From contig NZ_JADNRA010000018.1 of NCBI RefSeq assembly GCF_015709525.1, positions 1 through 64,000 on the forward strand: a DNA stretch of 64,000 nucleotides, written 5' to 3'. The position numbers were made by a program, and so were the translations under genes. This document shows positions 1 to 64,000 of this stretch, piece by piece. Source of the stretch: Methylocystis sp. L43 (GTDB taxonomy: Bacteria > Pseudomonadota > Alphaproteobacteria > Rhizobiales > Beijerinckiaceae). Numbering within the stretch: the stretch's first letter is position 1; each line of letters starts with the position of its first letter. The notes under the pieces were generated by a model. It made no database searches, was not told the origin of the DNA, and worked only from the letters and a program-made list of their open reading frames with translations.

Positions 1-280
1 CGAGACTCTGATCCGAGCCGCGAGCAGTCGCGAATCTCCCTCCGCTGTCGAGGACCAACGCAGAGGACGCAAGCTTACCTAGGACCTCATCCGAACGGAG
101 CAAGCGTCAAAACGGCTCGCATGCTACTGAGCAGATGAAATAGCCATTCACAGTTCAAACAGCTTCGGCCGGGACGAACAGCGGCGCTCGCAAGAGCGAC
201 GAGCCAGCGGCGCATTGCTAACCAGTGCGAAGTTCGAAACGTCAAACTCAAGTTAATTCTTGCGAAAGGGAGTGACCTCA
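1..280. other. No gene recognised at left edge
   Basis: I see no reading frame here that looks like a protein on either strand. The only candidate, on the minus strand at 87-281, has no recognisable motif and no ribosome binding site. The stretch probably holds the promoter of the small gene that starts at 281. Confidence 0.5.
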
Positions 281-592
281 ATGGCTACTAGAACCATTCG
301 CGTGTGGTGGAAGTCCGTCGCCACCGGCTGGCTGAATTTCAACTGGGATCCGATCACCTCGCAGTCGGTTGTTCACATCTCCGCCTGCGAGTGGAAGCCG
401 AGCACCACGATCGGCGGCAAAAGCAAACACCGCGGCGCTGCACCGATTTTCGTAAAGAATATTCGCCCTCATGGCAGCAACGTTGAAGCGAACGGCGTCG
501 AGTTCTTCGCACAAGTTGAATGGGGAACGCCTCTCGACGTCGTGTTCGACATCACTGTCTTTGATAACCCCGAACAGGAGCATACCATCTAG
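281..592 (+). CDS. Small conserved hypothetical protein (beta-rich)
   Basis: A 103-residue protein beginning MATRTIRVWW. The ATG at 281 is chosen because an AAGGGAG ribosome binding site lies at 265-271; an in-frame TTG at 260 would overlap that site. No signal peptide or membrane segment is visible. The sequence is rich in aromatic and beta-branched residues (WWKSV, GWLNFNWDP, VEWGTPLDVVFDITVFD), which suggests a compact beta-sandwich. I have the impression of similar short orphans in other alphaproteobacteria but cannot name a family. It stands alone, with 165 bases before the next gene, so the context says nothing about its function. Confidence 0.7.
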   Translation: MATRTIRVWWKSVATGWLNFNWDPITSQSVVHISACEWKPSTTIGGKSKHRGAAPIFVKNIRPHGSNVEANGVEFFAQVEWGTPLDVVFDITVFDNPEQEHTI

Positions 593-757
593 CCTCGTTT
601 CTGATCTTCGGCGCTGCCGGTCAAGGATGCACCGGCGCGCCTATTATCGGCAGTGTGCGCTCGCGCATTCCGCCGCAGAGTGGATATGCGCCACTGTCGG
701 CCATGATGTCATGCGCTCCAAGGGAGCTTGACGGACTTAGGCAGACAGGCGCTCGCC

Positions 758-1027
758 ATGAAAAAGCAGACGGATCTTGATTTAGGTGGAAGCTGGACTT
801 TCGAAGCAATTCGGAAGTTTGCCGGCGCGGCCACGGGGGGAGAGGTCGCTGCTATGCAGGAATCATTCAGGCGCCAAGCCGAGCTCTTTCGGCGTAACGG
901 CGACGCCGGCCGCGCCGCATTTTGGGAGGCGCTGTCCAATAGGATTGCCGACGCGGCTGACCTATCAGACCGGCAAGCGCGTGAAGCGCTTCCCGCGTCT
1001 GATGCTGCCTGCAGCGTGCCCCCATAG
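758..1027 (+). CDS. Small hypothetical protein
   Basis: An 89-residue protein starting MKKQTDLDLG at the ATG at 758; a TTG 30 bases upstream is a less likely start. The central part (about residues 28-75) is charged and Ala-rich and probably helical (AAMQESFRRQAELFRRNG, then ALSNRIADAADLSD). No catalytic motif, signal peptide or membrane segment is seen. Helical content of this kind occurs in phasin-like and other small cytoplasmic proteins, but the similarity is too weak to assign. It lies in a run of small orphan genes. Confidence 0.5.
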   Translation: MKKQTDLDLGGSWTFEAIRKFAGAATGGEVAAMQESFRRQAELFRRNGDAGRAAFWEALSNRIADAADLSDRQAREALPASDAACSVPP

Positions 1028-1182
1028 TCAGCACGAAAGCGCCTAAGGCCACACTAAGCCGAAAAGTCAGTTAAGCGCACGTTCGCACAGGGATGCTCGA
1101 TTTGCTCGAGCAGCAGCGAGCGTGAAGCTGAAAAGCCAGCGCACGTAAGCCGTTGACGATAATCGCGGCGGAGAAACCAGTC

Positions 1183-1416
1183 ATGAACTTTTATGTTTTC
1201 CTGGCCCCAAGCCATCAGTCGGCGACGGTTCACAAAGGATCTTGTCCTCACTGCAATGAAGGCAGGGGCCAGCGAAGGCCGGGACTAAAAGCAAATCTCG
1301 CTACGGAATGGCTTGGCCCGCATCTAGATAGCAACAATGCGTTTGCAATCGCTCGCGAATCCGGCGTCAAGAATGTCACGGGATGCGGGCACTGCAAGCC
1401 TGAGAATACAGTTTAG
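1183..1416 (+). CDS. Small hypothetical protein with two Cys pairs
   Basis: A 77-residue protein starting MNFYVFLAPS at the ATG at 1183, with GGCGGAGA at 1167-1174 as ribosome binding site. It has one CPHC pair near residue 21 and a CGHC pair near residue 70, so a small metal-binding or redox-active fold is possible. No signal peptide is seen. Small proteins ending in a CGHC-type motif recur in alphaproteobacterial accessory regions, but I do not recognise a named family. Confidence 0.55.
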   Translation: MNFYVFLAPSHQSATVHKGSCPHCNEGRGQRRPGLKANLATEWLGPHLDSNNAFAIARESGVKNVTGCGHCKPENTV

Positions 1417-1633
1417 AAACTACTCGCGCCGGACTTCTCTCTCCCGAACTCCAATATTTGGAAACAGGGAAACAAGATGGGGGGCTCAAGCCACTTTGGC
1501 AGCAGCGAAATGAGTGATGAAGCGGTAGCCGCCATATTCCGGCCTCATCTTGCCAGCTTGGATACCGGTGATACCTGGCGAGGAGATCGATGCCTATCGT
1601 CGCGAGCGATGCATCCTTGCGACAAGGATTTGT

Positions 1634-2278
1634 ATGAGCTCGAATATCGCCGCTCCGTCGCGACGCTTTTTTCTCGGCGCCATCACGCCAGTATTGGCGG
1701 CGGTCGCTCTAGGACCCGCCGTCGCCAGCATCGCCGTCGTCGGCGATAGTCTCGCGTCCGGCTGCCCATTCCACACGCTGTCGTGTCGCCCCTTCGAGGT
1801 GATAAACTTCGCCAAGGGCGGCGCGCGGCTCGCGGATATCGCCGGGCAGTTGGAGCGTGCGCAACGAAAGCAGGCGCAGAGCTTCATCATCGACGGAGGT
1901 CTGAACGATCTTTTCGCCGCCGCCGCCTCGATCCGTGACATCGAACGCGATTTCCGCGGCGTCCTGCAAGTCCTCAATCCGGGCGCTTCCGCGATCTTCA
2001 CCTTGATGCCTTACATCGCCCAGAGAGAGACAGCGCCGCGCATTGATGCAGCGAACGCAATGATGGCGGAGCTTTGCCGAGAGCGAGGCATTGAGGTGTT
2101 GGACCTTAATCCGCATGTCTCGCTCAATGGCGTGCGCCGCGCAGAGATGAGCGACGATGGGGTGCATTTCACGCCACGCGCCAATGCGGTGTGGATCGCG
2201 GCTCTTCGGGAGAAGTTGAGCGATCAGCTATTCCTCGACAGTGGGAGATTAGCGAAAATCTTGCTCGCGCCGAGCTGA
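1634..2278 (+). CDS. GDSL/SGNH-type hydrolase, putative Tat substrate
   Basis: A 214-residue SGNH-fold esterase or lipase-like protein of unknown substrate. The ATG at 1634, preceded by AAGGA at 1624-1628, is preferred over a TTG at 1550. It puts a twin-arginine motif (SRRFFLG, residues 9-15) and a hydrophobic stretch (to about residue 33) at the N terminus, so export through the Tat system is likely. Block I is GDSL with Ser39, block III is GGLND with Asn91, and block V is DDGVHFT with Asp175 and His178, so the catalytic set looks complete. It could act on acylated sugars or lipids outside the cytoplasm. Confidence 0.8.
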   Translation: MSSNIAAPSRRFFLGAITPVLAAVALGPAVASIAVVGDSLASGCPFHTLSCRPFEVINFAKGGARLADIAGQLERAQRKQAQSFIIDGGLNDLFAAAASIRDIERDFRGVLQVLNPGASAIFTLMPYIAQRETAPRIDAANAMMAELCRERGIEVLDLNPHVSLNGVRRAEMSDDGVHFTPRANAVWIAALREKLSDQLFLDSGRLAKILLAPS

Positions 2279-2561
2279 CCGCGGTCGAGCACGACGAACA
2301 TGTCGCCGAGTGGACCAGGCTGGCCAATCTTCAATCGTCTCAAGTTATGCTAAATGAGACGAAGCGCTCTGGCGGCCGTGGCCCTCGCCACGAAGTCGGG
2401 GTCCGCGCCGCTGTTCGCGATCTCGGCATAGACCGCGACAACGCCCGACGCGCGACGGAGGTTGCCAACCGCTCCCCGACCCCGCCGGCCTCTATTCCCG
2501 GCATTCGTTTCACGAGCCTTTCGACGAGCGCGTTGGCGACGGCGCCACGCGCCCGCGCGCG
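2279..2561. other. Intergenic stretch without a convincing gene
   Basis: The plus-strand frame that runs through here is an out-of-frame continuation under the GDSL gene and shows no motif. I see no RNA gene or strong hairpin. The stretch separates the GDSL gene from a decayed PsiF-type gene and is best read as degenerate sequence. Confidence 0.45.
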
Positions 2562-2759
2562 TTATTGAGCTCTCGGCTTCGCGGTCGAGTCCTTAACGCA
2601 CTTTTTCGCGAAGCTCGTCTTGGCGGCGCCCGCCAACTTTTTCTCGACGGCGGCGGCTTCGCAGGAAGCAGCGGCGGTGTCCCTTTCGCACTTTTTCATG
2701 AAGCTGTTCAGCGCTGCGCCGTGCAGTTTTTCGGTCGGAATTTCGTCACGTTCTACGCG
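2562..2759 (-). pseudogene. PsiF-repeat protein remnant, N terminus lost
   Basis: The last 65 residues of a minus-strand frame carry two imperfect copies of a PsiF-type repeat: KLHGAALNSFMKKC and KLAGAAKTSFAKKC, each followed by a Cys/Asp/Ala segment. Intact PsiF-repeat proteins are small, exported and begin with a signal peptide. Here the upstream frame (up to 2957) lacks a signal peptide and reads as random sequence, and no start codon with a ribosome binding site adjoins the repeats. I therefore call it a 3' remnant. The alternative is a functional small protein using a non-canonical start near 2760. Confidence 0.55.
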
Positions 2760-2928
2760 ATTGCATAGCCATGGCTGGCGATGTAAGTAGTGGTGTCTGC
2801 TATCTTTTTTGGCGCATCGCATGCAAACTAGGCGCGACATTTGCCACATGCTCGGTGCGTTGGCCGCGGCGCGTTGCGGAGACGCGCGAGGGCAGACGGC
2901 CTCATTGAGGCTCACCCGGAGCGATATG

Positions 2929-3657
2929 ATGAAAATCGATCTCCCCGTCGTTGTCATTGGCCAAAGTCATACTTACGCTTTGAAAAATGGCATAGAAGCT
3001 AATATAAAAAGCGGTGTTTTTGCAGAAAACTCTGCCAAGTTTAGTTTTATCAACACATACGATTTTGCTGATTATTTCAAAGGCGGCGGCGTAGCGGCTG
3101 AGTTTATGGAAAAGTTCGACAGAAATTCTCACTTTGTCTCAATGTTTGGCGGCCAGCTGCACAATATCTTCGGGCTTATCGAGCATCCCATAAAATTTGA
3201 TTTTTTCTGCGACAACTCGACTGTGAACTCGATTGATGTAAGCCGCACAATCATTCCTTACCAACTCATGAAATTGCATTTCAGAAAAACCTTGGACGTC
3301 TTTCCTTTCCATGCAATGAAGCAATTAAAAGAATACTTCACAGGAAAAAACATTCATCTTTCTTCTCCCCCGCTCATTGCCTCAGAAGATTGTATAAGAA
3401 AAACTACTGTGTACTTTAGAGACAAGCTGGCAAATGGAATTGCGCCGATCTCGCTTAGAAAAAAACTATACGATTTGCATTCCGACGTGGTTTCCTCTGC
3501 ATGCCGCGAGATTGGCTTCACTTACATATACCCGCCGAACGAAGCGGTCGATGCGTCCGGCATGTTGCTAGAAAAGCACTGGGGCGACTCAACCCACGCA
3601 GCACCCTCTTATGGTCAAATTCTTCATAGGCAAGTTCTGGAGGCGCTATCGTCATGA
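2929..3657 (+). CDS. SGNH-like protein of unknown function, AT-rich
   Basis: A 242-residue protein. GGAG at 2918-2921 lies 7 bases before the ATG at 2929; the adjacent in-frame ATG at 2926 is equally possible. Near the N terminus the motif GQSHT (residues 11-15) follows a hydrophobic strand (LPVVVI), as in block I of SGNH hydrolases. A later FGGQLHN could be block III, and GDSTHA near the C terminus matches the Asp-x-x-His block V. The gene is visibly AT-richer than its neighbours and uses many AAA, TTT and ATA codons, which points to recent transfer. Its stop overlaps the next ATG (ATGA), so it is translationally coupled to the GSCFA gene. It may modify a surface sugar or glycan, but this is inference. 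Confidence 0.65.
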   Translation: MKIDLPVVVIGQSHTYALKNGIEANIKSGVFAENSAKFSFINTYDFADYFKGGGVAAEFMEKFDRNSHFVSMFGGQLHNIFGLIEHPIKFDFFCDNSTVNSIDVSRTIIPYQLMKLHFRKTLDVFPFHAMKQLKEYFTGKNIHLSSPPLIASEDCIRKTTVYFRDKLANGIAPISLRKKLYDLHSDVVSSACREIGFTYIYPPNEAVDASGMLLEKHWGDSTHAAPSYGQILHRQVLEALSS

Positions 3658-4727
3658 GTTCGCGCACACATCCTTATTTCGGCCGTCCCGACTATCAATT
3701 TTGGAAATCTGCGTCTGGCTCCCGATTGTCGTCGGAGCTTGACCCAGTCGTCAGCACGTCGTTTCGGATCAATTCCGACGCGAAGATCGTGACCGCCGGC
3801 TCCTGCTTCGCACAGCATGTCGCCAGGCATCTGTCTCAGGCTGGATTCACACACCACGTCACGGAACCAGGGCACCCGATCATTTCAAAGGAAGCGCGCG
3901 ACGCTTTCAACTACGGCGTCTTCTCGGCGCGTTATGGAAACATATACACAGCGCGGCAACTGCATCAGTTACTTAAGCGAGCCTATGGGTTGTTCACGCC
4001 TGTCGAGCAGGCGTGGACGCGCACCGGCGGCGGCGTTGTCGATCCGTTCCGGCCACAAATTCAACCGGAAGGTTTTCTCCACGAAGAGGAATTGTCCGCT
4101 GACAGAATGCAGCACTTCGCCTGTGTGCGCCGTGCAATCGAGGAAATGAATGTTTTCGTGTTTACCCTCGGCTTAACTGAATGCTGGATGGATCGTCGAG
4201 ACGGCGCAGTGTTTCCACTCGCGCCCGGAATTGCCGGCGGCATTTATGATGAGGGGAAATATACGTTTCACAACATGGACGTGGCTGAGACGGTCGAGGA
4301 CATGAACGCCTCATTCGGCCTAATCCGCGCCCGGAATCCAGACGCGCGATTCATCGTCACGGTTTCGCCCGTTCCTCTTAACGCAACGGCCCTGCCCCGA
4401 CATGTCGTCGTATCCACGACATACTCAAAGTCAGTGCTACGCGTCGCAGCCGAACAGATCTGTTCGACCTGGCCACAGGCTGATTATTTCCCCTCGTACG
4501 AAATTATCACTGCTCCAACCGTCAGAGGCGCATACTTCGCCGATGACAGCCGGACGGTCACGGAAGCTGGGGTTGAACACGTCATGCGTAACTTCCTAAA
4601 ACACTACGGAAGCGCCGCAACGGCTCCCATGAAAAAACCGGAATTTCCCCAAGAAGACGCTCACAAGACTGAGATGGAGAAGATTGTTCGGGCGTTATGT
4701 GACGAGGAGGCGATTTCAAACCGTTAA
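3654..4727 (+). CDS. GSCFA domain-containing protein
   Basis: A 357-residue protein. The family-defining motif GSCFA is at residues 49-53, followed by QHVARHL. TLGLTECW around residue 170 and the Pro/Val-rich strand VTVSPVPL fit the C-terminal half of the family. GSCFA proteins belong to the SGNH/GDSL-like fold, with the Ser of the motif as the presumed nucleophile; their substrates are largely unknown and they often lie in polysaccharide or transferred loci. The start overlaps the stop of the upstream SGNH-like gene by four bases. Base composition is intermediate between that gene and the GC-rich backbone. Confidence 0.85.
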   Translation: MSSRTHPYFGRPDYQFWKSASGSRLSSELDPVVSTSFRINSDAKIVTAGSCFAQHVARHLSQAGFTHHVTEPGHPIISKEARDAFNYGVFSARYGNIYTARQLHQLLKRAYGLFTPVEQAWTRTGGGVVDPFRPQIQPEGFLHEEELSADRMQHFACVRRAIEEMNVFVFTLGLTECWMDRRDGAVFPLAPGIAGGIYDEGKYTFHNMDVAETVEDMNASFGLIRARNPDARFIVTVSPVPLNATALPRHVVVSTTYSKSVLRVAAEQICSTWPQADYFPSYEIITAPTVRGAYFADDSRTVTEAGVEHVMRNFLKHYGSAATAPMKKPEFPQEDAHKTEMEKIVRALCDEEAISNR

Positions 4728-4745
4728 CTCGTTCAACGGCCAACG

Positions 4746-7700
4746 CTATATCGTCGCGGTCAGGATGCGCGCCGAAACTTCCATTCCCGGTCGAAGCGCC
4801 AGCTCGCGATTATCGACCTCGACGACGACGTCGACGGACGCGCCCGATTCTGTTCTGCGCGCCTCGGTCACCTTTCCTGAAAACGTCCGGCCAGGGACCG
4901 ACTCGCTTGTCACGACCGCCTCTGCGCCCGGCGCGATCGTCAGAGCGCCCTCCCCCTCCGCCCTCACATGAAGGCGAATGGTCTTGGCGTCGCCGATCAT
5001 GAACAGCGGCGCGCCCGCTTCAACGCGCGCGCCGACTATCGCCGCCCGCTCTAAGACGACGCCTGCGACCGGCGCGACAATCTCTGCGCCGGCTCGACCC
5101 GCTTCCGCCTTCGTCACTGCCTCACGGCGCAGAGCTACTTCCGCTTCGGCGCGTTCGACTTGCGCTTGCGCGCGCGCCAGAGCGCGACGCGCCGCGCTCA
5201 GCGCCTTGCGGCTGGCGGCGCGACGCCCTGAACGCGCCTCTCGTCTGTCGAGATTCGCCTGCGCTCTCGCCTGCGCGCGCTCGCGCTGCGCCAATTGCGA
5301 CTCCGCCGCCGCCAGAGCGCTTTTCTCGCGCGCCAGAGCGTCGTCGGAGGAAGACGGCGCGAGCGTCGCGCAAGTTTCGCCCTTCTCCACTTGCGCGCCG
5401 ACGTCGCAAGAGAGCGTCGCGACGACGCCTGCCGCAGGCGCATTGATCGGCGTCTGCGCGACCGGGGCGACCACGCCGCTGACGACGACCGTTCGACCAG
5501 CTGACGCTTCTTCGCGCGTGAGACTGACACGCGTGTGAAGATAGAATGCGCCGCTTACGACAATGATGAGGAGCCCCAATAAACCGGCGACGACAGGTCG
5601 GAACCAGTCGCCGGGCGCCACGACAGCGGCTGCGCCGGTCGCCGTCGCCGCCGGAACGCCGCGAGGCGCAGGAGCCCTGGCAGGAGAACGGAAAATGGCC
5701 TTCTCCACCTCGACGAGCAAGAACAGCACGACGCTCGCGCCCGCAATATGCCACCAGATCTCCGGGTCGAGCGGCGTGCTGTTGAACAGCGCCTGCATAA
5801 AGGGCGCGTAGGTGAACAGCGCCTGCAGCATGACGACGATGGCGACGGAAATCAGCACCGCGCGGCTGCCGAACAGGCCCTTCATGGAGAGTGACGACTC
5901 GGAAAGGAAACGCGCGTTGAAGAGATAAGCGACTTCGCAGGCGACGAGCGTGTTGACCGCGACCGTTCGCGCGCTGTCGAGTCCCATGCCCCGCGCCTTT
6001 TCCAATTCGTAGAGGCCGAATGTCGCGAGCAGCATCAGGAAAGAGACGAAGACGATGCGCCAGATGAAGTAGCGGGAGAGGATCGGTTCGCCCGACGGGC
6101 GTGGCGGGCGCAGCATCACGCCCTTGGTCGGCGGCTCAAACGCGAGCGCAAGGCCGAGCGTGACGGCGGTGATCAGATTGATCCACAGGATCTGTACCGG
6201 CGTCACCGGCAGAGTCTCGCCCATGGCGATCGCCGCGATCACCGTGAGGCCCTCGCCGCCATTGGTCGGCAAGATGTAGAGGATCGTCTTTTTCAAATTT
6301 TCGTAGACGACGCGGCCCTCATGCACCGCATGTACGATCGATGCGAAATTGTCGTCGGCAAGCACCATCTCCGCGGCCTCTTTCGCCGCCTCGGTGCCTT
6401 TGACGCCCATCGCGATGCCGATGTCGGCGCGCTTTAATGCAGGCGCGTCGTTGACGCCGTCGCCGGTCATCGCGACGACTTCGCCGCGCTTCTGCAACGC
6501 CTGAACGAGTCGCAGCTTATGTTCGGGACTGGTGCGCGCGAACACCGTCGTGGCGCTTGCCGCCTCGCCGAGCGCCTCGTCGCCGATCGCGTCGAGGTCG
6601 CGTCCGGTGAGCACGGAGTCCGGACGGTTGAGTCCGAGTTCGCGGGCGATGGCGATCGCCGTCGCGGCGTGGTCGCCTGTGATCATTTTGACGGACATGC
6701 CGGCAGTCGCGCATGCGCGGATCGCCTCGACGGCCTCGGGGCGCGGCGGATCAATCAGGCCGATGAGACCGACAAAGACGAGTCCGCTTTCAACGTCGCC
6801 GAATGCGAGTTGCTGCTGACCCTCTTCGGCTTTCTTGGAGGCGACCGCCAAAACCCGCTGCCCGCGCGTGGCCATCTCAATGATGCGGTCGAGCCAGCAG
6901 GCGTAGTCGAGCGGACGTTGCTCTCCGCGCACGTCCTGCTCCCAGAAGCACATTTCGAGCAGCCGCTCGGGCGCGCCCTTGACGAAAATGTAGCCAGCGC
7001 CGTCATGGTCGTGATGCAGCGTCGCCATGAAGCGGTGCTGCGACTCAAAAGGAATCTCGTCCGTGCGCGGTAGCTCCAGCGCCAGCTTTTCCCGATTGAC
7101 GCCGCCTTTGACGGCGGCGGCGAGCAAGGCGCCTTCGGTCGGATCGCCCTCGACGCTCCAGACGCCGTCCTTCTCGCGCAGCACGGCATCGTTGCAGAGC
7201 GCAAGCGGCCGCAGAGCCGCGGTCAGGTGAATGTCGTCGCGCACCACGACATCCTTGCCATTGCGCAGGAAGCCGCCGTGCGGATCATATCCCGATCCGG
7301 TCGTGTCGTAGGTCCCGCCGGAGATGACGATCGAGCGCACGATCAATTCATTGAGCGTCAGCGTGCCGGTCTTGTCCGAGCAGATCGTGCTCACCGCGCC
7401 GAGCGTCTCGACCGCCGGCAGTTGGCGGATGATCGCCTTGCGCCGCGCCATACGCTCCACGCCGATCGCCAGCGTAATGGTGATGATCGCCGGCAATCCT
7501 TCCGGGATCGCCGAAACCGCGAGCCCGACCGCCGCCATGAACATCTCGCCGGCGTCAAAATTCCAGACCAGCGCGCCAAAAGCGAAAACGGCGGCGCACA
7601 CGACCAGAATGACGACCGTGAGCCAGCGCGCAAACTCATCCATGCGCTGCAATAAGGGAGTGGTAAGCGTTTCCACCTCGGACAGCATGGCGTTGATGCG

Positions 7701-8369
7701 CCCGATCTCGGTCGCGGCCCCCGTGGCGACAACAACGCCCGTCCCCTGACCGTAGGTCACGACGGTCCCCGAATAGGCCATCGGCGCCCGATCTCCGAGC
7801 GGCACATCCGCCATGACCGGCGCCGGGTCCTTGTCGACCGGCAGCGACTCGCCGGTGAGCGCCGATTCCTGCACTTTCAGAGATTTGACCCGGATGAGAC
7901 GGATGTCCGCCGGAACCTTGTCGCCCGATTGGACATAGACGATGTCGCCAGGCGCGACGTCGGTCGCGTCGATGACGACGCGCTGCCCGTCTCGAATGAC
8001 CGTCGCATGGAGCGACAGCATGTTGCGGACGGCCTCCATGGCCTCTTCGGCCTTGCCCTCCTGAATGAACCCGATGACGGCGTTGATGACGACGACCGCG
8101 ACGATGACAGCGGTGTCGATCCAGTGCTGCATGAGCGCCGTGACGAGGCCGGCGGCGAGCAGCACATAGATGAGCACATTATGGAACTGCAGCGCGAAGC
8201 GCATGAGCGCGCTGCGTCGCCTGCCGGCCGGGAGGCGATTGGGGCCATGGACGGCGAGTCGCCGTTCTGCCTCAGCCTTGCTCAAGCCCGAACGCGTCAC
8301 GCCCAGGCGCTCAAGCGCCGCATCGGCTCCGATTGCCCAATATTCCTGACCTTCGACCGAAGGCTGCAT
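4746..8369 (-). CDS. P-type cation ATPase fused to a C-terminal HlyD-like periplasmic adaptor
   Basis: A 1207-residue fusion. Residues 1-895 are a complete type II P-type ATPase: an N-terminal cation-ATPase domain, TGES at 172-175, PEGLP at 289-293 in membrane segment 4, the phosphorylated Asp332 in DKTGT, KGAPE at 464-468, TGDGVND at 635-641, and ten predicted membrane segments. In segment 6 the motif WINLITAV (729-736) has Ala where calcium pumps have an essential Asp (NLVTD), so the ion is uncertain. A Pro/Ala linker (895-920) leads to an extra membrane segment (about 925-945). After it come two half-lipoyl segments (about 975-1003 and 1094-1125) around a long Ala/Arg/Glu coiled coil (about 1008-1090) and a beta-barrel tail, as in HlyD/RND adaptors. 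By topology the adaptor would be periplasmic. One uninterrupted frame encodes both parts, and typical homologues end near residue 900. Confidence 0.9.
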
Positions 8370-8525
8370 GCTTAGTGTTCCTCCTCCGCGGCTTCCCCGC
8401 GGTCACCGCCGGCCGCGCCGAATTGTTGGCCGGACGGCCGAACCGGCGCCGTATCACATATTTATGGATATCTGGAGAGGTTTGGCAGCGCCAGGTTTGT
8501 GGCGAAGAGTGCGCTGCCGAGGAGG

Positions 8526-8936
8526 CTAGAAAGTGTCGTTTGCGATGGAGCGCACGCACACGTCGCTGACGGTTTCATCGGTCCGCTTCAATCCGATCCA
8601 CGCGTCGACCGCTGCCGAGTCGAAACCGGCCTCGCAATGATCGCCAATGCGCATCAGAGGGCGACGGATGAGCACCGGATCGAGCATCATCATCACCAAT
8701 GCTTCCTGCGGCGTGACTTTCTCGAGGTCGATTTCGCCGGATTTGATGCGCGGCGAGGCGGCGTTAAACCATTCCGGCAACGGCTTGGAGCCGAAATAGG
8801 GACGCAGGCTCGACGGGCTCCAGGATTCGCTCAGAAGGTCCCGAACCTCGACCTCATGTCCCGAGGCGCGCAGCAACGCCTTTTGCCGCGCATTGCCGGC
8901 GCAGCCCGGCTTTTCGTAAAAGATGACATGAGCCAT
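8526..8936 (-). CDS. ArsC-like nitrogenase-associated protein
   Basis: A 136-residue thioredoxin-fold protein of the ArsC/Spx family. The start MAHVIFYEKPGC at 8936 matches the family; upstream in-frame codons add unrelated sequence. Cys12 in PGCAGN is the position of the ArsC active-site cysteine, but the CX5R arsenate-reductase signature is not evident. The overall pattern (EVEVRDLL, PEWFN, PRIKSGEI) matches the subfamily named nitrogenase-associated protein, found in and near nif clusters of diazotrophs. No nif gene is in this window. It lies on the same strand as the P-type ATPase gene, 156 bases upstream of it. Confidence 0.8.
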   Translation of the reverse strand: MAHVIFYEKPGCAGNARQKALLRASGHEVEVRDLLSESWSPSSLRPYFGSKPLPEWFNAASPRIKSGEIDLEKVTPQEALVMMMLDPVLIRRPLMRIGDHCEAGFDSAAVDAWIGLKRTDETVSDVCVRSIANDTF

Positions 8937-9071
8937 CCGCGACCCCTCACATTGCGGCCCACCAGTCGCTGACCAGAGCTTAGCGTGAAATGGTGCAGCG
9001 CGATACGGCTTCAAGCGAACAAATTGCGAGCAGCGCCGGGGGCTTTCGCCGCTTCAGCAGGCAAAGGCGAA

Positions 9072-9794
9072 CTAGCGCGAGAGCCCCCAGACCATATTCA
9101 CGCGCGCCGAGAGACGCTGCAGGCCCGGACGCACAGGAATCTCGGCTCCTCCCGGCGGTGCGGCCGCCTGCGCCGCATAGGCGCGCGGACGCGCGTCGAT
9201 CTCCTCGAGCGGACGAATTTCGATGACGCGGGACAGCCGCAGTCCGGCCGCCTCCGCATAAATCTTCGCCTGCCGCTCCGCATCCTTGACCGCTTCGCGC
9301 CGCAGTGCGTCAAGCCGCTGCTTGGGATGCGCGATTTCGAAATCAATGCCTTCGAAGCTGTTAACGCCCTTGTCGATCAGACCGCCGGCGATCTCGCCGG
9401 CCTGTTCGACCCGCGTCACCCGCACGTGCAAATCGTTTCGTGCGCGGAAAAACTTTTGTGATGGCTTGGGTTTGCCTGTCTTGGGGTCTCGCTCTTCGGC
9501 GGTGACGGGCGTGAGCGTTACGCCCTGCGTCTGCACTTCAGCGTCGGGAACGCCTAACTTTTTGAGTTCGGCGAGAACCGCTTCGACCGCGCGCGCATTG
9601 TCCGCCGCGGCGTCGGCGGCCAGCGGCCGTTCGGTGACGACGCCGAACCGCAAGATCGCCAAGTCAGGCGCGACGTCCTCGTAAGCCTCGCCAATGACTG
9701 AGAGATTTGGAACGCCGTCCTTCAGCGTGTCGGCGTTCCCAGCAGCCGTGAACAGCATCAGGCCGAGCGAAAGTGCGAAGAGCAAACGAATCAT
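9072..9794 (-). CDS. SIMPL (DUF541) domain periplasmic protein
   Basis: A 240-residue exported protein. The start at 9794 is fixed by a clear signal peptide (MIRLLFALSLGLMLFTAAGNA) and an AGGA site just upstream. The longer open frame to 10808 is only a shadow of the GST gene. The mature part shows the SIMPL pattern: ISVIGEAYEDVAPDLAIL-like start, a long helix (ADAAADNARAVEAVLAELKKLG), then VQTQGVTLTPV and a C-terminal RLSARVNMVW strand. Members are periplasmic or outer-membrane proteins such as YggE, implicated in oxidative-stress tolerance. It is 135 bases upstream of the ArsC-like gene on the same strand. Confidence 0.88.
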   Translation of the reverse strand: MIRLLFALSLGLMLFTAAGNADTLKDGVPNLSVIGEAYEDVAPDLAILRFGVVTERPLAADAAADNARAVEAVLAELKKLGVPDAEVQTQGVTLTPVTAEERDPKTGKPKPSQKFFRARNDLHVRVTRVEQAGEIAGGLIDKGVNSFEGIDFEIAHPKQRLDALRREAVKDAERQAKIYAEAAGLRLSRVIEIRPLEEIDARPRAYAAQAAAPPGGAEIPVRPGLQRLSARVNMVWGLSR

Positions 9795-9926
9795 GGCATA
9801 TCCTAACAAAAGCTGCGCATCAAAAAGCTCATCAAAGCCGTAAAACCGCCGGCTAGCGTCGCTAACCCGAACCAGCATACAGAAGCGGCGCTCCATCGCA
9901 GCTTCGCGTCCGCTCGAAAAGGCCTC

Positions 9927-10610
9927 ATGCCCACGCTTTATCATCACCCGCTCTGCCCCCATTCGCGATTTGTCCGGCTCGTCCTGTCCGAATATGGAAT
10001 AGACGCAACGCTCATCGAGGAGCGCGTGAGCGACCGCCGCCCAGAATTTCTCGCGCTTGATGCTGCCGGCCGCACGCCGGTTTTCGTTGACGATAACGGA
10101 CTTGTCGCGCCCGGCGCCAATCTCATCGCCGAATATATAGACGAGACCTATGGCGCCGAACGTGGCGCGCAACGACTCCTGCCGCAGGAAATGGCGGCGC
10201 GCATCGAAACGCGTCGACTCGTCGATTGGTTCAACGTCAAGTTTTTCGACGAGGTCACGAACTGGCTGATCACGGAGAAGGTTTACAAGCGCTTTGCGCC
10301 TCCGGGCGGCGCGCCCGATATGGACGTGGTGCGTGTGGCGCGGGCTAACGTCCGGCACCATATGCGCTACATCGGCTATCTCACCAATGCGCGCAACTGG
10401 CTCGCGGGCGATCGTTTGACCTATGCCGACTTTGCAGCGGCCGCGCATATTTCCTGCGCCGATTATCTTGGCGATGCGCCGTGGGACGAGGACGAGGCTG
10501 CGAAACACTGGTATCAGCGCATCAAGTCGCGTCCCGCGTTTCGTCCGCTGCTCTCTTATCGGGCTCCAGGACTTACGCCCGGCCGCTACTATGCGGAACT
10601 GGATTTCTAG
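9927..10610 (+). CDS. Glutathione S-transferase family protein
   Basis: A 227-residue protein with an N-terminal thioredoxin-like GST domain: TLYHHPLCPHSRFVRLVL with a CPHS motif, a cis-Pro loop in GRTPVF, and a glutathione gamma-glutamyl binding region GANLIAEYIDE. The C-terminal all-helical domain follows (about residues 90-227), with LTYADFAAAAHIS, the helix that caps the GST fold, near residue 170. The CPxS motif is that of beta/omega-like or stringent-starvation-type GSTs, which often have thiol-transferase or regulatory roles. The substrate cannot be told. It is divergent from the SIMPL gene, separated by 132 bases. Confidence 0.88.
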   Translation: MPTLYHHPLCPHSRFVRLVLSEYGIDATLIEERVSDRRPEFLALDAAGRTPVFVDDNGLVAPGANLIAEYIDETYGAERGAQRLLPQEMAARIETRRLVDWFNVKFFDEVTNWLITEKVYKRFAPPGGAPDMDVVRVARANVRHHMRYIGYLTNARNWLAGDRLTYADFAAAAHISCADYLGDAPWDEDEAAKHWYQRIKSRPAFRPLLSYRAPGLTPGRYYAELDF

Positions 10611-10732
10611 GCGTCGCGGAGTGGTCGGCGGCGCCAGATTCGAAGGCTCGAGGGCCACTGTCGCGAGGTTGCGGCCGCGCTTGACAACCGTGGGGTGGAG
10701 TGAGGCAAGTAGCCTCAATACGGGACCATCGA

Positions 10733-11938
10733 ATGAGCGCACCCAACGAGCGCGAGAGCGAAAAGGTTGAGCCGAAGCTCGCCGAAGGCGGCGAACCATC
10801 GCCCGCACTGCAGCGTCGGATCCGGCAGCAGGAAATATTGGCGGAGCTCGGCGTCTCGGCCCTCCAAGGCGCTTCGCTCGATCAGCTGCTGACGGATACA
10901 GTACAACTTACGGCGCAAGGACTGGATGCGGACTTCTGCAAAGTGCTGGAGCTGCTTCCGTCCGAGAACCAGTTTCTGGTGCGCGCCGGCGTCGGCTGGT
11001 CTCGCGGCGTGGTGGGCGTCGCGAAAGTCGGCGCGGATCTCGACTCGCCCGCTGGATACGCATTGCGCAGCGGCCAACCGGTCATCTCTAATCACCTCGA
11101 AAAGGAAACGCGGTTCAGGACTCCTGAGTTGCTGCGTCAACATGGCGTCCGCCGGGCGATGAATGTGATCCTGCAGGGTGACGGAAAACCTTATGGCGTC
11201 CTTGAAGTCGACAGCCGGTCGCCGGCCGATTTCAGGGAGCAGGACATCGCTTTTCTGCAGGGCGCCGCAAATCTTCTTGGCATGGCGATCGAACGCGAGC
11301 GAGAAGAGCGCAAGCTAAGAGCGGCGCTCGCGCGCAACGAAGCGTTGCTCAAAGAAATGAATCATCGCGTGAAGAACAGCCTTTCCATCGTCGGCAGCAT
11401 GCTCCGCCTGCAAGCCAACGACGCAGGCGATGAGCAGGTGTCCGAACTTCTCAACGAAGCCTCTCACCGCGTGGAAGCGATCGCAAAGGCGCATGACCAG
11501 CTGTCTCGCGGCTCGGACGTCGATTGCATGGACGTTGGCAAATACATTGAAGCGCTGTGTCACGATTTGGATGAAAGCGTCGCGCAATGCGACGTGCGCA
11601 CCGAGATCGAAGAAGGGATCGTCATCGCAACCGACCGGGCCGTTTCGACCGCGCTGATCGTCAACGAACTCATCGCCAATGCGGCGAAATATGCTTACGA
11701 AAGCCAGTCGGGAATTATTTCGGTGAAGGTCGCGCGCCAGGGCGCTGAGAATTTCACTGTTTCCGTGCGCGACGAAGGCGCTGGAATGCCCGATGACCTC
11801 GACCCTCGCAATCGCAAAGGGCTCGGCATGCGGATCATTGCGTCGTTCACGCGTCAACTCAGCGCGACGATCGAAATAAAAAAGCACGAACCTGGCGCCG
11901 AGTTCATCGTCTCGATCCCTCTACGAGCGCCCTGCTGA
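10733..11938 (+). CDS. GAF domain sensor histidine kinase, HisKA_2/HWE type
   Basis: A 401-residue soluble kinase from the ATG at 10733; a GTG at 10700 is an alternative start. An N-terminal GAF domain (about residues 40-188) is followed by a short coiled coil and the dimerisation helix with [11 protein letters not shown], where His211 is the likely phosphorylation site. This Arg-Val-Lys-Asn signature is that of the HisKA_2/HWE class found in alphaproteobacterial light, redox and general-stress signalling. The ATPase domain has the N box [11 protein letters not shown] and the G boxes DEGAGMPDD and GLGMRI. There is no membrane segment or response regulator next to it, so it probably senses a small cytoplasmic ligand or redox state. 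queG follows after one base. Confidence 0.9.
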
Positions 11939-11939
11939 C

Positions 11940-13112
11940 ATGCAGGCGCCTTTCCCGAACGCATCCATGATGGCGCCGACAGGTGGCCGACGGCGCACAG
12001 CCGAGACGCCCGAGGAGGAAATTCGCGCCCGTGCGCTCGAGACTGGCTTCGACGTCTGCCGCTTCGCGCGGGCCGATGTTGCGCCGGAGCAGGGCGAGCG
12101 GCTGCACGCATGGCTGCGGGACGGCGCGCACGGCGACATGGACTGGATGCGCGAGACGGCGGAGCGACGGGCCGCGCCGCGCGCGCTCTGGCCCGAGGCG
12201 GCAAGTCTCGTCATGCTCGGCCTGAACTACGGACCGGACGGAGATCCGCTCGCGTCGCTGACGAAACCGGCTGGCGCGACGATCTCCGTCTATGCGCGCA
12301 ACCGCGACTATCACGACGTCATCAAGGGCCGGCTGAAACAGCTCGCCGGATTCATCCTCAGCCGCGCCGGCGCCGGCGACGCCAAGGTCTTCGTCGACAC
12401 CGCGCCCGTCATGGAGAAGCCGCTCGCGCAGACGGCCGGCGTCGGCTGGCAAGGCAAACACACGAATCTCGTGTCACGCGAATTCGGATCGTGGCTCTTT
12501 CTGGGCGCGATTTTCACGACTCTTCGCCTCGAACCGGACCCGCCCGAGCACGATCATTGCGGCTCGTGCTCCAAATGTCTCGACGCCTGTCCGACGGCGG
12601 CCTTCCCAGCGCCCTACCGACTCGATGCGCGGCGCTGCATTTCGTATCTGACGATCGAGCACAGGGGTCCGATTCCCCTCGAATTGCGCGCCAAGATCGG
12701 CAATCGCATCTATGGCTGTGACGACTGTCTCGCGGTCTGCCCCTGGAACAAATATGCGCACGCCGGACGCGAGGCGAAGCTCGCCGCGCGGCCCGAATTC
12801 GGCTCCCCGCCGCTTGCGGAATTGGCGCGCCTCGACGATGCGGCGTTCCGGGCGCTTTTTGCGGGCTCCCCAATCAAACGCGTCGGACGCGATCGCTTTT
12901 TGCGCAATGTTCTGATCGCGATCGGCAATTCGGCCCGACCCGAGCTTGCCGCAGAGGCCGAGCGGTTGATCGATGACGCCGCCCTTGTTCGCGGCGCCGC
13001 CGTCTGGGCCCTCGGCAGACTGGCGCCGGCGCGAGCGGCGGAGCTTGGCGCACAGAGACTGGCGGCCGAACCCGACGCGGCGGTCCGCCAGGAGTGGCGC
13101 CAAACGGCTTGA
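11940..13112 (+). CDS. queG: Epoxyqueuosine reductase QueG
   Basis: A 390-residue enzyme that reduces epoxyqueuosine to queuosine at position 34 of tRNAs with GUN anticodons, using cobalamin and two [4Fe-4S] clusters. An N-terminal DUF1730 domain contains the catalytic Asp in [13 protein letters not shown] (Asp153). The ferredoxin-like part has [12 protein letters not shown] (Cys207, 210, 213, 217) and [10 protein letters not shown] (Cys260, 263, 267). A C-terminal HEAT-like helical tail completes the length normal for the family. It starts one base after the kinase stop. ATGs at 11967 and 11970 are possible alternative starts because the first residues align poorly with the family. Confidence 0.95.
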
Positions 13113-13242
13113 AACAGGCAAAAGCGCCACAGTCGCCCCAAAATTGGGATCTTTCCCAGCTTTACTGCGTTGCGGCAGGCTACTCGCCGGCGATTTCGTT
13201 CTAATCTCTATCGCAGATCCCGACCTCGAACGCTCCTTCGCC

Positions 13243-14478
13243 ATGTCTGTCCTTTCGCGCCGCAATGCTGACGAACCCGCAGAGGAGGCTTCCCGCCTTC
13301 TGCTGCGGATTGGCGTGTTTTTGCTGTTCGTGATCTCGCTCATCGCGCCCATTCTGGCGCGTCAGACCGTTTATGTGCTGCTGCCGATCGGCGCGGCGTT
13401 GCTGCTCGCCGCCGCGACGCTGACGCCGGAGGAAGGGTCGGGGCGCTCCATGCGCTCGATCTTACTCTCGCCGCCCTTTCTCGCCGCTCTGTTGCTCGCC
13501 GCCTGGACTGCGCTCTCGCTGCTCTGGACCCCGTTCGAGGGACCAGCGGAACGCTTCGCGAAAATTACGGCGACGCTCGCCCTGGTTGCGCTCGCCACCG
13601 GATTTCTGCCGCTGCGCACCAAAACCTCGAATCTCAACCTGTTGCCGATCGGCGTCGCCGCGGCGACGATTGCGCTGGCCGCCGTCACTTTGCTGTTGAA
13701 ACCGCAATATACGCTCGATGACATTCTCGATGTCGGACCGCTCGGCCGCGCCGGACTCGGACTGGCCCTGCTTGTCTGGCCGGCCATGGGCGCCCTCGCC
13801 GTCCGCGGCCGGTGGTTTTCGGCCGCCGCCCTCGCTGTCGCAACGGTTATCGCCTGCTATCTTTCCGGCGCCCCGAACGGCGTCCCGGCGCTGGCCGTCG
13901 GCGCGGCTGTGTTCGCCGCCGCCTTCGGCCGCGCCCGGCTGATGTCCATTTTCCTTGCGGCGCTCATGACGGCGATCGTGCTGCTCGCGCCGCTGACCGC
14001 CTATGCGGCGCATCTGATCTGGCCCGAACGTCCGCCCGGCTTCTTCAGACATCTCGCCTTTTGGGGTCAGATGATCGACGCGGACGGCTGGCGCACATTG
14101 ATCGGACACGGCTTTGGCGCGGCCACCTGGGGCGTGCTCGGCGGCTATCTGACGCCGGCGACGCCGCGCAGCCTGATCTTCAAAATCTGGTTCGATCTCG
14201 GCGTGCTCGGCGCGGCCGCGGCGGCGCTCGTCGCCGCCCGCACCAGCCTGTTCGTCGGCCAGTCGCGTCCGGCGCTTGCGCCCTTTCTTCTCGGCGGCCT
14301 CGGCGCGGGATTCGCCATTTGCCTGTTCGGTCCCGCGGCCGAGCAGCTGTGGTGGCTGACCCTCGCGGGACTCGACGCCATCGCCTTTGCGCTCGTGATG
14401 CGCGGGCAATTCCGGAAACGTCGCCCGCGCCTGCCCATCGGCTGGAGCGCGCCTGCCGAGGACCATGCATCGCCGTGA
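13243..14478 (+). CDS. O-antigen ligase/polymerase-like membrane protein
   Basis: A 411-residue integral membrane protein with about ten to twelve hydrophobic segments. The start at 13243 (MSVLSRRNAD) gives a short cytoplasmic N terminus before the first membrane helix; an open frame continues upstream into the end of queG but is not credible. A large soluble loop around residues 260-310 (HLIWPERPPGF to TLIGHGFGAA) contains the GHGFG-like motif typical of Wzy/WaaL proteins. The family joins O-antigen to lipid A-core or polymerises polysaccharide at the periplasmic face. Its stop overlaps the GTG of the WD40 gene (GTGA), so the two are coupled. Confidence 0.7.
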   Translation: MSVLSRRNADEPAEEASRLLLRIGVFLLFVISLIAPILARQTVYVLLPIGAALLLAAATLTPEEGSGRSMRSILLSPPFLAALLLAAWTALSLLWTPFEGPAERFAKITATLALVALATGFLPLRTKTSNLNLLPIGVAAATIALAAVTLLLKPQYTLDDILDVGPLGRAGLGLALLVWPAMGALAVRGRWFSAAALAVATVIACYLSGAPNGVPALAVGAAVFAAAFGRARLMSIFLAALMTAIVLLAPLTAYAAHLIWPERPPGFFRHLAFWGQMIDADGWRTLIGHGFGAATWGVLGGYLTPATPRSLIFKIWFDLGVLGAAAAALVAARTSLFVGQSRPALAPFLLGGLGAGFAICLFGPAAEQLWWLTLAGLDAIAFALVMRGQFRKRRPRLPIGWSAPAEDHASP

Positions 14479-15479
14479 CGCTGTCTTCCACGCTCGCCGA
14501 CAAAGTCGAAACCCTCGGGCTTCGTGAGCCTGTCGCAGCCGCGGCGTTCCTCGGCGGCGCGCCGGTCTTCGCGCTCGCCGACGGGACGCTGCATTTCGGC
14601 GATGGCGCGGAGGGACGGCGCATTCCGGCCCATCAAGACGCGGCCATCCTCGTCGTCGCGCAGGACGGCGACCGGCTCGTCACCGGCGGAGACGACGGGC
14701 GCGTCGTGGCGACCGACGCGAAAGGCGGCGTCGAAGTCATCGGCGACGAAAAGGGTAAATGGATCGACGCCGTCGCCGCGCGGGGCGGCGCGGTGGCGTG
14801 GACAGCGGGAAAGGTGGCGCGAGCACGCTCGGCGAAGGGCGACGCGAAGACGCTGGATCTGCCGTCGACCTCGCGCGGCCTCGCCTTCTTTCCCAAAGGC
14901 TACCGGCTGGCGATCGCCCATTACGGCGGCGCGACGTTGTGGTTCCCGAACGCCGGCAAGCCGGAAGCGCTCGACTGGGCGGGCTCGCATCTTGACGCGA
15001 CGATCTCTCCCGACGGGCGCTTCCTCGTCACCTCGATGCAGGAGAATATGCTGCACGGCTGGCGCCTCGCCGACGGCAAGCACATGCGGATGGCGGGATA
15101 TCCGGGAAAAACGCGCAGCTTCTCCTGGTCGCATGACGGGAAATGGTTGGCCACCTCAGGCGCCGACGCCTGCATCGTCTGGCCGTTTTCGGGCAAGGAC
15201 GGTCCCATGGGCCAGGCGCCGCGCGAATGCGGCGTGCATTCGGCGATTGTGACGCGCGTCGCCTTCCATCCCGCCGCTCTGGTCATAGCGATGGGCTATG
15301 ACGACGGCCTTGTCATGCTGGCGCGCCTTACCGATGGATCTGAGATTCTGGTGCGCCGTCCGGCGCAGGAGGACGATCGCGCGCGGATCAGCGCGCTCGC
15401 CTGGGACGAGAAGGGGGCGCGTCTCGCGTTTGGCGCGGAGAACGGCGACGCCGGCGTGCTGAGCCTGCCGAAACCCTGA
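14475..15479 (+). CDS. WD40 repeat protein
   Basis: A 334-residue protein with a GTG start at 14475 overlapping the upstream stop. Repeats of about 40 residues end in WD-like pairs, for example SWSHDGKWLATSGADACIVW and AWDEKGARLAFGAENGDAGVL; about six or seven blades would form a beta-propeller. There is no signal peptide or other domain, so it is probably a cytoplasmic scaffold. Coupling to the O-antigen ligase-like gene suggests, without proof, a role in envelope polysaccharide synthesis or its control. Confidence 0.85.
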   Translation: MTLSSTLADKVETLGLREPVAAAAFLGGAPVFALADGTLHFGDGAEGRRIPAHQDAAILVVAQDGDRLVTGGDDGRVVATDAKGGVEVIGDEKGKWIDAVAARGGAVAWTAGKVARARSAKGDAKTLDLPSTSRGLAFFPKGYRLAIAHYGGATLWFPNAGKPEALDWAGSHLDATISPDGRFLVTSMQENMLHGWRLADGKHMRMAGYPGKTRSFSWSHDGKWLATSGADACIVWPFSGKDGPMGQAPRECGVHSAIVTRVAFHPAALVIAMGYDDGLVMLARLTDGSEILVRRPAQEDDRARISALAWDEKGARLAFGAENGDAGVLSLPKP

Positions 15480-15568
15480 GCCTCTGGAGGCGCATGCCCG
15501 CGGAACTCCAGTCCTCATAAGAGGTTGAAGACCTGACCCTCTTAGAACGGGACGGCCAGGAGACAGCA

Positions 15569-15799
15569 ATGACCCTGCATAGCGACAGCAATCCGCACCA
15601 GCACGTTCAGAGAATTCAAAATCGCCTCCAGGAGACGATCAACCACCTGCGCGAGGATATCGAAAAGGTCGAGGAGCCGCAGCTCAAGGCCATGTTCGAG
15701 ACCTCCGCCGAGGTTCTGACAGGACTGAAGAAGGCCTACAGCGACTACGAAGAAAAGAAGGAGCCGGCTTGGCCCGGCGGACGCGAATTGCACAGCTGA
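15569..15799 (+). CDS. Small coiled-coil hypothetical protein
   Basis: A 76-residue soluble protein with AGGAG at 15555-15559 as ribosome binding site. Residues 10-62 form one amphipathic helix rich in Glu, Lys and Leu (IQNRLQETINHLRED, then LKAMFETSAEVLTGLKKAYSDYEEKK). It resembles small stress-associated proteins of alphaproteobacteria. GGAAC at 15502-15506, 16 bases and then GGTT at 15523-15526 is close to the EcfG promoter consensus, so general-stress control is possible. No catalytic motif is present and the function is unknown. Confidence 0.65.
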   Translation: MTLHSDSNPHQHVQRIQNRLQETINHLREDIEKVEEPQLKAMFETSAEVLTGLKKAYSDYEEKKEPAWPGGRELHS

Positions 15800-15844
15800 T
15801 CAGCGCCGTTTGCGTTGGGCGCGGGAAGCGCGGACATTCCTGTC

Positions 15845-16651
15845 ATGACCGCGCCCGTTCCCAAGCTTCTGTCGATCGCCGGCTCCGACCCTTCCGGCGG
15901 GGCCGGCGTTCAGGCTGATCTGAAAACCTTCTCGGCCTTTGGCTGCTACGGTATGGCGGCGATCACGGCCTTAACCGCGCAGAACACGCAGGGCGTGACC
16001 GCTTCCTATCCCATCGCTGCGGACATCGTGGTCGCGCAGATCGAGGCGGTTCTGTCCGACATTTCTCCCGATGCGATCAAGATCGGCATGCTCGCGGCGC
16101 CTGAGATCGCCCGGGCGGTCGCCGAGACGCTGGCGCGCCACGGCGCGCGCAACGTCGTGCTCGATCCAGTGCTGGTTCCGACGCAAGGCGTCAGCCTCGC
16201 CTCGGCCGGCTTGGAGGCTGCTCTGGTTGCGGCCCTCCTTCCCCTAGCGCGTCTCGTGACGCCCAATCTTTATGAGGCGAGCGCGCTCACGCAAACGCCC
16301 CTCGCCACCAGCGCCGAGGAGATGGCGGCGCAGGGGCGGCTCCTCTGCGACGCGGGCGCGCGCGCCGTGCTGGTCAAGGGCGGCGATCTCAAGGGCGAAC
16401 CTGTCGACGTTCTTTTCGAGGCTGGAGAGAAACGGGTTTTTCGCGGGCGGCGCATTCCAACGCGCAACACGCATGGGACCGGTTGCGCCCTGTCCTCGGC
16501 CATCGCCTGCGAATTCGCCAAGGGCGCGCCGCTCATCGACGCCATCGCCGCCGCCAAAGCCTGGCTCGAAGGCGCGCTGGAGGCAGCGGGCCAGCTGCGG
16601 TTGAGCGAGGGCCGCGGGCCCCCGCACCATTTCTATGCGCTCTGGCGCTGA
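15845..16651 (+). CDS. thiD: Hydroxymethylpyrimidine/phosphomethylpyrimidine kinase ThiD
   Basis: A 268-residue ribokinase-fold enzyme that phosphorylates HMP and then HMP-phosphate in thiamine synthesis. The ATG at 15845 gives the canonical N terminus KLLSIAGSDPSGGAGVQADLKTF. The anion-hole and catalytic region is NTHGTGCALSSAIA, with the catalytic Cys. The middle motif VLDPVLVPTQG differs from the usual VxDPVMVAKSG, a mild divergence. No other thi gene lies next to it, and a composite palindromic repeat follows the stop directly. Confidence 0.93.
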   Translation: MTAPVPKLLSIAGSDPSGGAGVQADLKTFSAFGCYGMAAITALTAQNTQGVTASYPIAADIVVAQIEAVLSDISPDAIKIGMLAAPEIARAVAETLARHGARNVVLDPVLVPTQGVSLASAGLEAALVAALLPLARLVTPNLYEASALTQTPLATSAEEMAAQGRLLCDAGARAVLVKGGDLKGEPVDVLFEAGEKRVFRGRRIPTRNTHGTGCALSSAIACEFAKGAPLIDAIAAAKAWLEGALEAAGQLRLSEGRGPPHHFYALWR

Positions 16652-16818
16652 GCGCCCCCTCCCCTCCCCTGCTTCGCGGGAGAGGGAGCAGGTTGCGCCG
16701 TCCCCAACACGCGTGAATATGTTCGGTTCATCCGACAGGGTTGGCGATAGGCGAAATGGCGCCGCTCACCTTCTCCCGCTTTAGCGGGGGAAGGTGGCGC
16801 GAAGCGCCGGAAGGGGGC
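16652..16818. repeat. Composite palindromic repeat, copy 1 (upstream of DUF559 gene)
   Basis: Two sub-units are separated by about 57 bases. Sub-unit A (16652-16702) is a pyrimidine-rich run followed by a GCTTCGCGGGAGAGGG stem and GGTTGCGCCGTC. Sub-unit B (16760-16818) has two hairpins, CTCCCGC-TTTA-GCGGGGG and GGCGC-GAA-GCGCC, and ends in GGAAGGGGGC. The end of sub-unit B supplies the ribosome binding site of the following gene. A second copy lies at 17182-17351 and a related one at 30753-30875. Confidence 0.85.
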
Positions 16819-16820
16819 AC

Positions 16821-17177
16821 ATGCGGCAATCCCGCATCATGACGGAACGCGCCCGCCATTTGCGACGCGAGCCGACCAATGCAGAACGCAAACTCTGGCA
16901 CGTGCTGCGTGCGCATCGGCTGGCGGGCCTGTCGTTCCGGCGTCAGGCTCCCTGCGGGCCGTTCATCGCTGATTTCCTCTGCGCCGAGGCGCGCCTCATC
17001 GTCGAAGTCGACGGCGCCACGCATTCAAGCGATGAGGAAGTTGCTTACGACAAGCAAAGGGACGCCTGGTTCGCCGCCAACGGCTATCGCGTCCTGCGGG
17101 TGACGAATGAGGACGTGTATCGCAATCTCGACGGCGTCTGCGAGACAATGCTCGCTTGGCTCGAGGGGAGAGGTTAG
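16821..17177 (+). CDS. DUF559 (Vsr-like fold) endonuclease domain protein
   Basis: A 118-residue protein that is one DUF559 domain, a PD-(D/E)xK nuclease fold related to the very-short-patch repair endonuclease Vsr. Typical marks are RREPTNAERKLWHVLR, then FIADFLC, VEVDGATH and the C-terminal GYRVLRVTNEDVYRN. Asp and Glu in the FIADF and VEVDG motifs are the likely metal ligands. The ATG at 16821 follows a GGAAGGGGG ribosome binding site contributed by the repeat. The gene is bracketed by two direct copies of the composite repeat. The role of DUF559 proteins is unknown; association with repeats suggests co-mobilisation. Confidence 0.88.
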   Translation: MRQSRIMTERARHLRREPTNAERKLWHVLRAHRLAGLSFRRQAPCGPFIADFLCAEARLIVEVDGATHSSDEEVAYDKQRDAWFAANGYRVLRVTNEDVYRNLDGVCETMLAWLEGRG

Positions 17178-17181
17178 GGAA

Positions 17182-17351
17182 TCGCCCCCTCCCCAGCCCT
17201 CCCCCGCTACGCGGGAGAGGGCGCAGGTTGCGCCGTCATTAACGCTGGAGAATTCTTGCAGCCTCGCGAATTCTTGTTGCAAGGCATGAATCGCGCCGCT
17301 CCCTTCTCCCGCTTTAGCGGGGGAAGGTGGCGCGAAGCGCCGGAAGGGGGC
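17182..17351. repeat. Composite palindromic repeat, copy 2 (downstream of DUF559 gene)
   Basis: Sub-unit A' (17182-17236) and sub-unit B' (17293-17351) have the same order and orientation as copy 1. B' is nearly identical to B, including both hairpins and the GGAAGGGGGC end; A' differs in the pyrimidine run. The spacer between them is unrelated to that of copy 1, so the sub-units are conserved rather than the whole block. The 3' end of copy 2 abuts the convergent yqeY gene. Confidence 0.85.
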
Positions 17352-17356
17352 CGCAA

Positions 17357-17806
17357 TTAGCCCGACAGCGCCGCCTTCACCGCGGCGCTGGCTTTGCCGA
17401 AGTCCATGCGGCCCGTATATTTCGCCTTGAGCGCGGCGACGACCTTGCCCATGTCCTTGATCGAGGCCGCGCCGGTCTCGTCGATCGCCGCCTTCACGGC
17501 CTCGGCTGCTTCCGCCTCGGAGAGCTGCTGCGGCAAATAGGCGGAAATCACCGCAATCTCGCCGCGCTCCTTGCCCGCAAGATCCTCGCGCCCGGCCTTT
17601 TCATAGATTTCCAGCGACTCCTGCCGGCTCTTGATCATTTTCTGGAGCAGCGCGAGCTCGTCGTCGCCGCTGAGCGTCTTGCCGGCGCCGCGCGCCTCGA
17701 TGTCCTTATCCTTCAGCGCCGCGTTGATGAGCCGCAGCGCGTCGACCTTGGCGCGCTCGCCCGCCTTCATCGCCGTCTTGAGGTCCGCCGCAATCTTCTC
17801 GCGCAT
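17357..17806 (-). CDS. GatB/YqeY domain protein
   Basis: A 149-residue protein that is one YqeY domain, the helical domain also found at the tRNA-binding end of GatB. It starts MREKIAADLKTAMKAGERAKVDALRLI and shows the conserved DDELALLQKMIKSRQESLEIYEKAGR and YLPQQLSEAE. Standalone YqeY proteins are suspected of contributing to tRNA amidation or quality control but are not well characterised. It is divergent from carA, an arrangement common in this order. Full length. Confidence 0.93.
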   Translation of the reverse strand: MREKIAADLKTAMKAGERAKVDALRLINAALKDKDIEARGAGKTLSGDDELALLQKMIKSRQESLEIYEKAGREDLAGKERGEIAVISAYLPQQLSEAEAAEAVKAAIDETGAASIKDMGKVVAALKAKYTGRMDFGKASAAVKAALSG

Positions 17807-17876
17807 GTTATGTCCTTGGGGTTCCCATTTCGAGCCGAAATCGTCTAAGTATCTGCATCACTCGACGAAGCTCGCT

Positions 17877-17933
17877 TCCACCCTCCCCTTGAGGGGGAGG
17901 GTCGAGCCGCGCAAGCGGCTCGGGGTGGGGTGA
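17877..17933 (+). repeat. Palindromic intergenic repeat, unit facing right
   Basis: A stem CCTCCCC-TTGA-GGGGGAGG is followed by GAGCCGC-GCAA-GCGGCTC and GGGGTGGGGTGA. A second unit of the same design lies in opposite orientation at 17950-18003, so the pair sits head to head between yqeY and carA. Confidence 0.75.
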
Positions 17934-17949
17934 GCCCAGTCGATAATGA

Positions 17950-18003
17950 CACCCCCACCCGATCGCCTTTGGCGATCGACCTCCCCCCTCAAGGGGGAGG
18001 TGA
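17950..18003 (-). repeat. Palindromic intergenic repeat, inverted unit
   Basis: Read on the minus strand this gives CTCCCCCTTGAGGGGGGAGG, then a short GATCGCC/GGCGATC hairpin and GGGTGGGGGT. It mirrors the unit at 17877-17933 and lies in the leader of carA, so it could influence transcription or processing of that mRNA. Confidence 0.75.
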
Positions 18004-18043
18004 GCGCGCCGCCACGACGCATCCGACCGGGCATAGAACGGAC

Positions 18044-19234
18044 ATGACCTTCGATCAAGATAACGGCTGGAAGAAACCCCTCCACACCGGCGTGCTGGTT
18101 CTCGCCGGCGGCGAAGTGATCGAGGGCTACGGCCTCGGCGCCGTTGGCGAAGCGGTCGGCGAAGTCTGCTTCAACACCGCCATGACCGGCTATCAGGAAA
18201 TCCTCACGGACCCATCCTACGCCGCGCAGATCGTCACCTTCACCTTCCCGCACATCGGCAATGTCGGGACGAACGAAGAAGACGTCGAAACCGTCGATCT
18301 CGACAAAAGCGCCGGCGCGGTCGGAGCCATCTTCGGCGCGCCCTGCACCGACCCCTCGAATTTCCGCGCCCAGAAGCCGCTCGCCGACTGGCTCGCCGGG
18401 CGCGGCGTCGTCGGGATGTGCGGCATCGACACGCGCGCGCTGACGACGCTCATCCGCGAGCGCGGCATGCAGAACGCCGTCATCGCCTATGCGCCGGACG
18501 GCCGCTTCGACATCGCCGCCCTCAAAGCCAAGGCCGCCGCCTGGCCGGGGATCGACGGCATGGACCTCGTGCCGAGCGTCGGCTCAAAGGAGCGCTACGA
18601 CTGGCGCGAGACGATTTGGCGGCTTGGCGGCGGCTATGGCGCGCGCAGCGGCGCGCCCAAATATCGCGTGGTCGCGATCGACTATGGCGTGAAGCGGAAC
18701 ATCCTGCGTCTCTTGGCGGAACAGGACTGCGAGGTTGTCGTCGCGCCCGCCAGCGCGACGTGCCAGGAGATCTTGGCGCTCAACCCCGACGGCGTTTTTC
18801 TGTCGAACGGCCCCGGCGATCCGGCCGAAACCGGCAAATACGCCGCGCCGGTGATCCGCGAACTGCTCGAAGCGAAAATTCCGACCTTCGGCATTTGCCT
18901 TGGGCACCAGATGATGGCGCTCGCTGTCGGCGCGAGAACGAAGAAAATGCCGCAGGGCCATCACGGCGCCAATCATCCGGTCAAGGATTTCACCACCGGC
19001 AAGGTCGAGATCGTCTCGATGAATCACGGCTTCGCGGTCGATCGCGACAGCCTGCCGGCAAACGCCGTCGAGACGCATCGCTCGCTCTTTGACGGCTCGA
19101 ACTGCGGCATCGCGCTCACTGACCGCCCGGCCTTTTCGGTGCAGCATCACCCCGAGGCGTCGCCCGGCCCGCAGGACAGCCATTATCTTTTCCGCCGCTT
19201 CGTCGAGATGATGGCGAAGGCGAAGGCGGCGTAG
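18044..19234 (+). CDS. carA: Carbamoyl-phosphate synthase small subunit CarA
   Basis: A 396-residue glutaminase subunit that releases ammonia from glutamine for carbamoyl phosphate, feeding pyrimidine and arginine synthesis with CarB. The N-terminal domain holds FNTAMTGYQEILTDPSY. The class I amidotransferase domain has FGICLGHQMMALA with the catalytic Cys, and the His/Glu pair in QHHPEASPGP. The ATG at 18044 is chosen; upstream in-frame sequence is repeat. carB is not in the window, so the two genes are split. Length is normal. Confidence 0.96.
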   Translation: MTFDQDNGWKKPLHTGVLVLAGGEVIEGYGLGAVGEAVGEVCFNTAMTGYQEILTDPSYAAQIVTFTFPHIGNVGTNEEDVETVDLDKSAGAVGAIFGAPCTDPSNFRAQKPLADWLAGRGVVGMCGIDTRALTTLIRERGMQNAVIAYAPDGRFDIAALKAKAAAWPGIDGMDLVPSVGSKERYDWRETIWRLGGGYGARSGAPKYRVVAIDYGVKRNILRLLAEQDCEVVVAPASATCQEILALNPDGVFLSNGPGDPAETGKYAAPVIRELLEAKIPTFGICLGHQMMALAVGARTKKMPQGHHGANHPVKDFTTGKVEIVSMNHGFAVDRDSLPANAVETHRSLFDGSNCGIALTDRPAFSVQHHPEASPGPQDSHYLFRRFVEMMAKAKAA

Positions 19235-19329
19235 TCGGGGTTGCGGCTTCCCGCGAGACTGGACACGTCGCTCGCGCCAGCCGATCTTCTCAGTTGGACC
19301 AAGCGCCAGCAGGGACGGTTAGGAGCGAC

Positions 19330-20208
19330 ATGAGCGCGCGACGCGCGTTGAAATTCGCGGGAATTTGGAGCGCGGCGCTCGCTGTCGCCGTCGCGATCGC
19401 CTTCACGATCCGCCCGCCGCTGCGCCATGCGGTCGCCGCCCTGTTGAACGACCCGACAAATCTGCCCGCGCTCGCAGGCGCAGCCAACGTGCATTACGAG
19501 CCTCGGGCGCTTGCCTGCGCGCAAGCCGTCGCGGATCTGGCTCCCCGCGCCATCGCACAAATCGAGTCCGTGCACGGGCGTCCCTTCGCGCAGCCGCCAA
19601 CGGTCGGGGTCTACGCATCCCATGAGAATTACGGAAGCGCCAACGGCATGGGCGATCCCGGTATCGCCGCGGTGACGCGCGCCGGCGCGGCGCTATTATC
19701 GCCGACTCTGTGCGGCCAAGAGCGCGATCGCCTCGAAGGCGTTCTTGCGCATGAATTGTCGCATGTGCATCTTTCGGGCTGGCGGCCGCTTGGCGCGCCG
19801 CGCCCGCCGCAATGGTTCACGGAAGGACTCGCGGTGATGGCCTCAAACGGCGGCGGCGCCGAGGGCGTCAGCATTGAAGACGCGGCGCAGGCGATCCGCG
19901 ACGGCTATCGCGTCGTGCTCGACGAGCGTCCATGGATCGATTTCGCCGGGCTCGGTTTTGAGCGCGAACCGCCGCGCGATCCAACGAAGGACGCGCTCAC
20001 CCAGCGCCAGCGGCTCGCCTATCTGCAGGCCGGCATGTTCGTCGGCTGGCTGCGCATGCGCGATCAGAACGCGTTCACGCAGCTTCTTCGCGCGCTCGAA
20101 GCGGGCAGGCCTTTCGGGCCGTCATTCGAGTCGGCTTTCGGCGAAAATGCGCCGCAGCTTTGGCTCCGCTTCGTTTCGACGTTTCGGCGAAACGACGCTG
20201 ACGGCTAG
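19330..20208 (+). CDS. Membrane-anchored zinc metallopeptidase-like protein (HELSH)
   Basis: A 292-residue protein with an AGGAG site at the start codon (19330). An N-terminal membrane anchor (about residues 8-28) precedes a periplasmic domain. LAHELSHVHL gives the HExxH zinc-binding motif, and WFTEGLAVMAS about 25 residues later supplies the third ligand Glu, the pattern of gluzincins (M1/M61-like, peptidase-MA group). Length and layout match small unassigned alphaproteobacterial peptidases. The substrate is unknown. It ends four bases inside the convergent mazF gene. Confidence 0.8.
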   Translation: MSARRALKFAGIWSAALAVAVAIAFTIRPPLRHAVAALLNDPTNLPALAGAANVHYEPRALACAQAVADLAPRAIAQIESVHGRPFAQPPTVGVYASHENYGSANGMGDPGIAAVTRAGAALLSPTLCGQERDRLEGVLAHELSHVHLSGWRPLGAPRPPQWFTEGLAVMASNGGGAEGVSIEDAAQAIRDGYRVVLDERPWIDFAGLGFEREPPRDPTKDALTQRQRLAYLQAGMFVGWLRMRDQNAFTQLLRALEAGRPFGPSFESAFGENAPQLWLRFVSTFRRNDADG

Positions 20209-20525
20209 TCTTCAAAGACCTCACGAAGGCCAGCGAGAATCGCCGCGAGCGTAGATTCGGACGCTTTGCCCAAGCGCTTGACGAGCCGCTGCTTGTCGAT
20301 TGTGCGAATTTGATCAAGCAGCATGAGCCCGCGCTTGCCCTTGAACGTCAGCGCGACGCGAAAGCCGGCGGGGCGGCTTCCCGTCGTCAGCGGCGCGACG
20401 ATCGCGGTGCGCAAATGGTCATGCATTTCCGGCGGCGAAACAATCAGGCATGGCCGCGTCTTCTGTATCTCGCTCCCGACCGTCGAATCGAGCGCAGCGA
20501 GCCAGATTTCGCCGCGCTTCACCAC
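20205..20525 (-). CDS. MazF/PemK family toxin
   Basis: A 106-residue type II toxin, an mRNA interferase-like protein. The family start VKRGEIWLAALD leads into GSEIQKTRPCLIVSP and later TAIVAPLTT and GLMLLDQIRTIDKQRL, the conserved MazF/PemK strands including the catalytic Arg and the Asp-Gln pair. It overlaps the 3' end of the antitoxin gene by seven bases, as in typical pairs. Its own 3' end overlaps the convergent metallopeptidase gene by four bases. Confidence 0.92.
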   Translation of the reverse strand: MVKRGEIWLAALDSTVGSEIQKTRPCLIVSPPEMHDHLRTAIVAPLTTGSRPAGFRVALTFKGKRGLMLLDQIRTIDKQRLVKRLGKASESTLAAILAGLREVFED

Positions 20526-20773
20526 GTCAGTTTTTCGTCGCCTTCATTGCCAAACTCCGGCCATAGAAGCGCGTCGTCGCCATGCTCGGCGATACGGCGG
20601 GCGTCATCGCTCCAACCCTCCCGAACGCGCTTCTTGAGCGGCGTGACGACAAGACGGCCTTTCTCGACGGTCAGTTCGACGTCGTCTCCGACATCCGCCC
20701 CAATTTCAGCAAGGAACGGCTTGGGGATGATCAAACCGGAAGAGTTTCCCATTTTTCGGAGCGCGCTACGCAT
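20519..20773 (-). CDS. AbrB/MazE family antitoxin
   Basis: An 84-residue antitoxin. The N-terminal half is a swapped-hairpin DNA-binding domain (RKMGNSSGLIIPKPFLAEIG, then DDVELTVEKGRLVVTPL). The acidic, Trp-rich C terminus (EHGDDALLWPEFGNEGDEKLTW) is the likely toxin-neutralising tail. It is first in the operon, with the toxin overlapping by seven bases. A perfect palindrome directly upstream (20783-20813) is the probable autoregulatory operator. Confidence 0.93.
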   Translation of the reverse strand: MRSALRKMGNSSGLIIPKPFLAEIGADVGDDVELTVEKGRLVVTPLKKRVREGWSDDARRIAEHGDDALLWPEFGNEGDEKLTW

Positions 20774-20782
20774 GGCATATCC

Positions 20783-20813
20783 ATCAATGTTATAACTAAG
20801 TTATAACATTGAT
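20783..20813. promoter_or_regulatory. Perfect 31-bp palindrome upstream of mazE, probable operator
   Basis: Two exact 15-base arms, ATCAATGTTATAACT and its reverse complement, flank one central A. It begins ten bases before the mazE start, is strikingly AT-rich against the local background, and spans where the promoter should lie. MazE/AbrB antitoxins bind such symmetric sites to repress their own operon. Confidence 0.8.
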
Positions 20814-20831
20814 AAGTAGATTCGCAACCGC

Positions 20832-21620
20832 TCACTTCAAAAACACATAGATATCGACGTCGACGCTCGCGTCGTCGCCCTTAAAGTCGGTGAGATATTC
20901 CTCAAGAATAAGATCCTTCGTATCGAGCCCCTTCTCGTCAAGATAGGCGGCGATCGCCTCATAAGTGGCCTCGATCTCGTCATAGGCGCCGCGATGCTGG
21001 AATTTGAGCGCCTTTCCGGCCGGCGACGCGCCGATGCTGACGCCCTCGGGCAGCTTGGGCTTGCCTTCCGGCGCCGCCGCAAGCGGAACCATCGCCTCGA
21101 AGGCGAAGCCCGTGTCGTCGGTTTTGGTGAAGACGGCGAAAGGCCGGCCGTTGGCCGCAAGCCCCGCTTTTCCGACCGTCTCACTGAGCCTGGCGAGAGC
21201 CTCGCCGACGGTCTTGCTGGCATCCTCCCACTTGCCCTGCCCCTTGATCACAGCGGCGGGCCGCGCGTCGACGGTCACGGTCTGGCTCATCACCGCCTGC
21301 GCCGCATCGTCTGCCACGCCCGGAGGCGGGCTGGCGTCGCCCGGCTTGACGTCAGTCGAACCAGCCTCCGGCGGACGGGCCTCGGTCGGCTTCGACTCGC
21401 TCGGCTTGGACTCGCCCGTCTCGCTGGGTTTCGTATCTGGCGCCGCACTTGGCGGGGCGGGCTTTTGCGGCGTGGCGGATCTGTCCGCTTCCTCAACGCC
21501 GCCGACCGGAACCAGCGCGCGTTCGGAATAGATCGCGGCGCCCGCGACTAGAATGATGAGGATCGCCAGCACACGCCAGTGGCGTCGCAGGCTATCCAGC
21601 AAGCCCGGTTCTTCTTCCAT
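20832..21620 (-). CDS. Membrane-anchored GyrI-like effector-binding domain protein
   Basis: A 262-residue protein with a cytoplasmic N-terminal segment, one membrane helix (about residues 17-32: VLAILIILVAGAAIYS), a long Pro/Ser/Lys/Glu linker (about 45-105), and a C-terminal domain (about 110-262) that looks like the GyrI/SOUL-type bacterial effector-binding fold: TVDARPAAVIKGQGKW, then PFAVFTKTDDTGFAFEAMVPL and KALKFQHRGAYDEIEATYEAI. The domain usually binds small ligands in the cytoplasm; here its position predicts the periplasm. It is divergent from dapF. Confidence 0.7.
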   Translation of the reverse strand: MEEEPGLLDSLRRHWRVLAILIILVAGAAIYSERALVPVGGVEEADRSATPQKPAPPSAAPDTKPSETGESKPSESKPTEARPPEAGSTDVKPGDASPPPGVADDAAQAVMSQTVTVDARPAAVIKGQGKWEDASKTVGEALARLSETVGKAGLAANGRPFAVFTKTDDTGFAFEAMVPLAAAPEGKPKLPEGVSIGASPAGKALKFQHRGAYDEIEATYEAIAAYLDEKGLDTKDLILEEYLTDFKGDDASVDVDIYVFLK

Positions 21621-21761
21621 CGTCGAGCTTCCCTAAACGGCCATCATGGCCTTTTCGCGCGCACATGCGACACGCGTCCGGCGGGAGCCCGCAGTGGCGC
21701 TTCGGCGCAGCCTTCTCTATATACGAGCGCGTCTTCCGGAGAATAGGCGAAAAGCTGCCCC

Positions 21762-22625
21762 ATGGCGCATCCGCTCGACCATCTTCCGATCCTGCGCATG
21801 AACGGCGCCGGAAATGAGATTCTCGTTCTCGATTTGCGCGGGAGCGACCACGCGCTTGCGCCGCAGGAAGCGCGCGCCATCGCCAATGCGCCGGGCCTGC
21901 GCTTCGATCAGCTGATGGCGCTCCATAGGCCGCGTAGGCCCGGCGACGACGCCTATATGCGCATTTACAATGTCGACGGTTCTCTCTCCGCCGCCTGCGG
22001 CAATGGCACGCGCTGCGTCGCCTATGCGCTGGCGCGCGAAGGCAAGGACGCGCTGCGTCTGGAGACGGAAGCCGGCCTCATCGAGACGCGACGGCAGGCC
22101 GATGCGGTCTTCACGGTCGACATGGGTCGTCCTCGCTTCGACTGGCAGGAAATTCCGCTCGCCCGCGCCGTCGAGGATACCCGCGAGGTCGCGCTCGATC
22201 CGCCCGTCGCTGGCGCGCCATCGCGCTTCTCCGCGGTCAGCATGGGCAATCCTCATGCCGTGTTCTTTATCGACGACGCGACGCAGATTGATCTCGAGAC
22301 GCTCGGCCCGCGCATCGAACGCCATCCGCTCTTTCCCAAACGCGTCAATGTCTCTTTCGCGCAGATGCTTTCGCGCGACGATATTCTGCTGCGCGTCTGG
22401 GAGCGTGGAACCGGCGCCACCAAGGCTTGCGGCTCGGCCGCCTGCGCGACGCTCGTCGCCGCCGCGCGCGCAGGGCTCGGCGAGCGCGCGGCGCGTCTGC
22501 GCCTGCCGGGCGGCGATCTTCATATCGAATGGCGCGCCGACGATCACGTGCTGATGACGGGGCCGGTCGAGTTCGAATTCGAAACCACGCTCGATCCGCG
22601 CATTTTTCAGGGCGTCTTGGCGTGA
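21762..22625 (+). CDS. dapF: Diaminopimelate epimerase DapF
   Basis: A 287-residue cofactor-independent epimerase converting LL- to meso-diaminopimelate for lysine and peptidoglycan. The two active-site cysteines are Cys79 in AACGNGTRC and Cys223 in TKACGSAAC. RMNGAGNEI at the N terminus and SMGNPHAVFF are conserved substrate contacts. The stop overlaps the GTG start of mtaB (GTGA), so the two genes are coupled, an order seen widely in this group. Confidence 0.96.
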   Translation: MAHPLDHLPILRMNGAGNEILVLDLRGSDHALAPQEARAIANAPGLRFDQLMALHRPRRPGDDAYMRIYNVDGSLSAACGNGTRCVAYALAREGKDALRLETEAGLIETRRQADAVFTVDMGRPRFDWQEIPLARAVEDTREVALDPPVAGAPSRFSAVSMGNPHAVFFIDDATQIDLETLGPRIERHPLFPKRVNVSFAQMLSRDDILLRVWERGTGATKACGSAACATLVAAARAGLGERAARLRLPGGDLHIEWRADDHVLMTGPVEFEFETTLDPRIFQGVLA

Positions 22626-23800
22626 ACGCGCCGCTACGCAACGCCGAGGTCGTGACCTTCGGCTGCCGGCTTAACGCCGTCGAGTCGCAGGAGCTCGCCA
22701 AAGCCCACGCCAGCCCGCGCGAGACGGTGATCGTCAACACCTGCGCCGTCACGAGCGAGGCCACGCGACAAGCGCGTCAGGCGATTCGCCGCTTGCATCG
22801 CGAGCGGCCCGACGCCGAGATCATCATCGCCGGCTGCGCGGCTCGGCTCGACCCTCCCGGTTTCGCCAAGATCGAGGGGGTGACGCGGGTCCTCGCCGAA
22901 CATGCGCCAAATCGCGCGCTTTCAAGCGATGAGGGCACGCGCGGGCTGCTTGCCGTGCAGAACGGTTGCGATCATCGCTGCACCTTCTGCATCATTCCTT
23001 TTGGCCGCGGCGCGGCGCGCTCGGCGCCGCCGAGCGAGGTCGTCGCGCAGGCCGGCGCGCTTGTCGCGAGCGGCAAAAAGGAGATCGTGCTGACGGGCGT
23101 CGATCTCACGAGCTACGGCGTCGACCTTGGCGAAGGTTGGACGCTCGGGCTCCTCGTGCGTCTGCTGCTGCGCCGCCTTCCAGAGCTTGTACGGCTGCGT
23201 CTCTCGTCGGTCGATTGCATTGAGGTCGACGAAGATCTCGTCGAGGCGTTTGCGGAAGATCCGCGGCTTTGCCCGCATCTTCATCTGTCGCTGCAGTCCG
23301 GCGACGATCTGATCTTGAAGCGCATGAAGCGCCGCCATTCGCGCCAGGACGCGATCAGCCTCTGCCACACGCTGCGCGAGGCGCGGCCCGACATCATCTT
23401 TGGCGCTGACTTCATCGTCGGCTTTCCGACCGAGACGGAAGACATGTTCGACGCCACGCTCGACATCGTCGACGCCTGCGGTCTCACGCATCTTCATGTC
23501 TTTCCGTTCTCCGCGCGTCCGGGAACGCCGGCGGCGCGCATGCCGCAACTCGCGCCGCAAATCGCCAAAGAGCGCGCGGCGCGATTGCGGGAAAAGGGCG
23601 ACGCCGCGCTACGCCGACATTTCGACGCGCAAAGCGGCCGAACCTTGCGGCTGCTGACCGAGCGCGGCGGCACGGCGCGCGCCGCCGATTTCACCCTTGC
23701 GCACACGCCTGGCGTCGAAGCGGGTCTGATGATCGAGGCGCTCTGCACGGGCCACGACGGGCGCGCGCTCACGACGCGGCCTACGGCGCTTGGTAGGTGA
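22622..23800 (+). CDS. mtaB: tRNA t6A37 methylthiotransferase MtaB
   Basis: A 392-residue radical-SAM enzyme that converts t6A to ms2t6A at position 37 of tRNAs reading ANN codons. The N-terminal UPF0004 domain has Cys15, Cys41 and Cys72 for one cluster. NGCDHRCTFC gives the radical-SAM Cys116, 120 and 123. A short C-terminal TRAM-like domain (about 330-392) follows. The GTG at 22622 overlaps the dapF stop, and NAEVVTFGCRLNAVES is the canonical start region. Its 3' end overlaps the convergent sugar dehydrogenase gene by 20 bases. Confidence 0.93.
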   Translation: MNAPLRNAEVVTFGCRLNAVESQELAKAHASPRETVIVNTCAVTSEATRQARQAIRRLHRERPDAEIIIAGCAARLDPPGFAKIEGVTRVLAEHAPNRALSSDEGTRGLLAVQNGCDHRCTFCIIPFGRGAARSAPPSEVVAQAGALVASGKKEIVLTGVDLTSYGVDLGEGWTLGLLVRLLLRRLPELVRLRLSSVDCIEVDEDLVEAFAEDPRLCPHLHLSLQSGDDLILKRMKRRHSRQDAISLCHTLREARPDIIFGADFIVGFPTETEDMFDATLDIVDACGLTHLHVFPFSARPGTPAARMPQLAPQIAKERAARLREKGDAALRRHFDAQSGRTLRLLTERGGTARAADFTLAHTPGVEAGLMIEALCTGHDGRALTTRPTALGR

Positions 23801-24950
23801 TCCGATAAATCGCGCCGTTCTGGTCGTCGGTGACGAGAAGCGATCCGTCGGCAAGTTCTGCGACGTCGACGGGCCGGCCCAGATAAGAACCGGAACCGTC
23901 GTTCCAGCCCTCTGCAAATGGCGTGCTCGCGGTTGTTCCAGCGAGAGTGACCATCACCCGCGCGCCGATTGGAATGCTCCGGTCCCACGATCCGTGCTGC
24001 GCGTAAAATATCGCGCCCCGATATTCCTTCGGAAACATGACGCCGCGGTAGAACATTATGCCGAGATCGGCGGCGTGCGGCGCGGTCTCCACGACAGGGA
24101 AGACGACGCCCTTCGGCGGCTCAGCCCGCGCATATTCGTTGGTGCGCACATGGCCGCCGCCATACCAGGGGAAGCCAAAATTCAGTCCTGTCCTGTCCGC
24201 GCGATTGATTTCGCCAGGGGGCCGATCGTCGCCCATCGAGTCGACCTGATTGTCGGTGAACCAGAGCGACCCGTCCGCGTCGAACGCCATGCCGACGGAA
24301 TTGCGAATGCCGGTCGCGAAGACTTCACGCTGCGATCCATCAAGATTCATCCGAATGACGCCGCCGATTCCCGTCTTCTCGTAAAGCGCGAGCTTGTCTC
24401 GCGGCGCGACATTGTTCGGCTGGCCAAGCGAGATGTAGAGCTTGTCGTCAGGCCCGACGCGGCACACGCGCGAGGAGTGGCCGCGACTCTCCTCGCTGCG
24501 CGGAATGAGATCGCCGGCCTTTACCACGACCCTGGCGTTCGCCGCCGCGTCGCGCCACGTTTTCTCAGCGTCGTCGAAACGGGTGACCCGATTGCGCTCG
24601 ACGAGAAAGAGCGCGCCGTCCTTTGAAAAACACAGGCCGTGAGGCATCTTGAATTTCATCGATGGCGCGAATGGCTCGACGGATGCGGCCTTGGTCCCGC
24701 CGGGTGTGATCACAAAGGCGCGCTTCTCCGCCGTGCCGACAAAGATCGCGCGTCCTTCTCTCCCGACGGCGAGCGTGCGCGCCTCGGGGACCATCGCATA
24801 GAGCGCAATCGAGAAGCCCGGGGGAAGCTTGATGCGCTTGAGGATGGATTCGATCTCCGCGCCGCGACGGTCTTGAGCAGCCGACTGAGGCGCGGCGACG
24901 CCGCCGCCCAGAGTCCAGAAAAGCAAAATTACTGCGGCTCCGACGCGCAT
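23781..24950 (-). CDS. PQQ-dependent sugar dehydrogenase family, periplasmic (sorbosone dehydrogenase-like)
   Basis: A 389-residue exported protein. The start at 24950 gives a signal peptide (MRVGAAVILLFWTLGGGVA), while the frame continues 15 codons upstream. The mature part is a six-bladed beta-propeller of the glucose/sorbosone dehydrogenase family: IKLPPGFSIALYA start, HSSRVCRVGPDDKLYISLGQPNNVA, GIRNSVGMAFDADGSLWFTDNQVD, and the C-terminal DGSLLVTDDQNGAIYRI. Members oxidise aldoses or sorbosone with PQQ, but many have unknown substrates. It ends 20 bases inside mtaB on the other strand. Confidence 0.88.
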   Translation of the reverse strand: MRVGAAVILLFWTLGGGVAAPQSAAQDRRGAEIESILKRIKLPPGFSIALYAMVPEARTLAVGREGRAIFVGTAEKRAFVITPGGTKAASVEPFAPSMKFKMPHGLCFSKDGALFLVERNRVTRFDDAEKTWRDAAANARVVVKAGDLIPRSEESRGHSSRVCRVGPDDKLYISLGQPNNVAPRDKLALYEKTGIGGVIRMNLDGSQREVFATGIRNSVGMAFDADGSLWFTDNQVDSMGDDRPPGEINRADRTGLNFGFPWYGGGHVRTNEYARAEPPKGVVFPVVETAPHAADLGIMFYRGVMFPKEYRGAIFYAQHGSWDRSIPIGARVMVTLAGTTASTPFAEGWNDGSGSYLGRPVDVAELADGSLLVTDDQNGAIYRITYQAP

Positions 24951-25051
24951 TTCAAAGGCCTTTCGGATAATCCTTTCGACGCATATAGGCGGCAAAAAGG
25001 GCGGAGCCAGTTACGGTTCCGCCCTACCGCGGGTTCCCACTTCGGTCAAAG

Positions 25052-25453
25052 TCACCTCAACGTCGACTGGTCTCTCGACGTCGACGTCGTGGTGTCTTCC
25101 CAATAGGGGGAGGACCCGTAGTTCCTGTGCAGCCGGCTTTCCCAATCGCGATCGCTCCAGCTTTCTTCGCCTGCGAATTCAGGAGCGTTCTGCAGCTGCT
25201 CTTCCGTCACATCCGCGATATATCCGCCGAGATTGGTGTCGTAGCGGAACGCTTTCCAAGGCAAAGGATGCTCGCCTTCGCCGATGCCGAGAAAGCCGCC
25301 GAAGGTCATAATCGCGTATCGAACCGAACCAGAGACGCGATCGATCATCAGGTGATCAATTTCGCCAATCTTGTTGCCGGCCGCGTCATACACATCCGTG
25401 CCTTCGACCTTATCGCTCGAGATAAGGTTGGCGTTTGGCTGTGCCATGCCCAT
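25052..25453 (-). CDS. PRC-barrel domain protein
   Basis: A 133-residue soluble protein from the ATG at 25453, which has a strong AGGAGG site; an upstream ATG at 25489 would bury that site. The PRC-barrel (about residues 8-85) shows LISSDKVEGTDVYDAAGNKIGEIDHLMIDRVSG and RYAIMTFGGFLGIGEG, followed by a Trp/Ser/Thr-rich tail. Standalone proteins of this type are common in rhizobial relatives, often stress-induced; photosystem and RimM proteins share the fold. An EcfG-like promoter at 25519-25543 fits that view. Confidence 0.88.
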   Translation of the reverse strand: MGMAQPNANLISSDKVEGTDVYDAAGNKIGEIDHLMIDRVSGSVRYAIMTFGGFLGIGEGEHPLPWKAFRYDTNLGGYIADVTEEQLQNAPEFAGEESWSDRDWESRLHRNYGSSPYWEDTTTSTSRDQSTLR

Positions 25454-25518
25454 AGTAACCTCCTGCCGCGCGCACTTAACCGACGCCATTGTCGAACTTG
25501 CCGCGCCTTTCCCAGATG

Positions 25519-25543
25519 AACACAGGGTGAAGCCCCTTGTTCC
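25519..25543 (-). promoter_or_regulatory. EcfG-like promoter of the PRC-barrel gene
   Basis: On the minus strand GGAAC (25543-25539), a 16-base spacer and TGTT (25522-25519) match the general-stress sigma consensus GGAAC-N16/17-CGTT at all but one position. It lies 66 bases upstream of the start codon. Confidence 0.5.
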
Positions 25544-25779
25544 TCGTGAAAACGAAAAATCGGCGTCTGCATAAGCTTAGCGACCGTCTTCCTTCTTCCG
25601 TAAATTGCCGCTAATGCAAGTGCGTGATGCGCGGCGCCTGCAGATGAAAAGCTTCAGTGGTCAGATGCACGGTCGCCCATCGCCAATGCATCAGGAAGAT
25701 TGCGGCGAGGCGGAATCGTCCTAGCGACTCCGTTTCGTCGGCAACCGCAGCAATGGGCTTCGCCCGGTAAGAAGCGCGC
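25544..25779. other. Intergenic stretch upstream of TerC, no feature assigned
   Basis: Together with the PRC-barrel promoter this makes a 326-base gap between divergent genes. I looked for a manganese riboswitch of the yybP-ykoY class, which often precedes TerC genes, and did not find its core. No reading frame or strong hairpin is evident. Confidence 0.45.
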
Positions 25780-26478
25780 ATGTCTCCCGAATTCAGCCTT
25801 GGCTGGGAAGTCTTCGAGATCATCTGGATCAACCTGCTGCTCTCGGGCGACAATGCAATTTTGATTGCGCTTGCCTGTCGGCAACTGCCGGTGCGTCAGC
25901 GTCGCTGGGGCGTATTTCTGGGCGCGCTGGGCGGCGTCGTTCTGCGCATCGCTTTCACGCTCGTCGTCGTCGAGCTTATGGCGGTTCCCTATCTGAAAAT
26001 CGTCGGCTCGCTATTGCTGCTCATTATCGCCGTCAAACTGCTGATCGACGAAACTGAGCATTCCGACGTCACGGCCAAACCCAATCTCTGGAGCGCGGTC
26101 GGGGCGATCATCATGGCGGACGCAGTGATGTCGCTCGACAATGTGATCGCCATCGCCGCGGCGGCGCGCGGCTCGACCAATCTCATCGTCTTCGGCCTTC
26201 TGATCTCGGTGCCGATTGTGATGTTCGGCGCCGGCGCGCTGCTGAAAGTGCTGGAGCGATTTCCGGCGCTGGTCTGGGCAGGCGCAGCCCTTCTCGGCTG
26301 GGTCGCGGGCGACATGGCCGCGGCCGACCCTGCCCTACCGAAATTCGTTCATGTCGCGAATCATGGCGCGCTCGAACTTGGGCTTTCGATCGGGGGCTGC
26401 GTCCTGGTGCTTGGCGTCGCTTTCGCGATCGCCGTTTACCGGCAGTGGCGCGAGGACCAACGCGTCTCGCGAGACTAG
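25780..26478 (+). CDS. TerC family integral membrane protein
   Basis: A 232-residue protein with seven predicted membrane segments. It has the TerC/YjbE landmarks IIWINLLLSGDNAILIALAC and the repeated IMADAVMSLDNVIAIAAAA, whose Asp and Asn residues within the membrane are thought to bind metal. The family includes metal (manganese) exporters and calcium/tellurium-resistance proteins. No partner gene adjoins. The TAG stop codon is formed by the first bases of the hairpin element at 26476. Confidence 0.92.
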   Translation: MSPEFSLGWEVFEIIWINLLLSGDNAILIALACRQLPVRQRRWGVFLGALGGVVLRIAFTLVVVELMAVPYLKIVGSLLLLIIAVKLLIDETEHSDVTAKPNLWSAVGAIIMADAVMSLDNVIAIAAAARGSTNLIVFGLLISVPIVMFGAGALLKVLERFPALVWAGAALLGWVAGDMAAADPALPKFVHVANHGALELGLSIGGCVLVLGVAFAIAVYRQWREDQRVSRD

Positions 26479-26590
26479 AGCGCTTATCGATCACATGGAA
26501 TCATGTGATCGATAAGGAATCGCTCAAAATCGAAATGGTTGAGCAGTTTCTCATCGAAAAAGTCTGTCAACTTTTTCGGAACCTGCTCTA
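26476..26590. repeat. 115-bp intergenic element with TAGAGC/GCTCTA ends
   Basis: The element fills the gap between the convergent terC and TPR genes exactly. It starts TAGAGCG and ends GCTCTA, an inverted terminal repeat, and both genes end in TAG contributed by those termini. Inside is a perfect hairpin with 15-base arms (26483-26497 and 26502-26516, loop GAAT) and a second AT-rich part (GAAAAAGT and ACTTTTTC). It may also terminate transcription from both sides. A minimal version occurs at 63475-63488. Confidence 0.7.
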
Positions 26591-27463
26591 ACCGCGTCCC
26601 ATGCCCTGTTTGGCGAGGGGCTGCTGCGGATCAAGCGTGAGCGCGCGCTGATAGGATTCCTGCGCCTTGGAGCGGTTGCCGCTCTTGTCGTAAGCGACGC
26701 CGAGCCAGGCCCACGCGAGAGCGCTCTTGCTGTCGACGTTGAGCGCGGCGTTGAAATCCTCGACCGCCTTGTCGAATTTGCCGAGTTTAACCAGGCTTTC
26801 GCCGCGCGCCAGATAGGGCGCCGCCGCGAAGGGATCGCGATCGATCGCGTTGTCGAAATCAGTCACGGCGCGCGCATCATCGCCACGCTTCTGGTGGATA
26901 AGCCCGCGCGCATGAAACGCCTGCGCGCTTTCGGGATTGAGGCGGATGGCCTGGTCGAGATCGGCAAGCGCCTGATCAAGATTGCCCTGGGCGCGCAGCA
27001 GATTGGCGCGACCGACATAAGCCGGCGCATGTTTGGGATTGACTTCAATCGCTCTGTCGAAGTCGGCGCGGGCGGCGTCGCTCTGGCCCGTCTGGCGGAG
27101 CGCGAGCGCGCGATTCGTGTAGGCCGCCGAATTATTCGGCTCGAGCTTGATGGCCTGCGTGAAGTCGGCGACCGCCTCCTGGAACCGCCCGACCCGAGCG
27201 TAAGCGACGCCCCGGGTGTTGTAAGCCTCAGCGCTCGACGGATTGCGCCGAATCACTTCGCTGAGCGAATCAATATTGACGGAAGCGGAATTGGCGTCGG
27301 TGTCGGCGATCTCGGCGATGCCGCGTCCCGGCGGACGGATGCCGCTCGCGGTTTCGCAGCCCGCCAGAGCGATGATGGCGAGCGCCGCCGCGCCGCGCGT
27401 GAGGGCCTGACGAGATAGGGACGAAGCTTGGCGACGCGACGTCGCCGCACGGCAAAAGCCCAT
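26588..27463 (-). CDS. TPR repeat lipoprotein
   Basis: A 291-residue protein with an N-terminal signal and a lipobox LAGC (residues 33-36, Cys36 lipidated), hence an outer- or inner-membrane lipoprotein. Residues 65-285 contain six consecutive tetratricopeptide repeats, for example AEAYNTRGVAYARVGRFQEA and SAAYTNRALALRQTGQSDAA. TPR lipoproteins such as NlpI act as scaffolds for envelope enzymes. It is followed by the terminal-repeat element and lies upstream of nothing on its own strand. Confidence 0.88.
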   Translation of the reverse strand: MGFCRAATSRRQASSLSRQALTRGAAALAIIALAGCETASGIRPPGRGIAEIADTDANSASVNIDSLSEVIRRNPSSAEAYNTRGVAYARVGRFQEAVADFTQAIKLEPNNSAAYTNRALALRQTGQSDAARADFDRAIEVNPKHAPAYVGRANLLRAQGNLDQALADLDQAIRLNPESAQAFHARGLIHQKRGDDARAVTDFDNAIDRDPFAAAPYLARGESLVKLGKFDKAVEDFNAALNVDSKSALAWAWLGVAYDKSGNRSKAQESYQRALTLDPQQPLAKQGMGRG

Positions 27464-27569
27464 GCCTTCAGATCCTCCCCAGCCGCAATGCGTCTTCCCC
27501 GTCTATCTTCTATGCGCAATTTTTAAAAAGCGCTTGCAATCGGGCGAGAATTCGACGGCTCGAGCCGGA

Positions 27570-27806
27570 TCAGCGGGCGCCGACCGGCTTCGCCTTGACC
27601 GGCAGCAGGCCTTCGCGCTGGAGCTTCTTGCGGGCCAGCTTGCGGGCGCGACGGACTGCTTCGGCCTTCTCGCGCGCGCGCTTCTCGGAAGGCTTTTCAT
27701 AGTGACCGCGCAGTTTCATTTCGCGGAAGATGCCCTCACGTTGCATCTTCTTTTTCAGAGCCTTGAGCGCCTGATCGACATTGTTGTCGCGAACGAGAAC
27801 TTGCAC
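27570..27806 (-). CDS. rpsU: 30S ribosomal protein S21
   Basis: A 78-residue small-subunit protein. The GTG at 27806 is chosen because [20 protein letters not shown] aligns with the family N terminus and AGGATGGA lies just upstream. An ATG at 27860 would add 18 Arg/Gly-rich residues. The Arg/Lys-rich helix ([21 protein letters not shown]) and the C-terminal tail [17 protein letters not shown] are typical of alphaproteobacterial S21. It contacts the Shine-Dalgarno region of mRNA at initiation. Confidence 0.93.
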
Positions 27807-28034
27807 GTATCCATCCTGTGTTTGGGACCCGCCGCGACGGCTCCGTCGTTGAGCGGCCATAATAGGGAATAGGTATCCGGGCGCTGACGGAGCGCCTGAC
27901 CCGTGCGGCACGGGATAACAGAATCGCCCTCCCCTGTCCACGGCCGATTGGCGTGAACGCGCCTCAACCTATACTTAATGCGGCGCTCCACGGCGTCTAT
28001 CCGCGCGGCGGATGACTGCTTGTTCGATCTCGGC

Positions 28035-28047
28035 GTTATAATATAAC
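28035..28047. promoter_or_regulatory. Zur-box-like palindrome of the znu operon
   Basis: GTTATA-A-TATAAC is a perfect palindrome in a GC-rich background and matches the alphaproteobacterial Zur operator pattern (TGTTATA-n-TATAACA). It lies 8 bases before the ATG of the first gene of the zinc-uptake operon. Zur with bound zinc would repress the operon. No zur gene is in this window. Confidence 0.8.
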
Positions 28048-28054
28048 ATTGGCT

Positions 28055-28231
28055 ATGTTCGACATGACGACCCAACATCGGGCCCTGGCCCAGCCGTTGC
28101 CCGCCAGCGCAGCCACTGGCGCTCGAGAGGCGCGGCTCTCAGCTCTCGGAGCCTCCGCCGGCGCCCGTCTCATCGTCGCCGCGCTGCTTCTCGCGGCATT
28201 GTGGGCCGGCGCCTACTGGGCGCTGCATTGA
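28055..28231 (+). CDS. Small single-span membrane protein, first gene of the znu operon
   Basis: A 58-residue protein from the ATG at 28055 with one C-terminal membrane helix (LIVAALLLAALWAGAYWAL, about residues 38-57) and an Ala/Arg-rich cytoplasmic part. It lies directly after the Zur-like palindrome, and its stop overlaps the TTG start of znuC (TTGA), so translation is coupled. It has no Cys or metal-binding motif beyond three His. I do not recognise a family. It may be a subunit or regulator of the transporter, or a leader peptide that sets translation of znuC. Confidence 0.55.
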   Translation: MFDMTTQHRALAQPLPASAATGAREARLSALGASAGARLIVAALLLAALWAGAYWALH

Positions 28232-29013
28232 GCGCGGCGGCCAATGCGCCGGCGATCCGGCTCGTCAATCTCACCCTCGGCTATGATCGGCGCCCCGCGG
28301 TTCATCACCTTGAGGGCGAAATCGCGCCCGGAGAAGGACTGGCCGTCTGCGGCCCGAACGGCGCCGGCAAGTCGACGCTGCTCAAGGCGCTCGCCGGGCT
28401 GCTGGCGCCGCTTGGCGGCGAAATCCATTTCGGCGGCCTGTCGCCCCGCGCCGTCGCCTATCTGCCGCAGGTCGTCGACATTGATCGCGCTTTCCCGATC
28501 AATGTGCGTGATTTCGTGGCCATGGGCGCTTTGGCGCGCGTCGGTCTTTTCGGGGCGCTGAACGCGGCCGAACAGGTTCGGGTGGGCGCGGCGATCGAAA
28601 CGGTCGGACTCGTCGGCTTCGAATCGCGGACGCTCGAAACTCTGTCCGGCGGACAGATGCAGCGGGCGCTGTTCGCGCGGCTGATCGTCCAGGATCAGCC
28701 GGTCATTCTTCTCGACGAGCCTTTCGGCGCGATCGACGCAGCGACGATCGACGATCTTTTGGCCTTGATCGCGCGATGGCGCGCCGAAGGGCGCACCGTC
28801 GTCGCCGTTCTCCACGAATTGGACATTGTCCGCCGCGCCTTCCCGCGCACTCTGCTGCTTGCCCGCGAGTGCATCTTCTGGGGCGACACGCGCGACGCCC
28901 TTTGCGAAAAAAATCTCGTCCGCGCGCGCGCCATGTCGGAAGCCTTCGACGAGCGCGCACGCGAATGTCTTCGCGATGAGTTTGACGCCGAAGATCGCCT
29001 GCATGTTCACTGA
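28228..29013 (+). CDS. znuC: Zinc ABC transporter ATP-binding protein ZnuC
   Basis: A 261-residue ATPase. It has Walker A GPNGAGKST, Q-loop YLPQVVDID, signature LSGGQMQRALFARL, Walker B VILLDEPFGAID and the H-loop His in VLHELDIV. The start is a TTG at 28228 overlapping the previous stop; no better start is present between it and the Walker A motif. It powers zinc (or manganese) import through ZnuB. The Zur-like palindrome and the downstream CobW GTPase favour zinc. It overlaps znuB by 11 bases. Confidence 0.9.
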   Translation: MSAAANAPAIRLVNLTLGYDRRPAVHHLEGEIAPGEGLAVCGPNGAGKSTLLKALAGLLAPLGGEIHFGGLSPRAVAYLPQVVDIDRAFPINVRDFVAMGALARVGLFGALNAAEQVRVGAAIETVGLVGFESRTLETLSGGQMQRALFARLIVQDQPVILLDEPFGAIDAATIDDLLALIARWRAEGRTVVAVLHELDIVRRAFPRTLLLARECIFWGDTRDALCEKNLVRARAMSEAFDERARECLRDEFDAEDRLHVH

Positions 29014-29872
29014 CGTCTTCGTCACGCCGTTCGCCGATTATGAATTCATGCGACGGGCGCTTGTCGGCTCCCTGGCGCTCGCCCTTTCGGGCGCGCCGCT
29101 CGGCGTCTTTTTGATCCTTCGGCGCATGTCGCTTGCCGGCGACGCGCTGTCCCATGCGATCCTGCCTGGAGCCGCCGTCGGCTATCTCGTCGCCGGCCTG
29201 TCTTTGCCGGCGATGACCTTCGGCGGCCTCTTCGCCGGCCTCGTCGTCGCGCTCGCCGCCGGCGCGGCCTCCCGATTTACGACGCTGCGTGAGGACGCGT
29301 CGCTCGCGGCCTTCTATCTCGTCTCGCTGGCGCTGGGCGTGACGCTCGTATCCCTGCGCGGCTCAAACGTCGACCTGCTCCACGTGCTCTTCGGCTCAGT
29401 CGTCGGACTTGATGACGCGGCGCTCCTGCTGCTTGTCGGCGTCTCGACCCTCACGCTCGTTCTGCTGGCGGTTTTCTACCGGGCGCTGGTGCTAGATACG
29501 CTCGATCCTCTGTTCTTGCGGCAAACGAGCGCATTTGGCGAATTCACGCCCTTCCTCTTCCTCGCCCTGGTGGTGCTCAATCTTGTCGCGGGCTTTCATG
29601 CGCTCGGCACGCTGATGGCCGTCGGCGTGATGATGCTTCCCGCCGCCGCGGCGCGGTTGTGGACGCGCGATCTCGCCATCGCCCTCCCCCTCGCCGCGGC
29701 GATCGGCGCCCTCTGCTGTTACGGCGGTCTCGTCTTCTCCAACGAGACCAGCGCGCCGACGGGACCCGCCATCATTCTCGCCGCGGGCGTCGTCTATTTT
29801 TTCTCGATGATTTTTGGCCGCGCCGGCGGCGTGCTGCGGTTAAAACGGCCGCGCCGGCATCTCGAAGGATAG
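29003..29872 (+). CDS. znuB: Zinc ABC transporter permease ZnuB
   Basis: A 289-residue membrane protein of the ABC-3 family with eight or nine predicted helices. LILRRMSLAGDALSHAILPGAAVGYL is the conserved coupling region that contacts the ATPase. GTLMAVGVMMLPAAAARLW near the C terminus is also typical. The ATG at 29003 lies inside the last codons of znuC; an in-frame ATG at 28976 is an alternative. It is followed four bases later by znuA. Confidence 0.92.
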   Translation: MFTDVFVTPFADYEFMRRALVGSLALALSGAPLGVFLILRRMSLAGDALSHAILPGAAVGYLVAGLSLPAMTFGGLFAGLVVALAAGAASRFTTLREDASLAAFYLVSLALGVTLVSLRGSNVDLLHVLFGSVVGLDDAALLLLVGVSTLTLVLLAVFYRALVLDTLDPLFLRQTSAFGEFTPFLFLALVVLNLVAGFHALGTLMAVGVMMLPAAAARLWTRDLAIALPLAAAIGALCCYGGLVFSNETSAPTGPAIILAAGVVYFFSMIFGRAGGVLRLKRPRRHLEG

Positions 29873-29876
29873 AACG

Positions 29877-30752
29877 ATGCTTACACGCCGCAGCGCGCTC
29901 GCGCTTTCATTCGCCGCATGCGTCGCGCCAGCGATGGCGGAGGCGCAGAAAATACCCGTCGTCGCCAGCTTTTCGATTATCGGCGATCTTGTGCGGCAGG
30001 TCGGCGGCGACCGGGTCGCTGTCACCACTATCGTCGGTCCCGACGGCGACGCCCATGTCTACCAGCCCAGTCCGGCCGATGGCCGCAACATTGCGCAAGC
30101 CCGGCTGATTTTCGTCAACGGGCTCGGATTTGAAGGCTGGCTCGACCGTCTCGTCACTGCCGCCAAGAGCAAAGGCGAAGTGTTCACTTTGGGCAAAGGC
30201 GTCACTGCGCGAAAGGACGAAGAGGGACAGGATCCTCACGCTTGGCAGGACGTCGCCAACGCCAGAATTTATGTCGAGGCGATCCGGGAAGCGCTGACGG
30301 CAGTCGATCCTGAGGGTGCCCAGACCTATAAGGCCAACGCCGACGCCTATCTCGCCAAGCTCGACGCGCTCGACTCGGAAATCCAGCAAGCCATCGCCGC
30401 CATTCCCCAGGACCGTCGCCGCGTCGTTTCAACCCATGACGCCTTCGGCTATTTCGCTGCGCGCTACGGCGTCGAATTCATCGCCCCGCAGGGCGTGTCG
30501 ACAGAGGCTGACGTCAGCGCGCGCGATGTCGCGAAGATCATCGACGCGGTCAGGGCGCATAAGGTTCGGGCGGTCTTTGTCGAGAACGTCGCCGATCCGC
30601 GCCTCGCCAAGCGCATCGCCAGCGAGACCGGCGCCCAGGTCGGCGGGGTCCTTTATTCCGACGCGCTGTCGGACGCCAAAGGCGATGGCGCAACCTATAT
30701 CGACATGATGCGCCACAATGTAAGAGAATTGACGAAAGCCCTGGCGCCCTAA
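29877..30752 (+). CDS. znuA: Zinc ABC transporter substrate-binding protein ZnuA
   Basis: A 291-residue periplasmic cluster A-I binding protein with a signal peptide (MLTRRSALALSFAACVAPAMA). The metal ligands can be located: His60 in GDAHVYQPSP, His121 in DPHAWQD, His187 in STHDAFGYF and Asp262 in YSDALSD. The acidic His-rich loop seen in many zinc-specific ZnuA proteins is absent, so manganese binding cannot be excluded by sequence. The operon context (Zur box, CobW GTPase) argues for zinc. Typical length. Confidence 0.9.
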   Translation: MLTRRSALALSFAACVAPAMAEAQKIPVVASFSIIGDLVRQVGGDRVAVTTIVGPDGDAHVYQPSPADGRNIAQARLIFVNGLGFEGWLDRLVTAAKSKGEVFTLGKGVTARKDEEGQDPHAWQDVANARIYVEAIREALTAVDPEGAQTYKANADAYLAKLDALDSEIQQAIAAIPQDRRRVVSTHDAFGYFAARYGVEFIAPQGVSTEADVSARDVAKIIDAVRAHKVRAVFVENVADPRLAKRIASETGAQVGGVLYSDALSDAKGDGATYIDMMRHNVRELTKALAP

Positions 30753-30875
30753 CCCCCTCCCCACCCCTCCCCCACGTCGTGGGAGAGGGAGCTGGCCCGG
30801 CCCTCTTAGAGATTTCGCGCAAGGCCGATCATTAGGGTCCGCTCTCCCGCTTGCGGGGGAGGGACAGGGTGGGGG
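30753..30875. repeat. Composite palindromic repeat between znuA and the CobW gene
   Basis: A pyrimidine-rich run with CCCCCACGTCGTGGGAGAGG, a variable middle, then CTCTCCCGC-TT-GCGGGGGAGG and GGGTGGGGGC. The design (arm A, spacer, arm B) is the same as the pair around the DUF559 gene but the sequence is diverged. It may attenuate read-through from znuA. Confidence 0.7.
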
Positions 30876-30899
30876 CGAACGAAACTGGAGTAAGCGGCA

Positions 30900-32054
30900 T
30901 TGACCGAGAAAATCCCCGTCACCGTCATCACCGGCTATCTCGGCGCCGGCAAAACGACGCTTCTCAATCGCATTCTCACCGAGCAGCATGGCCGGCGCTA
31001 CGCCGTCATCGTCAATGAGTTCGGCGAGATCGGCATCGACAACGATCTCGTGGTCGGCGCCGACGAAGAAGTCTTCGAGATGAACAACGGCTGCATCTGC
31101 TGCACCGTGCGCGGCGATCTCATTCGCATCATCGAGGGCCTGATGCGCCGACGCGGCAAGTTCGACGCGATCATCGTCGAGACGACGGGGCTCGCCAATC
31201 CGGCTCCCGTTGCGCAGACCTTCTTCATGGACGCTGACGTCAAGGAGGCGGCGCGGCTCGATGCGGTGGTGACGGTCGCCGACGCCAAATGGCTTGGCGA
31301 GCGGCTGAAGGACGCGCCGGAAGCGAAGAGTCAGATCGCCTTCGCTGATGTGATCGTCCTGAACAAAACCGATCTCGTTTCAGCCGATGAGCTCGCGGAA
31401 GTCGAAGGCCGCATCCGCGCGATCAATCCTTACGCCGCTTTGCATCGCGCGGTGCGGTCGGACGTTCCCCTGCAGGCGGTTTTGGAGCGCAACGCCTTCG
31501 ATCTCGACCGGATTCTGGAGATCGAGCCGGCGTTCCTCGAAGCCGAGGAGTCGAGTCACGATCATAACGATGGCCATGATCACGAATGCGCTCCAGATTG
31601 CGGCCATGATCACCACGACCATGATCATCACGATCACGCTCATCAGCACGGTCATGGCCATGAGCATGAGCATGAGCATGAAAATCATCACGCGCCTCAC
31701 GCCGGGCTGAAGCATTTCCATGACGACGAGATGCATTCCGTCTCGATCCGCCACGAGGGCCCCGTCGATCCTGAACGCTTCGTTCCCTGGCTGAACGACC
31801 TCATCCAGCGCGAAGGACCGGACATTCTGCGCAGCAAGGGAATCATCGCCTTCAAGGACGAGCCGCGGCGGTTCGTGTTCCAAGGCGTCCATCAGATCCT
31901 GGACGGCGATTTGCAGCGAGAATGGAAAGAAGGCGAGAAGCGCGAGTCGCGCCTCGTCTTCATCGGCAGGAAGCTGAAGGAGCAGGAAATCCGCGAAGGC
32001 TTCGAGAAGATCGTCCTAGGCGCGTCGGCCTCGCAGGAGACGCTTCATTCATAA
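30900..32054 (+). CDS. CobW/COG0523 family GTPase with His-rich loop (putative zinc chaperone)
   Basis: A 384-residue G3E GTPase with a TTG start at 30900 and CTGGAG upstream. Walker A is GYLGAGKTT (12-20), the metal-binding CxCC motif is Cys65-Ile-Cys-Cys68, ETTG is at 94-97 and NKTD at 155-158. Residues 220-274 form an extreme His/Asp/Glu-rich loop with more than twenty His, followed by the CobW C-terminal domain (about 280-370). Members induced by Zur (ZigA/ZagA/ZNG1-like) insert or shuttle zinc to client proteins. It lies downstream of znuCBA on the same strand, separated by a repeat. Confidence 0.9.
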
Positions 32055-32575
32055 GAAATGATCTCGCGCTCTTCGCCATGCACGACCTTCGTGCGGCGGG
32101 AGTCGCCGGCCTTGCGGCGAATGAGAAATCGCGGACGACGCTTGCCCAGACTGGTCTCGCAGCGGCGGCGAGGCGAGGCGGCGGCGATCGCTTCGCCGGC
32201 GCCCTCAAGCGAACGCAATGCGCCATCCTCCTCGGTGACGCGCGGCAGCCCCAGCCAGGCCGCCCAGTGACGCCAGTCCGACGCAGCGGCGCCGCAGTCT
32301 TGAGTGTCGCCGAGGAGAATGTCGAGGTCCGGGTCGCGGTGCGCCAGCGACAGAACGTAGCGCGGCGATCCGTCGTCCGCGGACTGCACCTCGAGGGCGA
32401 CGCCGCGATAGGCGACGACGGGCACAGTGATGACCATGGAGACGCCGCTGTATCGGCGGGAGATCAAAACGTCGTCCCGGGTCACGCGGATGCGCCGCGC
32501 CCCGCCGTCGGCGCGGCGGTCACGCTGAACAAAGACCTTTTCCTCGATCCTGCGCGCAGTATTGGCCTCAACCAT
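32045..32575 (-). CDS. DUF6101 family protein
   Basis: A 176-residue protein whose central [24 protein letters not shown] and basic C-terminal [28 protein letters not shown]-like block match a conserved alphaproteobacterial family (DUF6101) of unknown function. No signal peptide or membrane segment is seen. It overlaps the convergent CobW gene by ten bases. The assignment rests on pattern memory of the family rather than a search. Confidence 0.65.
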
Positions 32576-32710
32576 CGATCGCTCCTTGCGGCTTGAATTC
32601 CTGTCGGCGCTTATATTGCCGCAGCCTGCCCTCGAAGGCCCTAAAAAGCCTGGTGAACAGCACGTAAATCATTGCTTCTACGCATGATTTAGGCGATGAG
32701 AGTGAAGTCC

Positions 32711-32797
32711 ATGAAAACGAATTCGTTCAAATTGCTCCTATTCTGCGCAACGCGCCCGCTTGCGGCCCGCCGGCGCCTCGCCTACTCCTCCTCATGA
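32711..32797 (+). CDS. Possible 28-codon leader ORF coupled to the cysQ-like gene
   Basis: A short frame starting MKTNSFKLLLFCATRP whose stop overlaps the ATG of the next gene (ATGA). It has a hydrophobic core followed by Arg residues. GAGAGTGAAG upstream could serve as ribosome binding site. It could be a leader peptide that couples translation, or chance. Confidence 0.25.
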   Translation: MKTNSFKLLLFCATRPLAARRRLAYSSS

Positions 32798-33615
32798 TGG
32801 GCTCCAGCCAAGCAGAACTCGCCGCTTTTCTCCCAAAACTCGAGAGCGTCACGCGCAGGGCCGGCGACATCGCCATGGCCTATTTCCGCCTGGGCGAAAC
32901 TACGACCGCCGCAGTGTCCTATAAGGGCGGCGGCTCGCCGGTCACGGAGGCGGATTTCGCCGTCGATCGGTTCCTGTTTCAGGAAATGGCGCGGATCGCG
33001 CCCGAGGCGGCGTGGCTTTCTGAAGAGAGCATCGACACGACCGAGCGGCTGGCGCGCAACGCCGTGATGGTCGTCGATCCGATCGATGGAACGCACGCGT
33101 TTTCGCGGGGCGACGCGCGCTGGTCGGTTTCCATCGCTCTGGTGATTGACGGCCGGCCGGTTGCCGGAATCATCCACGCGCCGGCGCTGGGCGAGACTTA
33201 TATCGGCGCGCTCGGGCTCGGCGCCTTCCTTAACGGCTCCCCCCTCGTCGCGCCGCAGCGCGCCGAAATCGCCGGTGCGGCGCTCGTCGCGCCTCGTGCG
33301 GTGCAGGACCGGCTGGCCGCGTCGCCGCGGGGATTCGTGATGGCGCCGCGAACGCCCTCGCTCGCGCTGCGGCTTGCCGACATCGCCTCCGGCCGGCATG
33401 ATATCGTGGTCGCCGGGCCTAATGCGCGCGACTGGGACATCGCCGCCGCGGATGTTCTCCTCGCAGAAGCGGGCGCGATGTTGAGCGAGCCGGATGGCGT
33501 CGCGCTCACCTATAATCGTGTTTCGCTCGCCCGCGACATGCTCATCGCGGCTCCGAAATCGCTGTTCGACGATAGCCTCGCGCTGGCGCGGGATGTCTTG
33601 GAAGGGAAATTATGA
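32794..33615 (+). CDS. Inositol monophosphatase family, CysQ-like 3'(2'),5'-bisphosphate nucleotidase
   Basis: A 273-residue lithium-sensitive phosphatase-fold enzyme. Its metal-binding motifs are WLSEES (about residue 75), DPIDGTHAFSRG (about 96-107) and the C-terminal WDIAAADVLLAEAG. The family includes CysQ, which recycles PAP from sulfate assimilation, and inositol-1-phosphatases; the position before an envelope operon leaves the substrate open. An ATG three bases later is an alternative start. Its stop overlaps the ATG of the DUF4170 gene. Confidence 0.87.
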   Translation: MMGSSQAELAAFLPKLESVTRRAGDIAMAYFRLGETTTAAVSYKGGGSPVTEADFAVDRFLFQEMARIAPEAAWLSEESIDTTERLARNAVMVVDPIDGTHAFSRGDARWSVSIALVIDGRPVAGIIHAPALGETYIGALGLGAFLNGSPLVAPQRAEIAGAALVAPRAVQDRLAASPRGFVMAPRTPSLALRLADIASGRHDIVVAGPNARDWDIAAADVLLAEAGAMLSEPDGVALTYNRVSLARDMLIAAPKSLFDDSLALARDVLEGKL

Positions 33616-33872
33616 ACAAGACGACGCAAGTACCCTCGGCGAAGAAAGAAAAACAGCTGTTGCATCTTGTATTTGGCGGTGAGCTGGAAACGCTCGACGG
33701 CGTCGCGTTCCGCGATCCGGGCAAGCTCGACATCGTCGGCATCTATCCGGACAATGATAGCGCGCTCGCCGCATGGAAAGCGAAAGCGCAATCCACGGTG
33801 GACAATGCGCATATGCGTTATTTCGTGGTGCATCTTTATCGGCTGCTCGATCCGGATGTGGAGGCGCTATAG
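33612..33872 (+). CDS. DUF4170 family protein
   Basis: An 86-residue protein with the family pattern LLHLVFGGELETLDGVAFRDPGKLDIVGIYPDN and AHMRYFVVHLYRLLDPD. Members are small, soluble alphaproteobacterial proteins of unknown function that often precede waaA, as here. It is translationally coupled to the phosphatase gene (four-base overlap), and 122 bases separate it from waaA. Confidence 0.9.
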   Translation: MNKTTQVPSAKKEKQLLHLVFGGELETLDGVAFRDPGKLDIVGIYPDNDSALAAWKAKAQSTVDNAHMRYFVVHLYRLLDPDVEAL

Positions 33873-33994
33873 TCGGCCTTCCTAAATTCGCCGGGTTTGT
33901 CAGGCATAAAGGCGCAATTCCGGTTTGCCCGACGCGCGCGGACCAGACGCCGTCAGATGGCGCATGTGGACCGGATTCTAAATAGAATGGAAAC

Positions 33995-35272
33995 ATGTCG
34001 CTCCTGACAGTGTACCGGCTGGCGACGATCGCGGCGACGCCCTTCGCCAGCGCCGCGCTCAATTGGCGTGCGAATCACGGCAAGGAAGATCCCGCGCGAT
34101 TGGCCGAACGCATGGGCGAGTCGAACCGTCCCCGACCACGCGGACGACTCGTCTGGCTGCACGGCGCGAGTCTTGGCGAAAGCCTGTCGCTGCTGCCGCT
34201 CATCGAGCGTTTCATTCAGCGCGGACTCGACGTGCTCGTGACAAGCGGCACCGTCTCGTCGGCGCGCGTTCTCAGCGCGCGCTTGCCAGCGGGCGCCTTC
34301 CATCAATATGCGCCGATCGACGCCCCGAAATTCGTCGAACGCTTCCTCGATCATTGGCGTCCCGACATTGCGGTCTTCGCCGAGTCTGAGCTTTGGCCCA
34401 ATATCGTCGCGGCAGTGCGCGCGCGCGGCGCGCCGCTCGTTCTCGCCAACGCGCGCATCTCCCGCAAATCCGCCGAACGCTGGCGCGCTGTTCCCGGCGC
34501 GGCGAAATCCGTCTTCGGCGCCGTCGATCTTTGCCTCGCGCAGGACTCGGATAATGCGGCCCGCTTTCTGGCGCTCGGCGCGCGTTGCGTGCGCATCGCC
34601 GGCAATCTCAAATTCGACGTGCCGCCGCCGCCGGCCGACTCTGCAATGCTTGCCGAGTTCAATGGCGCGATCGGCGCGCGGCCGGCATGGGCGGCGGTCT
34701 CCACCCATCCCGGCGAAGAAGACCTCGTGCTCGACGCGCATATCGACATGGCCGCACAAACGCCGTCGCTGCTGACGATCATCGCGCCGCGGCGCCGGGA
34801 GCGCGGCGCCGAGATCGTCGAAGCCGCGCGCGCCAGAGGATTGACTGCGGCCCTGCGTTCGCAAGAAGCAGAGCCGCGGCGCGACGTCGACGTCTACGTC
34901 GTCGACAGCGTCGGCGAGCTTGGCCTCGTTTTCCGAAGCGTCGGGGTCGTCCTGATGGGCAAATCGCTGTTGCCCGGCGGGGGACAAAATCCAATCGAGC
35001 CGGCGAAGCTCGGCTGCGCGATTCTCCACGGGCCCTATGTCGAAAACTTCACGGAAGTCTACGGCGAGCTCGCAGCCGCAAAGGCGGCCGCGCGCGTCAC
35101 AGACGCCGCATCGCTCGCGCGGGCCGCGCATTATCTCCTCTCCGAACCATCGCGCATGCGCAAGATGGGACGCGCGGCCGGCGAAACTGTCGAGAGACTG
35201 GGCGGCGCCTCGCGCGGCATCATGACCGCCGTCGAACCCTATCTCGCGCAGATGGCGGTGGCCCAGCAATGA
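33995..35272 (+). CDS. waaA: 3-deoxy-D-manno-octulosonic acid transferase
   Basis: A 425-residue inner-membrane-associated GT-B glycosyltransferase that adds Kdo from CMP-Kdo to lipid IVA. VWLHGASLGESLS carries the catalytic Glu62. AESELWPNIV and the C-terminal donor site VGELGLVFRSVGVVLMGKSL, then GGGQNPIEPAKLGCAI, are the conserved Kdo-transferase motifs. Length is normal and an N-terminal hydrophobic anchor is present. lpxK follows 27 bases later. Confidence 0.95.
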   Translation: MSLLTVYRLATIAATPFASAALNWRANHGKEDPARLAERMGESNRPRPRGRLVWLHGASLGESLSLLPLIERFIQRGLDVLVTSGTVSSARVLSARLPAGAFHQYAPIDAPKFVERFLDHWRPDIAVFAESELWPNIVAAVRARGAPLVLANARISRKSAERWRAVPGAAKSVFGAVDLCLAQDSDNAARFLALGARCVRIAGNLKFDVPPPPADSAMLAEFNGAIGARPAWAAVSTHPGEEDLVLDAHIDMAAQTPSLLTIIAPRRRERGAEIVEAARARGLTAALRSQEAEPRRDVDVYVVDSVGELGLVFRSVGVVLMGKSLLPGGGQNPIEPAKLGCAILHGPYVENFTEVYGELAAAKAAARVTDAASLARAAHYLLSEPSRMRKMGRAAGETVERLGGASRGIMTAVEPYLAQMAVAQQ

Positions 35273-35299
35273 CCGTAACGCGCGGCGCCGCTGTTTGAG

Positions 35300-36295
35300 A
35301 TGCGCGCGCCCGCCTTCTGGCGTGAAGACGGCGCGACGGCGCGGCTGCTGTCTCCGCTCGGCGCGCTCTACGGCGACATCGCGCGCAAGCGGCTCGCGCG
35401 CGAGGCGCCGCGCGCCAATTTACCGACGATTGTCATTGGGGGACTGACCGCCGGCGGCGACGGCAAGACGCCGCTCGCGATCGCCGTCGCGCAGCGTCTC
35501 AAGGCGGCGGGCGAGCGCCCCGCCCTTCTCACCCGGGGCTATCGCCGCAGGCGCCGCGAAACGTCCTCCTTCGTCGTAGACGTGACGCGTCACGGCGCGG
35601 ACGACGTCGGTGACGAAGCGCTGCTCCTCGCGCGCGTCGCGCCGACGATCGTCGGCTCTGACCGACTTGCGAGCGCAGGCCTGGCGCGGCGCCAAGGCGC
35701 CACCGTCGTCATTCTCGACGACGGATTCCACAGCCGTCGCGTGACGCCCGACCTGACGCTCATCGTCATCGACTCGGACTATGGCGCGGGCAATGGCCGC
35801 TGCCTGCCGGCCGGTCCTTTGCGCGCGCCGCTCGATGCGCAGCTTGCGGCGGCGGATATGCTCGTCGTCGTCGGCGACGGCCTGCCCGGGCGCGACATCG
35901 CCGCGTGCGCGAATAAACCCGTCATCGCCGCCCATTTGGCGCCCGACAGCGGAGCCACGGAGGCAATGAACGGCGCGCGCCTCGTCGCCTTCGCCGGCAT
36001 CGCAAGGCCGGAGAAATTCTTCAGCTTGTTGGAGGCGTCCGGCGCCGAAGTCGCGGCGCGGGTCTCCTTCGGCGATCACCGCCGATTCACGCAAAGAGAT
36101 TACGCGACGCTATCGAAGTTACGGCAGGAACAGGGCGCACGGCTCGTCACAACGGAAAAGGATGCGGCGCGGATGGGCGACCAGCTTGCGGCGCTCGGCG
36201 CCGACGCCTGGCCCGTCACCCTGGTCTTCCACGACGCGGCTTTTTTGGACGAGGCGCTTCGCCAGCTGCGTAAGGCGCGACGCTCCGAGCCCTAA
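35300..36295 (+). CDS. lpxK: Tetraacyldisaccharide 4'-kinase LpxK
   Basis: A 331-residue kinase that phosphorylates the 4' position of the lipid A precursor. The P-loop is GGLTAGGDGKTP (47-57), followed by TRGYRR and the catalytic DDGFHSRRVTPDLTLIVID. AFAGIARPEKFF and the TTEKDAAR motif near the C terminus are also typical. With waaA it forms a lipid A operon. The last four bases overlap the convergent DUF2093 gene. Confidence 0.95.
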   Translation: MRAPAFWREDGATARLLSPLGALYGDIARKRLAREAPRANLPTIVIGGLTAGGDGKTPLAIAVAQRLKAAGERPALLTRGYRRRRRETSSFVVDVTRHGADDVGDEALLLARVAPTIVGSDRLASAGLARRQGATVVILDDGFHSRRVTPDLTLIVIDSDYGAGNGRCLPAGPLRAPLDAQLAAADMLVVVGDGLPGRDIAACANKPVIAAHLAPDSGATEAMNGARLVAFAGIARPEKFFSLLEASGAEVAARVSFGDHRRFTQRDYATLSKLRQEQGARLVTTEKDAARMGDQLAALGADAWPVTLVFHDAAFLDEALRQLRKARRSEP

Positions 36296-36513
36296 TCAGG
36301 CTTCTGCGCGCGGAGACGCATCAGCTTGGCGTGCGGCCCGCTGTAGGGCTCCTGCAGATCGACGTTCCAATAGCGCAGCTCCTCGAGCGGAATTGGTTCG
36401 CCCGTCACGGCGCAGCGCACATAGGCGCCGGGCTTGCGCACGCGATATTCGCCGTCGAGATATTCGACGACAGCCTCTTCAGCGGGCTGAGGCTGGCGGT
36501 CATAGCGGTTCAT
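36292..36513 (-). CDS. DUF2093 family protein
   Basis: A 73-residue protein starting MNRYDRQPQPAEEAVVEYLD. It has the family core YLDGEYRVRKPGAYVRCAVTG and IPLEELRYWNVDLQEPY. It is a small alphaproteobacterial protein of unknown function, typically next to lpxK. The ATG at 36513 is chosen on family length; the frame runs 25 codons further upstream. Confidence 0.9.
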   Translation of the reverse strand: MNRYDRQPQPAEEAVVEYLDGEYRVRKPGAYVRCAVTGEPIPLEELRYWNVDLQEPYSGPHAKLMRLRAQKPD

Positions 36514-36659
36514 GCGCGTTCTCAACCCGTAGCGCCGGGGAAATGGACGCCCCACGAGGCGCCTGAGCGTCGTCACAAGCGACCTCATCGGCGAAGCCGA
36601 ACGCTCCCTATCGGCGGATTAGTTCTACGAGATATAGCATCCGAAGGCATACAAGGAAA

Positions 36660-36676
36660 CGCCCGCCAGCGGGCCG
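36660..36676 (-). terminator. Weak terminator after porin 1
   Basis: A perfect six-base stem GCCCGC/GCGGGC with a two-base loop lies about 25 bases after the porin stop and is followed on the minus strand by GTTTCC. The short U-run makes it a weak intrinsic terminator at best. Confidence 0.4.
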
Positions 36677-36698
36677 TGTTTGCCGGAGCGTCGTCCGC

Positions 36699-38594
36699 TT
36701 ACCAATAGACTTTGGCGCGAAGCTCAAACAGATTGGGATGCGCGCCGGTGTAATTGGCGCCGAGCAAGGTGGGGAGTGGACCACCGTTGTAAAGGTTCAA
36801 TGGCGCGACGAGGTTCATCACGCGCGTCCAATTAAACTGAAACGCCAAGCCCACGTCCGGATACCAGTTTACGCCGAGCGTAAGATTCTGCTGACGGCCG
36901 CCGTTGATCCCGGCGTTCGCGATATATGTCCGCGCGAATGGGTTCGGAGCGACCAATGTCGTCAAAGCGAGCAGGTTGTAGAGAGTGTTCCCGTTGTAGG
37001 GCCCGTTGTTGAGGTCAACGGAGCTGAAGCGCGCAGCCAAGCCCCAGGCGCCATAACCGCCTGCGCTGAAGGGGTTTTTGATCCTGAGCTGATTGAAGGT
37101 TGCGCCGTTTTTGTCCTTTATGTCATAGGCCTGCGCGCGCTCCTCGCCGGTGATCCAATAAGTGCCCTGGATGTAATACCCATCAAAATAAGCCGACCGT
37201 CCTCCCGGATTGAAGGGAACCAGAGAGCCGTTAACGGGAATGACGCCGGTCGCCGCCGAAGCCGCCGTTAGATAGGTCGCACGGTTGATCGCGTTTTGAT
37301 CGCGGTTGTAAAGGGCGCCGAAATATTCCGCCTGGATGCCGAACGGCCCATGCGACGCCGCGAATTCGACGCCGAAGGATTCGACGCTCTTGGTGCATTT
37401 GCCGGCGAAGGCGGAACTGTTGAAGATGTTTTGAGGTATGGGTCCGACGATCGTTCCGCAGGAAAGATCCGGCGTTCCAATGAGGCCCTGGCCGAGGATA
37501 TTGGCTTCCGATCTGACGCGGTTGCCCAGCGCAAGCACCCGGTCGTTGTTCGCCGCCGTGGAATCGTTTGGCTGGTGATAGCGGCCGGAAACGCCGACAT
37601 GGATAAGATCATGCTCGTTGTGGATCGGCGCGTAGGTCAGGCGTCCTGTCAGATCGAAATACTGCCCGCCTCCCGTGGCTTGGAACCAGGTCGTGTTGGA
37701 CGGGAATGGCGCGCCGCCGCCCGCGTTGGGTATGTAAAGTCGCGGAATGCCCCAGGTGGCCGGATAACCACGCGCGGGGTTCAGGCTCGCATCGCCGAAG
37801 CTGGTGCTGAATATGCCGCCCTTGAAGGTCCAGTCGTCGCCGTAGGCGCCCACTGCAAGGCCGATATGACGATCCGGCTGGAAGGTGTCGACCGCAAGCG
37901 AGCGTTCGATGAAGTCGCGGTATTTTGAGGAATTGATCGCCTCGACGCTGAAGGGCTCGAACATGCTGCCGACCATGACGTAGGCCGGCTCCTTGGCGAA
38001 CGGCAGCGTGAACAGCGGACTTTGAATGCCAAAGTAGGCGTCGCGAATGCCGCCGTAGACGTGATTGACGCCGGTTATCTGGCTCGTTCCGGCGAAGTCG
38101 TATTGCAGCTTGTAGAAGTAGATCTGCGCGGCCTTGCCTTCGGCTTCGAGGCGAAGCTGTCGGCCGCCAACCTGGTTGTCGAAACCATTGAGCGGCAGAG
38201 CAATGCCGCCGCCGTCGATGAGAATGCGGCCGCCGACTTTGAAGCTATACGCCTTGTCTTCGGTCTCGACGAAGAGGCCGTTCTTGAAGCTGACAAACAC
38301 CGGCGGCCGTGGGGGCGTATCGGACGACCCCTTGGACGCCGCGGCGTTGGCAATATTCGTTTCGTTCTGCTGTGAACGGCCTTTCGAGGACGCGTTGCGC
38401 GACTGTGATTTGGACTGGCGCGCCTCCTGACGAAGCTTGGCGACCTCGGCTTCCAGCGGACGAAGCCTGGCGATCTCCGCTTCAAGCATGCGCAATCGCG
38501 CCTCGACGGCGCTGTCGGATGCGCCGGCGCCTGTCGAGAGCAACGTCCCCATCGTCGCCAGGACGAGTGCTTGCTTCTCCCGCCGAATCGCCAA
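36699..38594 (-). CDS. Large outer-membrane porin (OprO/OprP-like), porin 1
   Basis: A 631-residue outer-membrane protein. An N-terminal signal (MAIRREKQALVLATMGTLLS) precedes a coiled coil (about residues 28-60: VEARLRMLEAEIARLRPLEAEVAKL) and a Ser/Arg-rich linker. The barrel starts with PPVFVSFKNGLFVETEDKAYSFKVGGRI. The C terminus ends in an aromatic (KVYW), as in beta-barrel proteins. The periplasmic coiled coil plus barrel is typical of phosphate-selective-like porins; the solute is unknown. It is paralogous to the protein at 40567-42330, sharing the barrel start and QQNLTLGVNWYPDVGL-like motifs. Confidence 0.85.
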   Translation of the reverse strand: MAIRREKQALVLATMGTLLSTGAGASDSAVEARLRMLEAEIARLRPLEAEVAKLRQEARQSKSQSRNASSKGRSQQNETNIANAAASKGSSDTPPRPPVFVSFKNGLFVETEDKAYSFKVGGRILIDGGGIALPLNGFDNQVGGRQLRLEAEGKAAQIYFYKLQYDFAGTSQITGVNHVYGGIRDAYFGIQSPLFTLPFAKEPAYVMVGSMFEPFSVEAINSSKYRDFIERSLAVDTFQPDRHIGLAVGAYGDDWTFKGGIFSTSFGDASLNPARGYPATWGIPRLYIPNAGGGAPFPSNTTWFQATGGGQYFDLTGRLTYAPIHNEHDLIHVGVSGRYHQPNDSTAANNDRVLALGNRVRSEANILGQGLIGTPDLSCGTIVGPIPQNIFNSSAFAGKCTKSVESFGVEFAASHGPFGIQAEYFGALYNRDQNAINRATYLTAASAATGVIPVNGSLVPFNPGGRSAYFDGYYIQGTYWITGEERAQAYDIKDKNGATFNQLRIKNPFSAGGYGAWGLAARFSSVDLNNGPYNGNTLYNLLALTTLVAPNPFARTYIANAGINGGRQQNLTLGVNWYPDVGLAFQFNWTRVMNLVAPLNLYNGGPLPTLLGANYTGAHPNLFELRAKVYW

Positions 38595-38895
38595 GCCCAG
38601 CCCCGCACGTCCCTTTGTGTTCGGGGAAAGGGTGCGGCGTTAACCTTAACGAATGGTTAGCGACATGCTTCCCCACCAACATCTGGGGCAAAGGAAGGCC
38701 GGCCGGGCCTTTGGCTCGGCTGGCGGAAACAAAGCTTCGGCGGCGTCACTTTTCAGTAAACTTGGAGCAGTTCGGATGCGCTCGCTGAGCAGGTCTTGGA
38801 GAACAAACCGGTTCATAGATTCCGCGGCGGCGCATATCTCAACTGTCAAACGCCATACCCCGCGGGGACCTCGTAGCGCTATACTTCCAAGGGAA
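38595..38895. other. Promoter region of porin 1 and downstream end of the small secreted gene
   Basis: A 301-base gap between porin 1 and the small gene at 38896 (both minus strand). No coherent reading frame is visible. The part next to 38594 should hold the porin promoter, but I cannot point to clear -35 and -10 elements. Confidence 0.4.
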
Positions 38896-39129
38896 TCAAT
38901 TAAACATCATCCCATGGCAAGCGCGCCTAGCGTCAACGTCATCGCCGTATTTGTATAGCTGCCGCATATAATCGCACCCCAGATAATGCGCGTTGGCCCA
39001 GACTTGGTGCTGCAGCCACGGCGGCGCAGCCGGATAGCAGCAAGGCGCGCGCCCACGTTGGGCAAGAGCGTCGCCGCTTGCGAGTGCGCAAGCAAGGGCG
39101 AAAAACGCTACCGTCAATGTTTTCTTCAT
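38896..39129 (-). CDS. Small secreted Cys-containing protein
   Basis: A 77-residue protein starting MKKTLTVAFFALACALASGDALA, a clear signal peptide, with an AAAGG site just upstream. The mature 54 residues hold four Cys (CCYP, LGCDY and ACHG), Trp and Tyr, and could form two disulphides. No family is recognised. It is next to a second small secreted protein on the same strand 41 bases away, so the two may be co-expressed. Confidence 0.65.
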   Translation of the reverse strand: MKKTLTVAFFALACALASGDALAQRGRAPCCYPAAPPWLQHQVWANAHYLGCDYMRQLYKYGDDVDARRACHGMMFN

Positions 39130-39170
39130 GACCTTTCTCCGACTTTTGAGCAGGCCTTCACCCAACCGGA

Positions 39171-39404
39171 TCAGTCCAGCGCCATTCCGTGATGCTGGCG
39201 CCGATCATGGTGATAGTAGTAGTCAGCGCTGTTTCCGTAGTGGCCAAGATGAGCGCAAGACGGATGATTCCAACCACTGCGCTCACAAGCGGCATGGTTC
39301 GGATGCCGGTTGGGCGATACGTGACGCTTATGATCCGCGAGAGCGGACTGGCTCAATGCAACAAATCCCGTGACCGCAGCAGCGAAGAGCACGCGCTGTT
39401 TCAT
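39171..39404 (-). CDS. Small secreted His-rich protein
   Basis: A 77-residue protein with signal peptide MKQRVLFAAAVTGFVALSQSALA and a strong AGGAGC ribosome binding site. The mature 54 residues contain thirteen His in clusters (HKRH, RHPNH, CAHLGH, YYYHH, RQHHG) and two Cys, so it may bind metal in the periplasm. I do not recognise a family. It is upstream of the other small secreted gene and 424 bases from the divergent dioxygenase gene. Confidence 0.65.
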   Translation of the reverse strand: MKQRVLFAAAVTGFVALSQSALADHKRHVSPNRHPNHAACERSGWNHPSCAHLGHYGNSADYYYHHDRRQHHGMALD

Positions 39405-39828
39405 TCAAAAAGCTCCTGAGTAAGGCGAAGGTCCGCATGTCACAGTTATGTCACACTAGGTCCACGTCAACAGACGCGCCCGAATTTTTCACAGAGCTTC
39501 AGTTTCGATTGGAGGTCGAAAGCGGCATGCCGCGCATGCGCGGCCTTCAGCCGAGATTTGCGTAACTGAGCGTGGGACGTGGCGTTTGCGGCGACGCCCG
39601 CGCGTTGCGCGGGGTCGCGCCGCCGTCCTGACCGGGCGACTTGCGGCTTACTCTTTGCGCAGAAAACCTTGTCCGTTGATCTTCAGCGTGTTGGCCTACT
39701 CTCACATGCGCGGCGATGCTACGATCAGCCGCTTCGGACGATAACCACAACGCTGTCCGCTCCCAGTTTCCAAGACCGCTCGTTGAGAGTAGCGAGGGGA
39801 CGTCTGCGTACAATTCAAGGCGAGAAAC
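39405..39828. other. Intergenic region between secreted genes and the PKHD gene
   Basis: No credible gene on either strand; the 88-codon minus-strand frame at 39547-39813 has no motif or signal. Short inverted repeats such as CATGCCGCGCATGCGCGG near 39527 are visible. The region must hold the divergent promoters. Confidence 0.45.
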
Positions 39829-40479
39829 GTGCTGCTCATCGACGATTTTCTGGACGAAGACCAGTGCGCGCGCTTCCGTCAGCGCATCATCAACGCGCCG
39901 TTTGTTTCGGGGGCGTCCACGGCCGGCGGAATGGCGGCGAACGTCAAGAAAAATCTTCAGCTTGACGAGCGGAAGGCAGGCAAAGTCGTCGACGAGATCA
40001 AGTCACTGATTTTTGCGCACCCGGACGTCGATCTTTTCGCAATGCCGGAGAAGCTCGTCGGCGTAATCATCAATCGCTACGACGAGGGAATGGAATACGG
40101 AAACCATTCCGACTCCCCGATCATGGAAGGCGTCCGTTGCGATCTGTCCTTCACTTTGTTTCTGGAGGATCACAGTAACTATGATGGCGGCGAACTTGTG
40201 CTCGAGCAGGAGCACGGGCTCATCAAAGTCAAACCGAAAATCGGCAGCATTTTCGTCTATTCGACCGGCCTGACGCATCGCGTCGCCAAAGTGACGCGCG
40301 GCAGCCGTCTCGCCTGCGTGGGCTGGATCAAGAGCCGCATCCGCGATGAAGGCCGCCGCAAAGTTCTACGCGACCTCAATGCCGTTCTTGGCGCCTATAT
40401 GGAAAAGAACGGACATGACGCGATCGCCGATCTGCAGCTGAAAGTCATCGGCGATCTGATCCGGATGTGGCACGAGTGA
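39829..40479 (+). CDS. PKHD-type Fe(II)/2-oxoglutarate dioxygenase (PiuC/YbiX family)
   Basis: A 216-residue enzyme from a GTG at 39829. The iron ligands are His93 and Asp95 in YGNHSDSPIM and His150 in GLTHRV; Arg160 in TRGSR should bind 2-oxoglutarate. FLEDHSNYDGGELVL and VYSTGLTHRV are diagnostic of the PiuC/YbiX group, whose members often accompany iron-uptake genes and are thought to modify siderophore or receptor components. Here it lies between two porin genes rather than beside a TonB receptor. Usual family length is about 225. Confidence 0.92.
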   Translation: MLLIDDFLDEDQCARFRQRIINAPFVSGASTAGGMAANVKKNLQLDERKAGKVVDEIKSLIFAHPDVDLFAMPEKLVGVIINRYDEGMEYGNHSDSPIMEGVRCDLSFTLFLEDHSNYDGGELVLEQEHGLIKVKPKIGSIFVYSTGLTHRVAKVTRGSRLACVGWIKSRIRDEGRRKVLRDLNAVLGAYMEKNGHDAIADLQLKVIGDLIRMWHE

Positions 40480-40510
40480 AATATCTAAAAACAAGTCGTG
40501 GATACAAATG

Positions 40511-40538
40511 AAAATCCCGCCGGGAGAACCCGGCGGGA
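40511..40538 (-). terminator. Intrinsic terminator of porin 2
   Basis: A perfect ten-base stem TCCCGCCGGG/CCCGGCGGGA with loop AGAA (40515-40538), followed on the minus strand by TTTT. It is 29 bases after the porin 2 stop and also lies after the stop of the convergent dioxygenase gene, so it may serve both. Confidence 0.85.
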
Positions 40539-40566
40539 GCGCTTGCGAGTCAGACGGAAGAGACTG

Positions 40567-42330
40567 TCACCACCAGACTTCCGCGCGGGTGAGGAAGGAG
40601 TTGGTGTCGTTCGAATTGAGCCAGGGCTGGTTGAATGGCGCGACATTGGCAAGAACGCGGCCGTAGTTGAACAGGAAGCGGTAGCCCTTTTCCGGATACC
40701 AGTTCAGGCCCAGCGTGATCTTGTTGACGCGACCGCCGGTCAGCCCGACCGAATTCGCCGCGAGAACAGCCGAGGCCAGACCCCCAGGAGTGGCGACGCC
40801 GGGAACGAGGCCGAGCGCGCCATAGGCCGGAAGATAGCTCCAGGAGCCTTGCGCGCCGTTGTTGAGGTCGATCGAGCTCCAGCGCCCCGCGACTTCCCAA
40901 GCTCCGTAGCCGCCCTTGCTGATCGGATTGAGGATCTTGGGCTGCGTCGAGAAAGTGTAGGGCGTGTTGACGTTGTGCTCGATGTCCGTATAGCCCGAGA
41001 TGCGCGTTTCGCCGGTCAGGAACCACTGCGCCTGCACATAAAAGCCGTCAAATGCCGAGGAGCTTTGGAGACCCTGACCCGCAGCGAGCCGCGCCGCCTG
41101 AAACGCGGGCACGCCCGTCAGCGCGCTGGGGGTAATCAGCAGAGCAGCCGAGTTGTAGGAGTTGCGGTTGTAGTATTGCTGAGAGTATTCGGCCTGAATG
41201 CTGAAGGGCCCGTGAACGGCCACGAATTCGACGTTGAACTGAGTGGAGTTTTTCAGACAGTTGTTCTGAGCGAGCGAGCCGCCCAACCCCTGGTTAGCCG
41301 CCCATACTGAGCCAAAGAGATTGAACGGACCGCCCGGATTGCACGACATATCCGGCGTGCCGAGCAGACGTGTGTTGAGCGCGTTGGCTTCGTTGCGCAC
41401 GCCGCGTCCGACGAGCAATTCATCGTTCGAAGCGCCGGTCGCGCCATTGTTTTGGTAATAGCGGCCCGTGGCGCCGATATGGATCAGATCCTCTTCGGTG
41501 CGAATCGGCAGGAAGACCGCGCGGCCGTCAACCTCCCAATACTGGCCAAGGCGATTGTTGAATGGACGGATGGCCGTGTCTTGCGGGCTGGTGCTGTAGA
41601 TGCCGGTCTTGACGCCCCAATTGTGATCGCCCGTGGAGATCGACGCGCCGAGATGTCGCCTTGGCGTGTTGAACGCGTCCGACATCATCGAACGCTCGAT
41701 GAAGGTGATGCCTGAGTTCGAGGTGCTCATCGCCTCGAGTCCCAGGGGCCTCAACTGATTGGCGAGCTGAATGAAGATGTTCTTTTCATAGGGGAGGCCG
41801 AGCTTGGCCAGGATCGGATAGTTGAAGCCCAGCCAGGCGTCGCGTACGTTGGCCGAGCTCGCGGCGCCGCTGCTTCCGCCGAATTCGAACTGCGTCCGAT
41901 AATACCAATGTTTGAACGCCTTGCCGGCGATATCGATACGGGCGCGGCGCAGCAGCACATTGCTCGCGTCGCCGTTGGCGGGGTCGCTCTGCCAGCCGCC
42001 GTCGGCATGAACGCGGCCGCCGACATAGAATGAGAAAGCCTTATCTTCGGTTTCGACGAACAGGCCGTTCTTGAAGCTGACGAAGACCGGCGGCGGCGGC
42101 GGATGGCCATGACCGTCCTTACTGACATGCGCGTGAGCGGCGTTCGCGACATTGGTCGCGCGCTTGACCTCGGCGCGCTGCTTGGCGACCTGCGCTTCAA
42201 GCTGCTGCAGCCGCGCCTTCAACTCGCGAAGTTCGGACGCGGTGTCCGCCGCGGCCGGAGTGGCCGAACCCGTTGCAAATAAGCCGAACGCAGCGATGGC
42301 GAGCGCGCGTTGTCCAACTCCAAGTTTCAT
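40567..42330 (-). CDS. Large outer-membrane porin (OprO/OprP-like), porin 2
   Basis: A 587-residue outer-membrane protein. The signal peptide (MKLGVGQRALAIAAFGLFATG) is followed by a coiled coil (ASELRELKARLQQLEAQVAKQ, about residues 31-52), a linker with the His cluster HAHVSKDGHGH, and the barrel start PPVFVSFKNGLFVETEDKAFSF. It ends in VWW. KITLGLNWYPEKGYRFLFNY matches the phosphate-selective porin pattern near the C terminus. It is a paralogue of porin 1 on the same strand. The His cluster may sit at the periplasmic mouth. Confidence 0.87.
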   Translation of the reverse strand: MKLGVGQRALAIAAFGLFATGSATPAAADTASELRELKARLQQLEAQVAKQRAEVKRATNVANAAHAHVSKDGHGHPPPPPVFVSFKNGLFVETEDKAFSFYVGGRVHADGGWQSDPANGDASNVLLRRARIDIAGKAFKHWYYRTQFEFGGSSGAASSANVRDAWLGFNYPILAKLGLPYEKNIFIQLANQLRPLGLEAMSTSNSGITFIERSMMSDAFNTPRRHLGASISTGDHNWGVKTGIYSTSPQDTAIRPFNNRLGQYWEVDGRAVFLPIRTEEDLIHIGATGRYYQNNGATGASNDELLVGRGVRNEANALNTRLLGTPDMSCNPGGPFNLFGSVWAANQGLGGSLAQNNCLKNSTQFNVEFVAVHGPFSIQAEYSQQYYNRNSYNSAALLITPSALTGVPAFQAARLAAGQGLQSSSAFDGFYVQAQWFLTGETRISGYTDIEHNVNTPYTFSTQPKILNPISKGGYGAWEVAGRWSSIDLNNGAQGSWSYLPAYGALGLVPGVATPGGLASAVLAANSVGLTGGRVNKITLGLNWYPEKGYRFLFNYGRVLANVAPFNQPWLNSNDTNSFLTRAEVWW

Positions 42331-42615
42331 TGGTCTGATCCCCCGGTTAACTTTCGGGCGACAGTGAAGCCGACGCTGGATGACGGGCCCATGACAAACT
42401 TTGGCCTAGCCGTAATGTGACGTTGCAAGGCACAAGAGGTGTGGCGCCAGCGCCACACTCACTGGCGCTGATCATTGTTTTTTGTGGCTTTACCGCCACA
42501 TCACAGGTTTTTTTCCGGAAGCGTCGCCGCGAATTTGCGGCTTTTTCGACGCAACTCATCCTGCCGGCAGAATCGATCGGCGGCTTCTTTCAGGGTCGGC
42601 CAGTGGCATCACGCG
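42331..42615. other. Intergenic region with hairpins between sbcC and porin 2
   Basis: A perfect hairpin GTGGCG-CCAG-CGCCAC (42441-42456) is followed by TGTGGC/GCCACA (42483-42500) and a run of seven T on the plus strand. As no plus-strand gene ends here, their role is unclear; they may shape the end of the sbcC transcript or the porin leader. No gene is visible. Confidence 0.5.
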
Positions 42616-45600
42616 TCACGCGAAGCCAGGCGCACGCAGTCGGACCACGCTAATTCCGCCGCCCCGGCGCTCGACGCAGATCTTCGTCGCGATCCGCTGC
42701 TGGAGCGAATCGACATGGCTGATCACCCCCACCCGCCTGCCCTGTCCCTGCAGCGCCTCCAACGCATCGATGGCGACGTCGAGCGTCGCCGAATCGAGCG
42801 CGCCGAATCCTTCGTCGATGAACAGCGTATCGACGAATGAGCTGCGGCCTTCGAGCCCGGCAAGCGCTAACGCCAGCGCGAGCGACGCAAGGAAGCGCTC
42901 GCCGCCGGACAGCGAACGCGTCGAACGGCGCTCGTCGCCGAGATCGCGGTCGACGATCTGGAGGCCCAGCGAGCCGGGCTCGCCCGAGCGCTCCAGGGCG
43001 TAGCGGGGCGCAAGCAGCGCCAGGCGCTGATTGGCGAGCGCCACGAGATGCTGCAGCGTCGCGGCCTGCGCGAAACGGCGGAACTTGTCGCCGCTCGCCG
43101 AGCCGATGGCTTCATTGATCTCGCCCCAGAGTTTGGCGTTTATGCGCGCCTGTTCGAGCTCCTCGCCGAGCGCGGCCGCGCGTTCCCGCGCCTCATCGTC
43201 CTTTGCGCCACGCTCGCGCAGCGCGCCGAGCCGCGCCGCCAATTCGTCGAGGCGTCCAGCGATGTCGCTCTCCTCCGCGGCAAGCTGCTCACGCGAAACT
43301 TCCGCCGGGGCGACGGCCTGGGCTTCATCGTAATCAACCTGCCGCGCCCTGACGGCGGCCTCGGCGGCGGCGCGCCCGGCTTCCGCCGCTTCAACGGCGC
43401 GACGCAGCTCCGCCTGCTCCTCGCGCGACATCGCAAGAAGCGGCGTCGCAGTCGCCTCGTCGAAGCCAGCAGTCTCGAGCGCCGTAGAAAAGGCCGTGCG
43501 CGTCTGTTCGGCGCCCGCCGCCGCGCTTTCCGCGGCGCTTGCACAATGGGCGTGACGCGTCTCGCAGGCGGTTTTCGACTGCTGGGCTTCAGCGAGCCGC
43601 TGGCGCGCCTCGTCGCGCGCCACAATCGCCGCCCTGTGGCGCGCCTCGAAGCGGGATCGATGCGCGGCCGTCGCTTCTCCCTCCAGAAGCAGCGCGCGCG
43701 CGTCGCGCGCCTCAGTAAGGCTCTTCGCGCGCGCCTCATGATCGCCTTTGGCCTCGGCCTCGCGGGCGCATGCGCTGTCTGTCTCCGCCGCAACGCGCTC
43801 CGCCTTCAGTCCGATCGCGGCGAGGTTTGCTGCGAGTTCATCCAACCGCGCCAGCGCCTCCCGGTAACGCGCGCCCGCCGTCTCGAGCCGGCGTCGCGCA
43901 GAAGCGGCGTCGCGCTCGAGATCAGCGGCCGAGAGGTCGCAAGCCTGCAGATGAGGCGCGAGCGACCGATCGAGCGACTCGAGGCGCTCAACCAGTCCCG
44001 CGCCTTCCGCCATGGACCGCGCGCGCGCTTCCCGTAAAGCGTCCAGCGATACGGCGAGCGCCGCACGCTCCTCCTGACGCGCGTCGAGCGCCTGACGAAT
44101 TGCGTCGCGCTCTCCGCCCAGGCGGTCCCGCTCGTCCCGCAGCCGACGCGCGGCGCGAAGCTTTTGCGCGACGCCATCGCGCGCTGTCGCAACCTCCTTC
44201 GCCAATACTTGCAGCCGCGCCGAGGCTGATGGAATTGACGTTGGCGGCGCCAGCTCCGGGGCCATATCTCGCGCGCAATCGGCGCTCAGCAACAACGCAT
44301 ATTCGGCCTCGGCGCGCGCGCGAACCGCTTGCGCTTGTGCCGCGCGATGCAACGCGTCTTCGTGAAGCGCTTGCGCCTGCGCCGCCCGCGCGCTCAAGGA
44401 GACTGTCTCCTGGTCCAATCTGCTGAGCGTTCGCCGCGACTCGTCGCGCCGCGCGCGCAGCGCGTCGATCAACGCGCTCGCCGCGTCATGCGTCTCGGCG
44501 AAAGGATGTTCGCGCGCGCCGCACACGGGGCACGGCGCATCGTCGTTCAGCGCCGCGCGCAATCGCAGCGCGTGGGGATCCGCCGCGGCATCAGCCAACT
44601 CGCCGAAGCGTTCGGCCTCGGCGCTTTGCGCCGCCTGTCGCGTGCGCTCCGAACGTACTCCCTCAAGCTTCTGCCGAACCGCCGCTTCGTCCTGCGCGTA
44701 GCGGGCGATGTCCCGATGCGCGGAAGCCGCCGCGACGTCCGCCTCGTCATAGACGCGCGCCCATCTGCGCAACGCTTCGATGTGCTCGACGGCGCGCGCG
44801 AGGTCGTCAGCGCGGGCGAGCGCGGCCGGTTCGTCGAGGGCGAGGAGCGCGCAGTCGCGGTCCGCAATTTGCGCGGCTAGCTTTTCACAGGCCGCTCTGT
44901 CTTGCGCGTCGCGCGCGTTAAAGTCCGCAAGCGTGGCGTCGCCGCGATCGATGTCGGCGAAGGCCGCTGCGAGCGCGCCATCACAGGCGCGCTTGGCTTG
45001 CGAGATTTCGGCACGCTTGGTCAGCCAATCGTCGATGTCTCGCCAGCGTTCGCTGAGCGCCCGCGCCGGCTCGAGGCGCGCAAGATCGGCGAGCGCCGTC
45101 TCCTTCTCGCGTTCAATATCGGCGCGCCGTTCCATTGTTTCGGCGCGTTCGACCCGCTTCGCCTGCGCGCGCGAGGCGGCGTCCTGAGCGACGCTTCGCG
45201 CTTTTGCTTCCTCCTGAGCCAAATTGGCGATGCGCGCGTCGAGCGCCGCGGCTTGGCTCCATATCGGCGCGAACCGGGCGATCTGCGCTTCCGAGGCGGC
45301 GACCGACTCTGCAGCCGAGAGCGCTTGCGCCTCCTGCGCGGCGAAAGCTTGTTGAGCGGCGCCCGCTTTCACTTTGGCGTCGGCGGCCTCATCGAGCGCC
45401 GCCTTTTGTATTTCCTCGGCGCGCCGCATGTCGTCCCGCGGCGCGCGCAACGGCTCGACCTGCGCCAGCGCCGAGAGCGTTTCGCGCCGCGGCGCCATTT
45501 CGTCGAACGCCCGCAAGGCGCCCGCGTGCGCCGACATCGCCTGCGCAAGCTTTGCTTGGGCCTGAGCCAAGGCGTCGAATCGGCGCAGCGCATCAGCCAT

Positions 45601-46389
45601 CGCGCTGCGCCTTTCGGCGACTTGCGCGCGTTCGGCTTCGGTCGCTGCGACGACTGCGTCGATTGCGGCGCGCTCATCTTCCGACATCACGCCGATCTCG
45701 GCGCGACGGCGTTCGACAAGCGTCGTCGCCTGGTGCGCTTCGCGAGCGCGCTCAAAGGCGCGCTGCGACAGAACGCCATAAATTTCGGCGCCGGTGATCT
45801 TTTCGAGAAGTTCGGCGCGCTCCTTTGCGTCGGCGCGCAAAAAGGCGTCGAATTCGCCCTGCGCCAGAAGCGCCGTGCGACGAAACTGGTCGAAGGTGAG
45901 ATCGGTCAATTCGACGACGCGGGCGTTGACCGGCTCTATGCCGCTCTCGACCGCCGCGACGATTTCCCCGGCCTCGTCGATTCGCCACAGCGACCTGACG
46001 CGCTTTTGCAACGCGCCCGACGCTCTGCCGCGCGCGCGCTGCAGGTCGCAGCGCGTCCGATAGCGCAGCCCATCCTTGCCGATAAAATCGACTTCCGCGA
46101 AACCGCGTCCGGCGCCGCGGCGAAGAATTGCGCGCGGGTCGCCGGCGCCGAGCGTCTCTCCGGATGGATCTGGCGCGCCTTCGCTCGCGCCAGCCGCGAC
46201 GACGCGGGGGAATTTATCATAAAGCGCGAGACAGATCGCATCGAGAATCGTCGACTTGCCCGCCCCGGTTTCGCCGGTGATGGCGAAGAGTCCTGCCGAG
46301 CGCAGCGGCTCGCTGTCGAAGTCGATGGCGAAGCCTTCTGCGAGACTGGCGAGATTTGCGCCTCTGATCGCCAGAATGCGCAATGTCAC
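42616..46389 (-). CDS. sbcC: Exonuclease subunit SbcC (Rad50-like SMC ATPase)
   Basis: A 1257-residue ATPase of the SbcCD nuclease, which opens hairpins and trims protein-blocked DNA ends. Walker A GETGAGKST is at 39-47. The zinc hook CPVC (Cys620 and Cys623) lies in the middle of two long Ala/Arg/Glu coiled coils. The C-terminal lobe has the signature RSLSGGERFLASLALALALA, Walker B VDTLFIDEGFGALD and the switch VGVISHVDSLQQRI. The ATG overlaps the sbcD stop, so the two subunits are coupled. It is longer than E. coli SbcC (1048 residues). Confidence 0.95.
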   Translation of the reverse strand: MTLRILAIRGANLASLAEGFAIDFDSEPLRSAGLFAITGETGAGKSTILDAICLALYDKFPRVVAAGASEGAPDPSGETLGAGDPRAILRRGAGRGFAEVDFIGKDGLRYRTRCDLQRARGRASGALQKRVRSLWRIDEAGEIVAAVESGIEPVNARVVELTDLTFDQFRRTALLAQGEFDAFLRADAKERAELLEKITGAEIYGVLSQRAFERAREAHQATTLVERRRAEIGVMSEDERAAIDAVVAATEAERAQVAERRSAMADALRRFDALAQAQAKLAQAMSAHAGALRAFDEMAPRRETLSALAQVEPLRAPRDDMRRAEEIQKAALDEAADAKVKAGAAQQAFAAQEAQALSAAESVAASEAQIARFAPIWSQAAALDARIANLAQEEAKARSVAQDAASRAQAKRVERAETMERRADIEREKETALADLARLEPARALSERWRDIDDWLTKRAEISQAKRACDGALAAAFADIDRGDATLADFNARDAQDRAACEKLAAQIADRDCALLALDEPAALARADDLARAVEHIEALRRWARVYDEADVAAASAHRDIARYAQDEAAVRQKLEGVRSERTRQAAQSAEAERFGELADAAADPHALRLRAALNDDAPCPVCGAREHPFAETHDAASALIDALRARRDESRRTLSRLDQETVSLSARAAQAQALHEDALHRAAQAQAVRARAEAEYALLLSADCARDMAPELAPPTSIPSASARLQVLAKEVATARDGVAQKLRAARRLRDERDRLGGERDAIRQALDARQEERAALAVSLDALREARARSMAEGAGLVERLESLDRSLAPHLQACDLSAADLERDAASARRRLETAGARYREALARLDELAANLAAIGLKAERVAAETDSACAREAEAKGDHEARAKSLTEARDARALLLEGEATAAHRSRFEARHRAAIVARDEARQRLAEAQQSKTACETRHAHCASAAESAAAGAEQTRTAFSTALETAGFDEATATPLLAMSREEQAELRRAVEAAEAGRAAAEAAVRARQVDYDEAQAVAPAEVSREQLAAEESDIAGRLDELAARLGALRERGAKDDEARERAAALGEELEQARINAKLWGEINEAIGSASGDKFRRFAQAATLQHLVALANQRLALLAPRYALERSGEPGSLGLQIVDRDLGDERRSTRSLSGGERFLASLALALALAGLEGRSSFVDTLFIDEGFGALDSATLDVAIDALEALQGQGRRVGVISHVDSLQQRIATKICVERRGGGISVVRLRAPGFA

Positions 46390-47582
46390 GCCTCCTGCAG
46401 AAGACGCTCGAAACAGTCGAAATGATTGTCCGTGGGGGTAACGCCGTGCGCCTGCTCGAAGGCTTCGCGAAACAAATCCATCGGTTTGCGCTCGGCGAGG
46501 CGCAGCGGCGTCGGCGCCGCCGCAGGCGCTTGTGGCCGTTCGACGCTGGTCGAAACGACGCGCAGCGGAAATTTCTCGCAGATGGCGTCGAGCTCGGCCT
46601 TCAATCCAACAGCTGGGCCGTCGACCCTGATCGCAAGATGCGCGAAGGGCCAGGCGTCGATCGGCGCCGAAGCGTCCAATTCCAGCGCCTTGAGCGCAGA
46701 CTCGAGTTCGGCCACGTACAGAGCGCCCGCCGCCGGCGCCCGCAAATGCCGGATGGGGCGGATGATCGGCGCATGTTCAACGACAACGGCGCCGCTGTCG
46801 TCGACATCGATGATACTGACGCCATGCGCATAGCCGATCTCGGTCTTCGACATCGGAATGAGCGAACCGGAGTAGCGGATCGTCTCGCGGTCGATGAATT
46901 GCGGGCGATGCAGATGGCCAAGCGCAACGTAAGCGATATCTGGCGAAAACATATCCGACGGAAGGGCATGTTCGCCGCCGACGAGAATCCGTCGTTCGGA
47001 CCCTTCGGATTCGAGCGCGCCTGCGACATGAAGATGGCCGGTGACGATGAGCGGCGCCGTGCCGATTTCACGACGCGCGCTCTCGACCGCCTCGCGATAG
47101 GCCTCGCGCACGGCGCTGGCGCCGGTCGTCGCGGGCAGATCCACCGCGCGCGGATAAGGCAGCGCGAGCAAATGTGCGCCAATTCTGCCGCTCGCGTTGC
47201 GGATGGGCGAAAGATGCGCGCGCGCGTCGAAGGCGCCGTCGCGACGCGCAAAGGCGCCGATCGAAACGACGTCCGCCATCTCGAACAATGCGCGCGGCGC
47301 TTCGAGTCGCGCCGCCGGATCATGATTGCCGGCGACCAGCGCGATCAGCGCATGCGGACAGGCGACGCGCAAATCGCGCAATGTGTCGTAGAGCAGCCGC
47401 TGGGCGTCGGCGGACGGATTGAGGCTGTCAAAAACGTCGCCCGCAACGATGACGGCGTCGACCGCGCGCTCCCTGGCGATGGCGACAAGCTGCGCCAGCG
47501 CGTTGCGGTGCTCGGCGTCGCGCGACCAGCCTTGCAGCGTCGCGCCCAGATGCCAGTCGGCCGTATGAAGAAGGCGAATCAC
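46386..47582 (-). CDS. sbcD: Exonuclease subunit SbcD (Mre11-like)
   Basis: A 398-residue manganese-dependent nuclease partner of SbcC. A GTG at 47582 gives the canonical start IRLLHTADWHLG (Asp9, His11). The further metal motifs are AGDVFDSLNP, ALVAGNHDPAAR, VTGHLHVAG and ALGHLHRPQFI. The frame continues 53 codons upstream to an ATG at 47741, but that stretch resembles no SbcD. The GTG has a poorly spaced ribosome binding site, which leaves the start slightly open. It is the first gene of the operon. Confidence 0.92.
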   Translation of the reverse strand: MIRLLHTADWHLGATLQGWSRDAEHRNALAQLVAIARERAVDAVIVAGDVFDSLNPSADAQRLLYDTLRDLRVACPHALIALVAGNHDPAARLEAPRALFEMADVVSIGAFARRDGAFDARAHLSPIRNASGRIGAHLLALPYPRAVDLPATTGASAVREAYREAVESARREIGTAPLIVTGHLHVAGALESEGSERRILVGGEHALPSDMFSPDIAYVALGHLHRPQFIDRETIRYSGSLIPMSKTEIGYAHGVSIIDVDDSGAVVVEHAPIIRPIRHLRAPAAGALYVAELESALKALELDASAPIDAWPFAHLAIRVDGPAVGLKAELDAICEKFPLRVVSTSVERPQAPAAAPTPLRLAERKPMDLFREAFEQAHGVTPTDNHFDCFERLLQEA

Positions 47583-47951
47583 TCCAGCAGTAGGCGCCAG
47601 GCCGTCGGCGGTGGGCAAGGGCCACGCTTGGACGCGCTGGACTTCGGACGAATAATTCGCGGTTTTTTTCGATCCGACAGCAAAGGACGAGCTGCTGATA
47701 AGCGAGCGGCAAAAGTACTGCATAGAAGTGTTGAGACACATACATGACGATTACTTCCAGGGACAGGCTCTTTCTTGCAGCGCGCCGTATTGGCCGGCGT
47801 TTATCCCGTTCTAGAGGCGAAGCGCTCCCCAGCGTCGGAAGTCATGTCGCAGGGGTTCACAAGCCTGTCGTCGTGCCTGTAAAATATGCGGCATCGCAAA
47901 GGGCTGGACCTTGGCGCGGTCCGTCAGGCCCCTAATCCGAGAGGAAGCAGG
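47583..47951. other. Divergent promoter region between sbcD and the HNH gene
   Basis: A 369-base gap. On the plus strand, TTCACA (47856-47861) and TAAAAT (47880-47885), 18 bases apart, could be a sigma-70-type promoter for the HNH gene. On the minus strand the open frame upstream of sbcD is probably not translated. No RNA gene is evident. Confidence 0.35.
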
Positions 47952-48524
47952 GTGACTGCACACTTTCGTCAACAGACCGTGTCGCCGCAGGCGTGCCCCG
48001 CGCTTGTGCTCAACGCCGACTACCGGCCGCTGAGCTACTATCCGCTCTCCCTGTGGGGTTGGCAGGACGCCATCAAGGCAGTGTTTCTTGACCGCGTGAA
48101 CATCGTCTCGGAATACGACAAGACCGTCAAAAGCCCGAGCTTCGAGATGCGTCTGCCCTCGGTCGTGTCGCTCAAGGAGTATGTGCGGCCGACCCGACAC
48201 CCGGCGTTCACGCGATTCAACGTCTTTCTGCGCGATCGCTTCACCTGCCAATATTGCGGCGAACATGAGGAATTGACGTTCGACCACGTCATTCCTCGAT
48301 CGAAGGGAGGCGCGACGACGTGGGAAAACGTCGTCGCGGCGTGTTCGCCGTGCAATCTGCGCAAGGGCGACCGCCTGCCGAAGGAGGCGCACATGTCGCC
48401 GGCGCAGGCGCCCTTTCAGCCGAGCGTCGCCGACCTGCATCGCAACGGCCGGCTGTTTCCGCCCAATTACCTGCACGAAAGCTGGATGGACTATCTCTAT
48501 TGGGATTCGGTGCTCGAACCATAG
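47952..48524 (+). CDS. HNH endonuclease
   Basis: A 190-residue protein from the GTG at 47952, with GAGGAAG at 47941-47947. The N-terminal LVLNADYRPLSYYPLSLWGWQDAIKAV matches a widespread stand-alone HNH family. The HNH/zinc domain is CQYCGEHEELTFDHVIPRSKGG, then TWENVVAACSPCNLRKGDR, with two CxxC pairs. Such single-copy proteins are conserved in alphaproteobacteria; no methylase lies beside it, so a restriction role is unlikely. It is transcribed divergently from sbcDC. Confidence 0.93.
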   Translation: MTAHFRQQTVSPQACPALVLNADYRPLSYYPLSLWGWQDAIKAVFLDRVNIVSEYDKTVKSPSFEMRLPSVVSLKEYVRPTRHPAFTRFNVFLRDRFTCQYCGEHEELTFDHVIPRSKGGATTWENVVAACSPCNLRKGDRLPKEAHMSPAQAPFQPSVADLHRNGRLFPPNYLHESWMDYLYWDSVLEP

Positions 48525-48551
48525 CTTGGCGCGCCAGGAAAGAAGGCTCCA

Positions 48552-49064
48552 ATGATGCGCCGAGTCGTGGTCATGGCTTTCGGCTTCGTCCTCGCTGTGG
48601 GCGTCGCCGCCATTTTTCTTATCGTCTCGGCGCTCCTTGATCCGGCGACGCGGGAGGCTGGATTTGCCGCCGCAACGTCCGGCCTGTTCGCCTTCGTCGA
48701 AGAAGATGCGCGCGCCGGCGGATGGGGCGAACCTCTGGCGACATTCGGATTCTTCATCTGGGCGATCGTCATCGCCACCTGCGTCGCGCCGCTCGCGGTC
48801 GCGGCGTTGATCGGCGAGATCGCCGGCGCACGCTCGCTCCTCTGGTATTCGGGCGCGAGCGCGACGCTTGCCGGCGCGTCGCCGTGGATCGCCCGCGCTG
48901 CGATGGGACTTGATCGCGCCCGCGAAGCCAGCCCCCTCGAATTACGAATCGCGCTGTTGTTTTTTCTGACCGGCGCGCTGGCGGGGGCGATTTACTGGGT
49001 GATCGCCGCGCCGCCGCCCGCGCGTCAGATGGCGCGCCCCAAAGCGCCGCTTGGCGAAGTTTAA
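48552..49064 (+). CDS. Hypothetical membrane protein, four helices
   Basis: A 170-residue protein with four predicted membrane segments (about residues 5-27, 63-85, 93-113, 131-152) and a Pro/Lys-rich C terminus. No family signature is recognised. It follows the HNH gene by 27 bases on the same strand, so the two may be cotranscribed. Confidence 0.65.
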   Translation: MMRRVVVMAFGFVLAVGVAAIFLIVSALLDPATREAGFAAATSGLFAFVEEDARAGGWGEPLATFGFFIWAIVIATCVAPLAVAALIGEIAGARSLLWYSGASATLAGASPWIARAAMGLDRAREASPLELRIALLFFLTGALAGAIYWVIAAPPPARQMARPKAPLGEV

Positions 49065-49417
49065 CGCGCAGCCTTCACGGGGAAGCGGCGCCAATAGACG
49101 CAAGCGCGTCGCAATGAATTTCGCGCGAGACATCCGGCAAAACAGCCGGCCATCTGAACGAGCGCCGAGTCGCAAGAATCCTTCATGCTCGAGGTCTTAT
49201 CCATACTCAGACGTGCGCAGGCAGGCGAATGAAGCAAGAATGCGCGCTGAAGCGATCATTGACGTCAGGAATGCTTGATCTCCATTTTGGCGACACATCG
49301 AGTGAACTGAGGCGCCTATGAGATCATGAGGCGCCGACGTCGCGAAATCCCCGGGTTTTCTTAGACTCTGACGGCGTCAGGATTGACGCCAAAAGCCGGA
49401 AGTGCTCTTAACCGAAC
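49065..49417. other. Intergenic region, no gene recognised
   Basis: 353 bases. A 75-codon plus-strand frame (49051-49278) is Arg- and Ser-rich with no motif and overlaps the end of the membrane protein gene, so I regard it as noise. The part next to 49418 should contain the promoter of the following gene. Two ATGAG-GCGCC copies near 49315-49335 form a short direct repeat. Confidence 0.4.
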
Positions 49418-50608
49418 ATGGCAGACTACCATTCTCTGATCGCGAGAGCGGTCGCCGCTCTGCCGCAGTCCACGCCGGACACGCGCCAAGCGGTCTATGA
49501 ACGCGCCCGCAAGGCGCTGTTCAATCAGTTGCGCGGCATCCAGCCGCCGGTCGCAGAAGCCGATATTGCCGCCGAAGGCCGCGCGCTCGAAGACGCGATC
49601 CAGCAAGTCGAAACGGAGCGCGCCGCAAACGAGGCGCAAGCGACGCAAGCTCGCGATGGGACGTCTGCGCCGCAACGCAAGCCGCATCCGATCAGCTCGG
49701 CCAAATCTGCCGAACGCGCGCCGAATGACGACGCGGATTCGTCTTGGGGCGACGCGCGTCACTCGTCCATCGGCGGCGAGGACGATGTCCCGCTGCGCGA
49801 ACCACAGAGGCCGCCAGCGCCGCTGCCGCCCGCGCCGAGGCCGCAGCGCTCGAAGCGTCTCATGCTTTCCGTCGCCGGCGTTGTCGTCGCGCTCGTGGCG
49901 GTCGTCGGAACCCTCGCCTGGCAGCTTCGCGAGCAGCCGGAGGATCTGGCCAAACTGAAACCGGAGCAGTCCGCCTCCAATGGGCCCGAAGGCGGCAAGA
50001 TCAACGATCGCGTCGCGGGCGACGGGCAAGCGGCCAAAAAGCCGACGCCGCGCAGCCCCGCAGTGCCGGTGGCGCAAAAGGCGGAGATGTGGGTCGGCTC
50101 CCTCGCCGAGCCCACGAAGGTCGACAAGATTTACAACGGCTCCGCCGTCTGGCGTCTTGAGAACGTCGGCGGGCCTGGCGAACCCGTCGGATCGGCCATC
50201 CGCGGCGACATCGAGGTCCCCGACGCGAAGCTGAAAATGACTCTCCTGTTTCGCAAGAACACCGACGCGACTCTTTCGGCCTCGCACACCATCAATGTGT
50301 CGTTCACAGTCGCGCCCGGCAGTCCCATCGGCGGCGTCAAGGCCATCGGCCCCATTCAGATGCGACGCTCCGATGCACAGTCGGGAGAAAAAGTCGCCGG
50401 CATTCCCGTGCCGATCACCGAGAACAATTTCCTCATCGGGCTGATGCGGGGCGACCATGAGGCGCGCAATATTCTCCTGTTGCGGTCGCTCGCGGCGTTA
50501 GACTTGCCGATGCAGCTCGCCGACGGCCGCGCGGCGACGATCAACATGGAAAAAGGCCCATCTGGCGAGCGCGTCTTCGCGGACGCCATTGACGCCTGGG
50601 GAAAATAA
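49418..50608 (+). CDS. Conserved hypothetical single-span membrane protein
   Basis: A 396-residue protein. The N-terminal cytoplasmic domain (about 1-75) is helical (YHSLIARAVAALPQSTPDTRQAVYERARKALFNQLRG). A Pro-rich linker precedes one membrane helix (about 147-168: LMLSVAGVVVALVAVVGTLAW), then a periplasmic region with a beta-rich domain (about 220-396). This layout, including the start MADYHSLI, is seen across Rhizobiales; the function is unknown. The AVYERARKALFNQL helix resembles a widely shared N-terminal motif of the group. Confidence 0.75.
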   Translation: MADYHSLIARAVAALPQSTPDTRQAVYERARKALFNQLRGIQPPVAEADIAAEGRALEDAIQQVETERAANEAQATQARDGTSAPQRKPHPISSAKSAERAPNDDADSSWGDARHSSIGGEDDVPLREPQRPPAPLPPAPRPQRSKRLMLSVAGVVVALVAVVGTLAWQLREQPEDLAKLKPEQSASNGPEGGKINDRVAGDGQAAKKPTPRSPAVPVAQKAEMWVGSLAEPTKVDKIYNGSAVWRLENVGGPGEPVGSAIRGDIEVPDAKLKMTLLFRKNTDATLSASHTINVSFTVAPGSPIGGVKAIGPIQMRRSDAQSGEKVAGIPVPITENNFLIGLMRGDHEARNILLLRSLAALDLPMQLADGRAATINMEKGPSGERVFADAIDAWGK

Positions 50609-50656
50609 ATCCCAACTTCGCTGCAACAGCCGACGTCAGCAGGCCCATTCTAAACG

Positions 50657-51751
50657 TTACATGACGAGCGTCAGCCTTTTCGCCGCGCGCGTCACGCCGG
50701 TGTAGAGCCATCGCGCCCGATGTTCGCGGAAGGCGAAGGACTCATCGAAAAGTGTCACGTCGTCCCATTGCGACCCCTGGGCCTTGTGGACGGTGAGCGC
50801 ATAACCGAAATCGAACTCGTCCGAGTCCTTGCGAAGCGCATAAGGAATGTCGGTTTCCGCGCCGAACAGTTGCGGTACGACGGCCACGCGCTGAAATTTA
50901 GCGGCTTCGCCATCTTCCGGCATTACCAGCATTCTCACCTTGCCGCGGCGCAGGGCTCCGGCGCTCTTTACCGTGAACAGCGCGCCGTTCAGAAGTCCCT
51001 TCTTGCGATTGTTGCGCAAGCAGACGAGCTTCTCGCCTGATTGCGGCAAGTCCCCCGTAAATCCGCGCAGCTGGCGAAGGCGCCCATTGTAGGCGCGCCG
51101 CGTCTTGTTCAGGCCGACGAGCACCTGATCGGCGCCGGTCACGAGCGCCGGATCAAGCGAGTCACGGCTGATGACGCGCGTATCGCCGAAGACGCCGCGC
51201 TCGACGCTCTCGCCTGCGCGGATCGCCATTGACAGGCGGATGATCGGATTGTCCGCCGCCTGCCGATGCACCTCTTTCAGCATCACGTCGGGCTCGGCGT
51301 CGGTGAAGAAACCGCCGCCTTTCACCGGCGGCAATTGCGCCGGATCGCCGAGCACCAGCACCTTCTTGCCGAAGGAGAGAAGATCGCGGCCGAGCTCCTC
51401 GTCGACCATCGAGCATTCATCGACCACGATGAGTTTCGCACGCGCCGCGGCGCTGTCGTCGTTGAGAACGAAGGACGGCTCTTCGGTCTCGGTGTCGGTC
51501 GCGCGATAGATGAGGCTGTGAATTGTGCGCGCGTCCTTGCAGCCCTTGGAGCGCATGACGAGCGCCGCCTTGCCGGTGAAGGCGGCGAAGGCGACGTCGC
51601 CCTCGACATGTTCGGCAAGATGCCGCGCGAGGGTCGATTTGCCCGTTCCGGCGTATCCAAACAGCCGAAACACCTGCCGCGCGCCGGGCGTTTCAAGCCA
51701 GCGCGCGACGGCGGTCAGCGCTTGATCCTGTTCGGGCGTCCAGATGGGCAT
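50657..51751 (-). CDS. RecD-like ATP-dependent DNA helicase
   Basis: A 364-residue superfamily 1 helicase, much shorter than RecD2. It has Walker A FGYAGTGKST (31-40), VDECSMVDEELG (motif II), LGDPAQLPPV (motif III) and the C-terminal UvrD-like motif YALTVHKAQGSQWDDVTLF, ending WLYTGVTRAAKRL. The start MPIWTPEQDQAL at 51751 is preferred over an ATG at 51805. Compact helicases of this type are common in alphaproteobacteria with a presumed repair role; no RecBC partner adjoins. Confidence 0.9.
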   Translation of the reverse strand: MPIWTPEQDQALTAVARWLETPGARQVFRLFGYAGTGKSTLARHLAEHVEGDVAFAAFTGKAALVMRSKGCKDARTIHSLIYRATDTETEEPSFVLNDDSAAARAKLIVVDECSMVDEELGRDLLSFGKKVLVLGDPAQLPPVKGGGFFTDAEPDVMLKEVHRQAADNPIIRLSMAIRAGESVERGVFGDTRVISRDSLDPALVTGADQVLVGLNKTRRAYNGRLRQLRGFTGDLPQSGEKLVCLRNNRKKGLLNGALFTVKSAGALRRGKVRMLVMPEDGEAAKFQRVAVVPQLFGAETDIPYALRKDSDEFDFGYALTVHKAQGSQWDDVTLFDESFAFREHRARWLYTGVTRAAKRLTLVM

Positions 51752-51823
51752 GGCTAGGGTGTCGAGTCCAGGCGTCACGATGGCGGAGCCGACGCCGGCG
51801 AACAAGCGCCATTATCAATCTTG

Positions 51824-52213
51824 TCAGGCGCTGAAGCCCGCGATCAGCAGCCCGCCGCCGAGCACGAAGGAGATGAGCGCAAACACGGGATAGCGCTTTT
51901 CATATGCCATTCGGGCGAAAATGTCGCGCACCGTCTGCGGCGGCAGAAACAGCGTCAGGAAACCGCTGATCAGCGTGATCCAGCCGACAAGCGAGACGAG
52001 CGCCGCGGCCGTGTCGCTCCAAATGTCGTGGCCGATCACAATGGCGAGACCGATCGCGAGGCGTATCATGCCGACGAAGGCGATGGCGACGGGCTCGCGC
52101 GAAATGCTCTCGATCATCTGGAGCGCCACGTCCCTGCGCACCAGCATCCAGGCGGACATGATCAGCGCGTAAGCGCCGATCAGCTTTGCGAGAAAAAGAG
52201 TAAGCGGCGTCAT
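51824..52213 (-). CDS. Hypothetical membrane protein, four helices
   Basis: A 129-residue protein with four predicted membrane segments (about residues 4-24, 42-62, 66-90 and 109-127) and Pro between segments three and four. No family is recognised with confidence. It lies between the helicase and hemN on the same strand, 24 bases after the hemN stop, so it may be cotranscribed with hemN. Confidence 0.65.
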   Translation of the reverse strand: MTPLTLFLAKLIGAYALIMSAWMLVRRDVALQMIESISREPVAIAFVGMIRLAIGLAIVIGHDIWSDTAAALVSLVGWITLISGFLTLFLPPQTVRDIFARMAYEKRYPVFALISFVLGGGLLIAGFSA

Positions 52214-52237
52214 GAACGCCTCCTTGCCGAATCGCGC

Positions 52238-53584
52238 TCACACCGCCGAGGAATGGCGGGCCGGCGCAGACTGCAGGTAGGCGTCAAAGGCGGCTGCGAC
52301 AAGGCGAACGAAGGGCTTTCCGCGTTCGGTCATGGCGAGTCGCCTGCCCTGCAGGTCGATGACGCCGTCGTCCGCGAGTGCGTCGAGCGACGCCTGCGCC
52401 GCGTCGAAGGCGTCTTCCGCATAGCCGTGGCGCGCAGCCACCGCGCCGTAGTCAACATCGAAATCGCACATGAGGCGTTCGATCAGATCGGCGCGGGCGA
52501 TATCCTCGCGCGTGAACGCGACGCCGCGCGTGGTTGCAAAACGTCCCGACTCGATCGCGCGTCGCCATCCGGCGAGATCGGTGGCGTTCCCGACATAGCC
52601 CTCCGGAAGACGCCCGATGGACGAAACGCCAAACGGCAGCAGCGCGTCGGCGGCGTCGGTCGTGTAGCCTTGGAAATTGCGGCGCATGCGCCTTTCGCGC
52701 GCGGCGATCGCCAGCGGGTCCTCGGGACGCGCAAAATGGTCGAGTCCGATCGCCTCAAATCCAGCGTCTTCGAGCGTCGCGCGCACCGCCGCCGCCTGCG
52801 CCAGACGCTCGGCGGCGCCCGGCAGCGCCGCGGAGTCGATCAGCTTCTGGTGCGACTTGAACCAGGGCACATGCGCATAGCCGAAAACCGCGAGCCTCTG
52901 CGGCGCGAGGGACGCCGCGAGCGAGGCGGTGCGCGCGGCGTCTTCGACGGTCTGCTTTGGCAGGCCATACATCAGATCCATGTTGATCGCCGTGATCCCA
53001 GCCTCGCGCAGCAATTCCACGGCCTGCGCCACCGTCTCATAGGGCTGCACGCGGCCGGACGCCTCCTGCACATGCGCGTTCAAATCCTGCACGCCGAGCG
53101 ACGCCCGCGTAACTCCGGCGGCGGCAAGCGCCTCGACGAGATCGGCGTCGAGAATGCGCGGATCAAGTTCGATCGCGTGTTCAGTTTCGGCGGAAAGGTC
53201 GAAATGATCGCGCAGAACGGCAATGATCGCACTGAACCGCGAAGGGCCTAGAATGCCCGGGGTGCCGCCGCCCCAATGGATGCTCGCGACGCGGCGCGCA
53301 GGCGTCGCTTCTGAGATGAGCGCGATTTCGGTCTTTAGCGTCTGCGCATAGGACTGAAGCGGCGCATCCTGGCGCACCGCTTTCGTGTGACAGCCGCAGT
53401 AGGCGCAGATGGCGGTGCAAAACGGAACGTGGAAGTAGAGCGAGAGCGACGCGGAAGGATCGAGGTTCGCGAGCCAGGCGCGCGCGTCGGCGTCGCCGAT
53501 CGACTCGGAGAAATGAGGCGCCGTGGGATAGCTCGTGTAGCGCGGCGCAGATCTTTCGGCCAAGGCCAGGGACGCTGGGTCCAT
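52238..53584 (-). CDS. hemN: Oxygen-independent coproporphyrinogen III oxidase HemN
   Basis: A 448-residue radical-SAM enzyme that converts coproporphyrinogen III to protoporphyrinogen IX without oxygen. SAPRYTSYPTAPHF is the HemN N-terminal trip-wire region. The cluster motif is CTAICAYCGC (Cys56, 60, 63, plus Cys65). IHWGGGTPGILGP and the C-terminal HemN domain (DLIERLMCDFDVDYGAV) are present. The full N terminus distinguishes it from HemW-like proteins. It allows heme synthesis under low oxygen. Confidence 0.95.
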   Translation of the reverse strand: MDPASLALAERSAPRYTSYPTAPHFSESIGDADARAWLANLDPSASLSLYFHVPFCTAICAYCGCHTKAVRQDAPLQSYAQTLKTEIALISEATPARRVASIHWGGGTPGILGPSRFSAIIAVLRDHFDLSAETEHAIELDPRILDADLVEALAAAGVTRASLGVQDLNAHVQEASGRVQPYETVAQAVELLREAGITAINMDLMYGLPKQTVEDAARTASLAASLAPQRLAVFGYAHVPWFKSHQKLIDSAALPGAAERLAQAAAVRATLEDAGFEAIGLDHFARPEDPLAIAARERRMRRNFQGYTTDAADALLPFGVSSIGRLPEGYVGNATDLAGWRRAIESGRFATTRGVAFTREDIARADLIERLMCDFDVDYGAVAARHGYAEDAFDAAQASLDALADDGVIDLQGRRLAMTERGKPFVRLVAAAFDAYLQSAPARHSSAV

Positions 53585-53751
53585 CCTACTGACTCCCTCG
53601 CCGCCGCGCGGCGCCGCTCAAATTGATAGCGCGCCTCGGCCTGGCGCGCAAAAGCCATGACTGCCGCACTTTGACGCGGGCGCGTTTGCGAATCGGCTTG
53701 GATGCGGGCAGGGAAAAAGGCAAAGTGAGGCAATTTCACGGGGGCGGGAGC

Positions 53752-54144
53752 ATGGCGCAAATGGCGAGATTTTTCGGACGACCGCAACGGCTGGGGTTCT
53801 GTTTTTTCGCCGCCGCAAGCGTTTCGGCGTCGCTCGCCTATTCCGCCGGTTCCACGGAGGCCTCTGGCCGCTACTCGATCCTCCGCGAGGGAGACAAGGA
53901 CACGGGCTGCATGCTGACGCTCGACGCGCGCACGCGCGGCCGCGCCGGCCTGAAGGCGCAGCTTGCGCCGGCCTGCCGGGACAATGGCGTTGTGATTTTT
54001 GATCCGGTCGGCTGGGGGCTCGACCGGGGGCGTCTCGTGCTCACCGCCCGCAAGGGCCACAAGGCGCATTTTGAGAAGGGCGCCGACGGCGTTTGGCGGC
54101 GCGACGCCAGCGAAGGCAAGGCGCTCGGCCTGCGCCCCCTCTAG
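53752..54144 (+). CDS. AprI/Inh family metalloprotease inhibitor-like protein
   Basis: A 130-residue exported protein with signal peptide (LGFCFFAAASVSASLAYSAG) and GGGAG upstream of the ATG at 53752. The mature domain (about residues 36-130) has the AprI/Inh pattern: SGRYSILREGDKDTGCMLTL, LAPACRDNGVVIFDPVGW, then DRGRLVLTARKGHKAHFE. The two Cys would form the disulphide of the eight-stranded barrel. Classic members inhibit serralysin-type proteases from the same operon; no such protease is in this window. Confidence 0.8.
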   Translation: MAQMARFFGRPQRLGFCFFAAASVSASLAYSAGSTEASGRYSILREGDKDTGCMLTLDARTRGRAGLKAQLAPACRDNGVVIFDPVGWGLDRGRLVLTARKGHKAHFEKGADGVWRRDASEGKALGLRPL

Positions 54145-54185
54145 CGAGCCTTAGCTCTTCGTCAGCGAAAGACTTCTGCGAAAGA

Positions 54186-54211
54186 AGCCTCCCGGATTTC
54201 TCCGGGAGGCT
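54186..54211. terminator. Bidirectional terminator hairpin
   Basis: A perfect eleven-base stem AGCCTCCCGGA/TCCGGGAGGCT with loop TTTC lies between the convergent AprI-like gene and the small secreted gene. U-runs on either side are short, so it may be a pausing rather than a strong terminator element. Confidence 0.7.
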
Positions 54212-54274
54212 CTCCGCCGTCGCCGCGCGAGAGGGGCGGGGTGCCGGCGACGGATCGTGTGGCGCGGCCGCCGG

Positions 54275-54640
54275 CTAATCGCAAACTCGTACCCGGCGAT
54301 AGTCGACGATCTCGCCCCACGGTCCAAGAACCGGCTTCCGGAGAAAATGGCACTCTCCATAGCCGTAATAGGCGTCGGCGTGGTCTGCCCAGGAGCCGCG
54401 ATAGGGCTCCGGCGCAAACCACGCTTCTCGCCCGTCATCATAGGGATCGTAGCCATGACCAAAGCTCTCGCTTTGGTTGCGGCCATCACCAAAGCTCTCG
54501 CTTTGACCCGGGCCATGACCAAAGCCTCCGCCTTGATAGGGAGCATGGCGTTCAGAGGAGTCGTCGCCCAGATCTTGCGCGACGACCGGGGTAGCTGCGA
54601 GCGCCAGGAGGACAGCGAGGACGAAAGGCTGGCGCGGCAT
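54275..54640 (-). CDS. Secreted Gly/Ser-rich protein with tandem repeats
   Basis: A 121-residue protein from the ATG at 54640, with GGAG upstream. Signal peptide MPRQPFVLAVLLALAATPVVA. The mature part has three imperfect ten-residue units (GHGPGQSESF, GDGRNQSESF, GHGYDPYDDG) and a Trp/Tyr-rich C terminus with two Cys (GECHFLRKPV and RVRVCD). No family is recognised. The DNA repeat of about 30 bases is present three times. Confidence 0.65.
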   Translation of the reverse strand: MPRQPFVLAVLLALAATPVVAQDLGDDSSERHAPYQGGGFGHGPGQSESFGDGRNQSESFGHGYDPYDDGREAWFAPEPYRGSWADHADAYYGYGECHFLRKPVLGPWGEIVDYRRVRVCD

Positions 54641-55200
54641 CTTGGCTCCGATCAAAGAAGAGCAGGCGCGGGGAGAACTTTCGTCAAAATCGCCTGCCCA
54701 TACCTGCACTCTGGCGCACGCCAGCTGAACCGGAGATGGCCGCGCCGTTCATTCGGCAGTCAGCTTTGCGGCGGGGCTGCCGAAACTCTGTAGGCGTCTG
54801 GGGCGCGACGCCAAAGCGTATCAATTTCGTCCAGGCTGATCTTTTTCGCGACTGCGCCGTTTCAAAAAGGCACACTTTTCGGCGTCTCATCCCCGCCGCC
54901 CACATCCAGTTGTCCATGAAATCGCTGTGCGTCCAGCGTCCAGCGAAGGAACGGCTCAAGCGCCGCCCGTTAGCACGCAATCTGCAGAATAACGAGATAT
55001 TGCGCCAAGTTGCGTCAAATTGGAACGTGCGGCGGCTACTTGTCGATGCCATTAGATGCGGCATTGAAAAGACAGTCATTCGGCAATGTGACCTGCCGCA
55101 CTGCTGAGCAATCAGGTTCCGACGCAAGTTGAGCGCAATCGGTCGGCCAAGCGGAAAGGCAACCCCCGCTTCAGGCCCAAAACTGGGGATTAGAGCGCTG
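54641..55200. other. 560-base stretch with no convincing gene
   Basis: Open frames exist on both strands (for example plus 54736-55107 and minus to 55607) but none shows motifs, a ribosome binding site or codon use like the neighbours. Composition is lower in GC than the flanks. It may be remnant sequence, or may hold an RNA or regulatory region for the IHF-like gene. Confidence 0.4.
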
Positions 55201-55677
55201 ATGTCGATCGCGAATCCAAAAGAGATGCTGAAGCCCTTCGTCGTGCGCGCCAATGGCGAGGAAGTCGAACATGATTTGGCGTCGCATGAAGACGGCGCGC
55301 GCGGCACGCTCACGCGCGAGGACATTGCGCTGGCGATCCATCGCCGGCTTGAAGGCATGTCCCGCCGCGAAGCCAAGCGCCTGACCGATCTGGTGATCGA
55401 GGAAATGGCGGCGACTCTGGCGTCCGGCGAGTCGCTCAAGCTGCACGACTTCGGCTCATTCATCGTGCGCACGAAACGCGAGCGCGCGGGCCGCAATCCG
55501 CGCACCGGCGCGCCCGTGCCGATCGAAGCGCGTCGAGTCATCACGTTCAAGGCGTCGCCCAATATGAAGGCGGCCATCAACGGCGAGATTCCTTTGGTGA
55601 AGGTCAAGAAGCGCGCGCGTGGCCGCCTCGCGCGGCAGAACGGCGGGGCCGAAGTCGTGAGAATCTGCGCCCCATGA
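55201..55677 (+). CDS. IHF/HU family DNA-binding protein with N- and C-terminal extensions
   Basis: A 158-residue protein. The core (about residues 37-130) is an IHF-alpha/HU fold: LTREDIALAIHRRLEGMSRREAKRLTDLVIEEM, LKLHDFGSFIVRTKRERAGRNPRTGAPVPI and RRVITFKASPNMKAAING. The DNA-intercalating RNPRTG turn is intact. In contrast to about 100 residues for typical IhfA, there are 36 extra N-terminal residues and a basic C-terminal tail (KVKKRARGRLARQ). The ATG at 55201 has no good ribosome binding site. It may be a second IHF-like paralogue. Confidence 0.8.
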   Translation: MSIANPKEMLKPFVVRANGEEVEHDLASHEDGARGTLTREDIALAIHRRLEGMSRREAKRLTDLVIEEMAATLASGESLKLHDFGSFIVRTKRERAGRNPRTGAPVPIEARRVITFKASPNMKAAINGEIPLVKVKKRARGRLARQNGGAEVVRICAP

Positions 55678-55715
55678 AATCTCGGTAGTCCGCGCTCCTC
55701 CCTGTGAGCGGATCA

Positions 55716-55760
55716 GGGGCCCGATCGTTCGCCGCACGCCCCGGCGAACCTTCGGGCCCT
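55716..55760 (+). terminator. Terminator after the IHF-like gene
   Basis: Nested stems GGGCCCGA...TTCGGGCCC outside and TTCGCCG...CGGCGAA inside form a long hairpin 38 bases after the stop, followed by TCTCTATTT. It also faces the convergent acyl-CoA synthetase gene. Confidence 0.75.
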
Positions 55761-55766
55761 CTCTAT

Positions 55767-57311
55767 TTAAGGCAGGGCCGCGCGATTGAGTTTGCCGTTG
55801 GCGTTGCGTGGCAGCGCGTCAAGAAACATGACCGCGCGCGGACATTTGTAGGCGGCGAGATGCGCGCGGCAGTAGTCTAGGATGGCGGTCTCGTCCCGCG
55901 CCGCGCCGTCTCGCGTCACGACATAGGCCTTGATGATCGTCGCGGTTGCGTCGCGCCCCGCCCGTTCCGCCGCCGCCGCGTCGACGACGCCGTTGATCTC
56001 AAGCAGCCTTTTCTCGACTTCCGCCGGCGAGACCCGGTATCCTCCCGCATTCATGACTTCGTCGACGCGGCCGTGGCGCCACATGTAGCCGTCGGCGTCG
56101 AATTCGACGAGATCGCCGGAGACGAACCACTTGCCGCGAAACGCCTCGCGCTCCTCGTCTTCACGGTTCCAATAGCCGAGCATCATTCCCGGATCGTCCC
56201 GGCGCACGGCCAAGAGGCCGGTTTCCCCCTGTGGAAGCGGAGTCTCGCCGCCCTCTTGCGGCAGCGCCGCCACCACCCTCCCCGGCTGCGGCCTGCCGGG
56301 CGAATCCGAGCGCACCGGCGCGGTCGGCCCGCTGGAGATGAAGGTCGAGATCTCGCTCATGCCGAAGGCTTCAAAAATCTCCTTTCCCGTACGGGCGCGC
56401 CAATCGGCGAGCAGGCTCGACGGCAGCGCCGCGCCCGCCGAGAGCGCGTGGCGCAGGCTCGATAGATTGGCGCTCTCCAGCGCGCCATATTTGAGGATCT
56501 GCCGAAAGACGCCGGGCACGGCGGCGAAGATCGTCGCGCGATAGGTTTCGATGAGACGCGGCCAGGCGGCAGGATCCGGATGCCCGTTGTAGAGCACCGC
56601 GCTGGCCCCGGCAGACAGCGGATCGACGACGCCAACGCCAAGCGTATAGGTCCAATTAATGGCGCCGGCGTGCAACATCACGTCGCCGGGACCAAGCCCC
56701 GTCCAATGCTCCCGCATCGGCCGCCGGCCCCAAGCGGCGCGATGCGCATGCAATACGCCTTTCGGCCGGCTCGTCGTGCCGGAGGTGTAAACGAGATAAG
56801 CGGGATCGTCGGCGGCGGTGTCGACATAGTCCGGAAGGGGCGCGCTCTCGGCGAGCCGCGCCAGATCGGCGCCGCGCAGGACGCAGATGTCACCGCTATG
56901 CGCCTCATTCTCGAAGGATGCGCCCAACGCCAGCGCGGACGCGCCGCAATCGCGCGCCATGAACTCAGCTTCTTCGAAGGTGAGCTGAGACGACGCGAGC
57001 AGCGCCACATAGCCGGCGGCGATCGCCGCGAAATAGGCGAGCGCGGCATTGGCCTCATTGCCCATACGGATCATGATTCGCGCGCCGGCCGGAAAGCCGA
57101 GCGACCGCAAACCTGCGGCCAGTCGCCGCACTTTCAGATCGAGCTCCGCGTGGGTCCAGCGCTGCGCGCCTGCGTCGCCAACGACCGTGAGCGCCGTGGC
57201 GTCGGGCCGCAGCCGCGCATTGGCGGCGAGGCAATAGCGCGCGAGATTGAAGTGGGCCGGAACGGGGTCGAGCATGAGAGAAATCTTCGCAGTCACATCG
57301 CGTTCTGGCAT
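55767..57311 (-). CDS. AMP-forming acyl-CoA synthetase/ligase
   Basis: A 514-residue ANL-superfamily enzyme that activates a carboxylic acid as acyl-AMP and transfers it to CoA. Motif A3 is YTSGTTSRPKG (175-185); EAFGMSEISTF, then SGDLVEFDADGYMWRHGRVDEVMNAGGYRVSP and the catalytic Lys507 in NGKLNRAALP follow. The overall pattern resembles benzoate- or medium-chain acyl-CoA synthetases rather than Acs. An ATG at 57275 (MLDPVPAHFN) is an alternative start. No pathway gene adjoins. Confidence 0.9.
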   Translation of the reverse strand: MPERDVTAKISLMLDPVPAHFNLARYCLAANARLRPDATALTVVGDAGAQRWTHAELDLKVRRLAAGLRSLGFPAGARIMIRMGNEANAALAYFAAIAAGYVALLASSQLTFEEAEFMARDCGASALALGASFENEAHSGDICVLRGADLARLAESAPLPDYVDTAADDPAYLVYTSGTTSRPKGVLHAHRAAWGRRPMREHWTGLGPGDVMLHAGAINWTYTLGVGVVDPLSAGASAVLYNGHPDPAAWPRLIETYRATIFAAVPGVFRQILKYGALESANLSSLRHALSAGAALPSSLLADWRARTGKEIFEAFGMSEISTFISSGPTAPVRSDSPGRPQPGRVVAALPQEGGETPLPQGETGLLAVRRDDPGMMLGYWNREDEEREAFRGKWFVSGDLVEFDADGYMWRHGRVDEVMNAGGYRVSPAEVEKRLLEINGVVDAAAAERAGRDATATIIKAYVVTRDGAARDETAILDYCRAHLAAYKCPRAVMFLDALPRNANGKLNRAALP

Positions 57312-57392
57312 TCGACGCCAGCTTGGGCAAGAGCGCCGTCATTCGGAGCGGCGACATCGTATCGATTTGAGATTGACGCGCGCCAGGACGAG

Positions 57393-57920
57393 ATGCACGG
57401 CTTTGGCATGACCAGCTATGTCGCGCTGTTACGCGCCGTGAATGTCGGGGGAACCGGCAAACTCGCCATGACCGAACTCAAGGCGATATGCGTCGACGCT
57501 GGTTTCGATCATGTCCAAACTTATATCGCGAGCGGAAACGTCGTCTTTGAAAGCAAAGCCTCTCCAAAAAGGATAAAGTCGGAACTGGAGGCGAGACTGC
57601 TCGCCTATGCCGGAAAGCCCGTCGCGGTTTTTGTGCGCACCGCCGATGAAATGCAGGCGGTTCTCAACCAAAATCCCTTCCCGGAAAAGCCGGCCAATTT
57701 CACCGTGGCGATTTTCCTCGACGCCCCGCCGCCGCCCGACGCATTGGATCGCGCCAAAGGCAAAGCGGACGAGGAAATGCATTTGGGATCACGCGAGATT
57801 TACGTTCACTATGGCGCAGGGATGGGGCGCTCGAAACTCGAAATTCCGGCTGCCATGCATGGCACGGCGCGAAATATGCGCACGATCGCAAAACTCGTCG
57901 ACATGGCGCGCAAAATTTGA
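57393..57920 (+). CDS. DUF1697 family protein
   Basis: A 175-residue soluble protein with family motifs YVALLRAVNVGGTGKLAMTELKAI, HVQTYIASGNVVFES and EIYVHYGAGMGRSKL, then GTARNMRTIAKL. The function is unknown. The ATG at 57393 has AGGACGAG upstream and is preferred over the ATG at 57408. It is divergent from the acyl-CoA synthetase gene and convergent with the AraC regulator. Confidence 0.93.
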   Translation: MHGFGMTSYVALLRAVNVGGTGKLAMTELKAICVDAGFDHVQTYIASGNVVFESKASPKRIKSELEARLLAYAGKPVAVFVRTADEMQAVLNQNPFPEKPANFTVAIFLDAPPPPDALDRAKGKADEEMHLGSREIYVHYGAGMGRSKLEIPAAMHGTARNMRTIAKLVDMARKI

Positions 57921-57951
57921 GAATGCGCGCCGACGCCCAGGCAAGGCGGGA

Positions 57952-58896
57952 CTATTTGCTGCCTGCACGCATCTCGCTGGCGGACTGTCCGAACCGCCGA
58001 CGGAACGCGCGGCTGAAATGGGAGAGATCGTTGAACCCCCAGCGGTAGGCGAGTTCGCCGATCGGCGCACAAGGGTCGGCGCAGAGGTCGCGGCGACAAT
58101 TCTCAAGACGCCTGGCCCACACATAGCGCATCAGCGAGAGCCCCTCGACTTCGAACAGCGAATTGAGATAGCGCGACGAGAGGCCCAGCCGCTGCGCCGC
58201 CATCGCCGGATCGAGCCGCGGATCGCCGAGGCGGCTCTCGATGAACCGCTTCACCCGCCGCAGCGTGGCCTGCCGCCCTCGGTCTATCCGGTGATGTTCG
58301 CTGGGCTCTAAGAGCGACAAGGCGATCAGATCGGCGCAGTGACTGGCCATCGCATCGAAGGATTCCCCGGTCAACTCGCCCGCATGGGCGGCGAAGGACC
58401 GAATGTAAGACACGGCCATCGCGCCGACTCCCGCGGCGCCAGCGACGCGCAACGCCGCGCAGCGGTCGACCTCGGGCGAGAACGCGCGCGTCGTCGCGCG
58501 CGGCAGCGAGACAATCAGCTTGGAGAATTTTCCCGGGCAGTGAATCTTATGCGGCCGCGTCGCATCGTAAACTGTCATCTCGCCGGGCTTCAACGAGACT
58601 TGGCGTCCGTCCTGCTCCAGAAAATATTCGCCTGAAAGCAGTACGGCGGCGAGATAAACATCATGGCTGTCGGGGAGCGACGGCCGCTTGGGCTTTTCTA
58701 TCGAAATGGCGTTTGAGCGGATCGAAGAAAGCCGAACACCCTTCCCCCCATAGATTGTCATTTCGTTGAACAGCCGTTGCGCCGGAAGAGGACGCACGTC
58801 GACGCGGGCGTATTCGCGTCCGATCACCTCGCATAGCCAATCCCGTCGCCTATTCGGCGGCGCGTGCTCGGTCGAAAGGATCTGCGCCTTCGTCAT
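57952..58896 (-). CDS. AraC family transcriptional regulator
   Basis: A 314-residue regulator. The N-terminal part (about 1-190) is a cupin-like effector domain of the AraC-binding-like type (GEMTVYDATRPHKIHCPGKFSKLIVSLPR). Residues 215-314 hold the two helix-turn-helix motifs (AAQRLGLSSRYLNSLFEVEG and ELAYRWGFNDLSHFSRAFRRRFG). The ATG at 58896 has AGGGAG six bases upstream. It lies divergent to a small membrane-protein gene and probably controls it and itself. Confidence 0.92.
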   Translation of the reverse strand: MTKAQILSTEHAPPNRRRDWLCEVIGREYARVDVRPLPAQRLFNEMTIYGGKGVRLSSIRSNAISIEKPKRPSLPDSHDVYLAAVLLSGEYFLEQDGRQVSLKPGEMTVYDATRPHKIHCPGKFSKLIVSLPRATTRAFSPEVDRCAALRVAGAAGVGAMAVSYIRSFAAHAGELTGESFDAMASHCADLIALSLLEPSEHHRIDRGRQATLRRVKRFIESRLGDPRLDPAMAAQRLGLSSRYLNSLFEVEGLSLMRYVWARRLENCRRDLCADPCAPIGELAYRWGFNDLSHFSRAFRRRFGQSASEMRAGSK

Positions 58897-59030
58897 CGAT
58901 AACTCCCTGGAACCGCAGCGGACGGCCGTTTCAGACAAGTTTATCAGCCGTCCCGGTCAAGCGCTTTCTTGCAGAACGGGGCATGTATCGAGCTTCCGGC
59001 GATCGGCCGAGAAGAACCGAGGATGTCGTG

Positions 59031-59486
59031 ATGCCGGAAAACCCGCGATCGGTCCAAGAAAACAACATTATTCTGCTAAGGGGCGCCGCCGTGTGGGTGC
59101 TCGTCGCGCTCGTTCTGGCCTGGTGTCTGGTGGCGCTCAAGATGGAGGCGCCGTTCATCTCGGCGATCTTTCCTGGGAAATTCTCGCGCGTCTTGCAGGC
59201 CCATATCGACTTCCTGCTGATGAGCGCGCTCCTGCTCGGCTTCTACGGAACGCGCATTCCTTTCGCCCGGCCCTTGCGCTGGGCGATGGTCGTGGGCGCA
59301 TTCACCAATTCGAGCCTGTTCGTCTTGCAGGCGGCCTTTCCAATCCTCGACGGTCCGCCGGCCGAAGGCTGGGGTCCGGATTTGTTCAGGCTCTATCTCA
59401 TGGTGAGCATCGTAACGACCAGTTTCGGTTTCGCCGGCGCCTGCCTCACCGTCCTGCGCATAAGTTTCCGTCCGAAACCCTCATGA
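59031..59486 (+). CDS. Four-helix membrane protein next to an AraC regulator
   Basis: A 151-residue protein with four predicted membrane segments (about residues 17-37, 61-78, 88-107, 124-145). His residue in RVLQAHIDFLLMSALLLGF within segment 2 and the overall size recall heme-binding styrene-oxide isomerase-like proteins (StyC), but the resemblance is weak. An upstream ATG at 58983 is possible. It is divergent from the AraC gene by 134 bases, a typical regulator/target arrangement. Confidence 0.6.
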   Translation: MPENPRSVQENNIILLRGAAVWVLVALVLAWCLVALKMEAPFISAIFPGKFSRVLQAHIDFLLMSALLLGFYGTRIPFARPLRWAMVVGAFTNSSLFVLQAAFPILDGPPAEGWGPDLFRLYLMVSIVTTSFGFAGACLTVLRISFRPKPS

Positions 59487-59520
59487 CCCCAATTAGATCC
59501 GACGCAGTTCGGCGGAATAT

Positions 59521-60462
59521 CTAATCGAACAGGCTGGAGACGCTCTCTTCCCTGGCGGTTCGGGCGATCGCCTCGCCGATCAGGTGGCCGATCGGAATGA
59601 CGCGAATGTTGGGAGCGGCTTCGACCGCAGCCGTCGCGCGGATCGTGTCGGTGACGACAAGCTGCCTCAGCTTAGAGTTGGCGATGCGCTCCGCCGCCGC
59701 GCCCGACAGCACGCCATGGGTAATGAAGGCGTAGACGGAGCCGGCGCCCGCCGCGAGCAGGGCTTCGGCGGCGTTGCACAGCGTTCCCCCCGAATCGACG
59801 ATATCGTCGATCAGGATGCAGTTGTGGCCGCTGACGTCGCCAATGATGTTCATGACCTCGGAGTCGCCGGCGCGCTCGCGGCGCTTGTCGACGATGGCGA
59901 GCGGCGCGTCGATGCGCTTCGCCAGCGCCCGCGCGCGCACCACGCCGCCGACGTCCGGCGACACGACCATGACATTCTTGAGCTCAAGGTGGGACTTGAT
60001 GTCCGCCACAATGACTGGCGCGGCGAAGAGATTGTCCGTTGGAATGTCAAAGAAGCCCTGAACCTGGCCGGCGTGTAGATCCACGGTCAGAACGCGGTCC
60101 GCGCCCGCCCGCGTGATCAGATTGCTGACGAGCTTGGCCGAGATCGGCGTGCGCGGCCCCTGTTTGCGGTCCTGGCGGGCGTAGCCGAAATAGGGAATGA
60201 CCGCCGTGATGCGACGCGCTGAGGCGCGGCGCAGCGCGTCGATCATGATCAGGAGCTCCATCAGGTGGTCGTTGGCTGGCGCGGAGGTGGACTGGATCAC
60301 GAACGTGTCCTGGCCGCGCACATTCTCAAGGATTTCGACCCAGATTTCCTGGTCGGCGAAGCGGCGAACCTGGGCGCGACAGAGCTGAACGCCCAGGTGG
60401 GCGGCGATCGCCTCCGCCAGCGGCCTGTTGGAGTTGCCCGCCAGGAGTTTCATCGCCGCCAT
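59521..60462 (-). CDS. prs: Ribose-phosphate pyrophosphokinase Prs
   Basis: A 313-residue enzyme making PRPP from ribose 5-phosphate and ATP for nucleotide, His and Trp synthesis. It has [16 protein letters not shown] at the N terminus, the flexible loop [30 protein letters not shown], and the PRPP-binding loop [13 protein letters not shown]. An ATG at 60453 (MKLLAGN) is an alternative start. Usual length for the family. Confidence 0.96.
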
Positions 60463-60687
60463 ATAAATCCATCCCCGCGCCTTAAACGCCGCGGCGTCAT
60501 AGCAGCGATGGCGGCTGCGAACAATATGACGCCGGGATGTCGAAAAATTTCGGCAGGATTGCCTCTTGGACGGGTAATGCTCTAAATGATGCCAGCGGCC
60601 TCACCGATGCGCGGCGGGCCGGGGGGCTTTTGCGCCTTCACCCATCTCGTCCCACTTTTCCGCAGTAGACAGGCGTCGCTTCCGAAA
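60463..60687. other. Intergenic region between prs and mnmA
   Basis: 225 bases between divergent genes. An in-frame ATG at 60586 would extend MnmA by 34 residues unlike the family. No RNA gene is recognised; it should hold both promoters. Confidence 0.45.
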
Positions 60688-61920
60688 ATGACGAATAGCG
60701 TATCGGATCATGCGCCGCAGCCTGCCTCGCCGCGCGAGACGCGCGTCGTCGTCGCGATGTCCGGCGGCGTCGACTCGAGCGTCGTCGCGGCTCTGCTGCA
60801 GGAGCAGGGCTATGACGTCGTCGGCGTCACGATGCAGCTTTATGACCACGGCGAGGCCACCCACCGCAGGGGCGCCTGCTGCGCCGGGCGCGACATCCAC
60901 GACGCCCGAAATGTTGCGGCGCGGCTCGGCATTCCGCACTTCGTTCTCGATTACGAGAGCAAGTTTCGCGAGAAGGTGATCGACGAATTCGCCGCGAGCT
61001 ACGCCAACGGCGAGACTCCCGTGCCCTGCGTCGCCTGCAACCAGTTCATCAAATTCGCTGATCTCATGGAGACGGCGAAGGATCTTGGCGCGCACGCGCT
61101 CGCGACCGGCCATTACATTTCGGCCCGCGACGACGGACGTGGCGGCCGAGCGCTCTACCGCGCCAAGGATGCGGCGCGCGACCAGAGCTATTTCCTGTTC
61201 GCGACAACGCGCGAGCAGCTGCGGATGCTGCGCTTTCCGCTTGGCGACTATGCCAAGGCCGAAGTTCGCGACATGGCCCGCCGCTTCGGTCTCGAGGTCG
61301 CCGACAAGCCGGACAGCCAGGACATCTGCTTCGTGCCGACCGGGCGCTACACCGATATCGTCGAAAAGCTCGCGCCCGCTTCGGTGGTGCCCGGAGAAAT
61401 CGTGCATCTCGACGGCCGTGTGCTGGGGCGCCACGCCGGCGTCATCCACTACACCATCGGGCAGCGCCGCGGCCTGGGATTAGGCGCTAAAGTGGCGGGC
61501 CGCGACGCGGAGCCGCTTTACGTTTTGCGCCTCGACGCCGCGAAAGCTCAGGTCGTGGTCGGGCCGCGCGAGGCGCTGGAGACGCGCGCGGTGAAGCTGC
61601 GCGACGTCAACTGGATTGGCGAAGGGGCGCTCTCGTCGCTGCCGCCTCAGGGCATCGACATCATGGCGCGCGTGCGCTCGACGCGGCCGCCGGTTCCCGC
61701 GCGGCTGATCGCGGGAGAGGACGGCGGCGCTCTGGTGGTCTTCGCGTCGAGCGAATTCGGCGTTTCGCCGGGACAGGCTTGCGTGTTCTACGACGCTGAC
61801 GAGAACGAAGCGCGCGTGCTCGGCGGCGGATTTATCGCCGCAATCGAGCCTGCAACAATACCGATGACATCACATGCGCCGCCTCTGCGCGCCGCAGAAG
61901 CGCGAAGGTCGCCTCGATGA
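60688..61920 (+). CDS. mnmA: tRNA-specific 2-thiouridylase MnmA
   Basis: A 410-residue enzyme that thiolates U34 of tRNAs for Lys, Glu and Gln. The PP-loop is SGGVDSS (25-31). The catalytic cysteines are Cys117 in VACNQFIKF and Cys214 in SQDICFVP, which pair as persulphide and disulphide. [12 protein letters not shown] and the C-terminal beta-barrel are present. The last residues overlap the ATG of the methyltransferase gene (ATGA). Confidence 0.96.
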
Positions 61921-62639
61921 GCGAAGCAAGAAATTTTTTGCGCGAAGTCGAAACGCTGGACAACGGCAATGTCGAGGCCGCCTATGCGCGCTGGGCGCCG
62001 ATATATGATCTGACGTTCGACATTTTGTTGAAGCCAGGCCGTCGCGCCGCCGCCGCGGCCGCGTCCAACACGACCGGACCGGTCCTCGACGTCGGCGTCG
62101 GCACGGGACTCGAACTGCCGATGTTTTCGGCCAATGCGCAGGTCGTCGGCGTCGATCTGTCGGAGCCGATGCTGCGCCGCGCCGCGCAGCGCGTGCGTCG
62201 CGAGCGTCTCTCCCATGTCGCCGGCCTCGTGAAAATGGATGCGACGCGAATGGCGTTCTCCGACGCGAGTTTCGGCTGCGTCGTGGCGCCTTACGTCCTG
62301 ACGGTCGTGCCGGAGCCGCAAGCAATGCTCGACGAACTCGCGCGCGTGCTGCGGCCAGGCGGCGAGATCGTGCTCGTCAATCATGTGAGCGGCAAGGACG
62401 ACGCCATCGCGCTATTCGAGGCGTGGCTCGACCGCCATATGGCGCCGAAGCTCGGCTGGCGTCCGCAATTTCCCTGGTCGATCATCGGCGACTGGATCGA
62501 TCGGAACCCGCAGATGAGGCTCGTCGAGCGCCGCCCGCTTCAGCCCTTCGGTCTGTTTACGCTGACGCGGATCGCGCGCCTCCCTGCGGAGAGAAAAGAA
62601 CGCGAAACGTCCGAGCCAATGGAGTTAGCGCTCGCCTAG
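61917..62639 (+). CDS. SAM-dependent methyltransferase, PmtA-like phosphatidylethanolamine N-methyltransferase
   Basis: A 240-residue class I methyltransferase. Motif I is [13 protein letters not shown] (about residues 60-72), then [14 protein letters not shown] and [13 protein letters not shown]. The N-terminal [21 protein letters not shown] matches bacterial PmtA of the Rhodobacter type, which makes phosphatidylcholine by three methylations. UbiE-like or other methyltransferases share the fold, so the substrate is not proven. It overlaps mnmA by four bases. Confidence 0.8.
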
Positions 62640-62704
62640 CGAATCTCTCAGACGCCACTGGCGCCGCGCTCGACGTAGCGCTACATTCAGTACGCGGCGC
62701 TGCG

Positions 62705-62852
62705 GGGTGCGTGCAGGACTATTATTCCCCGGGGCCTTATCGATCCTTATGGGAGCTGTCCCTGGCCTCGCTCGTGGGCTTGGTCATATGGCGCCCACCT
62801 ACGTTGTAGGTTCCCGGGATCGATGTCCCACGGCTCTTGTGGCCCGCACTCT
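62705..62852 (+). ncRNA. ssrS: 6S RNA
   Basis: A long imperfect hairpin fits alphaproteobacterial 6S RNA. An end stem GTGCG/CGCAC (62708-62712 and 62845-62849) and the closing stem GGGCCTTATCGATCC/GGGATCGATGTCCC (about 62732-62745 and 62816-62829) enclose a large bulge and the apical ACCTAC-GTT-GTAGGT hairpin (62797-62811). The gene lies directly upstream of the folate cyclo-ligase gene, the classic 6S RNA location. It mimics an open promoter and sequesters sigma-70 RNA polymerase. Confidence 0.85.
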
Positions 62853-62874
62853 CCTTCCCTGTTATTGCTCTCGC

Positions 62875-63477
62875 ATGAGCGATTTGAAAGCCGAGCTGCG
62901 GCGCCGCTCGCTGGCGCGCCGCGATCTCATCACGCCGCACGAAGCGCATGAGGCGGCCGCGTCCGTCGCGCGCCGGGGCGTCGCGCTGGTCGCCGGCTTT
63001 GCGCGCGATGCGAAACTGAACGCGCCGCCTGTCGTTTCCGTCTATTGGCCGATCCGCAGCGAGTTGAACACGCGCCCGCTCATCGATGCGCTCGCCGCCG
63101 AAGGTTACCGCGTGACCTTGCCGGTCATGCACAAGGTGCGTCAGCCCTTAGTCTTTCGCGCCTTCGCGCCTGGCGACGACCTCGTCAAAGGGCCGTTCGG
63201 CCTGTCCGAGCCCTCCGACGACAAGCCGGCATATGATCCCGATATTGTATTTTCGCCGCTCGCCGCCTTTGATCGGCGCGGTTTTCGGCTGGGCTATGGC
63301 GGCGGCATCTATGACGCGACGCTTTCTACCCTTCGCGCCAAAAAGCCGGTCGTCGCCGTCGGCCTCGCCTATTCCTGCCAGGAAGCCGACGTCGTGCCGA
63401 TCGAGCCGCATGACCAGCGGCTCGACGCCGTCATGACCGAGCAGGAGACGCTGCGGTTCGCAACCGCCGTCGCGTAG
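62875..63477 (+). CDS. 5-formyltetrahydrofolate cyclo-ligase
   Basis: A 200-residue enzyme (MTHFS/YgfA) that returns 5-formyl-THF to 5,10-methenyl-THF with ATP. It has KAELRRRSLARRD at the N terminus, VSVYWPIRSELNT, and RLGYGGGIYDATL in place of the usual GYGGGYYDR. The ATG at 62875 starts about 23 bases after the 6S RNA. The stop TAG is the first half of the TAGAGC palindrome that follows. Confidence 0.93.
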   Translation: MSDLKAELRRRSLARRDLITPHEAHEAAASVARRGVALVAGFARDAKLNAPPVVSVYWPIRSELNTRPLIDALAAEGYRVTLPVMHKVRQPLVFRAFAPGDDLVKGPFGLSEPSDDKPAYDPDIVFSPLAAFDRRGFRLGYGGGIYDATLSTLRAKKPVVAVGLAYSCQEADVVPIEPHDQRLDAVMTEQETLRFATAVA

Positions 63478-63488
63478 AGCGCGCTCTA
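63475..63488. repeat. Minimal TAGAGC/GCTCTA palindrome over the stop codon
   Basis: TAGAGC-GC-GCTCTA, the same terminal pair that bounds the 115-bp element at 26476-26590, here collapsed to two bases between the arms. It again overlaps the stop codon of the upstream gene. Confidence 0.6.
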
Positions 63489-63557
63489 AACTTTGGGAGT
63501 CGATCAATTTATCTGCATTTGGGCGATGCCGCTCAAATGCAGCCTGATCTAGGGCGC

Positions 63558-63582
63558 GGAACCAATCAGAACGCGGCACGTT
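63558..63582 (+). promoter_or_regulatory. EcfG general-stress promoter
   Basis: GGAAC (63558-63562), a spacer of exactly 16 bases, and CGTT (63579-63582) match the consensus GGAAC-N16/17-CGTT without mismatch. It lies 48 bases before the start of the crystallin-like gene. Confidence 0.8.
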
Positions 63583-63629
63583 AACCTGGAGATGCGGACT
63601 ATTTAAATTTCTTTTTCGGAGAGTTTGAG

Positions 63630-64000
63630 ATGAAGTCTTGCTTTACAGCGGCCGCCGTTACGGCGGCCCTCTTGTTTTTTCCGGCCAGCGCGCAAGCGAC
63701 CTGCCGGATTTTCCAGCATCGAGACTATGGCGGCTCCGGCTACACGCTTCACAATCTTGAGCGGATGAAGATGGTGCGCGGCGAAAGCCTCGGATGCACG
63801 ACGAACGGCCACGGCGGCGGGTGCGAAAGCACGATCTACAATCCGTCGTGGAACGATCATGTTTCGTCGTTCCGCGTGAAGAACGGCTGCACGCTCACAT
63901 TATGGCAGCACGTCAATCAGGGCGGCTCGAGATTTCGTTCAAACAGAAGCTACCGTTACGTCGGCGACCGCTGGAACGATCAGGCGTCTGAAGCGCTCTG
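63630..64000 (+). CDS. Secreted beta/gamma-crystallin-like protein, partial at window end
   Basis: At least 123 codons; the frame is still open at the right edge. GGAGAG at 63618-63623 is the ribosome binding site. A signal peptide (MKSCFTAAAVTAALLFFPASAQA) is followed by a domain with the beta/gamma-crystallin or peptidase-inhibitor I36-like pattern: FQHRDYGGSGYTL, YNPSWNDHVSSFRVKNGC, LWQHVNQGGSRF and YVGDRWNDQAS. The two Greek-key motifs usually bind calcium. A perfect EcfG promoter upstream implies induction in the general stress response. Confidence 0.8.
   Translation, partial: MKSCFTAAAVTAALLFFPASAQATCRIFQHRDYGGSGYTLHNLERMKMVRGESLGCTTNGHGGGCESTIYNPSWNDHVSSFRVKNGCTLTLWQHVNQGGSRFRSNRSYRYVGDRWNDQASEAL

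Follow-up and report, generated by a model that had tools for sequence, protein, structure and literature searches.

How does a P-type cation pump come to end in the periplasmic adaptor of another kind of transporter, and what might such a tail do? The question is raised by a locus in the window, the 64,000-nucleotide stretch of Methylocystis sp. L43 analyzed here. A preliminary description had reported a single unbroken 1207-codon frame joining a type II P-type ATPase to a HlyD-like adaptor; the frame is indeed present at 4746-8369, starts with ATG and is carried by the minus strand, which that description did not mention. Its parts are as follows.

4746..8369, minus strand: fusion of a P2-type ATPase and a MacA-type adaptor, one frame of 1207 aa
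5694..8342, minus strand: P2-type ATPase part, residues 10-892, with the motifs DKTGT, PEGLP and TGDGVNDAP
5595..5693, minus strand: Ala/Pro-rich linker, residues 893-925, expected to be cytosolic
5538..5594, minus strand: eleventh transmembrane helix, residues 926-944, matching the position of the N-terminal anchor of stand-alone MacA
4758..5507, minus strand: MacA-type adaptor module, residues 955-1204, the final part being the beta-barrel
5091..5357, minus strand: alpha-hairpin in the predicted model, residues 1005-1093

The protein has the phosphorylation, actuator and nucleotide domains of a P-type ATPase along with DKTGT and TGDGVNDAP, and Pfam places Cation_ATPase_N at residues 10-76, E1-E2_ATPase at 117-310, Cation_ATPase at 390-474, Hydrolase at 514-649 and Cation_ATPase_C at 720-892. 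In the adaptor part, Pfam finds HlyD_D23 at residues 972-1196 (score 59.1 against a cutoff of 30) and HlyD_3 at 1097-1195, and the NCBIfam model RND_mfp (TIGR01730) matches residues 955-1204 with 102.1 bits against a cutoff of 94.9. The linker, extra helix and adaptor with half-lipoyls and coiled coil that had been proposed are thus seen by Pfam, NCBIfam, hydropathy and AlphaFold2, hydropathy locating the helix at 926-944, past the ATPase part. The claim of a complete ten-helix ATPase held in part: homology to P2 models is near full-length (residues 12-893), whereas hydropathy recovers fewer helices. The number ten therefore rests on the homology, because hydropathy at the threshold used missed M5 and M8 and added false segments at 521-539 and 1094-1112.

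An AlphaFold2 model of residues 690-1207 gave pLDDT values mostly between 70 and 94 for the adaptor part, which is predicted to run from a strand through a half-lipoyl, two long helices and a second half-lipoyl to a barrel, i.e., the lipoyl, hairpin and beta-barrel fold of an adaptor; the transmembrane part of this model (pLDDT mostly under 50) and the full-length model (mean pLDDT 39.7) were unusable. In a comparison with the PDB, the closest structural match of the adaptor model is MacA (Z 18.0, rmsd 6.0, 255 residues aligned), which also gives the best sequence matches among solved structures. The window protein shares with MacA of MacAB-TolC the lipoyl halves, the hairpin, the barrel and an anchor helix ahead of the barrel, but differs in being joined to a P-type ATPase, in carrying a Cys pair, in lacking the leucine of the RLS motif, in its basic hairpin tip and in missing the C-terminal part of the membrane-proximal domain. 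Alignments show that the frame stops a few residues past the last barrel strand, while the other fusions and stand-alone MacA continue for ∼90 residues. Also unlike MacA, no adjoining MacB or TolC-type gene was found.

Could the junction be an assembly or sequencing artefact that joins two genes? The oddity of the architecture is the one general ground for such a suspicion, together with the split or truncated copies found in some MAGs (L019 and L024). However, the fusion is unbroken in 12 of the 15 loci of one scan, four named isolates among them, and in the single-contig genome G013, so that conservation in isolates refutes an artefact, to which we leave a negligible probability. Matches spanning ATPase and adaptor occur in 28 of 39 Methylocystis genomes (45 matches), those in G006 and G007 having one in-frame stop. 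Whether the fusion is conserved elsewhere, a check that the preliminary description had called for, is thereby answered in the affirmative; a fusion unique to the window is excluded by this recurrence across the genus, and its unbroken recurrence in several named isolates, as well as in MAGs and further Methylocystis genomes, shows that it is not a product of chance. A scan of the viral_contigs collection with the alignment of the fusion yielded 76 pattern matches, none of which was confirmed.

Two frames upstream of the fusion are conserved neighbours:

8526..9014, minus strand: ArsC-like "nitrogenase-associated" protein (TIGR01616)
9072..10808, minus strand: frame with a SIMPL (DUF541) protein, the true start probably lying inside the frame

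Chromosomal neighbours are conserved in 12 of 14 loci, and a tRNA scan of the 64-kb window found 0 genes. Over six ortholog pairs, dN/dS ranges from 0.28 to 0.39 in the adaptor and from 0.09 to 0.13 in the ATPase. These values indicate purifying selection on both parts, with the adaptor changing roughly threefold faster.

The pump has all P-type domains and motifs in common with PMR1/SERCA-like P2-type ATPases, and the models TIGR01522 and TIGR01116 match it over almost their full length; the fusion differs from these ATPases in its eleventh helix, its probably periplasmic module, an Ala in M6 and its scores, which remain under the equivalog cutoffs of the PMR1/SERCA-type models (647.3 versus 798.3 for TIGR01522 and 624.4 versus 703.4 for TIGR01116).

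6165..6167, minus strand: Ala735 in M6, at the canonical Asp position; the Asp is also missing in unfused relatives

The replacement, noted at the outset, is real, and the position is one that we take to be that of SERCA Asp800. Glu290 in M4, Asn703 and Glu706 in M5, and Asn731 and Thr734 in M6 are present and presumably correspond to SERCA sites. The acidic M6 residue of a Ca2+-transporting P2A ATPase is thus absent, and we rejected the identification of calcium as the cargo on the basis of this absence and of the unmet PMR1 and SERCA cutoffs. Among five unfused plasmid ATPases, four match the M6 motif (ITAV, VTAV, VTSV and VSSI) and one does not. Since the Asp is missing in these relatives too, the M6 change is a trait of the subfamily, and we discarded it as a feature of the fusion.

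The module is not confined to this pump. It is found at the C terminus of P1B, P3A and several P2 ATPases of the family and, outside the P-type ATPases, on subunit IV of bo3 oxidase, the alpha subunit of an F-type ATPase, AHSA1 proteins and a four-helix protein. The host range therefore exceeds the one pump proposed earlier and comprises at least seven host classes, in a non-exhaustive list whose non-P-type members came from unusually long frames, part of which were retrieved. Scans with Pfam/NCBIfam recognised P2 hosts, placed the P3A host above the curated cutoff in 2/2 proteins and identified COX4_pro in 4/4, ATP-synt_ab in 2/2, AHSA1 in 3/3 and a P1B host with hemerythrin in 1/1 of the hosts scanned. 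Absence elsewhere is provisional, as the module searches scored the first 4 or 5 candidates per genome at a strict E-value. One candidate from outside the family, a 971-aa frame of G956, was not accepted as another fusion, since it lacks the DKTGT motif and represents an extended open frame.

The manner in which the module is attached bears on its cellular side. A single anchor helix precedes it in all 10 checked hosts with an expected cytosolic C terminus, and no helix is added in any of the 7 subunit-IV hosts checked. In these 17 hosts the anchor is thus present or absent as the expected topology requires, which, with helix 11 at the position of the MacA anchor, argues that the adaptor module very probably resides in the periplasm, as had been surmised for the window protein.

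In a tree of 115 modules, all 71 fused ones group together (SH-aLRT 81), a single change separates fused from stand-alone, and the host class changes 11 times among the fused rows; the common descent of the fused modules thus receives moderate support. They descend from a lineage of MacAB-type MacA proteins with the Cys pair, and the nearest stand-alone relative in the window genome adjoins MacB. The ATPase of one P3A fusion is 81.6% identical to Caballeronia plasmid pumps whose match ends before the module, so that the tail looks as if it had been added onto a ready-made pump. The beta-barrel was lost in all four aligned rows of the P2TSV type, to which the second fusion of the window genome belongs, and the hairpin is shortened in the P2TNG group; neither element is therefore needed everywhere.

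Such a distribution could also result from a mobile tail of little function, which would spread by extending C termini in frame and would be tolerated because export keeps it from interfering. The many unrelated hosts and the 11 or more changes of host in the tree, evolution faster than that of the host, repeated erosion of the barrel, the hairpin or the membrane-proximal domain, and the existence of one apparently frameshifted and one split copy would all fit. Yet dN/dS is clearly below 1, the Cys pair is invariant, the anchors are topologically correct and the neighbours on the chromosome are maintained, and we regard this explanation as improbable.

The preliminary description had further suggested that the pumped ion is delivered to a TolC-like channel, and here the hairpin tip is informative.

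5211..5246, minus strand: hairpin tip, residues 1042-1053, basic, with R-xxx-R-xxxxxx-S in place of the RLS motif

According to the available text of PMC3391258, RxxxLxxxxxxS is the TolC-docking motif at the tip of the adaptor hairpin, and mutations in it abolish the binding of HlyD to TolC. In the window protein it is altered (R1042, R1046 and S1053), and RxxxLx6[STA] is found in 8 of 71 fused modules versus 43 of 44 stand-alone adaptors (7/60 versus 47/53 other frames in an earlier set). The mean tip charge, computed where at least 10 tip residues were aligned (6 of the 71 fused rows being omitted), is +2.98 for 65 fused rows versus +0.28 and −0.25 for 36 and 8 stand-alone rows. These counts exclude rows covering fewer than 150 profile positions and retain near-identical fused copies; stand-alone frames other than MacA-like ones were omitted, so that the 44 stand-alone rows lean towards MacA. 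Also left out of the 115 rows were L001, L002, L067 and L091 (duplicates), short-flank duplicates among L033-L041 and L062-L091, the split fusion L019, and L059 and L060, which contain masked stretches.

A tripartite P-type efflux system, in which the fused adaptor docks by its hairpin tip to an outer-membrane factor and channels the pumped ion to the outside, would be in keeping with the normal hairpin length (91 residues, the median of the stand-alone set), with the 30 OEP-domain matches in the window genome and with the RLS or RLA retained by three P2DGV modules. An OEP frame also lies near 5 distinct places among the 56 loci examined, and three of these belong to the P2TSV type and also have a frame for a stand-alone adaptor close by. 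On the other hand, the docking leucine is gone from the window protein and most fused modules, a change to be read alongside the loss of TolC binding by mutated HlyD; the membrane-proximal domain lacks its C-terminal part; an F1 alpha subunit cannot feed a conduit, and a proton pump would hardly need one. In the window, on its contig and in the available flanks of the window-type loci L011-L024, no gene for an outer-membrane factor was found, which led us to reject a TolC-type neighbour of the window gene. Delivery to a TolC-like channel is thus unsupported in its simple form, and we give tripartite efflux a poor chance.

The most constant feature of the module is a pair of cysteines.

5406..5408, minus strand: Cys988, in the first half-lipoyl, Cys pair
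5370..5372, minus strand: Cys1000, Cys pair

The pair is present in 71 of 71 fused versus 8 of 44 stand-alone modules; before row selection the figures were 65/65 versus 8/54 other frames, 3 of these 8 belonging to fusions (L019, L091 and L100). It stays even where the barrel is lost, and it is older than the fusions. One may ask whether the module is a redox- or metal-sensing tail, its Cys pair forming a reversible disulfide or binding a metal in the periplasm and thereby tuning the attached pump or enzyme. Besides the constancy of the pair, hosts such as the hemerythrin-bearing P1B pump and a terminal-oxidase subunit speak for this idea, as do SmbP genes that lie only a few kilobases from two fusions on M. 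rosea plasmids. We nevertheless consider it unlikely, given that the pair already occurs in stand-alone MacAs, including the one next to MacB in the window genome, and may therefore be merely structural.

Our current working hypothesis, which we hold tentatively and at slightly less than even confidence, is that the module serves as a periplasmic clustering and docking tail. A MacA-derived module, consisting in order of an anchor helix, the first beta-barrel strand, a half-lipoyl, the alpha-hairpin, a half-lipoyl and the beta-barrel, has been joined to the presumably cytosolic C terminus of a cation-transporting P2-type ATPase, and the same graft is seen on at least seven host types, the majority of which move ions or take part in respiration. 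In most fused copies the canonical leucine for docking to TolC has disappeared and the tip has become basic, while all sampled copies retain the Cys pair. The modules may oligomerise through their lipoyl and hairpin domains, by analogy with MacA, and so gather the attached pumps, which the tails might hold to a partner other than TolC, perhaps an acidic one, located in the envelope or inside the intracytoplasmic-membrane lumen. The architecture, its conservation, the loss of the motif and the topology rule were established by computation, and it is for oligomerisation, clustering, partner and mechanism that we rely on inference. Pump clustering leaves some hosts uncovered, the AHSA1 and four-helix proteins not being known pumps. 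The faster evolution of the adaptor fits weak constraint as well, and an RLS-like motif is kept by the 8 modules counted above; both observations count against a clustering tail, as do the lost barrel and shortened hairpin of some groups, the moderate support for a single origin of the fused modules, and the greater age of the Cys pair.

A broader proposal, which we consider possible but doubtful, is that in Methylocystis and related genera of its family the module has become a general periplasmic coupler freed from TolC, one that would mark P1B, P2 and P3A ATPases, the F-type ATPase and bo3 oxidase. A basic tip common to all of them and a lipoyl ring with the Cys pair would then bring these proteins together in supercomplexes of the periplasm or the intracytoplasmic membranes. 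If the tail does organise pumps, bioenergetic complexes would be arranged by a principle that is new, and the same arm on unrelated pumps and respiratory enzymes of methane-eating bacteria hints at an unrecognised linking of pumps in the envelope.

One adaptor lineage is covalently joined to P-type ATPases from three superfamily branches, an oxidase subunit and the alpha subunit of an F-type ATPase, with anchors that fit the topology of the host. A literature search for P-type ATPases that are joined to an adaptor or work with one gave none among the matches listed, which consisted of titles and abstract openings; Chan et al. 2010, who treat the P-type superfamily, may mention one. The main text of PMC10654040 contains none of the words "fused," "fusion," "HlyD" and "TolC." In the available text of PMC8277102, the energised transporters of tripartite efflux are ABC, RND and MFS proteins, whose adaptor has the same fold but is a separate subunit, and "P-type" occurs 0 times within 300,000 of its 747,799 characters. 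An extra C-terminal domain on a P-type pump is also a feature of the P1B-5 ATPases with a C-terminal hemerythrin, which the available text of PMC9388753 presents as a cytosolic, diiron-binding domain and not a periplasmic adaptor. At one of our loci (L098), the adaptor module described here comes after such a hemerythrin.

The minus-strand frame at 4746-8369 encodes 1207 aa, of which residues 10-892 form a complete P2-type ATPase and residues 972-1196 an HlyD/RND adaptor (Pfam) that passes the NCBIfam RND_mfp profile (102.1 bits; cutoff, 94.9). Between the two lie an Ala/Pro-rich linker of 32 residues and then a hydrophobic segment (926-944), which bears out the preliminary description of ATPase and adaptor in one frame with an extra membrane helix between them. 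AlphaFold2 was run on residues 690-1207 in an alignment with 12 other loci, and only the adaptor part was used, the quality for the membrane part and the full-length model being too low; most of the adaptor had a pLDDT of 70-94, and its top PDB match was MacA (Z 18.0, rmsd 6.0, 255 aligned). The protein stops (4746-4763) 5 residues past residue 1202, the last one aligned to relatives, and 13 related fusions extend 10 to 39 residues beyond that aligned end.

The fusion, whose conservation had been left to be checked, is kept in other genomes. Of 15 loci recovered from genome contigs in a scan with junction and adaptor as query, 12 carry the fusion in a single frame (four named isolates, all Methylocystis, the rest being MAGs labelled Methylocystis or Alphaproteobacteria); of the others, L019 is split over two frames, L024 stops where its available stretch of DNA stops, and L025 is a Bacteroidia adaptor with 24% identity. 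A match spanning ATPase to adaptor (query start ≤130, end ≥1119) occurs at least once in 28 of the 39 genomes of the genus; of the 45 matches listed, two (G006 and G007) have one in-frame stop each. In searches of the order (397 genomes) and the phylum (398 genomes), with E ≤1e-55 and 4 candidates scored per genome, all frames of >1000 aa came from the window's own genus, and in a family search with 5 candidates scored per genome, ATPase-to-adaptor matches came from three genera (g1, g40, and g42). A 971-aa frame considered as a P-type fusion was ruled out on checking. The upstream neighbors of orthologs, which encode ArsC-like and SIMPL proteins, are the same in 12 of the 14 loci examined, the exceptions being L009 (a plasmid copy) and L022. 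Both parts are constrained, the adaptor less so, since dN/dS in six ortholog pairs was 0.09-0.13 (ATPase) and 0.28-0.39 (adaptor). The genome that the window comes from has a second fusion on contig 24, 47% identical to the first; at this locus (L030:5443-16043), the adaptor lacks the beta-barrel, and an outer-membrane-factor (OEP, TolC-type) frame and a stand-alone adaptor frame lie nearby, as do, by eye, RND-like and PPK2-like frames. The M. rosea plasmid pGW6_1 carries two fusions (L009 and L167), each with a gene for SmbP, a small metal-binding protein, within a few kilobases.

The adaptor module is found on several kinds of P-type ATPase. The M6 motifs of the fused P2 ATPases (NLITAV, NMVTSV, NLVDGV, NLITDGPP, and NLVTNGVQ) differ, and the ion sites therefore differ as well. 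Two genomes carry single frames, of 1599 and 1628 aa, in which an AI-2E-family permease comes ahead of the ATPase (Pfam was run on the first):

L050:5172-9971, plus strand, three-part frame of AI-2E-family permease, P2 ATPase, and adaptor (Pfam scan)
L051:6117-11003, minus strand, three-part frame of AI-2E-family permease, P2 ATPase, and adaptor

An AI-2E gene also stands close to a P1B ATPase on Methylocapsa and Methylocella plasmids. Three P3A proton pumps with the adaptor were recognized by motif, the two scanned scoring 963.7 and 1053.3 against a cutoff of 615.5; one P3A fusion has an ATPase 81.6% identical over residues 22-828 to pumps on two Caballeronia plasmids, a match that stops before the module. 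P1B pumps account for 12 rows by their TPCPL motif, and the one scanned passes TIGR01525 and has a hemerythrin domain; on a Methylocapsa polymorpha plasmid, the ATPase part of a P1B-adaptor frame appears to be frameshifted. A 1237-aa P2-type ATPase without the adaptor (L061:5402-9115, minus strand) begins, by eye, with a TPR-like region and a membrane segment.

The hosts extend beyond P-type ATPases. Some adaptor frames listed by the family search of 298 genomes exceed the length of an adaptor alone, reaching 875 aa. Thirteen such regions were examined together with L100 and L173, 15 frames in all (others of about 500-560 aa were left out). In seven, the host is bo3-oxidase subunit IV, with COX4_pro (Pfam) in all four scanned (L100, L173, L176, and L180) and the assignment of L175, L184, and L185 made by sequence likeness; these hosts are CyoD-like and joined to the module directly, without an extra helix, and several have cyoB- or cyoC-like frames upstream, by eye. 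In two, the host is an F-type ATPase alpha subunit:

L183:2233-4746, plus strand, F-type ATPase alpha subunit, anchor helix, and Cys-pair module
L182:2791-5364, minus strand, F-type ATPase alpha subunit, anchor helix, and Cys-pair module

By eye, the frames flanking these two resemble subunits R, B, E, F, G / a, c, b, gamma, an order known for Na+-type N-ATPases. Three frames (L177, L178, and L181) have an AHSA1 host, laid out as a cytosolic AHSA1 domain, an anchor helix, and the module, and two (L174 and L186) have a four-helix membrane protein followed by an anchor helix and the module, the four-helix part of L186, the one scanned, giving no Pfam match. The last, L179, is a plain Cys-pair adaptor within a long frame.

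The C-terminus of bo3-oxidase subunit IV is periplasmic, and in all seven subunit-IV hosts the module comes after three helices and no more, which are taken to belong to the host. Exactly one hydrophobic helix separates host domain and module in 10 of 10 checked hosts with an expected cytosolic C-terminus, comprising four P2 ATPases, a P1B ATPase, two alpha subunits, and three AHSA1 proteins. Because the added helix is present or absent as the expected host topology requires, the simplest reading of these sequences is that the module would have to sit outside the inner membrane. That the fusion is real and its module periplasmic is, in our judgment, very probable.

One change separates fused from stand-alone forms in a tree built from 115 modules (SH-aLRT 81), as in a smaller tree (one change, SH-aLRT 80), and host class changes 11 times among the fused rows. 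Two rows labelled stand-alone grouped with fused ones in the first tree; these proved to be the split fusion L019 and the subunit-IV fusion L100. Closest to the fused modules in that tree, among stand-alone forms, stand two MacAs from the genus, and the one in this genome is followed by MacB. A Cys pair marks 71 of 71 fused rows versus 8 of 44 stand-alone ones. Annotated FtsX-like permease pieces come after the Cys-pair plasmid MacAs of Bradyrhizobium and Burkholderia savannae, and in Burkholderia savannae an outer-membrane factor follows as well.

One study reports that the hairpin-tip motif RxxxLxxxxxxS of MacA, AcrA, and HlyD binds TolC and that mutations in it weaken or abolish binding (PMC3391258). 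With S, T, or A accepted last, the motif occurs in 43 of 44 stand-alone versus 8 of 71 fused rows, and fused tips are more basic, with a mean charge of +2.98 (65 rows) versus +0.28 (36 rows) and -0.25 (8 rows) in stand-alone ones; because the sequences are related, these counts do not represent independent events. The window protein has R1042, R1046, and S1053 at its tip, the stand-alone MacA of the same genome retains the motif, and an RRAxSRKAL-like stretch recurs in the tips of some P1B, P2, and P3A hosts. None of this genome's 30 OEP-domain matches lies on the window's contig. With a profile built from the genome's OEP frames, 56 loci were examined, and 5 distinct places had such a frame nearby (three P2TSV and one P2DGV, groups of fused P2 ATPases, and one P1B; the P2DGV place is beside an annotated MFS/HlyD set), none of them window-type. 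The earlier proposal of a P-type pump delivering its ion to a TolC-like channel is not supported in its simple form: a conduit for the cargo of P-type pumps alone would leave unexplained why an alpha subunit and an oxidase subunit have the same tail and why the docking leucine was lost. We tentatively prefer, at a little under even chances, a periplasmic clustering or docking tail, in which modules would oligomerize and cluster their hosts while docking on a partner; such a tail would account for the topology rule, for the large number of hosts, and for a lipoyl core that is conserved and a tip that has changed. Methylocystis has stacked intracytoplasmic membranes, a possible site for clustered tails.

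Among the titles and abstract openings listed, with subscription papers mostly outside reach, none concerned an adaptor that is fused to a P-type ATPase or partners one. The abstract of a 2021 review names ABC, RND, and MFS as the transporters that tripartite systems use, and its available text does not contain "P-type" (PMC8277102); the term occurs 0 times in a 2026 review on adaptors (PMC13328181). On an Azospirillum brasilense plasmid (L170:2989-7389), a MacA-like adaptor without the Cys pair, an ABC ATPase, a permease, and an mgtA P-type ATPase stand in a row.
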